Assembly (NCBI GenBank): GCA_028280525.1
Contig: JANQLR010000200.1
Coordinates: 1-32,486 of the forward strand
Source: Longimicrobiales bacterium
Lineage (GTDB): Bacteria; Gemmatimonadota; Gemmatimonadetes; Longimicrobiales; Gaopeijiaceae
DNA: 32,486 nucleotides
Direction of reading: 5' to 3'
Positions 1-32,486 of this stretch are shown here, one piece after another; within the stretch, counting starts at the first letter, position 1; every line of letters begins with the position of its first letter. The translations under genes and the position numbers were made by a program. The notes beneath the pieces are model-generated. The model was not told the DNA's origin, did no database searches, and was given only the letters and a program-made list of their open reading frames with translations.

Positions 1-549
1 GACGAGGGGCTGGACGCCCGGGAGGTCGAGGAGCTCCTTCGCCGCCGCGAGGGCCGCGCCATCCCACCGCATCCGCTCCGTCGTTCCGGCGCGGACCGAG
101 TCGTGGGGTACGCCGTCGAGGCCGACCTCTTCGTTCCTGCGGCGATCTCGGGGTCGGTGGACCGGACCCGGCTGGAGGGTCTCCGGCACGCCGGCGTGCG
201 GACGATCGTGTGTGGGGCGAATCAGCCCTTCCGCGAGTCGCGGCTGGGGGACACCCGGACGCAGCGCGAAGCCGACGACGGCTTCGAGATCGTCGCGGAC
301 GTCATCGGCAGCCTGGGGATGGCGCGTGCCTTCCACTACCTGATGCGCTCCGGCGCCGAAACGACACCCAGCGACGTATTCGGGGCGGTCCGGGAGACGG
401 TGGACGACGCCTTCGAACAGGTGCGCGCCCGTTTCGGACCGTCGGGTCACGGGTGGCTGGGGGCCACGATCGACGTTGCACTGGAGCTCCGGGAGGACCC
501 CGAGGCCCCGCAGGCAACGGATCAGACGGCGGGATCGACGGGGACCTGA
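1..549 (+). CDS. Glu/Leu/Phe/Val dehydrogenase, C-terminal part (5' end outside window)
   Basis: The frame is open from the first base, so the start lies upstream; 182 residues are visible. The family oxidatively deaminates an amino acid with NAD(P). The visible part is the distal nucleotide-binding and helical C-terminal region: a strand ending in ADLFVPAA (where these enzymes read D-[IVL]-x-[VIL]-P-A-A), a later VCGANQPF (the usual 'GAAN' position), then FEIVADVIGSLGMARAFHYLM, which matches the 'PDxIANxGMAR' segment of amino-acid dehydrogenases of the Bacteroidota type. The catalytic N-terminal half is not visible, so substrate preference cannot be judged. A GTG at 103 is internal, because good coding sequence continues upstream of it. 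The last 28 bases overlap the end of the convergent hydrolase gene. Confidence 0.75.
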   Translation, partial: DEGLDAREVEELLRRREGRAIPPHPLRRSGADRVVGYAVEADLFVPAAISGSVDRTRLEGLRHAGVRTIVCGANQPFRESRLGDTRTQREADDGFEIVADVIGSLGMARAFHYLMRSGAETTPSDVFGAVRETVDDAFEQVRARFGPSGHGWLGATIDVALELREDPEAPQATDQTAGSTGT

Positions 550-1385
550 CCCTCCAGGAAGTGCGCGATCCGGTCGTGGACGTCCGGGCGGTCGAGGACG
601 TCGGAGTGGCCGGCCCCCTCCACGATCTCGGGTTCGAGCCCGAGCTGGCGCGCCAGGAGGGTGCCCTGATCGACGGGGACCTGTCGATCGCGCTCGGGCT
701 GCACGACCAGCGTCGGTACCCGGACGTCCCGGGCTCGGAGGCCGGGGTGGATCGAGTCGTACGGAACTCCGACCCGCCGCTTCCACAGGAGCCGGAAGGC
801 GGAGATCAGCGGCCCCGCAGGGAGTCTCTTCCGCTCCAGGTGACGCCGGGTGGCGTCGTAGACGTCGCAGGGGGCTGCCACGGTCACGAGCCGGTCGACC
901 GGCCCCCCGTCCGCCGCCACCAGGAGTCCCGCCGCGCCGCCCATCGAGTGCCCGACCACCGTGAGTGAGGCCCCGGGGTAGCGCTCGCGGAGCGTCTTCG
1001 CGGCCCGTGCCACGTCGTCCCGGAAGTGACGAAGGGTGACGAAGCTGCCGTCCGAGCTTCGTCCGTGCCCGCGGACGTCGACGGTGGCCACGGCGTGCCC
1101 GGCGTCGACCAGCTTCGGTGCCATGCCGAGGGAGCGGTCGGAGTTGGCGCCCCAGCCGTGCACGAGGAGCACGACCGAGTCGCGCCCCTGACCCGGCTCC
1201 ATCACCCACATGCGGAGCTCCACATCGCCGTCGACGACGACCTCGTCCCCGCGGAGTCCGACGTCTTCGGGCGTACGCAGGGCTCGCCGGCGGGGCGGTC
1301 GGAGGAACCGCAGCGCCGCTCGGTCGAGGGCGACCCCCACCCCGACCGAGACCAGGACGATCGCGATGAGAACGAGCGGGCTCAC
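522..1385 (-). CDS. alpha/beta hydrolase with N-terminal membrane anchor
   Basis: This is a 287-residue serine hydrolase of the alpha/beta fold. A single hydrophobic segment at residues 4-19 probably anchors it in the inner membrane. The oxyanion region is VHGWG near residue 75, the nucleophile elbow is GHSMGG with Ser147, and the acid and base are probably Asp233 (PERD) and His260 (GAGHSD), so the triad looks complete. The GTG start at 1385 overlaps the stop of the FAD-subunit gene as GTGA, which implies translational coupling and decides the start; the much longer open frame upstream is the shadow of the FAD gene. It is the last gene of the molybdo-flavoenzyme operon. Esterase, lipase or thioesterase activity are all possible and I cannot choose between them. 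Confidence 0.85.
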   Translation of the reverse strand: MSPLVLIAIVLVSVGVGVALDRAALRFLRPPRRRALRTPEDVGLRGDEVVVDGDVELRMWVMEPGQGRDSVVLLVHGWGANSDRSLGMAPKLVDAGHAVATVDVRGHGRSSDGSFVTLRHFRDDVARAAKTLRERYPGASLTVVGHSMGGAAGLLVAADGGPVDRLVTVAAPCDVYDATRRHLERKRLPAGPLISAFRLLWKRRVGVPYDSIHPGLRARDVRVPTLVVQPERDRQVPVDQGTLLARQLGLEPEIVEGAGHSDVLDRPDVHDRIAHFLEGQVPVDPAV

Positions 1386-2386
1386 GCCGCCCGGGCCTCC
1401 AGCTCCGAACGGAGACGCTGCAGGGCGCGGCGGACGTGGACCGGGACCATCGCCCGCCGCCACTCCGGGTCGACGGTGATGTTCTCGAGGGGGTGGCACT
1501 GCGTGAAGGCGCGCTCGGCCACCGCCTCGATCGCCTCGTCGTCGAAGGGGCGCCCGACCACCCCGTCGAGTCCGCTCACCACCCGCGGGCGCGACCCGAG
1601 TCCCGTGACCACGAGCTCCGCGCCCTCGATCGGTCCGCCGGCCTCGGCATCGATCGCCACGGCCACCGTGAGGAGGGGGAAGTCGATCGACCTTCGCTGG
1701 CGCAGCTTGAGGTAGCTGATCCGCCGGCGGGTGGAGGGTGCGGGGATGCGAATCCGGACGAGGATCTCGTCGGGTCGTCGGCGCGTGTTCCAGATCCCGT
1801 CGGCGATGAAGAAGTCGCCGATGGGGATCGAGCGTTCCCCCTCCGGTCCGGCCAGGTCGAGCTCCGCGCCGAGGAGGTGAAGGACGGGCGGCGTGTCGGC
1901 GGAGTGCGCGGCGACGCACTTCTTTCCCACGCGCGTCACGTGACAGACGGTCCCCTCCTTCTTCAGGCAGTACCCGAGCGCCTCTCGCCAGAAGCGGGTC
2001 TGGTTGTAGTAGGTGCAGCGGGTCTCGAGGCAGACGTTGCCTCCGATCGTCGCGCGGTTGCGGATCTGGGGTCCCGCAACGTGCGCGGCCGCCTCTGCGA
2101 GTACTGTAAATCCAAGTCCGACTGACGGATGCGCCGCCACCTGCGCAAGTGTAACGCCCGCCCCGATGACGGACTCGCCCTCCCCGGAGAGGTGGATCTC
2201 ACCGATCTCGGGGAGCCGACCGAGCGAGACGAGGTGCGCCGGCTCGAAGAGCCCGTGCTTCATGTTCGGGACGAGGTCCGTCCCACCGGCGATCACCCGG
2301 GCGTCCTCTCCGTGCTCGGCGAGGAGGCCGACCGCGTCCTCGATTCGCTCGGGCCGGTGGTATCGGGTCGCGGGGAGCCGGAGCAT
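1382..2386 (-). CDS. FAD-binding subunit of a 4-hydroxybenzoyl-CoA reductase-like molybdo-flavoenzyme
   Basis: The 334-residue protein is the medium (FAD) subunit of a xanthine-oxidase-family enzyme. It passes electrons between FAD and the iron-sulfur subunit. FAD-binding motifs are IAGGTDLVPNMK (residues 32-43) and ATIGGNVC (112-119). Between the FAD domains is an extra loop with Cys124, Cys140, Cys148 and Cys157. The spacing of 16, 8 and 9 residues is the same as that reported for the [4Fe-4S] cluster ligands of the HcrB subunit of Thauera 4-hydroxybenzoyl-CoA reductase (Cys122/138/146/155, from memory). Ordinary xanthine dehydrogenase and CO dehydrogenase FAD subunits lack this loop. The C-terminal CO-dehydrogenase flavoprotein domain is complete. 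The ATG is preceded by GGGAGG and shares one base with the preceding stop (TGATG). The true substrate is unproven. Confidence 0.9.
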   Translation of the reverse strand: MLRLPATRYHRPERIEDAVGLLAEHGEDARVIAGGTDLVPNMKHGLFEPAHLVSLGRLPEIGEIHLSGEGESVIGAGVTLAQVAAHPSVGLGFTVLAEAAAHVAGPQIRNRATIGGNVCLETRCTYYNQTRFWREALGYCLKKEGTVCHVTRVGKKCVAAHSADTPPVLHLLGAELDLAGPEGERSIPIGDFFIADGIWNTRRRPDEILVRIRIPAPSTRRRISYLKLRQRRSIDFPLLTVAVAIDAEAGGPIEGAELVVTGLGSRPRVVSGLDGVVGRPFDDEAIEAVAERAFTQCHPLENITVDPEWRRAMVPVHVRRALQRLRSELEARAA

Positions 2387-3513
2387 CAGCGGCCTCCCGG
2401 GAGCGGCTCGGCCACCATGATCCCGTCCTGGCCCCGGATGTCGAGGATCCGCTCGGCGAGGGGGAGTTCGGAGATCTCGACGGCGCGCCCCACGAGCGGT
2501 GCGTGCATGAGGTGCAGCTCCCCATCGACTCGGACCGCGATCCCGGTGTGCGCCACGTCCAGCCCGTCCACGGTGCTGGTTGCCGCGATGAGGTCTCCCT
2601 CTGCGATTCGATCCGCGACGTCGCCGATGGCCTCCTGCGGGATGCGGAGGCGTTCGCCGCCGTTCAGTCGTGCCTCGACGGCGCGAATCGCCTCGACTGC
2701 CGCCGGATCGGAGAGCTGCCGGTACGCCTCCGGATGGGTCGACATGAAGTCGATCGGCTCGTCGTCCGCCGCCCCGCCGAGCTCTGCGGTCCGGAGGGAG
2801 ACGATGCCGCGGGCCTCGTTGTCCGACAGCCACTCCGAGAAGTAGTGGAGGCGGCTCGAGTACCCCGCCAGCCGGCCGTCCCGGTAGCGGATCTCCTCGA
2901 GGAGCGCCTCGTACGCCTCGCGCGCCCACGACGGATCCGCCTCCACCGCGCTCGCGGACCAGCGTCGCTGAAACCGGGTCAGGGCGAGGACGTTCTCGAT
3001 GTAGGTGACGCAATCCAGCTCGCGGAGATTGACGACGACCCGCTCCTCCCCGGGGCGTTCCAGCGTGGCCGGGGTGTACGTCCAGCCGAGGAGGGTCCGC
3101 CCCATCTCGGCGACGGCAGCCCGGAAGGAGAGGGTGTCGAGGCCGGCGGCGTCGGCCCACCGGATCCGCTCCCGAAAGGCGTCCCAGTCGGCCGCCGGCC
3201 ACGCGCCGGAGTCGGCGCTCCGGGCGGTGTCGCTCGGGTTAGGGACGACGGCGATTTCGGCGCGGAGCGCGTCGAGCTCCGCTGCCGCGAGTCGGGCTCG
3301 CGCTCCGGCATCGGAGCGGGGCGGGTCGTCGACCGCTACGGTCTCACTCGGTTGGGCGCCGGCGTCGAGAGCGGGATCCCGTTCATCGGAGGTTGCCGCG
3401 GCGTCGGCCGCCGGGACACCGTCCGCCGACCTGCAGGCGGTCGGCACGACCAGGAGCAGGCCGCCGAAGAGGAGGGCGACGGAACCTTGGACACGGCCGG
3501 GGCGCGGGATCAC
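2386..3513 (-). CDS. DUF1460 family, N-acetylmuramoyl-L-alanine amidase-like exported protein
   Basis: The 375-residue protein has an N-terminal export signal (hydrophobic residues 10-25) ending at Cys27 in PTAC. That is a weak lipobox, because proline occupies the -3 position. A low-complexity linker runs to about residue 75. The DUF1460 domain, an NlpC/P60-like papain fold, follows, with ELDCVTYIENVLAL carrying probable nucleophile Cys168, the family-typical DFMSTHPEAY near 255-264, and His322 in VAHTGIAV as the likely base. Relatives act on peptidoglycan fragments. The GTG start at 3513 overlaps the molybdenum-subunit stop as GTGA, and its own stop shares a base with the FAD-subunit ATG. 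Its position between two subunit genes of a cytoplasmic-type redox enzyme is odd; the functional link is unknown. Confidence 0.87.
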   Translation of the reverse strand: MIPRPGRVQGSVALLFGGLLLVVPTACRSADGVPAADAAATSDERDPALDAGAQPSETVAVDDPPRSDAGARARLAAAELDALRAEIAVVPNPSDTARSADSGAWPAADWDAFRERIRWADAAGLDTLSFRAAVAEMGRTLLGWTYTPATLERPGEERVVVNLRELDCVTYIENVLALTRFQRRWSASAVEADPSWAREAYEALLEEIRYRDGRLAGYSSRLHYFSEWLSDNEARGIVSLRTAELGGAADDEPIDFMSTHPEAYRQLSDPAAVEAIRAVEARLNGGERLRIPQEAIGDVADRIAEGDLIAATSTVDGLDVAHTGIAVRVDGELHLMHAPLVGRAVEISELPLAERILDIRGQDGIMVAEPLPGGR

Positions 3514-5975
3514 GCGCCCACCCCTGCCCGTCGGCTCGTGACCTCACCCGGCGCCTCCGGCTTCTTCAGCGCCTCCCGTCCCCCCGCCTCCCGGATCGCG
3601 CGCCACACCCTGGGCGGCGAGAAGGGTAGTGACGTAAGTCGAAGTCCGACCGCATCATGGATCGCGTTGGCGATCGCGGGGATCGACGGGTGGAGCGGCC
3701 CCTCTCCCGCCTCCTTCGCCCCGTACGGCCCCTCCGGATCGATCGACTCGATGATGAGCGACTGGAGCTCCGGAGTGTCGAGCGAGGTCGGGATCCGGTA
3801 GTCGAGGAGGCTCGGTCCGTCGTGGATCCCCGCGCGCCCGTGGTCGGCGTCCTTGAAGAGCTGCTGCTCCATCAACGCCTCGGCGAAGCCCATGTACGCC
3901 GACCCCTCCATCTGCCCCTCGACGATGACCGGGTTCAGCGCCCTGCCGCAGTCGTGGGCGACCCAGATCTTCCGGACCTCGACCACCCCGGTCTCGACGT
4001 CGACGTCGACCTCCGCGACGTGCGCGGTGAAGGAGTAGGCCGGGGAGGCGCCGATCGTCCCGCCGCGGTACTCGCCGTGCACGTCCTTCGGGGTGTTGTA
4101 CCATCCCGTCGCGCCGAGTGTCCCCGAGCGCGCCTCGGCGCGGTTGAAGGCCTCACGGATCGGCATGCGACGCGAGGTGTCCCGGGCCCACATCGCCCAG
4201 CCGCCCGCCAGAAGGACCGAGTTCGGCTTGACCTCCCACTCCTCCGCGACCGCCTCCTGCACCAGGCGCTTCACCTTCCTGCAGGCGTCGATGCAGGCGT
4301 TGCCGAGCATGAAGGTGACGCGAGAGGAGTAGGCGCCGAGGTCGACGGGGGTGAAGTCGGTGTCGCCCCGGAGCACCCGGACGTGCTCGAGGGGGACGCC
4401 GAGCTCCTCCGCCGCCACGTATGCGACCATCGAGTCCGTGCCCTGCCCGATCTCGCTCGCCCCGCTGAAGACGGCGACCCGGCCCGAGCGGTCGATCTGG
4501 ATCTGCACCGCGCTCTGAGGCATCTCGTTCGGGTAGATCGGGTAGTTCGTCCCCGAGATGTAGGTCGACCCCGCGACCCCGAGTCCCCGGCCAAAGGGGA
4601 GTCGGCGGTGTCGCTCGCGCCAACCGGAGGCCCGCTCGACGGCGTCCAGGCACTCCAGAAAGCCGTTCGAGGTGATGCGCAGCTCGTTGACCGTGCGCGT
4701 GTTCTCGCCGATGAAGTTGCGTCGGCGCAGCTCGATCGGATCGATCCCGAGCTGCTCGGCGAGCCGGTCGAGCTGGACCTCGAAGGCGAAGCGGGGCTGG
4801 ACTGAACCGTGGCCTCGCTTCGGGCCGCACGCGGGCTTGTTCGTGTAGACGCGCGTCGAGTCGAAGCGGTACGCCGGCATCGCGTACGGAGCGCAGAGGA
4901 GCTGGCCCGAGTAGTAGGTCGTGACCAGCCCGAAGGAGGCGTACGCCCCGCCGTCCAGCACGATCTTCGCATCGACCCCGGTCAGCTGTCCGTCCGCGGT
5001 GGCCCCCGTCCGGTAGCGCATGTGATAGGGGTGGCGCCCGCGGTGGGCGTAGAAGACCTCCTCGCGGGTGTAGAGGATCTTCACCGGGCGACCGGTGCGA
5101 CGCGCGAGGAGCGCGACGCAGAACTCAAGGTCGAAGGGCTCACTCTTCCCGCCGAACCCTCCACCGACCGGGGGCTGCAGCACCCGGACGAGCGCCGGGT
5201 CGACCTCCAGCACCCGCGCCAGTTCGCGATGCAGGTAGTGCGGCACCTGCGTCGACGACCAGACGGTCAGTCGCCCGTCCTCCTCCCAGCGGCCGATGGC
5301 GCAGTGCGGCTCGATCGGGGTGTGGGTCGTCCCCTCGAAGTAGTAGTCCGACTGGACCACCACCTCGGACCGGTCGAACTCCTCCTGAAGCTCGCCGAAC
5401 TCGAGCCGGACCATCTTGGTCACGTTCCCGTTCCACCCCTCCTTCCGGGGCGGATGGATGTAGTCGCCGGCGTCGTAGGAGCCCTCGGTCGCGAGCGCCT
5501 CGTGGGGGTCGAGGTGGGTGGGGAGGATCTCGTACTCCACCTCGATGCGCTCGAGCGCCCGGTTTGCCGTGTCCTCGTCGACGGCGGCGACCGCCGCGAC
5601 TCCGTCCCCGATGTAGCGCACTCGGTCGACCGCGAGCGCGTGCTCGTCGCGCGTCCACGGGATGATGCCGTAGGCGATCGGCATGTCCTGACCGGTGACG
5701 ACGGCGTGAACTCCAGGGAGCCCTTCGGCTGCGGAGGCGTCGATGCGGACGATGCGCGCGTGGGCGTGCGGGGAGCGCAGGATCTTTCCGTGCAGCATCC
5801 CCGGGAGCTGAACGTCGTCGGTGTACTCCGCCCGCCCCGTCGACTTCGCGAGCCCGTCGATCTTTCGCTGGGGTGATCCGATCAAGGTGAAGTCCGACTG
5901 GGGTTTACGCGCCTCGGTGTCCGCCGTCTGCCGAGCGTCGGCGCGCGCCCCGTCGTCCTGGCTGCGCTGGATCAT
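3510..5975 (-). CDS. molybdopterin-binding subunit, xanthine dehydrogenase / 4-hydroxybenzoyl-CoA reductase family
   Basis: This is the 821-residue large catalytic subunit, a usual length for the family. An a/b hammerhead domain (about residues 45-160, containing GRAEYTDDVQLPGMLHG and VRYIGDGVAAVAAVDE) is followed by the molybdopterin domains. Cofactor motifs visible are QPPVGGGFGGK (267-277), the EIGQGTDS segment in the second half and EAGEGP near the C-terminus, where Glu758 is the probable catalytic base next to the Mo site. It should bind a molybdopterin cytosine dinucleotide cofactor, as family members do. The ATG at 5975 overlaps the stop of the [2Fe-2S] subunit as ATGA. The first 30 residues are polar and look disordered; there is no Tat motif, so a cytoplasmic location is likely. 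No CoA ligase or aromatic ring-cleavage gene is present in the window to define the pathway. Confidence 0.92.
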   Translation of the reverse strand: MIQRSQDDGARADARQTADTEARKPQSDFTLIGSPQRKIDGLAKSTGRAEYTDDVQLPGMLHGKILRSPHAHARIVRIDASAAEGLPGVHAVVTGQDMPIAYGIIPWTRDEHALAVDRVRYIGDGVAAVAAVDEDTANRALERIEVEYEILPTHLDPHEALATEGSYDAGDYIHPPRKEGWNGNVTKMVRLEFGELQEEFDRSEVVVQSDYYFEGTTHTPIEPHCAIGRWEEDGRLTVWSSTQVPHYLHRELARVLEVDPALVRVLQPPVGGGFGGKSEPFDLEFCVALLARRTGRPVKILYTREEVFYAHRGRHPYHMRYRTGATADGQLTGVDAKIVLDGGAYASFGLVTTYYSGQLLCAPYAMPAYRFDSTRVYTNKPACGPKRGHGSVQPRFAFEVQLDRLAEQLGIDPIELRRRNFIGENTRTVNELRITSNGFLECLDAVERASGWRERHRRLPFGRGLGVAGSTYISGTNYPIYPNEMPQSAVQIQIDRSGRVAVFSGASEIGQGTDSMVAYVAAEELGVPLEHVRVLRGDTDFTPVDLGAYSSRVTFMLGNACIDACRKVKRLVQEAVAEEWEVKPNSVLLAGGWAMWARDTSRRMPIREAFNRAEARSGTLGATGWYNTPKDVHGEYRGGTIGASPAYSFTAHVAEVDVDVETGVVEVRKIWVAHDCGRALNPVIVEGQMEGSAYMGFAEALMEQQLFKDADHGRAGIHDGPSLLDYRIPTSLDTPELQSLIIESIDPEGPYGAKEAGEGPLHPSIPAIANAIHDAVGLRLTSLPFSPPRVWRAIREAGGREALKKPEAPGEVTSRRAGVGA

Positions 5976-6460
5976 CCCGCCTCCGGGAGCCGCTGTGCGG
6001 CGGCGAGGATCGCGTCGTAAATCTTCGCGTATCCGGTGCACCGGCAGAGGTTGCCGGCGAGGGCCTCGCGGACCTCGTCCAGAGCGGGACGTGGGTTGGC
6101 CTCGAGGAGGGCGACGGCGGAGCAGAGGATCCCCGGGGTGCAGAATCCGCACTGGGCCGCGCCGTAGAGGTCGAACTCGTCCTGGACCGGGTGGAGTCCA
6201 TCCGGTCCTCCCGACAGCCCCTCGACCGTGCGGATCTCCCGACCTTCCGCTTCCAGGACGGGCAGGATGCAGGACAGCGTCGGCGCGCCGTCGATCAGGA
6301 CGGTGCACGCTCCGCAGTCCCCCTTGTCGCACCCCTGCTTCGTCCCGGTCAGCCCCAGCATGTAGCGCAGCGTCTCGACCAGCGTGTGGTGAACCGGCAC
6401 CCCGACCTCGTGTACATCTCCGTTCACTCGGAGCCGGATCAGGGTTCGGGTCGGGTCCAC
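5972..6460 (-). CDS. [2Fe-2S] subunit of the xanthine dehydrogenase family
   Basis: With the GTG start at 6460 the protein has 162 residues, the normal size for this small subunit. It carries two [2Fe-2S] clusters: a plant-ferredoxin-type site at Cys44, Cys49, Cys52 and Cys64 (GCDKGDCGACTV) and the helical-domain site at Cys104, Cys107, Cys139 and Cys141 (QCGFCTPG and LCRCTGY). It relays electrons between the Mo centre and FAD. It is the first gene of the operon. The start is uncertain: a TTG at 6532 would add 24 residues rich in proline and leucine that do not resemble the family, and the in-frame GTG at 6460 has no strong ribosome binding site. Upstream lies a 190-base divergent gap shared with the bacilliredoxin gene. 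Confidence 0.9.
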   Translation of the reverse strand: MDPTRTLIRLRVNGDVHEVGVPVHHTLVETLRYMLGLTGTKQGCDKGDCGACTVLIDGAPTLSCILPVLEAEGREIRTVEGLSGGPDGLHPVQDEFDLYGAAQCGFCTPGILCSAVALLEANPRPALDEVREALAGNLCRCTGYAKIYDAILAAAQRLPEAG

Positions 6461-6650
6461 GGGCAGCAGCAGCAGGGGTGGAGCGGGGCGCGAGAGTCCA
6501 TCAAGTTGTGGGATCGTCTCGCACCGCGGCAAGCCGCTTCGGCCGGCGCGGACCCCTGCGGGAACAGTGAACAGGGGGCGCGGATTTCCGTGCCCGCACC
6601 GACCCCAACGCCAGCCGGGCCACGGACGCCCGGAGCAGGAGAGATCGAAG

Positions 6651-7067
6651 ATGCCCTACCCCGAGATGATGGTCGCCCCCATGCGCGAGGATCTCGTCCG
6701 CATCGGCTTCCGCGAGCTGCGCGGCCCGAGCGACGTCGACGAGGTGCTCGGCGGCGAGACCCGCACCACCCTCCTCGTCGTCAACTCCGTCTGCGGCTGC
6801 GCCGCCGGCGCCGCCCGCCCCGGGGTGTACCTCTCGCTGCAGGGTGAGGAGAAGCCCGAGGTTCTCACGACCGTCTTCGCCGGTCAGGATCTCGACGCCA
6901 CCGAGCGGGCCCGCCAGTACATCACCGGCTACCCGCCGAGCTCCCCTGCCGTTGCGCTCTTCAAGGACCAGGAGCTGGTCTACATGATGGAGCGCCACCA
7001 GATCGAGGGCAGCACGCCTCAGCAGATCGCGGCCGAGCTGCAGAAGGCGTACGCGGAGCACTGCTGA
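6651..7067 (+). CDS. bacilliredoxin, BrxA/BrxB family
   Basis: The 138-residue thioredoxin-fold protein matches the BrxA/BrxB (YphP/YqiW) family along its length. The active site is NSVCGCAAG with Cys48 and Cys50, the CGC motif of the family, and a third cysteine is the C-terminal residue. Members remove bacillithiol from S-bacillithiolated proteins in Firmicutes; in other phyla the thiol partner may differ, so the substrate here is inference. The start is ATG at 6651 with AGGAGAG at 6637-6643. A strong hairpin follows nine bases after the stop, so it is probably transcribed alone. Confidence 0.93.
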   Translation: MPYPEMMVAPMREDLVRIGFRELRGPSDVDEVLGGETRTTLLVVNSVCGCAAGAARPGVYLSLQGEEKPEVLTTVFAGQDLDATERARQYITGYPPSSPAVALFKDQELVYMMERHQIEGSTPQQIAAELQKAYAEHC

Positions 7068-7076
7068 AGTACCCGA

Positions 7077-7107
7077 GGGGGCTCGCGGACGGGCGCCGCG
7101 AGCTCCC
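7077..7107 (+). terminator. hairpin downstream of the bacilliredoxin gene
   Basis: A 12-pair stem (7077-7088 with 7096-7107, including one G-U pair) closes a 7-base loop and begins 9 bases after the bacilliredoxin stop. There is no T-tract, which is common in GC-rich genomes, so termination is inferred from position and stem strength. Confidence 0.6.
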
Positions 7108-7210
7108 GGGGCGGCGGCGATGATCCGTGACGGATGGTCCCTGCTCCCCGCGTAGCTCGAGCGTTCGTCCCCTCCGGCACCGACGACGGCTCCGGTCGTT
7201 CGGAGGACTG

Positions 7211-7954
7211 ATGGACATCCACGTCGAGAACACGACGCACGCGTCGATCGCGGACCTCCGGGAGGCGTATCGGACGGAGGCCGGATGTCAGGTCGTGCGC
7301 GATTCGATCCTCCGTCGGGGCCTCGCGGACGCATGGCAGATCGAGCTGCACGGAGAGCGGGTCGGCTACGCCGGAGTCTGGAACCGGTACACGCCCGACC
7401 GCCTGATGGAGTTCTTCGTGCTGCCGGAGCATCGATCGGTCGAATCGCAGCTCTTCTCCGCCGTGGTTCGTGCCGCGGGCGCGACCTCGGCCGAGGCACA
7501 GACCAACATCGAGCCCCAGTATCGCGTGGTGCGCGAGCACACCTCGGGCGCGACGACGGAGAAGCTTCTCTTCGGCGACGGTGCAGATCCGGGGCCGTCC
7601 AGACCCGATCTCGGCTTCCGCGCGCGGCGGGCCTCCGAGGAGGGCCCGGAAGGGGAGTGGGTGGTGACGTCCGCCGGCCGGGTCGTGGGCGCGGGCGGCA
7701 TCCTCCACCACTACAACCCGCCGTACGCGGACCTCTTCATGGAGGTCGTACCGGAAGCGCGCGGGCACGGCGTCGGCAGCTTCCTGGTGGGGCAGCTTCG
7801 CCGAGAGTGCCTGGAGCTGGGCAAGATCCCCGCGGCCCGGTGCGACCCGACGAACGAGGCCTCGAGAAGGACCCTGCTCCGTGGAGGGTTGGTCGAGGTC
7901 GGCGCGATCGTGTTCGGCAGGCTCCGGGGGACGCCGCCCCGCGCCCGGCTCTGA
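7211..7954 (+). CDS. GNAT family N-acetyltransferase, two-domain
   Basis: The protein has 247 residues, about twice the length of a single GNAT domain. The C-terminal half (about 130-245) is a recognisable GNAT domain with the acetyl-CoA motif RGHGVG at 184-189 after strand LFMEVVPEA. The N-terminal half (VGYAGVWNRY...RLMEFFVLPEHR) has the strand order of a second, degenerate GNAT domain without the R-x-x-G-x-G loop. The ATG at 7211 is preceded by GGAGGA at 7202-7207; an ATG-like extension further upstream would encode an arginine-rich stretch unlike the family. The stop lies 9 bases from that of the convergent arginase gene. The substrate is unknown. Confidence 0.8.
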   Translation: MDIHVENTTHASIADLREAYRTEAGCQVVRDSILRRGLADAWQIELHGERVGYAGVWNRYTPDRLMEFFVLPEHRSVESQLFSAVVRAAGATSAEAQTNIEPQYRVVREHTSGATTEKLLFGDGADPGPSRPDLGFRARRASEEGPEGEWVVTSAGRVVGAGGILHHYNPPYADLFMEVVPEARGHGVGSFLVGQLRRECLELGKIPAARCDPTNEASRRTLLRGGLVEVGAIVFGRLRGTPPRARL

Positions 7955-7963
7955 GGACCCTCC

Positions 7964-8890
7964 CTACAGGATCGTCTTGCCGAAGGCGCTGGCGATCAGC
8001 TCCACCGCCTGTATCGCGGTCCGGTTCTCTTCGTCCAGGACCGGGTTCACCTCGACCATCTCGAAGCTGACCATCGTCCCGCAGCGGGCGACGGCTTCCG
8101 AGACGAAGTGGCCCTCGCGGTAGGTGAGTCCTCCGGGCACGGGCGTCCCCACCCCCGGCGCGATCTGCGGGTCGAGCCCGTCCGCGTCGTAGGAGACGTG
8201 GAAGCCGCCGGTTCCATCGTTCAGCCGCTCGAGCGCATCGTCCATGCAGTCGGCGATCCCGCGCTCGTCGATCTCGTTCATCGTGATCACGCGGATCCCC
8301 GATTCGCGCACGACCTCCTTCTCCACCTCGTCGATGTCCCGAGCGCCGAGCACGACGACGTTCTTCGGGTCCACCGCGGGTCCGTCACCCTCCCAGAGCG
8401 AGGTCAGCTGCTCGGGCCCGCGGCCGCACAGGACCGCGAGCGACATGCCGTGGATGTTCCCGGAAGGGGTGGTGTCCGGCGTGTTCATGTCCGTGTGGGC
8501 GTCGACCCAGAGGATTCCGATCCGCTCTCCCTTCCGCCCGTGGTGACGGGCGACGGCCGCCGCCGAGCCGATGGTGAGGGAGTGGTCGCCCCCGAGGATC
8601 AGGGGGAAGTCTCCCTCGGCCATGGCGTCGCCCACGAGGTCGCGCGTCTGGCGGGCGACATCGGTGATCTCCTCGAGGTACTTGAGGCGGCGGTCCCCGG
8701 TGTCGGTGATCTCGGGGCCGCGCGCATTGAGCGTGCCGACCTCGTGTACCTCGTGACCGAGAGCGGTCAGGGCGTCGTTGAGTCCGGCGATGCGGATCGC
8801 CGAGGGGCCCATGTCTACGCCGCGACGGCCCGCGCCGAGGTCGATGGAAACGGAGACGACTGCGACGCGGGTCGGTTCGACCGGGGACAT
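7964..8890 (-). CDS. rocF: arginase
   Basis: The 308-residue protein is a complete ureohydrolase that converts arginine to ornithine and urea with a binuclear manganese site. Metal ligands are all visible: His103 (GGDHS), Asp130, His132 and Asp134 (DAHTDMN), and Asp235 and Asp237 (SYDADGLDP). The N-terminal GAGRRGVDMGPSAIR and the C-terminal EVNPVLDE segment are typical of arginase rather than agmatinase. The ATG at 8890 has GAGGG about eight bases upstream. It follows the DUF427 gene with an 18-base gap and probably shares its transcript. An arginine catabolic role fits the amino-acid dehydrogenase elsewhere in the window, but that is only a suggestion. Confidence 0.95.
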   Translation of the reverse strand: MSPVEPTRVAVVSVSIDLGAGRRGVDMGPSAIRIAGLNDALTALGHEVHEVGTLNARGPEITDTGDRRLKYLEEITDVARQTRDLVGDAMAEGDFPLILGGDHSLTIGSAAAVARHHGRKGERIGILWVDAHTDMNTPDTTPSGNIHGMSLAVLCGRGPEQLTSLWEGDGPAVDPKNVVVLGARDIDEVEKEVVRESGIRVITMNEIDERGIADCMDDALERLNDGTGGFHVSYDADGLDPQIAPGVGTPVPGGLTYREGHFVSEAVARCGTMVSFEMVEVNPVLDEENRTAIQAVELIASAFGKTIL

Positions 8891-8908
8891 CGATGTACCC
8901 TCAGGGAG

Positions 8909-9190
8909 CTACTGGACGGAGACTCCCCGCCAGAAGGCGACGTGATCCTTGATGTTCGCCGCGGCGGGCTTCGGGTCGGGATAGTACCACGCCGCATTCG
9001 CGTTCACATCCCCATCCACGACGACGTCGTAGTAGTGCGCCTCGCCCTTCCAGGGACAGGTCGTGCGGTGGGTGCTCGGGCGGAGGAACTCGGCGTTCAC
9101 GGCGTCCGGCGGGAAGTAGGCGTTGCCCTCCACCTCTTCGTGGGCGGTGGTCTCGGCGATGACGGTGTCCTTCCAGACGGCGCGGGGCAT
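8909..9190 (-). CDS. DUF427 domain protein
   Basis: A 93-residue single-domain DUF427 protein. Family features visible are FLRPSTHRTTCPWKGEAHYYDV in the middle and AAWYYPDPKPAA towards the end. Biochemical role is not established for the family. The ATG at 9190 has GGAGAG a few bases upstream. Longer upstream frames lack family similarity and run through two hairpins, so the short form is preferred. It lies directly upstream of arginase on the same strand. Confidence 0.88.
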   Translation of the reverse strand: MPRAVWKDTVIAETTAHEEVEGNAYFPPDAVNAEFLRPSTHRTTCPWKGEAHYYDVVVDGDVNANAAWYYPDPKPAAANIKDHVAFWRGVSVQ

Positions 9191-9208
9191 GGGGCTCTCC
9201 GGTAGGTA

Positions 9209-9229
9209 CGTCGCCCACCCGGGGCGACG
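9209..9229. terminator. hairpin between DUF1707 and DUF427 genes
   Basis: An 8-pair perfect stem (9209-9216 with 9222-9229) closes a 5-base loop in the 112-base gap after the DUF1707 gene. A weaker 6-pair stem lies at 9259-9276. Either could end the upstream operon; there is no T-tract. Confidence 0.4.
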
Positions 9230-9302
9230 GCGGGATCGTTGCGGTGAACCACTCAATCCCCGTCGGTGAGGACGGGTTCCCGAGCTCGTCAGAGCCGCTC
9301 GG

Positions 9303-9998
9303 TCAGTCGCCCCGGCGGAGCCGGCGAGCCTCCCGTCGCTCCTGCTTGAGCCGGCGCCGGGCGTCCTTGGGAGACTCGTGCGCGTAGCGCGCGGAGACCT
9401 CCACTCCGCCCATGATCGCCACCCCGCGGATCCGTATGACCGGCGCATCGGGATCGGTCAGGAGGGGTGCCTCGTGCTTCTGTTCGAAGCCGCCCAGGAT
9501 CCCGATTCCGTCGCACTCGACCGAGACGTTCGGGGGCACGACGATCTCGACGCCGCCCCAGAAGGCGAAGCACTGCACCTCGGTGACTCCGGGGGGCAGC
9601 ATGGCCTCCCGGAAGTCGAGCTCGACGCCGCCGAGGATTCCGATCGCCTTGGTCCGTCGAGCCGGAACCCAGCGGCCCCGCCGGACCGCCCCGCCCAGCG
9701 CGCCCATGATCAACGCGTTCTCCGGCACGTGGAGCCCCTCGAGTGCGGGGTACGGCGCGGGAGAAGGTCGCGGTGCAGGTCTCGTCTCGCCGGAGGGAAC
9801 CGGGGCCGGGGGCGGCGCGGAGGAGGGAAGGTCGGCGAGGATCTCGCGCAGCTCCGAGGCGCTCTCGGCCTCGTGAACGAGTTCGACGCGACGCTCGAAC
9901 TCGTCGACGGCCAGGGCGTCCTGGGCGAATGCCTCCGCGAGGCGGTCGATCGCCTCCTGGCGAATCCGGTCCCCGGCGGGACGCGGCGTGTCGTTCAC
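9303..9998 (-). CDS. DUF1707 / LiaF-like (cell-wall-active antibiotic response) domain protein
   Basis: The 231-residue soluble protein has a helical DUF1707 (SHOCT-like) domain at about 8-60, with EAIDRLAEAFAQDALAVDEFERRV and the closing LREILADLP. A proline-rich linker runs to about residue 85. The C-terminal part is a beta-sheet domain of the LiaF C-terminal type with four repeated turns: GILGGVEL, AFWGGVEI, GILGGFE and AIMGGVEV. Relatives sense or respond to envelope stress, but this one has no membrane segment. The tail is rich in Arg/Lys. The GTG start at 9998 overlaps the amidohydrolase stop as GTGA. Confidence 0.82.
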   Translation of the reverse strand: MNDTPRPAGDRIRQEAIDRLAEAFAQDALAVDEFERRVELVHEAESASELREILADLPSSAPPPAPVPSGETRPAPRPSPAPYPALEGLHVPENALIMGALGGAVRRGRWVPARRTKAIGILGGVELDFREAMLPPGVTEVQCFAFWGGVEIVVPPNVSVECDGIGILGGFEQKHEAPLLTDPDAPVIRIRGVAIMGGVEVSARYAHESPKDARRRLKQERREARRLRRGD

Positions 9999-11629
9999 TC
10001 TTCGGACTCCCGTGCGTACGCGATGCGGCCTGCTACGAACGTGTACTCTACGGTCCGTCCCGACAATTCCGTCTCGTCGACGTGGAAGGGATCGCGGTCG
10101 AGCACCACGAAGTCCGCGGCCTTCCCCGGCTCGATCGATCCGGTGTGCCCGTCGAAGAACCCGGCGTACGCCGCACCCACCGTGTGAGCGACGAGCGCCT
10201 CCTCCAGCTTCATGCGCTCCGCCGGGACGAAGACGCCGTCCCGTGCGGAGGCGAGGGCGGAGGTGCCTGCCCGCTCGTGCTCAGGGAGTCGACGGGTAAC
10301 GGCGGCGGCGACCGCACCGATCGGATCGAGGGGCGCGACCGTCCAGTCGCTCCCGAAGGCCAGTCGTGCGCCGCCCTCGGCCATCGAGCGGAAGGCGTAC
10401 GTCCCGGGCATCCGCTCGGCGCCGAGGCGAGCTTCCGCCCACCGACCGTCGTCGACCGCGTGGGCGGGCTGGACCGAGGGGATGACGCCGAGCGGACCGA
10501 AGCGCGCCGCGGCTCCGGGGGAGATGTGCTGCGCGTGCTCCACACGGGGCCGCCGATCGCGCGGGGGGTGCGTCTCCCGGATCTCCGCGTAGCGATCGAG
10601 GATCCAGTCGACGGCCCGGTCCCCGATCGCGTGCACGATGGACTGCAGGCCAGCGTGATCCGACTGGCGCAGGTCGTCCGCGAGCTCGTCGAGGTCGGTG
10701 ACGACGAGTCCCCGGTTGTCGGGTTCCCCGGGGTAGGGTTCGTGGAACCACGCCGTCCTCGAGCCGAGCGACCCGTCGACGAAGGCCTTGAGTCCTCCCC
10801 AACGGAGCCAGTCGTCCCCGAAGCCGTGCTCCTGGACGAAGGCCGACAGCTCGCGATGGGTGCGCATCGGCACCGCGGCGTAGACCCGCAGGGGGAGGTG
10901 GCCGCTCGCGTGCGCCCGTCGGTAGGCGTGGAGCGAGGCCCATCCGTCAACGTCGTGGATCTGGGTGAGGCCCGCCGCGAGCGCGTGTCGTGCCGCCGCC
11001 TGCAGCCAGCGATCCCGATCGGCGTCGGTGGGTTCGGGGAGGTGCCGCCCGACGAGCTCCATCGCGGTGTCCTTGAGAACCCCGGTCGGCTCGCCGTCCG
11101 CGTCGCGCACGATCGTCCCGCCGGGCGGGTCCGGCGTGTCCCGGTCGATCCCGGCTCGCTCGAGGACGAGGGAGTTCGACAGCGTCATGTGGATGTCGAG
11201 GCGGTGGATCCACACCGGATGCTGCGGGGTGGCGGCATCGATCCACTCCCGCGAGGGGAGCTCGCCGCCCCAGTTCTCGTGGTCCCAGTCGCCCCCGACG
11301 ATCCACTCCCCCGGGGGGTGGCGCGCCGCGAAGCGGGCGACGCGCTCGACCATCTCCGCGGGCGTCCGAGCGCTCCGCAGATCGACGCAGGCGAGCTTCC
11401 GCCCCCCGGTGAGAAAGTGCGTGTGCGCGTCGACGAATCCGGGGAGGAGGGCGCGCCCCTCGAGATCGAACTCGACGGGGGGCTCGGAGGGGCCGGAGGC
11501 GCCCCGGAGCGCCTCGCGCGGGCCGACGGCGATGACCTGTCCGTGCTCGACGAGGACCGCCTCCACGTGGCGAGGCTGAAGGCCGCCGGTCCAGATGGGT
11601 CCCCCGGTGAAGAGGGTGGGGCGACTCAC
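9995..11629 (-). CDS. amidohydrolase family protein (YtcJ-like, amidohydrolase family 3)
   Basis: The 544-residue metal-dependent hydrolase has the composite fold of the family: an N-terminal beta sandwich (GGPIWTGG...), the metal motif GFVDAHTHF with His69 and His71, central His residues in IHDVD, VHAIGD and VEHAQHISP, then FGSDWTVAPLDP as the late Asp position, and the C-terminal SIEPGKAADFVVLDRDPF. YtcJ-like enzymes act on N-acyl or cyclic amide substrates. The GTG at 11629 overlaps the stop of the M20 peptidase gene as GTGA, and its own stop overlaps the DUF1707 start. No signal peptide is seen, so a cytoplasmic location is likely. The exact substrate is unknown. Confidence 0.92.
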   Translation of the reverse strand: MSRPTLFTGGPIWTGGLQPRHVEAVLVEHGQVIAVGPREALRGASGPSEPPVEFDLEGRALLPGFVDAHTHFLTGGRKLACVDLRSARTPAEMVERVARFAARHPPGEWIVGGDWDHENWGGELPSREWIDAATPQHPVWIHRLDIHMTLSNSLVLERAGIDRDTPDPPGGTIVRDADGEPTGVLKDTAMELVGRHLPEPTDADRDRWLQAAARHALAAGLTQIHDVDGWASLHAYRRAHASGHLPLRVYAAVPMRTHRELSAFVQEHGFGDDWLRWGGLKAFVDGSLGSRTAWFHEPYPGEPDNRGLVVTDLDELADDLRQSDHAGLQSIVHAIGDRAVDWILDRYAEIRETHPPRDRRPRVEHAQHISPGAAARFGPLGVIPSVQPAHAVDDGRWAEARLGAERMPGTYAFRSMAEGGARLAFGSDWTVAPLDPIGAVAAAVTRRLPEHERAGTSALASARDGVFVPAERMKLEEALVAHTVGAAYAGFFDGHTGSIEPGKAADFVVLDRDPFHVDETELSGRTVEYTFVAGRIAYARESEE

Positions 11630-12813
11630 CGGGCCTTCCCGCGGAGGAACCGTTCGGAGAAGGTCGCCAGGACATCGGCGGCGGCCGCGATCTCCGCAAC
11701 GGGACACGACTCGTCGGCGGTGTGGGCCTCCTCGATCGATCCGGGGCCGAAGCAGACGGCGGGGATGCCCGCGGCGTTCAGGAAGGCGGCATCGACCCAG
11801 GCGGTCATCCCTCGGAGATCGGCGGGGTGCCCTTCATCGGCCAGCGCACCGAGGAGCCCCACCACGCCAGGGTGGTCGGGGGCGACATCCGATCCGTCCC
11901 TCAGGAGGTCCTCCTGGAAGTCGACCTCGAAGGGTCGCTGCCCGTCGGCCCCGATCTCGGAGGCGAGGGTGCGAAGTTCGCCGAGGAAGGCGGCGGGCGG
12001 CTCGTCCGGCAGGGTGCGACGCTCGAGGACGACCTCGCACCGCTCCGGGTAGACGGAGGGGGCACTCCCCCCGGCGATCGTACCGACGTGCCACGAGCCG
12101 TGACCCATGAGCGGGTGGGGTGGGCGGCTCCGCAGCCGGTCGTCGAGGCGATCGAGGCCCGCGATGAACCGGGCGGCCGCCCGGACGGCGTCGACCCCGC
12201 GATCGGGCCGGGAACCGTGCGCGGCGCGACCGCGGAAGGTGGCGCGCACCCAGGCGAACCCCTTGTGGGCCGGCATCACCGCCAGGGAGGTGGGCTCGGT
12301 CACCACCGCGAAGTCTGCGCGGACGCCCGCCGCGACTGCAGCCTGCATCCCGAGACTCGCGTGCTCCTCGTCGGCGGTGAGGAGGATGTGCAGCCGTCCT
12401 GGCCACTCCCCGGCGTGGGCGCGGCGGGCGACCTCCAGTACGGTGGCGACGCCGGCCTTCATGTCGCAGGCGCCGCGCCCGACGATTCGCTCGGAGGTGG
12501 AATCGGCGCCCCATGGATCGACGGTCATCCCTTCGATGCCGACCGTGTCCAGGTGGCCGTTGAGGAGGAGCGTCGGTCCGGAGTCGCCCCGGAGCGCGGA
12601 GACGTTCCAACGACCGGGAGCCACCTCGATCAGCTCCACGGCCCACCCGGCTCGACGAAGCTCCTCGGCGCATCGCTCGGCCACCCCTCGCTCACCCGAT
12701 CCACCCTCCTCGAGCGTCGGGTTCACGGACGGGATCGCAACGAGCTCCCGGGTCAGCTCGACCACGGGGACGTGCCCGGAAGAAGGTGCAGGGCCCCCTG
12801 CCGTCCCGGTCAC
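11626..12813 (-). CDS. M20 family metallopeptidase (ArgE/DapE type)
   Basis: The 395-residue protein is a di-zinc amidohydrolase of the M20 clan. Visible residues are His87 and Asp89 (NGHLDTV), bridging Asp117 (GRGACDMKAG), catalytic Glu149 and ligand Glu150 (TADEEH), Glu173 (VTEPT), His199 of the dimerisation lid (RAAHGSRP) and His364 (EEAHTADE). This is the acetylornithine deacetylase / succinyl-diaminopimelate desuccinylase group; family members also include dipeptidases and carboxypeptidases, so no symbol is given. The GTG at 12813 has GGAG about seven bases upstream; longer frames reach into the divergent intergenic region and are basic and unlike the family. It is the first gene of a three-gene operon with the amidohydrolase. 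Confidence 0.92.
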   Translation of the reverse strand: MTGTAGGPAPSSGHVPVVELTRELVAIPSVNPTLEEGGSGERGVAERCAEELRRAGWAVELIEVAPGRWNVSALRGDSGPTLLLNGHLDTVGIEGMTVDPWGADSTSERIVGRGACDMKAGVATVLEVARRAHAGEWPGRLHILLTADEEHASLGMQAAVAAGVRADFAVVTEPTSLAVMPAHKGFAWVRATFRGRAAHGSRPDRGVDAVRAAARFIAGLDRLDDRLRSRPPHPLMGHGSWHVGTIAGGSAPSVYPERCEVVLERRTLPDEPPAAFLGELRTLASEIGADGQRPFEVDFQEDLLRDGSDVAPDHPGVVGLLGALADEGHPADLRGMTAWVDAAFLNAAGIPAVCFGPGSIEEAHTADESCPVAEIAAAADVLATFSERFLRGKAR

Positions 12814-12933
12814 GGATTTCTCCGAGGGTGCGGAAATCCGCGTCGGATTGCCGACGGTCCGATCGTGACCGGTCCGCTCTCGACGGCGTAACTCATGGTG
12901 AATCCACCTCTTTGGAGGACACGAAATCGTGAC

Positions 12934-12951
12934 GTTCCGATGGCACGGAAC
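12934..12951 (+). promoter_or_regulatory. leader hairpin upstream of a small membrane peptide gene
   Basis: In the 182-base divergent gap between the M20 gene and the small peptide gene is a perfect 6-pair hairpin (GTTCCG at 12934-12939, CGGAAC at 12946-12951). The short palindrome CACGAAATCGTG precedes it. These may be leader structure or operator sites. No convincing -35/-10 pair is visible. Confidence 0.25.
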
Positions 12952-12995
12952 CTGCGCCGCCGCTCGGCAACGACGACCCTTCCACCGGAGCACCC

Positions 12996-13172
12996 ATGCG
13001 AAAGCTGACGGCAGGTCTGATCGGGGCGGCGATCGCGGTCACCAGTATCGCGCTCCTCCGCACCCCTCGGCCATCGTCCCCGTCGCGCGCGAAGGAGGTC
13101 GAGCCCATCCCCGCCGGCGAGAAGGTGCCGTCGAGGATCTCGCTCGAGCGCCTGCGCGAACTCGGGTACTAG
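12996..13172 (+). CDS. 58-residue small membrane or secreted protein
   Basis: A short gene with good support: ATG at 12996, GGAG five bases upstream, and a strong hairpin 16 bases after the TAG stop. The product starts MRKLTAGLIGAAIAVTSIAL, a basic N-terminus followed by a hydrophobic helix (about 5-21), so it is either single-pass or secreted. The rest is proline- and charge-rich and ends in ISLERLRELGY, probably a short amphipathic helix. I do not recognise a family. It is transcribed away from the M20 operon and toward the ferredoxin gene. Confidence 0.55.
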   Translation: MRKLTAGLIGAAIAVTSIALLRTPRPSSPSRAKEVEPIPAGEKVPSRISLERLRELGY

Positions 13173-13188
13173 CCGCCCGAAACGACGA

Positions 13189-13222
13189 CGGGCGCGGCTC
13201 CCTGGATGAGGAGCCGCGCCCG
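13189..13222. terminator. bidirectional terminator-like hairpin
   Basis: A perfect 13-pair, very GC-rich stem (13189-13201 with 13210-13222) closes an 8-base loop. It sits between the convergent small peptide gene (+) and ferredoxin gene (-), 16 bases after one stop and 62 bases after the other, where a shared terminator is expected. There is no T-tract. Confidence 0.7.
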
Positions 13223-13284
13223 GTCGTGCGCGTCCGACGACCCGCGGCACCGTTCGGCACCGGGGTCGGAGGCGGGAGCCGCCG

Positions 13285-13518
13285 TCAGTCGAAGTGCGCC
13301 CGGTTCTTCTCCACGTAGTCCGTCCACTCGGGCGGCACATCGGTATCCGGGAAGATCGCCTGCACCGGGCACTCCGGCTCACACGCGCCGCAGTCGATGC
13401 ACTCGTCCGGATTGATGAAGAACTGCTGCTCGGCCTCGTAGATGCAGTCCACGGGGCAAACTTCGGTGCAGCTCGAGTCCTTGGTGCCGATGCACGGCTC
13501 GGTGATGATGTATGCCAC
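13285..13518 (-). CDS. 7Fe-type ferredoxin ([3Fe-4S][4Fe-4S])
   Basis: A 77-residue ferredoxin. Cysteines are at 9, 17, 21 and 25 ([17 protein letters not shown]) and at 40, 43, 46 and 50 ([11 protein letters not shown]). The first motif lacks the second cysteine of a C-x2-C-x2-C set, as in Azotobacter-type 7Fe ferredoxins, so one [3Fe-4S] and one [4Fe-4S] cluster are expected. It is a soluble low-potential electron carrier; the partner is not evident from the neighbours. The GTG start at 13518 has AGGAG eight bases upstream. Two 11-base direct repeats lie just upstream (separate entry). Confidence 0.93.
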
Positions 13519-13539
13519 GATCTACTCCTGCGGGACGAC

Positions 13540-13581
13540 GGATCGTCCGGGCTGCTCTTCTGGACGGGTGGGATCGTCCGG
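13540..13581 (-). promoter_or_regulatory. paired 11-base direct repeats upstream of ferredoxin
   Basis: GGATCGTCCGG occurs at 13540-13550 and again at 13571-13581, 31 bases apart, close to three helical turns. The first copy is also partly symmetrical (CGGA-TCG-TCCG). The copies start 22 and 53 bases upstream of the ferredoxin start codon. Spacing and position suit an operator for a regulator bound on one face of the helix, but no binding protein is known. Confidence 0.3.
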
Positions 13582-13661
13582 CACGACGCCGGGACGGCCC
13601 CCACGATGACGGACCACGGAGCGGACAGCAACCCCGCCTGACGATCCGGGTTCCCGGGCCC

Positions 13662-14240
13662 TCAGGCAGGCGGCGCCCAGCGGGCGGCGAAGCGGCCGGT
13701 CCACCAGCGCAGACGGCGCGCGAGTGTCGGCTCGGTTCGCTCCGCCACCGGGAGCCAGACGTCGACCGCCTCCTGCCACTGACGACGAGTTTCGGCATCG
13801 ACGGGGCGGAGGTGAAGGTGTCGCAGAGAGTCGAATCGCTCGGCGATGGCGACCTTCGCCAGCTCCGGGTCGAGGACGACCAGATGGGCTGCGAGTTCGT
13901 CGTCGCCCGTCGGGGGGAGGGTCTCCCGCAGCTCGATCAGCCCGGGCTCGTCGACCCCCTCCGGACGGAGCTCCGCCTCCTCCGAGTCGTGCCACATCGC
14001 CAGGGCGATCATCCCGGGATCGGTCACCCCGCAGTCGAGGAGGAGGATCAGCGCGGACCGACCGGGGTGCAGGTACCGCGGGTCGTGATCGTCGTCGAGG
14101 AGACGCGTACGGACGGCGAAGGCGGTGTCCGCGATGCCCCGCAGCCACGCCTCGGACTCCTCGGCCCCGCCCCGTCGCCGGAACTCCCGCAGCACCCGGT
14201 CCCGCATCGAGCGGGCGCGCGTGTCGTCGGCGAGAGGCAC
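13662..14240 (-). CDS. HD-superfamily-like predicted metal-dependent phosphohydrolase
   Basis: With a GTG start at 14240 the protein has 192 residues. The segment from about 56 to 88 reads RYLHPGRSALILLLDCG...IALAMWHDSEE, which resembles the helical H...HD core of the HD superfamily (His58, His84-Asp85), as in the hydrolase domain of RelA/SpoT and small relatives. I see no synthetase or TGS domain. The C-terminus is basic and tryptophan-rich (RRLRWWTGRFAARWAPP). The start is two bases after the adenosyltransferase stop; no clear ribosome binding site is seen, and re-initiation is likely. It is the last gene of the cobalamin adenosyltransferase operon. The function is unproven. Confidence 0.65.
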   Translation of the reverse strand: MPLADDTRARSMRDRVLREFRRRGGAEESEAWLRGIADTAFAVRTRLLDDDHDPRYLHPGRSALILLLDCGVTDPGMIALAMWHDSEEAELRPEGVDEPGLIELRETLPPTGDDELAAHLVVLDPELAKVAIAERFDSLRHLHLRPVDAETRRQWQEAVDVWLPVAERTEPTLARRLRWWTGRFAARWAPPA

Positions 14241-14242
14241 CG

Positions 14243-14812
14243 TCAGTCGCCCGCGGGCTCCGGCTTCTTCCAGGTGACGTCGGAGGTGCCGGCGCGGAGG
14301 TTCTCGAGTCGTGCGAGGGCGAAGAAGAGGTCGCTGATCCGGTTGAGGAAGGCGACCAGCTCCTCGGGAATGGGCTCCAGCGATCCGAGGTGGACCACGT
14401 GTCGCTCGGCCCGACGCGCCACCGTTCGCGCGATGTGCAGCGCCGCGGCTCCCCGCGTGCCTCCCGGGAGGACGAACTCGCGCAGCGGCGGGAGCTCGCC
14501 GTCGGCCTCGTCGATCCACACCTCCATCTCGGCGATGCGGGCCGTGGGCAGTTCGGGGACGTGGGGCTGGGGACGTCCGTCGTCCTGCGGCGGGGTCGCG
14601 AGGATCGCGCCGACCACGAAGAGGTCGTGCTGCAGGAGCTCGAGCCGCCCCCGGATCACCGCGTCCTCGACGAGCGTCGCCGCGAGGCCGACGTGCGCGT
14701 TGAGTTCGTCGACCGTCCCGTAGGCGACGACCCGGTGGTGGTCCTTCGAGACGCGGCCGCCTCCGAAGAGCGCGGTGTCTCCGCCGTCCCCGGTCCGGGT
14801 GTAGATCTTCAT
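14243..14812 (-). CDS. cob(I)alamin adenosyltransferase, PduO type
   Basis: The 189-residue protein transfers the adenosyl group of ATP to corrinoid cobalt, giving coenzyme B12. The N-terminal ATP-binding motif is TRTGDGGDTALFGGGRV (residues 5-21), followed by YGTVDELNAHVG and, near the C-terminus, FLNRISDLFFALAR, all diagnostic for the PduO trimeric family. The ATG at 14812 overlaps the stop of the preceding small gene as ATGA. No B12-dependent enzyme is in the window, so the user of the cofactor lies elsewhere. Confidence 0.95.
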   Translation of the reverse strand: MKIYTRTGDGGDTALFGGGRVSKDHHRVVAYGTVDELNAHVGLAATLVEDAVIRGRLELLQHDLFVVGAILATPPQDDGRPQPHVPELPTARIAEMEVWIDEADGELPPLREFVLPGGTRGAAALHIARTVARRAERHVVHLGSLEPIPEELVAFLNRISDLFFALARLENLRAGTSDVTWKKPEPAGD

Positions 14813-15066
14813 CGCAGTCGCGTCAGGTTCTTGAGCTTCTCGGCCGTGTCGAGGAGTCCGCCGACCCGCTCGCCGGCGCCCGACGCCTCTGCCGGGGACG
14901 CAAGGATATCGCGGATGTCGAGGAGCACCTCAAGGTGCACCTGATCGCGCTGGAACTCGAAGTCGAGGCGGGCCTGAGCCGCCGGGTCGGTTGCGGAGGT
15001 CGCCTGATCGAAGGCGTCTCGGTAGACACGCTCCAGCGAATCGAGGATCTGGTTCCGATGCCGCAT
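14809..15066 (-). CDS. small helical protein, unknown function
   Basis: An 85-residue, probably all-helical and charged protein starting MRHRNQILDSLERVYRDAFDQA and rich in Glu, Asp, Arg and Leu, with no membrane segment, cysteine cluster or recognised motif. The ATG at 15066 has GGAG about eight bases upstream. A larger open frame continues upstream but is the antisense shadow of the zinc-ribbon gene. It leads the operon with the cobalamin adenosyltransferase, to which it is coupled by an ATGA overlap. I do not recognise the family. Confidence 0.65.
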   Translation of the reverse strand: MRHRNQILDSLERVYRDAFDQATSATDPAAQARLDFEFQRDQVHLEVLLDIRDILASPAEASGAGERVGGLLDTAEKLKNLTRLR

Positions 15067-15189
15067 GTGCTGGACTCCCTCGCGGGGTGCGGGTCGCTGC
15101 GGAGGATGGGCGGGTCCTCTATCTTGCGGAAGGCCGAGAACCCCGGCGAGCCCCTTCACCTCACGGGATCCCCCGGAGCGAGTGCACCG

Positions 15190-15570
15190 ATGACCGCACA
15201 CGATCGCGCCAACCGTCTCTACTGGGAGTCGGACGCCAGCGTCAACGACATCGCGTCCCGCCTGGATCTCTCGAAGGGCGCCCTGTACCAGCTGATCGAG
15301 CCGCTTGCGGCGGAAGTCCCGTGCCCCGACTGCGGCGCGACGCTCGAGTACCCGAACCGGACGGCGCTCGAGCGCGGCCTCATGCAGTGCTCCACCTGCG
15401 GTCGCGAGAACGTTCGCGCCGAGGAGGCGCCCCCGGAGCGCCCGGTTCGAGCCCCGGTCGAGACGGTCGATCCGATCGAGGTGGAACGGGATCCGGTGGC
15501 CGACCGCCAGGGGATGATCGGGCTCGGGCTCCTGGGTGCGGCCGCCCTCCTCTGGATGCTGCGGCGCTGA
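15190..15570 (+). CDS. helix-turn-helix / zinc-ribbon / C-terminal membrane anchor protein
   Basis: A 126-residue protein with three visible parts. Residues 17-39 (SVNDIASRLDLSKGALYQLIEPL) form a good helix-turn-helix. Residues 45-70 carry two C-x2-C pairs (Cys45/48 and Cys67/70), a zinc ribbon. After a proline/acidic linker, residues 109-124 form one hydrophobic helix followed by two arginines, a tail anchor with the N-terminus in the cytoplasm. A membrane-tethered DNA-binding protein is the simplest reading, but the HTH may serve another role. The ATG at 15190 has a GGAG about twelve bases upstream, rather far. It is divergent from the adenosyltransferase operon. Confidence 0.75.
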   Translation: MTAHDRANRLYWESDASVNDIASRLDLSKGALYQLIEPLAAEVPCPDCGATLEYPNRTALERGLMQCSTCGRENVRAEEAPPERPVRAPVETVDPIEVERDPVADRQGMIGLGLLGAAALLWMLRR

Positions 15571-15637
15571 GCGGGTGATGCGTCGCGGCGGTACTGTGGC
15601 ATTCGTGCGCCTGCGTCTCCATCCGGCCAACTGACGG

Positions 15638-17110
15638 ATGCCGACCAACACCCGCGATCCGCGCACGCTCATCACCCCCGACGCCTTCACGGTGTCGGAG
15701 GAGCTGCTGGGGACGCCGCTCGCGAAGCCCTCCCAGCGGCTCGTCGCGATCCTGATCGACCTCTTCGTGATCAGCACGCTGACGATCGTCACCTCGGACG
15801 CCCGGCTGATCGTCTGGGGTGTGGTCGGGCTCTTCCTGATCCAGATGGCCTTCCGCACGCCGGGGAAGATGCGGCGGGCGACGGCGTTCCTCTTCCGGGC
15901 GGCCACCGGGTGCCTCGGGCTCCTGGTGCTGAGCGGGGTGGGGATCGGGTACCTGGTGATTCAGGTCAGCGACGAGGATTCCGGGGTGCGTCAGCAGGTG
16001 ATGGCGGAGCTGGCCGACGCCGGCGTCGTCGACGGGGTGGGGCTGGACGAAGACGATGTCGAGCGTCTGCGCGACTTCGGCCCGGGGGCCGCGACGGTCT
16101 CCCCGAACGTCGGGGAGGAGGAGGCGATGTCGCAGCTGATCACCGCCGGTATCGCCACCCTGGTCTCGGAACTCCAGGTCGGGGACCAGCTGGACGACAC
16201 CGAGGATCCCGAGACGGCGAGCCGCCTCCTCTACGGGGCCCTCGACGCCGGCGACGGGGTCGGGGTCGATCCCGCTGCGCTCCGGGACATCGTCCGGGGG
16301 CTCGTCACCGAGGACGCCGAGTACACCGACGATCCCGAGGCCTTCGCCGACGGGGTCTTCGAGGAGTGGGCGCGGGAGCGAGGCGTCTCGATGTCGGAGG
16401 TCGAGGATCCGGCGGATGGGGGCGGGGCCGCCACGACGCCGGCGGATGATGATGAGGAGGGTCGATCCGCCGTCGCCTCGATGACGGTTCCCCAGCTTCT
16501 GCGGGAGTGGGCGGCCCGAGTGGAGGCGGGCGACACGCTCGCGGGCGACGCCCGCGCGACGGCGGTCCGCAGCCGGCTCGCCGGCGCAGTGGCGGCCGAT
16601 ACGCTCCGCGTCCTGGAGCGGAGTGCGGACCGGCTCGAGAACCGTCTCGAGTCGCGTGAGGAGGAACTCGCCGAGGCGGAGGAGCAGCTCGCCGCCGGCG
16701 AGGCGGGGCTGACCGGGCTGCTGCGCGACATCTGGGAGCAGCTGGGTTCGGCCTTCGGGCTGTGGTCGATCTACTTCACCGTCTGCCTGGCGCTCTTCCG
16801 CGGCCGGACGGTCGGGAAGCTCGTCACCCGCACGCGCGTCGTGCGGCTCGACGGGGACCCGATCACCTGGTGGGCGGCCTTCGAACGATGCGGAGGGTAC
16901 TTCGCCGGGATCGCCACGGGGCTCCTCGGCTTCGCGCAGGTGTACTGGGATCCGAACCGGCAGTGCGTGCACGACAAGATCTCGGGCACCGCGGTGATCC
17001 AGGTCGGCCAGCCGCGCGACGTCGAGGGATGGCGTCGGGCCGCCGGTGTCGATGCCGGTCCCGATGCGACCCCGCCCCACACCTCCTCGGCCCCCTTCCC
17101 GACCCCATGA
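15638..17110 (+). CDS. RDD family membrane protein with a long internal insert
   Basis: The 490-residue protein carries RDD-family sequence at both ends. The first part (33-110) has PSQRLVAILIDLFVI and two or three membrane helices. The second (about 369-458) has a helix, GRTVGKLVTRTRVVRLDG and DPNRQCVHDKISGTAVI, the standard RDD C-terminal motifs. Between them, about residues 111-365, is a soluble acidic region, including an alanine/glutamate-rich stretch (about 325-350, LENRLESREEELAEAEEQLAAGEAG) likely to be coiled coil. Typical RDD proteins are 130-250 residues and lack this insert. RDD proteins are proposed transporters. The ATG stop overlap with the HD gene suggests joint function. Confidence 0.82.
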   Translation: MPTNTRDPRTLITPDAFTVSEELLGTPLAKPSQRLVAILIDLFVISTLTIVTSDARLIVWGVVGLFLIQMAFRTPGKMRRATAFLFRAATGCLGLLVLSGVGIGYLVIQVSDEDSGVRQQVMAELADAGVVDGVGLDEDDVERLRDFGPGAATVSPNVGEEEAMSQLITAGIATLVSELQVGDQLDDTEDPETASRLLYGALDAGDGVGVDPAALRDIVRGLVTEDAEYTDDPEAFADGVFEEWARERGVSMSEVEDPADGGGAATTPADDDEEGRSAVASMTVPQLLREWAARVEAGDTLAGDARATAVRSRLAGAVAADTLRVLERSADRLENRLESREEELAEAEEQLAAGEAGLTGLLRDIWEQLGSAFGLWSIYFTVCLALFRGRTVGKLVTRTRVVRLDGDPITWWAAFERCGGYFAGIATGLLGFAQVYWDPNRQCVHDKISGTAVIQVGQPRDVEGWRRAAGVDAGPDATPPHTSSAPFPTP

Positions 17111-17958
17111 GTCGATTCGAAACCGAACGCGTTCCGGACACCGCTTCGGAGGACACGTCGCTCGACGCCCGCTTCGCCCAGCGGATCGAGATGACGGTCC
17201 CCGACCGGCACAACCCGGTCCTCCACGAGGTGATGGAGCGGGTGAACGCCGACGACGAGCTCTACGCCCTCTGGCTCGTCTCGAACGTCAACGCGATCGA
17301 GCGGCTGGGGATGACGGACCACGGTCCGGTCCATGTGAAGATCGTGATGAACATCGCGGTCCGGATGCTCCGGCTTCTGGTCGAGGCGGGGGTCGAGCCC
17401 GGGGTCGTGACGAGCTGGGGACTGACCACGAAGGACGCCGAGGTCGTCGTCGCGCTCGGCGCGCTCCTGCACGACACGGGGATGTCGATCCACCGGGACG
17501 ATCACGAGTCCTTCTCGCTCTTCATCGCGCGGGAGAAGCTCGCCTCCCTCCTGGATGGGCTCTACGACCTGCGCACCCGCACGGTGGTCACGGCGGAGAT
17601 CCTGCACGCGATCACGAGCCACCGCAGCGGGGGTCGGCCGCTGACGCTCGAGGCCGGCGTGGTTCGGATCGCCGACGCGCTCGACATGGCGAAGGGACGC
17701 TCCCGCATCCCCTTCGAGGCGGGGTCGCTCTCGATCCACTCCGTCTCGGCGGCGGCGATCGAGAACATCCACATCGAGCGCGGCGACGAGCGTCCGGTGA
17801 AGCTCCGCATCGAGATGTCGAACTCGGCCGGGGTCTTCCAGCTCGACCAGCTCTTCCGCAGCAAGCTGAAGGGGAGCGGGATCGAGGAGTACGTGGAGGT
17901 CGAGGCGATGCTCGTGGGGGAGACGGAGAAGCGGCTCCTCGAGAGCTTCCGCTTCTGA
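17107..17958 (+). CDS. HD domain metal-dependent phosphohydrolase
   Basis: The 283-residue cytoplasmic protein has an HD domain: DHGPVHVKIVMNIA (His72, His76), then LLHDTGMSIHRDDHESFS with the metal-binding His122-Asp123 pair, and a distal VRIADALDMAKGR where the closing Asp is expected. It resembles small stand-alone HD proteins of archaeal and bacterial type. The C-terminal third (from about 210) is a beta-rich domain of unknown role. The ATG at 17107 overlaps the RDD stop as ATGA. The nucleotide or other substrate is unknown. Confidence 0.85.
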   Translation: MSRFETERVPDTASEDTSLDARFAQRIEMTVPDRHNPVLHEVMERVNADDELYALWLVSNVNAIERLGMTDHGPVHVKIVMNIAVRMLRLLVEAGVEPGVVTSWGLTTKDAEVVVALGALLHDTGMSIHRDDHESFSLFIAREKLASLLDGLYDLRTRTVVTAEILHAITSHRSGGRPLTLEAGVVRIADALDMAKGRSRIPFEAGSLSIHSVSAAAIENIHIERGDERPVKLRIEMSNSAGVFQLDQLFRSKLKGSGIEEYVEVEAMLVGETEKRLLESFRF

Positions 17959-17992
17959 CCGCCGGTCCCGGCGACTCTCCTCCCGCGATCCG

Positions 17993-18742
17993 ATGCCCGG
18001 CCTCGAGGTCAACGTCTCCTTCGGCCTCGCCTTCCTGGCGGGGCTCGTCTCCTTCCTGTCGCCCTGCGTCCTCCCCGTCGTACCGGGGTACATCACCTTC
18101 GTCTCCGGGGTCGCCTTCGACGAGCTCGAATCCGGCGACGTCGCGGCGGTACGATGGAAGGCGGCGGGCCACGCCCTCCTCTTCGCGCTCGGCTTCGGCA
18201 TCGTCTTCATGACGCTCGGCTTCGCGGCCTCCAGCCTGGGCGTCGCGATCAACCAGTGGCTGCCGCGGGCGACCCGGCTGGGCGGCGTCCTGATCGCGCT
18301 CTTCGGCCTCCACCTCCTCGGCGTCTTCACGCACTTCTTCCCGGAGCTGGCGCGCGAGTACCGGGTCCACGTGGCGCGAAGGCCTGCCGGGTGGTTCGGG
18401 TCGGTCGCGGTCGGCGTCGCCTTCGGGGCGGGGTGGACGCCGTGCATCGGGCCGGTCCTGGGGTCGATCCTCCTCTTCGCCGGGATCGAGACGACCGCCA
18501 CCGAGGGGACGCTCCTCCTGGCCACCTACGGTCTCGGTCTCGCCATCCCCTTCGTCGGCTCCGCCATCGCCTTCAACTGGTTCCTCGCGGGGGCCGCCCG
18601 GGCGCGGAGGCTGATCCCGATTCTCGAAAAGGGGACCGGTGCCGTCCTGATCCTGATAGGATTGCTCATGCTCTCCGGTCGCTTCGCGGAGCTGACCGCC
18701 TTCCTCGCCAACCTCGGCCAGCTCGTCACCCTGGAGCCCTGA
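17993..18742 (+). CDS. ccdA: cytochrome c biogenesis protein CcdA (thiol:disulfide electron transporter)
   Basis: The 249-residue protein has six hydrophobic segments and the two conserved cysteines, Cys25 in LSPCVLPVVPGY and Cys151 in WTPCIGPVLG. It carries reducing equivalents from cytoplasmic thioredoxin across the inner membrane to periplasmic thiol proteins. The stop shares one base with the ATG of the DsbA-like gene (TGATG), so the partner is almost certainly that protein. The start ATG at 17993 lies 34 bases after the HD gene. Confidence 0.95.
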   Translation: MPGLEVNVSFGLAFLAGLVSFLSPCVLPVVPGYITFVSGVAFDELESGDVAAVRWKAAGHALLFALGFGIVFMTLGFAASSLGVAINQWLPRATRLGGVLIALFGLHLLGVFTHFFPELAREYRVHVARRPAGWFGSVAVGVAFGAGWTPCIGPVLGSILLFAGIETTATEGTLLLATYGLGLAIPFVGSAIAFNWFLAGAARARRLIPILEKGTGAVLILIGLLMLSGRFAELTAFLANLGQLVTLEP

Positions 18743-19506
18743 TGGTCCCCCTTCGCTCTGTCGCCCTCCCCCTCGTCCTCCTCCTGGTCGCCTGCGGCGG
18801 GGAGTCGGTCGAGGAGGCGGCTGCGGCCTCCGAGGCGAGCGCCGCGGTTACCGCCAACCTGCTCGACTCGCGGGTCGATCGCGGCGTGGGTGCGGCCGTT
18901 CCGTACGCCGGACCGCAGCCCCCGAGCGGGATCGCCGCGCCGCGTCAGGAGATCGACCTTGCGCTCCTGGGCTTCAACGTCGGGGACACGGCCGCGCCGA
19001 TTCAGATCGTGGAGTTCAGCGACTTCGGCTGCAGCTACTGTCGGCAGTTCCACCTCGAGACCTACCCGGTCCTGGAGGAGGAGTACATGGCGACCGGGAA
19101 GGTCGAGTGGAAGTACGTGCCGATGATCCTCGGCATGTTTCCGAACGCCGTCGAGGCGGCCGAGGTCGGGGAGTGCGCGGGGGAGCAGGAGCGCTTCGCG
19201 GAGATGCGGGACCGGCTCTTCGAGGATCAGTCCGAGTGGAAGAACGCCGACGATCCCTGGCCCGTGCTCTACGGTTTCGCGGAGGAGATGGGGTACGACA
19301 TGGCCCAGCTGCGGAGCTGCATCTCCGAGGGGCGGCGTCGCGACCGGATCGCAGCGGGGAGCGCGCTCGCGCAGGAGGTCGGGGTGCGGGGGACGCCGAC
19401 CTTCTTCGTGATGGGGTACCAGCCGATTCCCGGCGTCATCCCCCTCGACCTCTTCCGGCAGGTACTCGACACCGTGTACGCCGAGGCCACCGCGAACGGG
19501 GGGTGA
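18742..19506 (+). CDS. DsbA-family thioredoxin-fold lipoprotein
   Basis: The 254-residue protein has a lipoprotein signal (LLLVAC with Cys18) and a low-complexity linker to about residue 75. The DsbA/thioredoxin domain has the active site CSYC (Cys97 and Cys100) and the cis-proline loop GTPTFF (Pro219). Additional cysteines at about 145 and 193 may pair. It belongs to the DsbA/BdbD-like group that also contains disulfide reductases; being coupled to ccdA, it is probably kept reduced and acts on exported proteins or cytochrome c. The start is ATG at 18742. Confidence 0.93.
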   Translation: MVPLRSVALPLVLLLVACGGESVEEAAAASEASAAVTANLLDSRVDRGVGAAVPYAGPQPPSGIAAPRQEIDLALLGFNVGDTAAPIQIVEFSDFGCSYCRQFHLETYPVLEEEYMATGKVEWKYVPMILGMFPNAVEAAEVGECAGEQERFAEMRDRLFEDQSEWKNADDPWPVLYGFAEEMGYDMAQLRSCISEGRRRDRIAAGSALAQEVGVRGTPTFFVMGYQPIPGVIPLDLFRQVLDTVYAEATANGG

Positions 19507-19510
19507 CGAC

Positions 19511-20407
19511 GTGACCCGCCTCCTCCTCGCGACCGCCGTGTTGAGCGCCTGTGCGGCGACGGGGGCAGGGCAGGAGGTGCCCTTCGCCTGCGAGATCGAC
19601 GGGCCCGGCGTCCCCCTTCCCGCCGAGATCGACGAGGCGAGCGGGGTCGGGTGGAGTGCGGTGCACCCGGGGATCCTCTGGGTGATGAACGACGGTCGCA
19701 GCGGCACCCTCTTCGCGGTGGACACGACCGGTGCGCTGCGGGGACGCCTCCAGCTGCGCCCCACCGATGTCCCGCGGATCTGGGACGCCGAGGATCTGGC
19801 GGTGGGACCCTGCGGTGACGCGGCGGAGGCCGAGAGCTGCATCTGGCTCGCCGACATCGGCGACAACTACCAGATCCGCGACTCCGTGAGCGTCTTCGTT
19901 ACTCCGGAGCCCGCCGTGATCACCGAGGCGGCCGAGGTGGAGCCGGCGTCCTTCCACGCGCTCCGCCCCGAGCCGATCGACGCGGAGACCCTCCTCCTCG
20001 GGGAGGGGCGCTCCCCGCTCTACGTGCTGACGAAGGGGAACGACAAGCCCCCGTCGCTCCTCCGCTGGCCCGGGCGACTCCGGGCCGACACCCTGGTGAC
20101 CATGGAGGAGATCCACCGCCTCCAGGGCGACACGCGCGCGCTCCAGAACCAGTTCACCGGAGGCGCCAGGATTCCGGGGACGAACCGCTGGGTGGTCCGC
20201 ACCTACTCCTGGATGGCGGTGTACGAGATTCGGGACGGCCTCCTCCTGGAGATCGAGGGCACCCGCACACCGCTCGGCGCCCTGAGGGAGCCCCAGGGAG
20301 AGGCGATCGCGGCCCGCGCGGATGGCCGCGTGGTCCTCGCGAGCGAGAGCGGCCCCTTCGGGGGGCGCGGCGGTCTCAGCTTCGTGCGGTGCGAGGGGTG
20401 GGAGTGA
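19511..20407 (+). CDS. predicted lipoprotein with a beta-propeller-like domain
   Basis: A 298-residue protein with a signal ending LSAC (Cys14). The mature part has repeated strand-turn units, with motifs ASGVGWSAVHPGILWVMND, LFAVDTTGALRGRL, WLADIGDNYQIRD and EPQGEAIAARADGRVVLASES, resembling SdiA-regulated/esterase-like propeller proteins of bacteria. A catalytic site is not evident. The GTG at 19511 is four bases after the DsbA-like stop. Co-occurrence with ccdA-dsbA implies the envelope, perhaps a client of the disulfide relay: it has several cysteines (about residues 27, 102 and 110 and near the C-terminus). Confidence 0.7.
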   Translation: MTRLLLATAVLSACAATGAGQEVPFACEIDGPGVPLPAEIDEASGVGWSAVHPGILWVMNDGRSGTLFAVDTTGALRGRLQLRPTDVPRIWDAEDLAVGPCGDAAEAESCIWLADIGDNYQIRDSVSVFVTPEPAVITEAAEVEPASFHALRPEPIDAETLLLGEGRSPLYVLTKGNDKPPSLLRWPGRLRADTLVTMEEIHRLQGDTRALQNQFTGGARIPGTNRWVVRTYSWMAVYEIRDGLLLEIEGTRTPLGALREPQGEAIAARADGRVVLASESGPFGGRGGLSFVRCEGWE

Positions 20408-21120
20408 CTCGCCCCGAGGCACCCTCCCCCGAACCCGAGGAGGCGATCCGGATGCCGACGGAGCGGGACGCGTATCCCCGGCGCGGGCACCCCGATCTGC
20501 CCGAACCTCGGCGCCCGCTCGGGCCGACCGCAGTCGCCGTCGGCTCGCTCGGCTTCCTGGTCGCGCTCTTCGTCATCCTCTCCTCGCTCGGGATGACCTG
20601 GCTCTTCGCCGTGGTGCTGGTGCTCGTCCTCCTCCTCCCCGAGATCCAGTCGCTCTTCCCCGGTCGCGACGGCAGCTCCGTGATCTCGCTCAAGGACCCG
20701 GAGCTCGCGGGGCGGATCGTGGAGGCGGGGGAGCTGCGACCAGAGATGCTCCGCATGGTTGCGGGCCCGACCGCGGAATCCGACGGACCGATCGATTGCT
20801 TCGATCTGGCGCAGGCGCACGATCTGGTGGGCCACTCCGGCGCCTCGCGCCGGGGGCGCGAGCTCCTCCTCGTCCTCATCACCGGCGCCGCGATCGCGAC
20901 CGGCCTCTTCCTGAACGGGGTGTGGGCCGGGGAGCCGACGGTCTTTGCCGTGCCGCTCCTCTTCGCGCTCCCCTTCCTCCCCTTCGTTCTTCGCGACCGG
21001 TGGCGGGTGCAGGAGGCACGGGCGCTCCTGGAGCGTCAGAGCGAGGCGCTGGACCGGGCGCGGGCGAGCGGAGAGGCCGACGATGCGGAGGGGAGCGCCC
21101 CGGAGGTCGGCGAGGGCTGA
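20404..21120 (+). CDS. four-helix membrane protein, unknown function
   Basis: The 238-residue protein has two membrane helices near the N-terminus (about 48-85), a soluble stretch with SVISLKDPELAGRIVEAGELRPEMLRM, two more helices (about 155-195) and a charged, alanine-rich C-terminal helix (VQEARALLERQSEALDRARA) probably in the cytoplasm. I recognise no family. The GTG at 20404 overlaps the preceding stop as GTGA; a GTG 15 bases upstream is also in frame but the overlap favours 20404. It closes the ccdA-dsbA operon. Confidence 0.72.
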   Translation: MTRPEAPSPEPEEAIRMPTERDAYPRRGHPDLPEPRRPLGPTAVAVGSLGFLVALFVILSSLGMTWLFAVVLVLVLLLPEIQSLFPGRDGSSVISLKDPELAGRIVEAGELRPEMLRMVAGPTAESDGPIDCFDLAQAHDLVGHSGASRRGRELLLVLITGAAIATGLFLNGVWAGEPTVFAVPLLFALPFLPFVLRDRWRVQEARALLERQSEALDRARASGEADDAEGSAPEVGEG

Positions 21121-21146
21121 CCGTCGGAGGGGTGCGGTCGACGGGC

Positions 21147-21178
21147 CGGGTCCGGGGCCGACGAGGCGCCGGGACCCG
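21147..21178 (+). terminator. possible terminator hairpin after the membrane protein gene
   Basis: A 7-pair stem (CGGGTCC at 21147-21153, GGACCCG at 21172-21178) closes an 18-base loop in the 128-base gap between convergent genes. It is a weak call: the loop is long and there is no T-tract. Confidence 0.3.
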
Positions 21179-21248
21179 AGCAGGAGTGGATCGAGGGCGG
21201 TCCGACCGAGGGGACGGATGGGCGTGGGTCGAGACCGTTCGAGATGCC

Positions 21249-21689
21249 CTAGCGGTCGCGCTCGAAGAGCACCACAGCCTCCCCCTCCTTCATTCCGGAC
21301 ATCGACTCGTAGAGGGCGCGGGCCGGGAGGTTCTCCCGCTCCGTGAGGAGCCACACGTCGGTGCACTCCAGCTCGTCGGCGAGCTCGAGGACACGCTCCA
21401 GCAGCGCCGTCGCGACCCCCCGTCGACGCCACGCCGGGGAAACGCCCACCTCGTTGATCCAGAGCTGCGGCGGCTTGTCCGGATGCACGTAGTGGAAGCC
21501 GGTCGCCATCCCCACGACGAGATCGCCGTCGAGCGCGACCACGAGGTGATGCCGCGGGTCCGCGAAGAACTCCGCGCTCCAGCGCGGGTCGATCGCGTGG
21601 TCGAAGACCTCGTCGGCCACCCGGTCGAGCACCGAGGCGTCGTCCGCCCCCAGCAGGCGGATCTCGATTCGATTGGTGGCGAGCGTCAT
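21249..21689 (-). CDS. GNAT family N-acetyltransferase, AAC(3)-I-like
   Basis: A 146-residue single-domain GNAT. The acetyl-CoA loop is WRRRGVATALL (residues 87-97), preceded by LWINEVGVSP, and the C-terminal ALYESMSGMKEGEAVVLFE is typical. The central FHYVHPDKPPQLWINEVGV resembles the aminoglycoside 3-N-acetyltransferase I group, but resistance activity cannot be inferred from that alone. The ATG at 21689 overlaps the DUF1905 stop as ATGA, so it is the last gene of a three-gene operon. Confidence 0.88.
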   Translation of the reverse strand: MTLATNRIEIRLLGADDASVLDRVADEVFDHAIDPRWSAEFFADPRHHLVVALDGDLVVGMATGFHYVHPDKPPQLWINEVGVSPAWRRRGVATALLERVLELADELECTDVWLLTERENLPARALYESMSGMKEGEAVVLFERDR

Positions 21690-22006
21690 TCGGCGTAGGG
21701 ATCGATCGGGGCCGGGGGGCGAGTCCGCGGCCGGCGCCCCAGGAACTCGACCCGGACCTCCACGGTGTCTCCGTCCCGCTTCGAACCGCGGACCCTCTTC
21801 GGAACCGCCAGGAGCGTTCGACCGTCCTTCCCCCGCCAGACGCTCGTGGCCCACGTCGTCCCGTCGACGGTGGCCGTGACCGGCGTGCGCCCCCACCCCT
21901 CCGTCACCGGCGGGGCGAGTTCATCGGGGACTCGAACGAAGTACCAGGCGCCCTTCTCGACCTCCCCCCAGCGGAAGAGTTGGGCGGCGAAGGTGGGGGA
22001 GGTCAG
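21686..22006 (-). CDS. DUF1905 domain protein, probable CTG start
   Basis: From a CTG at 22006 the product is 106 residues, a usual size for a stand-alone DUF1905 protein. Family features are FRWGEVEKGAWYFVRVPDE near the N-terminus and GRTPVTATVDGTTW in the middle; the domain is a small beta barrel of unknown function. No ATG, GTG or TTG lies in frame close to the domain. The CTG overlaps the upstream stop as CTGA, exactly like the ATGA and GTGA overlaps elsewhere here, and GGGGGA lies about seven bases before it. It is coupled on both sides. The domain call is firm, the start is inference. Confidence 0.78.
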   Translation of the reverse strand: MTSPTFAAQLFRWGEVEKGAWYFVRVPDELAPPVTEGWGRTPVTATVDGTTWATSVWRGKDGRTLLAVPKRVRGSKRDGDTVEVRVEFLGRRPRTRPPAPIDPYAE

Positions 22007-22623
22007 GGATCGTCCCCCAGGAGCCGTGCGATCTCCGGGTCGTCCTTCAGCGCCTCGGCGAGGGCGTCGTCGTCGATGTCGTCGGAGGCCGGTGGCCTCG
22101 TCGTCGGGGCCGCCGTGGGCGAGGGAATTGCCGAGGGGGGCGAGTCCACCGCCTCGATGGCCCCCGAGGGATTGCCCCCGCCGCCGAGGGCGATCTTCGC
22201 GATCCGGATCGTCCCGGCTGCCGTCACGGAGCCGGTGAGCCCAAGCGCCCCGAGGAGGACGCCGACCGCGGTCGGGTCGAGTGCGACGCCCGCTCCCGCG
22301 GCGACGCCGACGATGGCTCCCGGCACCAGGAGGCCGGCGAGTAGCCCGGTCGCCGCCGCGCCACCGACGGAGAGCTCCTCGACCTTCCTCCCCTTCTGCA
22401 TCGCGGAGAGGAGGATCGAGAAGGTGCTGCCGGCGATCGCGCCGACCACGCCCGCGCTGACGGCTACCGCGACCCAGGCAAAGGGAAGGAGAGCCTCGTC
22501 GAAGAGGCCCGGGAGGAGCCGTGCCGCCGCGAAGACGAGCGCTGCGCCGGTCGCCGCCCACCCGAGTCCCCAGAGGATCGTCGTACCGATCGCTCCGCGA
22601 AGTCGCTGGAAGAGGGATTTCAT
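22003..22623 (-). CDS. four-helix membrane protein with acidic C-terminus
   Basis: The 206-residue protein has an N-terminal basic stretch (MKSLFQRLRG) and about four glycine/alanine-rich hydrophobic segments between residues 12 and 145 (for example GWAATGAALVFAAARLL and VAVSAGVVGAIAGSTF). A proline/threonine linker then leads to the acidic tail SDDIDDDALAEALKDDPEIARLLGDD. I recognise no family. The ATG at 22623 is preferred because a GGGGTG lies upstream and the longer form would put a hydrophilic stretch before the first helix. It leads the operon with DUF1905 and GNAT. Confidence 0.65.
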   Translation of the reverse strand: MKSLFQRLRGAIGTTILWGLGWAATGAALVFAAARLLPGLFDEALLPFAWVAVAVSAGVVGAIAGSTFSILLSAMQKGRKVEELSVGGAAATGLLAGLLVPGAIVGVAAGAGVALDPTAVGVLLGALGLTGSVTAAGTIRIAKIALGGGGNPSGAIEAVDSPPSAIPSPTAAPTTRPPASDDIDDDALAEALKDDPEIARLLGDDP

Positions 22624-22656
22624 CGTCGACACCCCGTGTGAATCGGAGGAGGGAGT

Positions 22657-22674
22657 CCGCGAGTAGGCTCGCGG
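22657..22674. promoter_or_regulatory. perfect hairpin in a divergent intergenic region
   Basis: A 7-pair perfect stem (CCGCGAG at 22657-22663, CTCGCGG at 22668-22674) with a 4-base loop lies 34 bases upstream of the membrane-protein ATG, inside the 229-base gap that separates it from the divergent metalloprotease gene. No gene reads into it, so it is more likely a leader hairpin or an operator dyad than a terminator. Confidence 0.35.
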
Positions 22675-22852
22675 CATCACCCGCCTCTCCCGCTTCCCCA
22701 CGATACGCAGCGGACCGGGGTTTCAGGAGGGGGGCGCGCGAGCGGCCCGGCGTGCCTTCGAAAGGTGTGGAGGGCCCCGCGTGGCCCCGGGGCACCCGGC
22801 CCCCCACATTGCCCGCCCCTGACGTCACCCCTCGACCCCGCCGGAGATCGAC

Positions 22853-25381
22853 ATGCGCTCCACCCTCCTCCGCACCGCGGCGCTCCTCGCGCTCGCCCTC
22901 CTCCCCCTCGCCGGCCCCGCCGCGGCACAGGACGACGAGGGGCTCCCGACGATCGAATCGAAGGTCGAAGGGATGGAGAAGATCGACGGCTTCATCCCGC
23001 TCTACTGGGAGGCGGATGCGGGGAAGCTCTGGCTCGAGATCGGGCGCTGGGACGAGGAGATCCTGCACTACGTCTCCCTCCCGGCCGGGATGGGTCAGAA
23101 TGACCTGGGGCTCAACCGCGGCGACCTGCGCGGTTCGCAGGTGGTGGTCTTCGAGCGGGTGGGCCGGAAGGTCTTCATGAAGCAGCCGAACTACGGCTAC
23201 CGCGCCACGAGCGACGACCCCCTCGAGCGGAAGAGCGTGGACGACGGCTTCCCGGTCTCCATCCACTGGGGATGGACGGCGGCGGCGGAGACGGAGGACC
23301 GGGTCCTCGTGGACGCCACTGCGTTCTTCATGCGCGATGCGGCGAATGTGGCGGGGTCCCTTCGCGGTCAGGGGCAGGGCACCTTCCAGCTCGACGCCTC
23401 GCGCTCGGCGCCCTACCTGGAGCGGACGCGCGGCTTCCCGACGAACACGGAGGTGGAGTTGACGCTGACCTTCACCTCGAACCAGCCGGGTGGCCTCGTC
23501 CGCTCGGTGACGCCGACGGGGAATGCGCTCACCGTCCGACAGCACCACTCCTTCATCGAACTCCCGGAGATCGGATCGTACGAGCCGCGTCGCTTCGACC
23601 CCCGCGCGGGGTACGGGGCGGTGTCGTACATGGACTTCGCCGTGCCGATCGAGGAGCCGCTCGAGCAGCGCCGGATCCGTCGTCACAAGCTGGAGAAGCA
23701 GGACCCGAACGCGGCGATGAGCCCCGCGGTCGAGCCGATCGTGTACTACCTGGATCCGGGGACGCCGGAGCCGGTGCGGACGGCGCTCCTGGAGGGGGGT
23801 CGCTGGTGGAACGAGGCCTTCGAGGCGGCCGGCTTCATCGACGCCTTCCGGGTCGAGATGCTCCCCGCCGACGCCGACCCGATGGATGCGCGCTACAACG
23901 TGATCCAGTGGGTGCACCGCTCCACGCGCGGGTGGTCGTACGGCAACTCGATCGTCGATCCCCGCACCGGGGAGATTCTGAAGGGTCACGTCACCCTCGG
24001 CTCCCTCCGCGTGCGACAGGACCACATGATCGGGGAGGGGCTGACGGCGCCGTACGAGAACGGCGACGAGAACCCGCAGGACATCATGGACATGTCGCTG
24101 CTGCGCATCCGCCAGCTCTCCGCGCACGAGATCGGGCACACGATCGGGCTCAGCCACAACTACATCGCGAGCGCGCAGCGGGGCGCCGGTGACATGTCGG
24201 TCATGGACTACCCGCACCCCCGGATCGAGCTGACGAGCGGCGGGGAGATCGTGGTGACCGAGGCGTACGACCGCGCGATCGGCGAGTGGGACAAGACGGC
24301 GATCCAGTACGGCTACACCGACTTCCCCGAGGGGACCGACGAGACGGCGGAGCTCGATCGGATCCTGATGGAGGCGGCGGGCCGCGGCGTCACCTACATC
24401 ACCGATGCCGACGCGCGCGCTCCGGGCGGTGCGCACCCGGACGCCCACCTCTGGGACAACGGCGCCGACGTGGCCGCCGAGCTCGACCGGATGATGGATG
24501 TCCGCCGCGTCGCGCTGAACCGCTTCGACCTCTCGGCGATCAGGTCGGGCGACCCGCTGGCCACGATGGAGGAGGCGCTCGTCCCGCTCTACCTGCACCA
24601 CCGCTTCCAGATGGAGGCGACGACCAAGGTTGTGGGCGGGATGCACTACACCTACGCGCTGCGAGGGGACGGGCAGGAGCCGCTCCGGCCCGTCTCGGCG
24701 GAGGCCCAGGAGGCAGCGCTCGACGCCCTCATGCGGACCCTCGACCCGCAGGAGCTGCGGCTGCCGATGCGGATCCTCCAGAACCTGCCGCCCCGTCCTC
24801 CCGGGTACGGCGGGGGGCGCGAGCTCTTCCGGAAGTGGACGGCGCCCGTCTTCGACGCGGTCTCGCCCGCCGCTGCGGCCGGCGATGCGACGCTGAGCTT
24901 CCTCCTCCACCCGAACCGGATGGCGAGGCTCGTGCAGCAGAAGGCGATGCACGACGAGCTGCCGGGGATGGAGGAGCTCTTCGAGCAGCTCTGGGAGCGG
25001 CTCTGGGACACCCGTGCCGGCGACGCGTACGCGGCGGAGATCCAGCGGACGCTCCAGCACGCCCACATCGGTCACCTGATGCGCCTCGCGTCGGAGGCCG
25101 GGATGCCGCAGGTGCGGGCGATGGCCAGCTTCGAGCTGAATGGGATCGCTTCGCGACTGGAGGACCGGTTCGGCAACACGGCCCAGAACGCCTCCGACTT
25201 CCTCGCCATGCAGGAGATCGAGCGCTTCTTCGACCGCGACATGGAGCCGATCACCATCCCCGGCCAGCCGAACCTCCCGCCGGGGAGCCCGATCGGGCAG
25301 CCGCAGATGAAGTGGATCCTCCCGACGGCGACCGGGTGGATGATCTCGGCGGACGACGCGCTCCGCTGCGACTGGCACTGA
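22853..25381 (+). CDS. secreted zinc-dependent metalloprotease, DUF5117/DUF4953 type
   Basis: The 842-residue protein has a Sec signal peptide (residues 1-26, cleavage after AAAQ). An N-terminal beta-rich domain (DUF5117-like, about 30-220) is followed by a metzincin-like catalytic domain with HEIGHTIGLSHN: zinc ligands His425, His429 and His435 and general base Glu426. The Met-turn is probably SVMDYPHPR about 20 residues on. A C-terminal helical domain (about 530-842) completes the family architecture. It should act outside the cytoplasm on proteins or peptides. The ATG at 22853 has GGAG six bases upstream. A small membrane protein follows after a hairpin. Confidence 0.92.
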   Translation: MRSTLLRTAALLALALLPLAGPAAAQDDEGLPTIESKVEGMEKIDGFIPLYWEADAGKLWLEIGRWDEEILHYVSLPAGMGQNDLGLNRGDLRGSQVVVFERVGRKVFMKQPNYGYRATSDDPLERKSVDDGFPVSIHWGWTAAAETEDRVLVDATAFFMRDAANVAGSLRGQGQGTFQLDASRSAPYLERTRGFPTNTEVELTLTFTSNQPGGLVRSVTPTGNALTVRQHHSFIELPEIGSYEPRRFDPRAGYGAVSYMDFAVPIEEPLEQRRIRRHKLEKQDPNAAMSPAVEPIVYYLDPGTPEPVRTALLEGGRWWNEAFEAAGFIDAFRVEMLPADADPMDARYNVIQWVHRSTRGWSYGNSIVDPRTGEILKGHVTLGSLRVRQDHMIGEGLTAPYENGDENPQDIMDMSLLRIRQLSAHEIGHTIGLSHNYIASAQRGAGDMSVMDYPHPRIELTSGGEIVVTEAYDRAIGEWDKTAIQYGYTDFPEGTDETAELDRILMEAAGRGVTYITDADARAPGGAHPDAHLWDNGADVAAELDRMMDVRRVALNRFDLSAIRSGDPLATMEEALVPLYLHHRFQMEATTKVVGGMHYTYALRGDGQEPLRPVSAEAQEAALDALMRTLDPQELRLPMRILQNLPPRPPGYGGGRELFRKWTAPVFDAVSPAAAAGDATLSFLLHPNRMARLVQQKAMHDELPGMEELFEQLWERLWDTRAGDAYAAEIQRTLQHAHIGHLMRLASEAGMPQVRAMASFELNGIASRLEDRFGNTAQNASDFLAMQEIERFFDRDMEPITIPGQPNLPPGSPIGQPQMKWILPTATGWMISADDALRCDWH

Positions 25382-25399
25382 CGGGTCGAGGTCGACCCG
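25382..25399 (+). terminator. palindromic hairpin immediately after the metalloprotease stop
   Basis: CGGGTCGA at 25382-25389 and TCGACCCG at 25392-25399 are perfect inverted copies that begin one base after the TGA stop; allowing a loop, a 6- to 7-pair stem is realistic. It may terminate or attenuate transcription before the small downstream gene. Confidence 0.4.
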
Positions 25400-25424
25400 G
25401 GCGGCGCCCCGACTCGCGACGCCG

Positions 25425-25667
25425 ATGATCGAAAACGCACCGACTCTGCTCGGAGGACTCGCCGGCGCGGCCCTCGTCCTGGGGGTCGCGCTCTTCCTCC
25501 TGCGCAGCTATCGGAAGGGCCTCCAATCCGAACGGGACGAGTATCTGGGAGCGATGGGCTCGCCGGCGCTCGAGGCGATGATGGAGGAGGCGAGGCGGCA
25601 GCGGGAGCTGCTCAATCGGCGCGAGGGCGGGGGCGAACGGGGCGGCCGTCCGCCGGCAGCGCCGTAG
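25425..25667 (+). CDS. small single-pass membrane protein
   Basis: An 80-residue protein with one membrane helix (about 8-27, LLGGLAGAALVLGVALFLL), then a basic and charged cytoplasmic helix (YRKGLQSERDEYLGAM ... MMEEARRQRELLNRRE) and a Gly/Pro-rich end. No ribosome binding site stronger than a weak GCGACG is visible before the ATG at 25425. No family is recognised. It may be co-transcribed with the metalloprotease if the hairpin between them is read through. Confidence 0.55.
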   Translation: MIENAPTLLGGLAGAALVLGVALFLLRSYRKGLQSERDEYLGAMGSPALEAMMEEARRQRELLNRREGGGERGGRPPAAP

Positions 25668-25712
25668 GGGGTCGCGAGGCACCCTTCGGCGAACGCCTCC
25701 GCGGATTCCTTC

Positions 25713-25740
25713 TTGACCCGCCGGAAGCACCGCGTGTAGC
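25713..25740 (+). promoter_or_regulatory. candidate promoter of the barrel protein gene
   Basis: TTGACC (25713-25718) and TGTAGC (25735-25740) are 16 bases apart. The first matches five of six -35 consensus positions, the second only three of six for -10. A transcript would start near 25747 and place the duplicated 28-base element in its first few bases. The match is modest. Confidence 0.3.
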
Positions 25741-25751
25741 GTTCGGGAGGT

Positions 25752-25779
25752 GAGTGTGTCAGGCCTCGGCCACCGACTC
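25752..25779 (+). repeat. 28-base duplicated leader element, copy A
   Basis: This stretch, with core GTGTGTCAGGCCTCGGCC, is 26/28 identical to 26619-26646. Both lie 35-45 bases upstream of a GGAGGA ribosome binding site of a gene for an exported protein, and both are followed by AACTCGAT (here 25790-25797). The inner GGCCTCGGCC is partly self-complementary. A 6-pair hairpin (25783-25788 with 25797-25802) lies between it and the ribosome binding site. Promoter, protein-binding leader and structured RNA are all possible. Confidence 0.6.
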
Positions 25780-25814
25780 GCCGTTCGAGAACTCGATCGA
25801 ACGGAGGAGACTCG

Positions 25815-26501
25815 GTGACCCGAGGCTTTCGTGTATCTGGCGGTCCGCGCAGGACTGCCCTGCTGACCGCCCTCGCGGTGGCCGTCGGGGGACTGGCGCT
25901 CTCCGGGCACCCGCTCTCGGCGCAGGCGCCCGCCTTCGCCGGCCCGCCCCCCGCGGCGGACACGGCCGAGGGTCCCGTTCCGGCCTTCGTCGGTGAGGTG
26001 GGCGAGTCCGTCGCGGAGACCCCGACCGGGATCTGGTGGGGCTTCGGCGTCGGCGGGGGCTCTCTCCGCTTCACCTGCGACCTCTGCGCGCGGGAGCGTG
26101 ATCGAGGCCCGACGCTCTACGCGGCGGTGGGAGCCTACGCGGCTCCGGGCCTCCGCGTCGGGATGGAGGGGGGCGGGTGGACGCGGGACGACGGCGCGGT
26201 GCGCGAGGAGATGTACCGCGCCGGGCTGACCGGTTTCCTCCACCCGGACCCGGAGAGCGGCTTCCACGTCCTCGCGGGGCTCTCCTGGGTGGGGTACCGG
26301 GCGGACGACATCCGCTACGACTCGGGCGCGCTCTCGGTCGGGCTGGGGTGGGAGTTCGAGGTCGTGCCCGGGTGGGCGGTCGGGAACGCCGCGCGCATCG
26401 ACGCGGCCTCCTTCGGGAGCTTCCAGAACGACGACGATCGGGTCGCCGAGGATGTGGGGCTCTCGCTCGTTCGCTTCGAGGTGACGGTGCGGCGGCGGTA
26501 G
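25815..26501 (+). CDS. outer-membrane beta-barrel-like protein
   Basis: A 228-residue exported protein with a long signal peptide (basic residues 1-13, hydrophobic 15-30, probable cleavage after LSAQA). The mature part has alternating short strands with Gly/aromatic pattern (IWWGFGVGGGSLRF, GPTLYAAVGAYAAPGLRVGMEGGG, FHVLAGLSWVGY, YDSGALSVGLGWEFEVV), typical of small eight- to ten-strand barrels, and a CDLC pair at 88-91. The GTG at 25815 has GGAGGA six bases upstream. It carries leader element copy A. Function is unknown. Confidence 0.68.
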   Translation: MTRGFRVSGGPRRTALLTALAVAVGGLALSGHPLSAQAPAFAGPPPAADTAEGPVPAFVGEVGESVAETPTGIWWGFGVGGGSLRFTCDLCARERDRGPTLYAAVGAYAAPGLRVGMEGGGWTRDDGAVREEMYRAGLTGFLHPDPESGFHVLAGLSWVGYRADDIRYDSGALSVGLGWEFEVVPGWAVGNAARIDAASFGSFQNDDDRVAEDVGLSLVRFEVTVRRR

Positions 26502-26618
26502 GGACGGAACGGGTCCGCTGGGGGAGGTCGTCCTCCGCTGGACCTCGGATCGGATGCGTCCTCCCGGCGAGTCCGGCACCGATCCTGCAGGACGTTTCGA
26601 CACGACATTTCATGCGGA

Positions 26619-26646
26619 GAGTGTGTCAGGCCCCGGCCACCGGCTC
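26619..26646 (+). repeat. 28-base duplicated leader element, copy B
   Basis: This copy differs from copy A at two positions (core GTGTGTCAGGCCCCGGCC). It is followed by AACTCGAT at 26667-26674, 20 bases after the element compared with 10 in copy A, and then the ribosome binding site of the lipoprotein gene. A small ATCGA/TCGAT hairpin can form in the intervening sequence. No promoter is obvious upstream. Confidence 0.6.
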
Positions 26647-26687
26647 CCGCCTTTATCGAAGGCTTCAACTCGATGGAGGACGGTCCG

Positions 26688-27989
26688 ATGTCCGGCCCAA
26701 CGCAGCCCCTCGCTCTCGCGGCGCCCCCCTCTCGAGGCGCACGCCTGTTTCGCTGGGCCCTCGGGCTCGTCGTCTTCGCCGTCGCGGTCTGGCTCTCCGC
26801 CTGCAGCGACGGCGACACGGGGACCACGCCGACCGCGGACGGCCTCCCCGTCCCCTCGGGTGCGCTCTTCGCTCAGGCGCACGGGATCTGGGAGCCGAGC
26901 GGCACCGACACCTGCAGTCAGGCGATCCACGACGCCTACTCGACCGTCGGGCCCGACGGGGTCGTCTACCCGACCTGGCACCCCCCGGTCGACCCGATCA
27001 CCGGGTGCACCTTCGGCCACGAGCACGGGCGCGACCCGCGCGAGTCCGACCTGTATGCGGAGGTCGGCGCGATCCCCTTCGGCTACGCGAACGAGCACCT
27101 GATGGAGAGCGGTTTCGGGGCCGAGCGCCACGAGGACCACGTAGGGCACAAGATCGAGTGGGAGAACGACGTCGAGATGCGGCTGGGCGACGGCGCCTCC
27201 GCCGTCTTCAGCGTGACGTGCGACATCCTCGCGAAGCTGCATCAGGGAACGCACTCGCCGGACGCCTACACGAACAACCTGCACGAGGTCGTCTACCACA
27301 TCCGCTGCACCGACGGGACCGGCTTCAGTGCAACGCTCCTGACCCCGATCGGGCGCGCGGGTGAGCTGGTCGTGGCGTGTGATCGCGGCGACCGGGTGTC
27401 TGCCGGGACGGCGAACCCGTCGATCTCGCCGGACGGGGGGGGCAAGCGGGCGATCCCGGCGATGGGGTGCGTCGAGTCTCGGGTGCTCCAGGAGGCCGCC
27501 TCGGGTGGCCGTCCCCGCTTCGACTCCGCGCTCCGCGAGTCGTGGGAGATCAACGGGCGGCTGCGCGCGGAAGGAGGGCGCACCCTCGTCTCCTTCAACC
27601 CCTACTTCCAGGTCTTCAACCCGAGCCGCTACTTCGACCCGAATCAGGCGCGGGCGATCGGGCGACCCATCGACCTCTGCCATCGCCCCGAGATCGCCGG
27701 GCGAGACCGGTGCGAGGGCGTCGGGGCCGATGTGACCTGGGACGACCCGCGCTCCCCCTTCGACGGGACGCGGCGCTTCGTCGACATCAACGCCAACAAC
27801 GTCCGCAACGCGGACGGCCCGACGATCTGGTACACCGACCCCCTCGGGCTGAACGGTTCGCCCTTCCCCTTCCCGGGCTCGATCCGGCAGTGGATCGCCG
27901 TCCACGACAACGAGGGCGTGGACCTGCACGGCCCGCAGATCGGAAAGGACCGGGACTACGACGCGGAGGGGGTTCGTGCGCCGAACTGA
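26688..27989 (+). CDS. multi-histidine lipoprotein of unknown family
   Basis: A 433-residue protein with a lipoprotein signal: basic residues, hydrophobic helix 22-38, then WLSAC with Cys39. A Ser/Thr/Gly linker leads to a mature domain with FGHEHGRDP (His111, His113), HEDHVGHKIEWEND (His148, His151, His154) and about eight cysteines (for example 76, 107, 175), suggesting a metal site with disulfides. I do not recognise a family. The ATG at 26688 has GGAGGA seven bases upstream; an in-frame ATG at 26673 overlaps that site and is unlikely. It carries leader element copy B and runs 14 bases into the next gene. Confidence 0.75.
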   Translation: MSGPTQPLALAAPPSRGARLFRWALGLVVFAVAVWLSACSDGDTGTTPTADGLPVPSGALFAQAHGIWEPSGTDTCSQAIHDAYSTVGPDGVVYPTWHPPVDPITGCTFGHEHGRDPRESDLYAEVGAIPFGYANEHLMESGFGAERHEDHVGHKIEWENDVEMRLGDGASAVFSVTCDILAKLHQGTHSPDAYTNNLHEVVYHIRCTDGTGFSATLLTPIGRAGELVVACDRGDRVSAGTANPSISPDGGGKRAIPAMGCVESRVLQEAASGGRPRFDSALRESWEINGRLRAEGGRTLVSFNPYFQVFNPSRYFDPNQARAIGRPIDLCHRPEIAGRDRCEGVGADVTWDDPRSPFDGTRRFVDINANNVRNADGPTIWYTDPLGLNGSPFPFPGSIRQWIAVHDNEGVDLHGPQIGKDRDYDAEGVRAPN

Positions 27990-28647
27990 CCCCGATCGCT
28001 CGATGCGTGGAGGAGCTCTCCTGGTCGTCGTCCTCCTCCTGCTGCCCGCTGCGGCGCCGGGGTGGGGCGGGCTCCACGCGCAGGTCACCCCCGAGACCCC
28101 CCGCCTCCTCGGCACCGAGGTCCCCCACGGCCTCGGGGTGTACGCGGTCGAGTTCGGCGCGCTCGGAGGGGACGGTCGCGGTGTCGCCTTCACCTGGACC
28201 GGGGGGCTCCCGGCCGGACCGGACGCAGGGCTCCGCCTGCGCGGCGGCTTCGGCGAGGGTGCAGGCGGCGAGGACGCCGGCTTCGGCGGGATCGACGTCT
28301 GGCGGAGGCTCACCAACCCGACCGACGGGCTCCCCGTCGACCTCCTCTGGACGACCGGGGCCGGCGTCTCCGTCGGGGAGTGGACGCTGATCAGCGTCCC
28401 CGTGGGGGTCACCGCGGGCGTCTCCCTCGCGGGGGGCTCCGTCTGGCTAAACCCGTACGTCCACGCCGGCGTCGTCTTCGACTACCAGACGGGGGACGAG
28501 GCGCCGGAAGACGACTTCGAGGTCGGGGTCGCCACCGACCTGGGGGTCCACGTCTCCTTCGATCGAAGTCGCCGCTTCGTGCTGAGTGCCGCGGCGGGTC
28601 TGGGCGACCGTCAGGCGGTCGCGCTGGGGGTTGTCGTGAAACCCTGA
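27976..28647 (+). CDS. small outer-membrane beta-barrel-like protein
   Basis: A 223-residue exported protein. After a short basic segment, a leucine/valine-rich signal helix (about 13-25) leads to probable cleavage after LHAQ. The mature part alternates strands (GLGVYAVEFGALGG, VAFTWTGGLPAG, VTAGVSLAGGSVWLNPYVHAGVVFDYQTG, LGVHVSFDRSRRFVLSAAAGLG), a pattern of an outer-membrane barrel. The GTG at 27976 overlaps the lipoprotein gene by 14 bases and has GGAGG six bases upstream; an ATG at 28003 has no such site. The overlap implies joint expression with the lipoprotein. Confidence 0.65.
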   Translation: MRRTDPDRSMRGGALLVVVLLLLPAAAPGWGGLHAQVTPETPRLLGTEVPHGLGVYAVEFGALGGDGRGVAFTWTGGLPAGPDAGLRLRGGFGEGAGGEDAGFGGIDVWRRLTNPTDGLPVDLLWTTGAGVSVGEWTLISVPVGVTAGVSLAGGSVWLNPYVHAGVVFDYQTGDEAPEDDFEVGVATDLGVHVSFDRSRRFVLSAAAGLGDRQAVALGVVVKP

Positions 28648-28849
28648 TTCGAGCCGGGTTGTCGGGCGTTCGGGCCGTTGTCTTCTTCCTCTCCACTCGC
28701 CAGGGCCCGTCCCACCACCGCGCCCACCCGGTCTCCCCGGGGCCTCGGCCCCGACGCCCCATCTCGCGACCAGCCGCGGGGTGGGGCGACCTCGTTCCAC
28801 CCCACGGGGGCCCGTTCCCTGCGGTGAACCCCTTTCCATCCCGGCCCCG

Positions 28850-28877
28850 TATTTTATTGTGACATTGTAAATCAAAT
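28850..28877 (+). promoter_or_regulatory. AT-rich leader upstream of padR
   Basis: This 28-base stretch has only five G or C bases inside an approximately 70% GC region. It contains ATTGT twice (28856-28860 and 28864-28868) and ends in GTAAATCAAAT. It lies 17 bases upstream of the PadR ATG. A promoter, possibly overlapping an autoregulatory PadR site, is the natural reading. A -10-like TGTAAA is present but no matching -35. Confidence 0.5.
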
Positions 28878-28894
28878 CTCCTTCCGTCCCGCTC

Positions 28895-29284
28895 ATGCCC
28901 ACAGATCGCACCTCCGACGCCGGCTCGTCCGACGCCGCGCCTCACCTGGGCGAGCTGGAGGAGCTCGTCCTCCTCGCCGTTCTCCGCCTCGGCGCCGACG
29001 CCTACGGTGCCGCGCTTCGAAAGGAGCTGCGGGAGCGGGCGGGACGAAGCGTTTCGGTCTCGACGATCTACGTGACGCTCGTCCGGCTCGAGGAGAAGGG
29101 ACTGGTCCGTTCCGAGATGGGTGCCCCGACCGCGGTCCGGGGAGGACGCGCGAAGCGGATCTTCGCGCTGACCCCGGCTGCGGTCACCGCACTCGAGGCG
29201 ATGCGAGGCCGACGGGAGCGGATGTGGGAGGGGCTCGACGATGCGGCGGAGGCCGTCCGACGCGCGGGGAAAGGCGGGAGGTGA
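28895..29284 (+). CDS. PadR family transcriptional regulator
   Basis: A 129-residue regulator. The winged helix-turn-helix spans about residues 18-76, with LGELEELVLLAVLRLGADAYGAAL, the recognition helix STIYVTLVRLEEKGLV and the wing GGRAKRIFALT; the rest is the C-terminal dimerisation helix. PadR proteins next to ADOP permeases are a common pairing in Acidobacteriota and Gemmatimonadota and are expected to control that operon. The ATG at 28895 follows a CTCCTT-rich leader with no clear Shine-Dalgarno. Its stop overlaps the permease start (GTGA). Confidence 0.93.
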   Translation: MPTDRTSDAGSSDAAPHLGELEELVLLAVLRLGADAYGAALRKELRERAGRSVSVSTIYVTLVRLEEKGLVRSEMGAPTAVRGGRAKRIFALTPAAVTALEAMRGRRERMWEGLDDAAEAVRRAGKGGR

Positions 29285-32004
29285 GGCGTCCACCGCGCCT
29301 CCTGGAGTGGTGGCTCCTGCGGCGGCTGCCCCCGGACTTCCGGGGAGCCGTGGCCGGGGATCTGCAGGAGGAGTTCACGGAGAGGGCCGAGCGGTCGACG
29401 CCGTTCGCGGGACTCCGTGCGCGGATCTGGTACGCGGTGCAGGTGGTGAGCCTCGATGCGAGCGCGCTCGCGCGGGTGACGGGGACGACGAATGGGGAGT
29501 GGGCGCGGGATGAAGGCCAGCCCACGGCGGAGCGAGTCACGAGGAGCGGTGTGATGGACATGCTGATGCAGGACGTGCGCTACGCCGTGCGACGACTCCT
29601 GAAGAGCCCCGGCTTCACCCTGGTGGCGATCCTCTCCCTCGGACTGGGGATTGGGGCGAACTCGGCGCTCTTCACCATGGTCAACGCGGTCTTCCGGCAG
29701 GACACGGGGATCTCGGAGCCGGACCGCGTTGCACAGATCTACTGGAACGGGACGACGCCGTACTGGTCGATCAGCTGGAGCTGGTACCGGGGGATGCGGG
29801 ACGACCTGACGGACGTCTTCTCGCATACCTCGGCGACCCGGCTGCGCATGGCACGCACCGAACCCACGGGCGACGCCCTGGTCAGTTCGCTCCGGGTTTC
29901 GGGAGACTACTTCGGAGCGATCGGCGTGGCCCCGCGACTCGGGCGCACCTTCGAGCCGGGGGCCGAGACGGACGTAGAGACGGGGGCGGCCGTCGTCGTG
30001 CTCTCCCACGACTTCTGGACGCGGGTTCTGGCGGGCGATCCGGAGGTGATCGGGTCGACGCTTCGGATCGAGGCGACGCCGCACACGGTGCTCGGTGTGC
30101 TCCCGGAGGGGTTCACCGGGCAGATGGCCGGCGTCGAGGTCGACATCTACCTCCCGGACTTCGCCGCGGTCGCGAGTCCCGGAACCGACAACCTGATGGG
30201 CGTCGTTCGTCTGCAACCCGGGGTCTCCGCCGATCAGGCCCGCGCCGGGCTCGCGCGCCTCGCGCAGGATCTGAACGTGGGCCGTCCGGAGGACCGCACG
30301 CCGATCGCCTTCACCCTCGTGCCGCAGAGCGAGGTGTACGTCATCCCGGCGATCGACCCCATCGCGCGACAGATCGCCGGACTCCTCTTCCTGGTGGTGG
30401 GGCTCGTCCTCGTGATCGCCTGTACCAACCTCGCCTCCTTCCTGCTGACCCGCGCCGCGGATCGTCGCCGGGAGTTCGCGGTGCGGAGGGCGGTGGGTGC
30501 GAGCCGGGGGCGTGTGGTCGGCCAGCTCCTCGTGGAGTCGCTCCTCCTCGCCGGGCTCGGCGGGGTCGTCGGGATCACGCTGGGGCAGCTGGCGCTGAAT
30601 GCGTCCCTCGCCGTGGACCTTCCCGTCCCCGTCTCTCTCCGTCTCGACACGAGCATCGATCTCTTCGTACTTGGGACCACCCTCGGCGCGACGGTCGTCG
30701 CAGGTATCCTCTTCGGCCTCTTCCCGGCGGTGACGGCCGGACGCGAGGACGTCGCGCCCGTCCTTCGGGACGAGTCGACCGGAGCGGGTGGAGGCCGCGG
30801 CAAGGTGTCGCTGCGCGGCGCCCTCGTGGTGGCCCAGGTCTCCCTCTCCCTCGCACTCCTGATCGGCGCCGGCTTCTTCCTGCGCTCGCTCCTCTCCATG
30901 ACCCGGGTGGACCCCGGCTTCGACCGGGAGGACCGCGCCGTCGTCACCGTCGACCCGGGCAACAGCGGCTACGACCTGGCCGAGAGCCGCCGGATCATGG
31001 ACGACGCGCTGCGCATGGTGAGGGAGATGCCCGAGATCGAGTCGGCCACGATGGGGAACCGCGTGCCGATGCAGACCTGGATCTGGAGGTCCGGGATCCG
31101 CCGCAGCGATCAGCCCTTCACGGACACCCGCGAGTACGCCTTCCCACAGATCGCCTACGTCACCGACGGGTACTTCGAGACGCTCGGGATCGACATCGTT
31201 TCCGGCCGTCCGATCGGGGAGGAGGACGTGGCGGGCGCACCCCCGGTCGTGGTCGTGAACCGGGCGCTCGCCCGGGAGCTCTGGCCGGACGATCCCGAGG
31301 GTGCCGTCGGCCGGAGCGTGCTGCTCCAGAACTTCCCGGACAGCGTCGCGACGGTCGTGGGGATCGCGCCCGACGTGAAGGTCACGACGCTGGACGAGTC
31401 ACCCACCACCTACATGTACCAGGCCCAGCGGCAGGTCGGGGTGCAGTCCGCCCTCCTCGTCGCGAGGCCCCGGCCGGGGAGCGGGAGCGGTGACGGGGCG
31501 ACGAAGGCGCTGGCCGAACGGCTGCGGCGCGAGATCAAGACGATTGATCCGGACATGTACGTCCACACCGCGACCACCGTGGAGACCATGACGGGCACGA
31601 CGCTCTTCATTCCCCGGGTGGGCGCCGCCCTCCTCGCCCTCTTCGGCGCCCTCGCCGTCGTGATGGCCTCGATCGGCCTCTACGGCCTCGTCGCATTCGG
31701 GGTGAAGCGGCGGGAGAAGGAGGTGGGGATTCGTCTTTCTCTCGGGGCCGATCCGGCCCGGATCGTCCGCACCATGATGGCGGCGGGGACTCGGCTCGTC
31801 GTGATCGGCGTGGCGATCGGACTGGCGCTCGGGGTCGGCGCGGGGGCGCTCCTGGAGGACTTCCTCTTCGGGATCTCGCGCTTCGACCCGATCACCCTGG
31901 TGGCGGTGCCGCTCCTCCTCCTCGCGATCGCGGTGCTCGCCTCGTGGATCCCGGCGCGGCGCGCCGCCTCGATCGACCCGGTGGAGTCGCTGCGCCGGGA
32001 GTAG
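29281..32004 (+). CDS. ADOP-type ABC transporter permease (FtsX/MacB-like, duplicated)
   Basis: The 907-residue protein has an N-terminal prefix (1-95, with LLRRLPPDFRGAVAGDLQEEF) typical of the ADOP group and then two MacB-type units. Unit one has DVRYAVRRLLKSPGFTLVAILSLGLGIGANSALF (98-131), a periplasmic domain and an FtsX domain (about 358-500) ending with the VRRAVGASRGR loop. Unit two has a helix at about 510-535, a periplasmic domain and an FtsX domain from about 780 with REKEVGIRLSLGADPARIV. No ATPase is encoded alongside, as usual for the group. The GTG at 29281 overlaps the PadR stop as GTGA. Substrate is unknown. Confidence 0.93.
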   Translation: MRRPPRLLEWWLLRRLPPDFRGAVAGDLQEEFTERAERSTPFAGLRARIWYAVQVVSLDASALARVTGTTNGEWARDEGQPTAERVTRSGVMDMLMQDVRYAVRRLLKSPGFTLVAILSLGLGIGANSALFTMVNAVFRQDTGISEPDRVAQIYWNGTTPYWSISWSWYRGMRDDLTDVFSHTSATRLRMARTEPTGDALVSSLRVSGDYFGAIGVAPRLGRTFEPGAETDVETGAAVVVLSHDFWTRVLAGDPEVIGSTLRIEATPHTVLGVLPEGFTGQMAGVEVDIYLPDFAAVASPGTDNLMGVVRLQPGVSADQARAGLARLAQDLNVGRPEDRTPIAFTLVPQSEVYVIPAIDPIARQIAGLLFLVVGLVLVIACTNLASFLLTRAADRRREFAVRRAVGASRGRVVGQLLVESLLLAGLGGVVGITLGQLALNASLAVDLPVPVSLRLDTSIDLFVLGTTLGATVVAGILFGLFPAVTAGREDVAPVLRDESTGAGGGRGKVSLRGALVVAQVSLSLALLIGAGFFLRSLLSMTRVDPGFDREDRAVVTVDPGNSGYDLAESRRIMDDALRMVREMPEIESATMGNRVPMQTWIWRSGIRRSDQPFTDTREYAFPQIAYVTDGYFETLGIDIVSGRPIGEEDVAGAPPVVVVNRALARELWPDDPEGAVGRSVLLQNFPDSVATVVGIAPDVKVTTLDESPTTYMYQAQRQVGVQSALLVARPRPGSGSGDGATKALAERLRREIKTIDPDMYVHTATTVETMTGTTLFIPRVGAALLALFGALAVVMASIGLYGLVAFGVKRREKEVGIRLSLGADPARIVRTMMAAGTRLVVIGVAIGLALGVGAGALLEDFLFGISRFDPITLVAVPLLLLAIAVLASWIPARRAASIDPVESLRRE

Positions 32005-32028
32005 GGACTCTTCGGCGTCGTCCCTCGC

Positions 32029-32486
32029 TCAGCCGAAGATGTCGAACTGCGGGGTCGCCGGGGGGGCGACGTCGGGCGCCGCTTCGGGCTCCGGAGTCGG
32101 CCTCTCGGCAGCCGCAGCTCCGTTTCCGGAGGTCGCCGCGACCTCCACCTCGGGTTCGAACTCGGTCAGCTGCGTTGAGTCCGCCGGCGGGTCCGACAAC
32201 GCAGGCCCCTCCATCGTCTCGGCCGCACGGTAGCCCTGTACTGCCCCGGAACCGCGGTAGCACCCCACCATCCGGATCAGCTCCGGCGCGACGATCTCCC
32301 TCAGCGGCCGGCCGTTCGAGCCGGTCCCCGCGGCGGCGAAGGAGAGGACGGCGGCGATGAGCGTCCGGACGAGCACGTCGGCCGCGAGCTCCCGGTCGCG
32401 GTGCGTCCACGATGCGTCATTCAGGAGCCCGTCGACGGCGTCGGAGCGGATCCGTTCCAGCGTGGCGTGGCCCCGGTCCGGTCCGT
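32029..32486 (-). CDS. unknown protein, C-terminal part (5' end outside window)
   Basis: The frame is open to the window edge, and 151 residues are visible. Coding continues upstream of the GTG at 32376 without a break (the preceding residues include THRDRELAADV), so that GTG is probably internal. A hydrophobic stretch, LVRTLIAAVLSFAAAG, is followed by REIVAPELIRMVGCYRGSG and a proline/glutamate-rich tail. I recognise no family; a membrane protein or a regulator with one membrane helix are possible. It is convergent with the permease gene, with 24 bases between stops. Confidence 0.5.
   Translation of the reverse strand, partial: GPDRGHATLERIRSDAVDGLLNDASWTHRDRELAADVLVRTLIAAVLSFAAAGTGSNGRPLREIVAPELIRMVGCYRGSGAVQGYRAAETMEGPALSDPPADSTQLTEFEPEVEVAATSGNGAAAAERPTPEPEAAPDVAPPATPQFDIFG

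Follow-up and report, generated by a model that had tools for sequence, protein, structure and literature searches.

A short predicted RNA hairpin, repeated before two consecutive genes for exported proteins in a Longimicrobiales genome, is a candidate leader RNA

Results

The stretch of Longimicrobiales DNA analyzed here (contig JANQLR010000200.1, 32,486 nucleotides; hereafter "the window") carries a 28-base sequence twice, each time shortly before one of two consecutive genes for exported proteins, and this sequence is probably the core of a cis-acting leader RNA that is restricted to this lineage and belongs to an operon for envelope proteins. The element's sequence, its common sense-strand fold, its position and its conservation were all computed and are described below; from them it would appear to be transcribed and to act as an RNA on translation or on the fate of the mRNA.

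The two window copies and the genes that they precede

The two copies lie on the + strand at 25752-25779 (copy 1, W1) and 26619-26646 (copy 2, W2), and together have the sequence GAGTGTGTCAGGCC[T/C]CGGCCACCG[A/G]CTC. They are identical at 26 of 28 bases and have the same orientation, as a first-pass annotation of this DNA had claimed. When leaders were shuffled, the top 28-base match over 2000 pairs was 21 (mean 17.2), and only about 0.003 pairs matching at 26 or more of 28 positions are expected by chance in the whole window. Both copies are followed by AACTCGAT, at 25790-25797 after a gap of 10 bases (copy 1) and at 26667-26674 after a gap of 20 (copy 2), again as had been noted. The GGAGGA ribosome-binding sites, at 25803-25808 and 26675-26680 on the + strand, had been placed 35-45 bases beyond the repeat, which is wrong; they are 23 and 28 bases past its end (51 and 56 from its start), respectively. 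Two further features were seen near copy 1: another perfect inverted repeat (CCGTTCGA/TCGAACGG, 25784-25806) lies between this copy and its ribosome-binding site, abuts the GGAGGA and was seen in the folds, and a terminator-like stem followed by T-rich bases (25811-25824; 0.4 expected by chance) overlaps the GTG start of the barrel-like gene.

The first of the two genes (P0001, 25815-26501, + strand, GTG start) encodes an exported protein that belongs to no Pfam family and for which "barrel-like" is a putative label from the earlier, sequence-only annotation. The second (P0002, 26688-27989, + strand) encodes a histidine-rich lipoprotein; its open reading frame is listed as starting at 26673, and the likely start is the ATG at 26688, which suits the second ribosome-binding site and lies five codons past that first in-frame ATG. 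A third exported-protein gene (P0003, 27976-28647, + strand) overlaps the lipoprotein stop codon, and its homologue adjoins the lipoprotein gene in 9 of 12 relatives' loci. The barrel-like protein and the lipoprotein show no relation, in agreement with the first-pass annotation, and their genes are neighbors in a conserved arrangement that is found in 13 of 121 family genomes. Lipoprotein homologues are 51-71% identical in our alignment A2 (which omits L057, whose match has an internal stop, and L058-L061, which are partial or weak) and share many invariant histidines and cysteines. Searches with P0001 and P0002 gave no Pfam or PDB-profile match and no convincing NCBIfam match, and a single-sequence structure model of the lipoprotein (pLDDT 32.7) was unusable. 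The same genome has a second lipoprotein gene (G000:C79:18600-19880; L062, L129) that is 52% identical, with no hairpin and no barrel homologue in the 7 kb analyzed there. Upstream, the operon is flanked by a DUF5117/DUF4953 met-zincin gene (22853-25381); among 12 loci from relatives, which have short flanks, two contain pieces of a homologue of this gene on the upstream side of the barrel gene. Downstream lies an ADOP-type duplicated permease gene (MacB/FtsX; 29224-32004).

Additional copies lie before the same genes in related genomes

The genome from which the window comes is a draft of 4,148,742 bases in 427 contigs that is 94.75% complete. Scanning it with the 28-mer, allowing up to 3 mismatches, found the two window copies alone, and its 13-base core, searched with 2 mismatches or fewer, occurred at 22 places, compared to 67 for the reversed control. 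Among 121 genomes of the family, the 28-mer matched in two and yielded one extra exact-length copy, in genome G061, where it stands in front of a barrel-gene homologue; among 395 genomes drawn from the phylum only the genome of the window matched, and an exact scan of genome contigs returned a single record, G061 contig CAKZOQ010000338.1. Comparison of the gap between the barrel and lipoprotein genes across relatives then revealed one copy with a longer center in each of G045 and G042, which belong to the same genus as the window genome. There are in all five copies in four genomes and two genera (the three copies outside the window come from three relatives of the same family); their orientation is uniform, and each stands before a homologue of the barrel or the lipoprotein gene.

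A covariance model of the five copies scores them at 59.9-67.4 bits, values that are high by construction because these same copies went into the model; the next-best matches were 26.6 bits in the 121 family genomes and 29.1 bits in the 395 phylum genomes, and in 154 genomes of the order nothing besides the known copies passed an E-value of 0.0001. Sixteen loci among the weaker (26-29-bit) matches were inspected; all lie in long stop-free frames, which are also frequent in random GC-rich DNA, their sequences are unlike the element, and we judge them to be chance matches. The pattern TGTCAGGCC-N-GGCCACCG occurs at 8 places in 7 of the 121 genomes, of which five are the element copies and three (in G067, G086 and G087) lack the outer arms. 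GTGTCA-N-ACCGGCTCCC occurs at 14 places in 13 genomes, four of them element copies and ten that fold differently. Seven stretches were found in viral contigs; they represent two sequence types, lack the outer arms and fold in other ways, and we attribute them to chance as well. Phage and plasmid records contained no match to the element.

The distribution is patchy: three of six same-genus genomes carry the element, as do three of the 13 genomes in which both genes are adjacent (the window genome, G042 and G045), and G061 is the fourth bearer, with its copy before a barrel gene inside which the contig ends. G046 has both genes and no element. Only the window genome has the element before both genes. 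Such patchiness, and the case of G046, would suit a functionless small mobile or duplicated repeat that was copied beside the operon. We consider this improbable: the covariance search found no copies of comparable score elsewhere in the element-bearing genomes, the orientation is invariably sense and before a gene, and the element was kept across genera while its flanks and synonymous sites drifted (below). An interspersed REP-like repeat should have many copies at unrelated sites, and here there are two in the genome. The first-pass annotation held that an absence of other copies genome-wide would suggest a chance or recombinational duplicate, and literally no others are present in the genome; yet the element precedes the same genes in other species, which makes a chance or one-off duplicate unlikely.

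How strongly is the element conserved relative to its surroundings? The five copies, from two genera, have 27 invariant columns out of 53 in their alignment, and only 7-18 of 40 positions match in their flanks. Third codon positions at identical residues agree at 0.58-0.63 in the lipoprotein gene (window compared to G046, G045 and G042) and at 0.53 in the barrel gene (window compared to G061). The near letter-for-letter retention of the element beside drifted flanks and third positions indicates that it is under selection. The barrel-side copies have GGTGAG in common and the lipoprotein-side copies GGAGAG; this suggests, as a hint from five copies, that both positions are old and that neither is a fresh copy made within the window.

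The repeat is the core of a predicted RNA hairpin

RNAalifold, unprompted, gave a single 13-pair fold for the five copies, in which CGG/CCG is followed by a single bulged base, then by GAGY/RCUC, an internal loop of GU/CG, GU/AC, a bulge of CA and an upper stem. This five-copy comparison makes the 28-mer the central part of a predicted RNA hairpin of 34-39 bases whose internal loops are invariant. Single folds agree with the consensus in both window copies (both on the + strand): copy 1 (25749-25782) is predicted to form a GGUGAGU/ACUCGCC stem, the GU/CG internal loop, GU/AC, the CA bulge and GGC(CUCG)GCC, with its outermost stem slipped by one base from the consensus, and copy 2 (26614-26650) to form GCGG/CCGC, a bulged A, GAGU/GCUC, the same internal loop, GU/AC and CA bulge, and GGC(CCCG)GCC. 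All five short sense RNAs take the consensus shape when folded singly, with the centroid equal to the minimum free energy structure, and in all five the sense strand is more stable than the antisense. The folding energies give modest z-scores, -2.67, -1.38, -0.80, -2.28 and -1.99 for the sense strands and -0.55, 0.16, 0.58, -1.78 and -0.57 for the antisense strands. An inner TCGG-CCA-CCGA hairpin had also been considered and accounts for both differences between the window copies; it was dropped because it is absent in G045 and G042, and the RNAalifold fold replaced it.

Base-pair variation among the copies is sparse: no pair has changed on both sides, 10 of the 13 pairs never vary, and 70 and 384 of 500 shuffles had as many paired cells and as high a covariation score, respectively, so these values are not clearly above those of shuffles. 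Pair 14-39 is the sole pair that varies with pairing kept (U-A in one copy, U-G in three and C-G in one), and a U-G pair exists in the sense transcript only, being no pair in DNA. The upper stem has three pairs in W1, W2 and G061, four in G045 and five in G042, with a four-base loop throughout. Changes in stem length that keep both the pairing and the loop size speak for RNA, and their symmetry is extra support for the predicted structure that a covariation count does not see.

The inverted repeats within the element (GGCC...GGCC arms and GAG...CTC ends) could instead belong to a DNA operator, a protein site that couples both genes at transcription and whose GGCC palindrome is read by a dimeric regulator; the narrow link to a single operon would suit a local regulator. 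We think this unlikely, given that the arms are separated by 2, 2, 2, 4 and 6 bases, which is unusual for a dimer site, that the U-G pair has no counterpart in DNA, that in G042 and G045 the element is intergenic, and that two other copies lie downstream of a sigma-54-like site (below). A conserved small upstream peptide is a far more doubtful alternative still, one to which we give almost no weight: a GTG-TGT-CAG frame does run through the window copies (ORF 25754-25996), but the 2-base differences in center length between copies shift the reading frame.

The element is probably transcribed in most cases

No sigma-70-type site was found in 25600-26700. A sigma-54-like site, CGGCACCGATCCTGCA (GG-N10-GC, 26574-26589, + strand; shuffle P 0.002), is present 30 bases upstream of copy 2, and another is present 17 bases upstream of the G061 copy (P 0.000, 500 shuffles); none precedes copy 1 (P 0.54). 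These and the following sites were scored against a sigma-54 consensus. Sites at shuffle P ≤0.01 were found in 10 of the 15 barrel-gene upstream regions scanned (19 barrel matches less the four weak ones, L019-L022), and the window genome encodes rpoN (423 bits). This points to possible sigma-54 control of the operon across the family. The ten regions, with strong sites such as GGCACGGGGCTTGCA, are those upstream of the barrel homologues in L005-L008, L010, L011, L013-L015 and L018.

If the sigma-54-like sites are real, transcription would start about 14 bases (copy 2) and about 2 bases (G061) before the hairpin, which would place the element inside the transcript. In both G042 and G045 the element is placed past the stop codon of the barrel gene and so lies between the two genes; in G042 it begins about 20 bases after that codon, within the 82 bases that separate it from the start of the lipoprotein match. 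From these upstream sites and between-gene positions, the element is probably transcribed in four of the five cases. The element appears to fit badly as a promoter for an alternative sigma factor, since a sigma-54-like site lies upstream of it before copy 2 and in G061 and since it is intergenic in G042.

These positions also bear on the main alternative within RNA, namely a hairpin that affects mRNA stability or processing by protecting or cutting the transcript between the genes and that sets the ratio of the two proteins and senses no signal. The intergenic location in G042 and G045, the proximity to the predicted 5' end in G061 and the stable fold are all consistent with such a role, whereas the invariant unpaired GU, CA and CG and the 27 invariant columns exceed what a plain stabilizing stem needs. 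We regard it as possible, if not favored; the RNA readings overlap, this one being an RNA element as well, and our confidences in the different readings are not meant to add up to one.

Predicted pairing with the ribosome-binding site

The end of the element is 23-39 bases upstream of the ribosome-binding site (a weaker site in G042). When whole leaders of 99-127 bases are folded, the free minimum is a structure other than the hairpin, in which the hairpin's 3' arm pairs with the ribosome-site/start region; the probability of the hairpin's lower stem is 0.00-0.04 in all five. Contacts as strong between the 3' arm and the ribosome-site/start region arose in fractions of 0.00 (W1), 0.04 (W2), 0.34 (G061), 0.01 (G045) and 0.02 (G042) of 200 shuffles. 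Against 140 other GGAGG start regions (mechanical picks of putative gene starts), the isolated duplex of 3' arm and ribosome-binding site was matched in strength in 0.05 for copy 1 and in 0.70, 0.97, 0.91 and 0.74 for the others, with a combined P of 0.67. The shuffle control speaks for an exclusive choice between the two folds (four of five copies), and the start-region control speaks against it (one of five, at 0.05). A switch is plausible but unproven because CUCC pairs with any GGAGG. The 3' arm (ACCGRCUCCCG) may either close the hairpin or pair with the ribosome-binding/start region, and translation control through the ribosome site is, on these models, one tentative route by which the element could act.

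Discussion

The first-pass annotation had offered a promoter for an alternative sigma factor, a transcription-factor site or a structured leader RNA as ways to couple the two genes. Comparison among copies favors the leader RNA, a conserved sense-strand structure being present in the computed folds of all five; the promoter appears to fit badly, and the transcription-factor site would have to accommodate arm spacings of 2, 4 and 6. In the leader-RNA reading, each 28-mer would be the core of a hairpin in the untranslated leader or intergenic gap directly before the gene that it serves, and the hairpin would set the post-transcriptional output of the barrel-like protein and the lipoprotein from one envelope operon. 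Because the apical loop varies, the part that is recognized may be the invariant internal loops, where GU faces CG and CA is bulged. A more specific version makes the element a very small sensory RNA, in which the GUGUCA/ACCG loops are a pocket for a ligand, an ion or a protein and hairpin closure frees the ribosome-binding site; installed twice, it would let two unrelated envelope proteins switch in step, possibly in response to a metal that the histidine-rich lipoprotein handles. This version is speculative, and we hold it to be rather unlikely.

Is the element related to any known system? We know of no named motif with its sequence, in line with the first-pass annotation, and at the gathering score Rfam 15 has no match in the window. 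Permissive Rfam searches gave one match in L003, L064 and L065 and three in window positions 25690-26700, all far below gathering and none credible. We recognized no publication on the element by title, which is not proof of its absence from print. Like known cis-regulatory leader RNAs (riboswitches and protein-bound 5'-UTR hairpins), the element is a conserved hairpin of small size whose internal loops do not vary; it is located shortly before a ribosome-binding site, has the same orientation throughout and is tied to one operon. Unlike them it has no Rfam 15 match, its two copies serve two consecutive genes, and its distribution is very narrow. Sigma-54-controlled envelope genes offer a second comparison, since 10 of 15 barrel upstream regions have a GGCAC/TTGC-type site and rpoN is present; the hairpin differs in being separate from such promoters, as it is found with and without an adjacent sigma-54-like site. 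One published account (PMC3162934) connects sigma-54 with regulation of the exterior of bacteria, including lipoproteins.

If confirmed, the element would be a new leader RNA of a known general kind. If it does act as an RNA, it would be a leader element not described before, from a lineage that is little studied and mostly uncultured, and a single module placed before two consecutive, unrelated envelope genes, and it would tie an operon of unassigned function, whose conserved histidine-rich lipoprotein has no Pfam or PDB relatives, to a specific signal and so provide a handle on the role of that operon.
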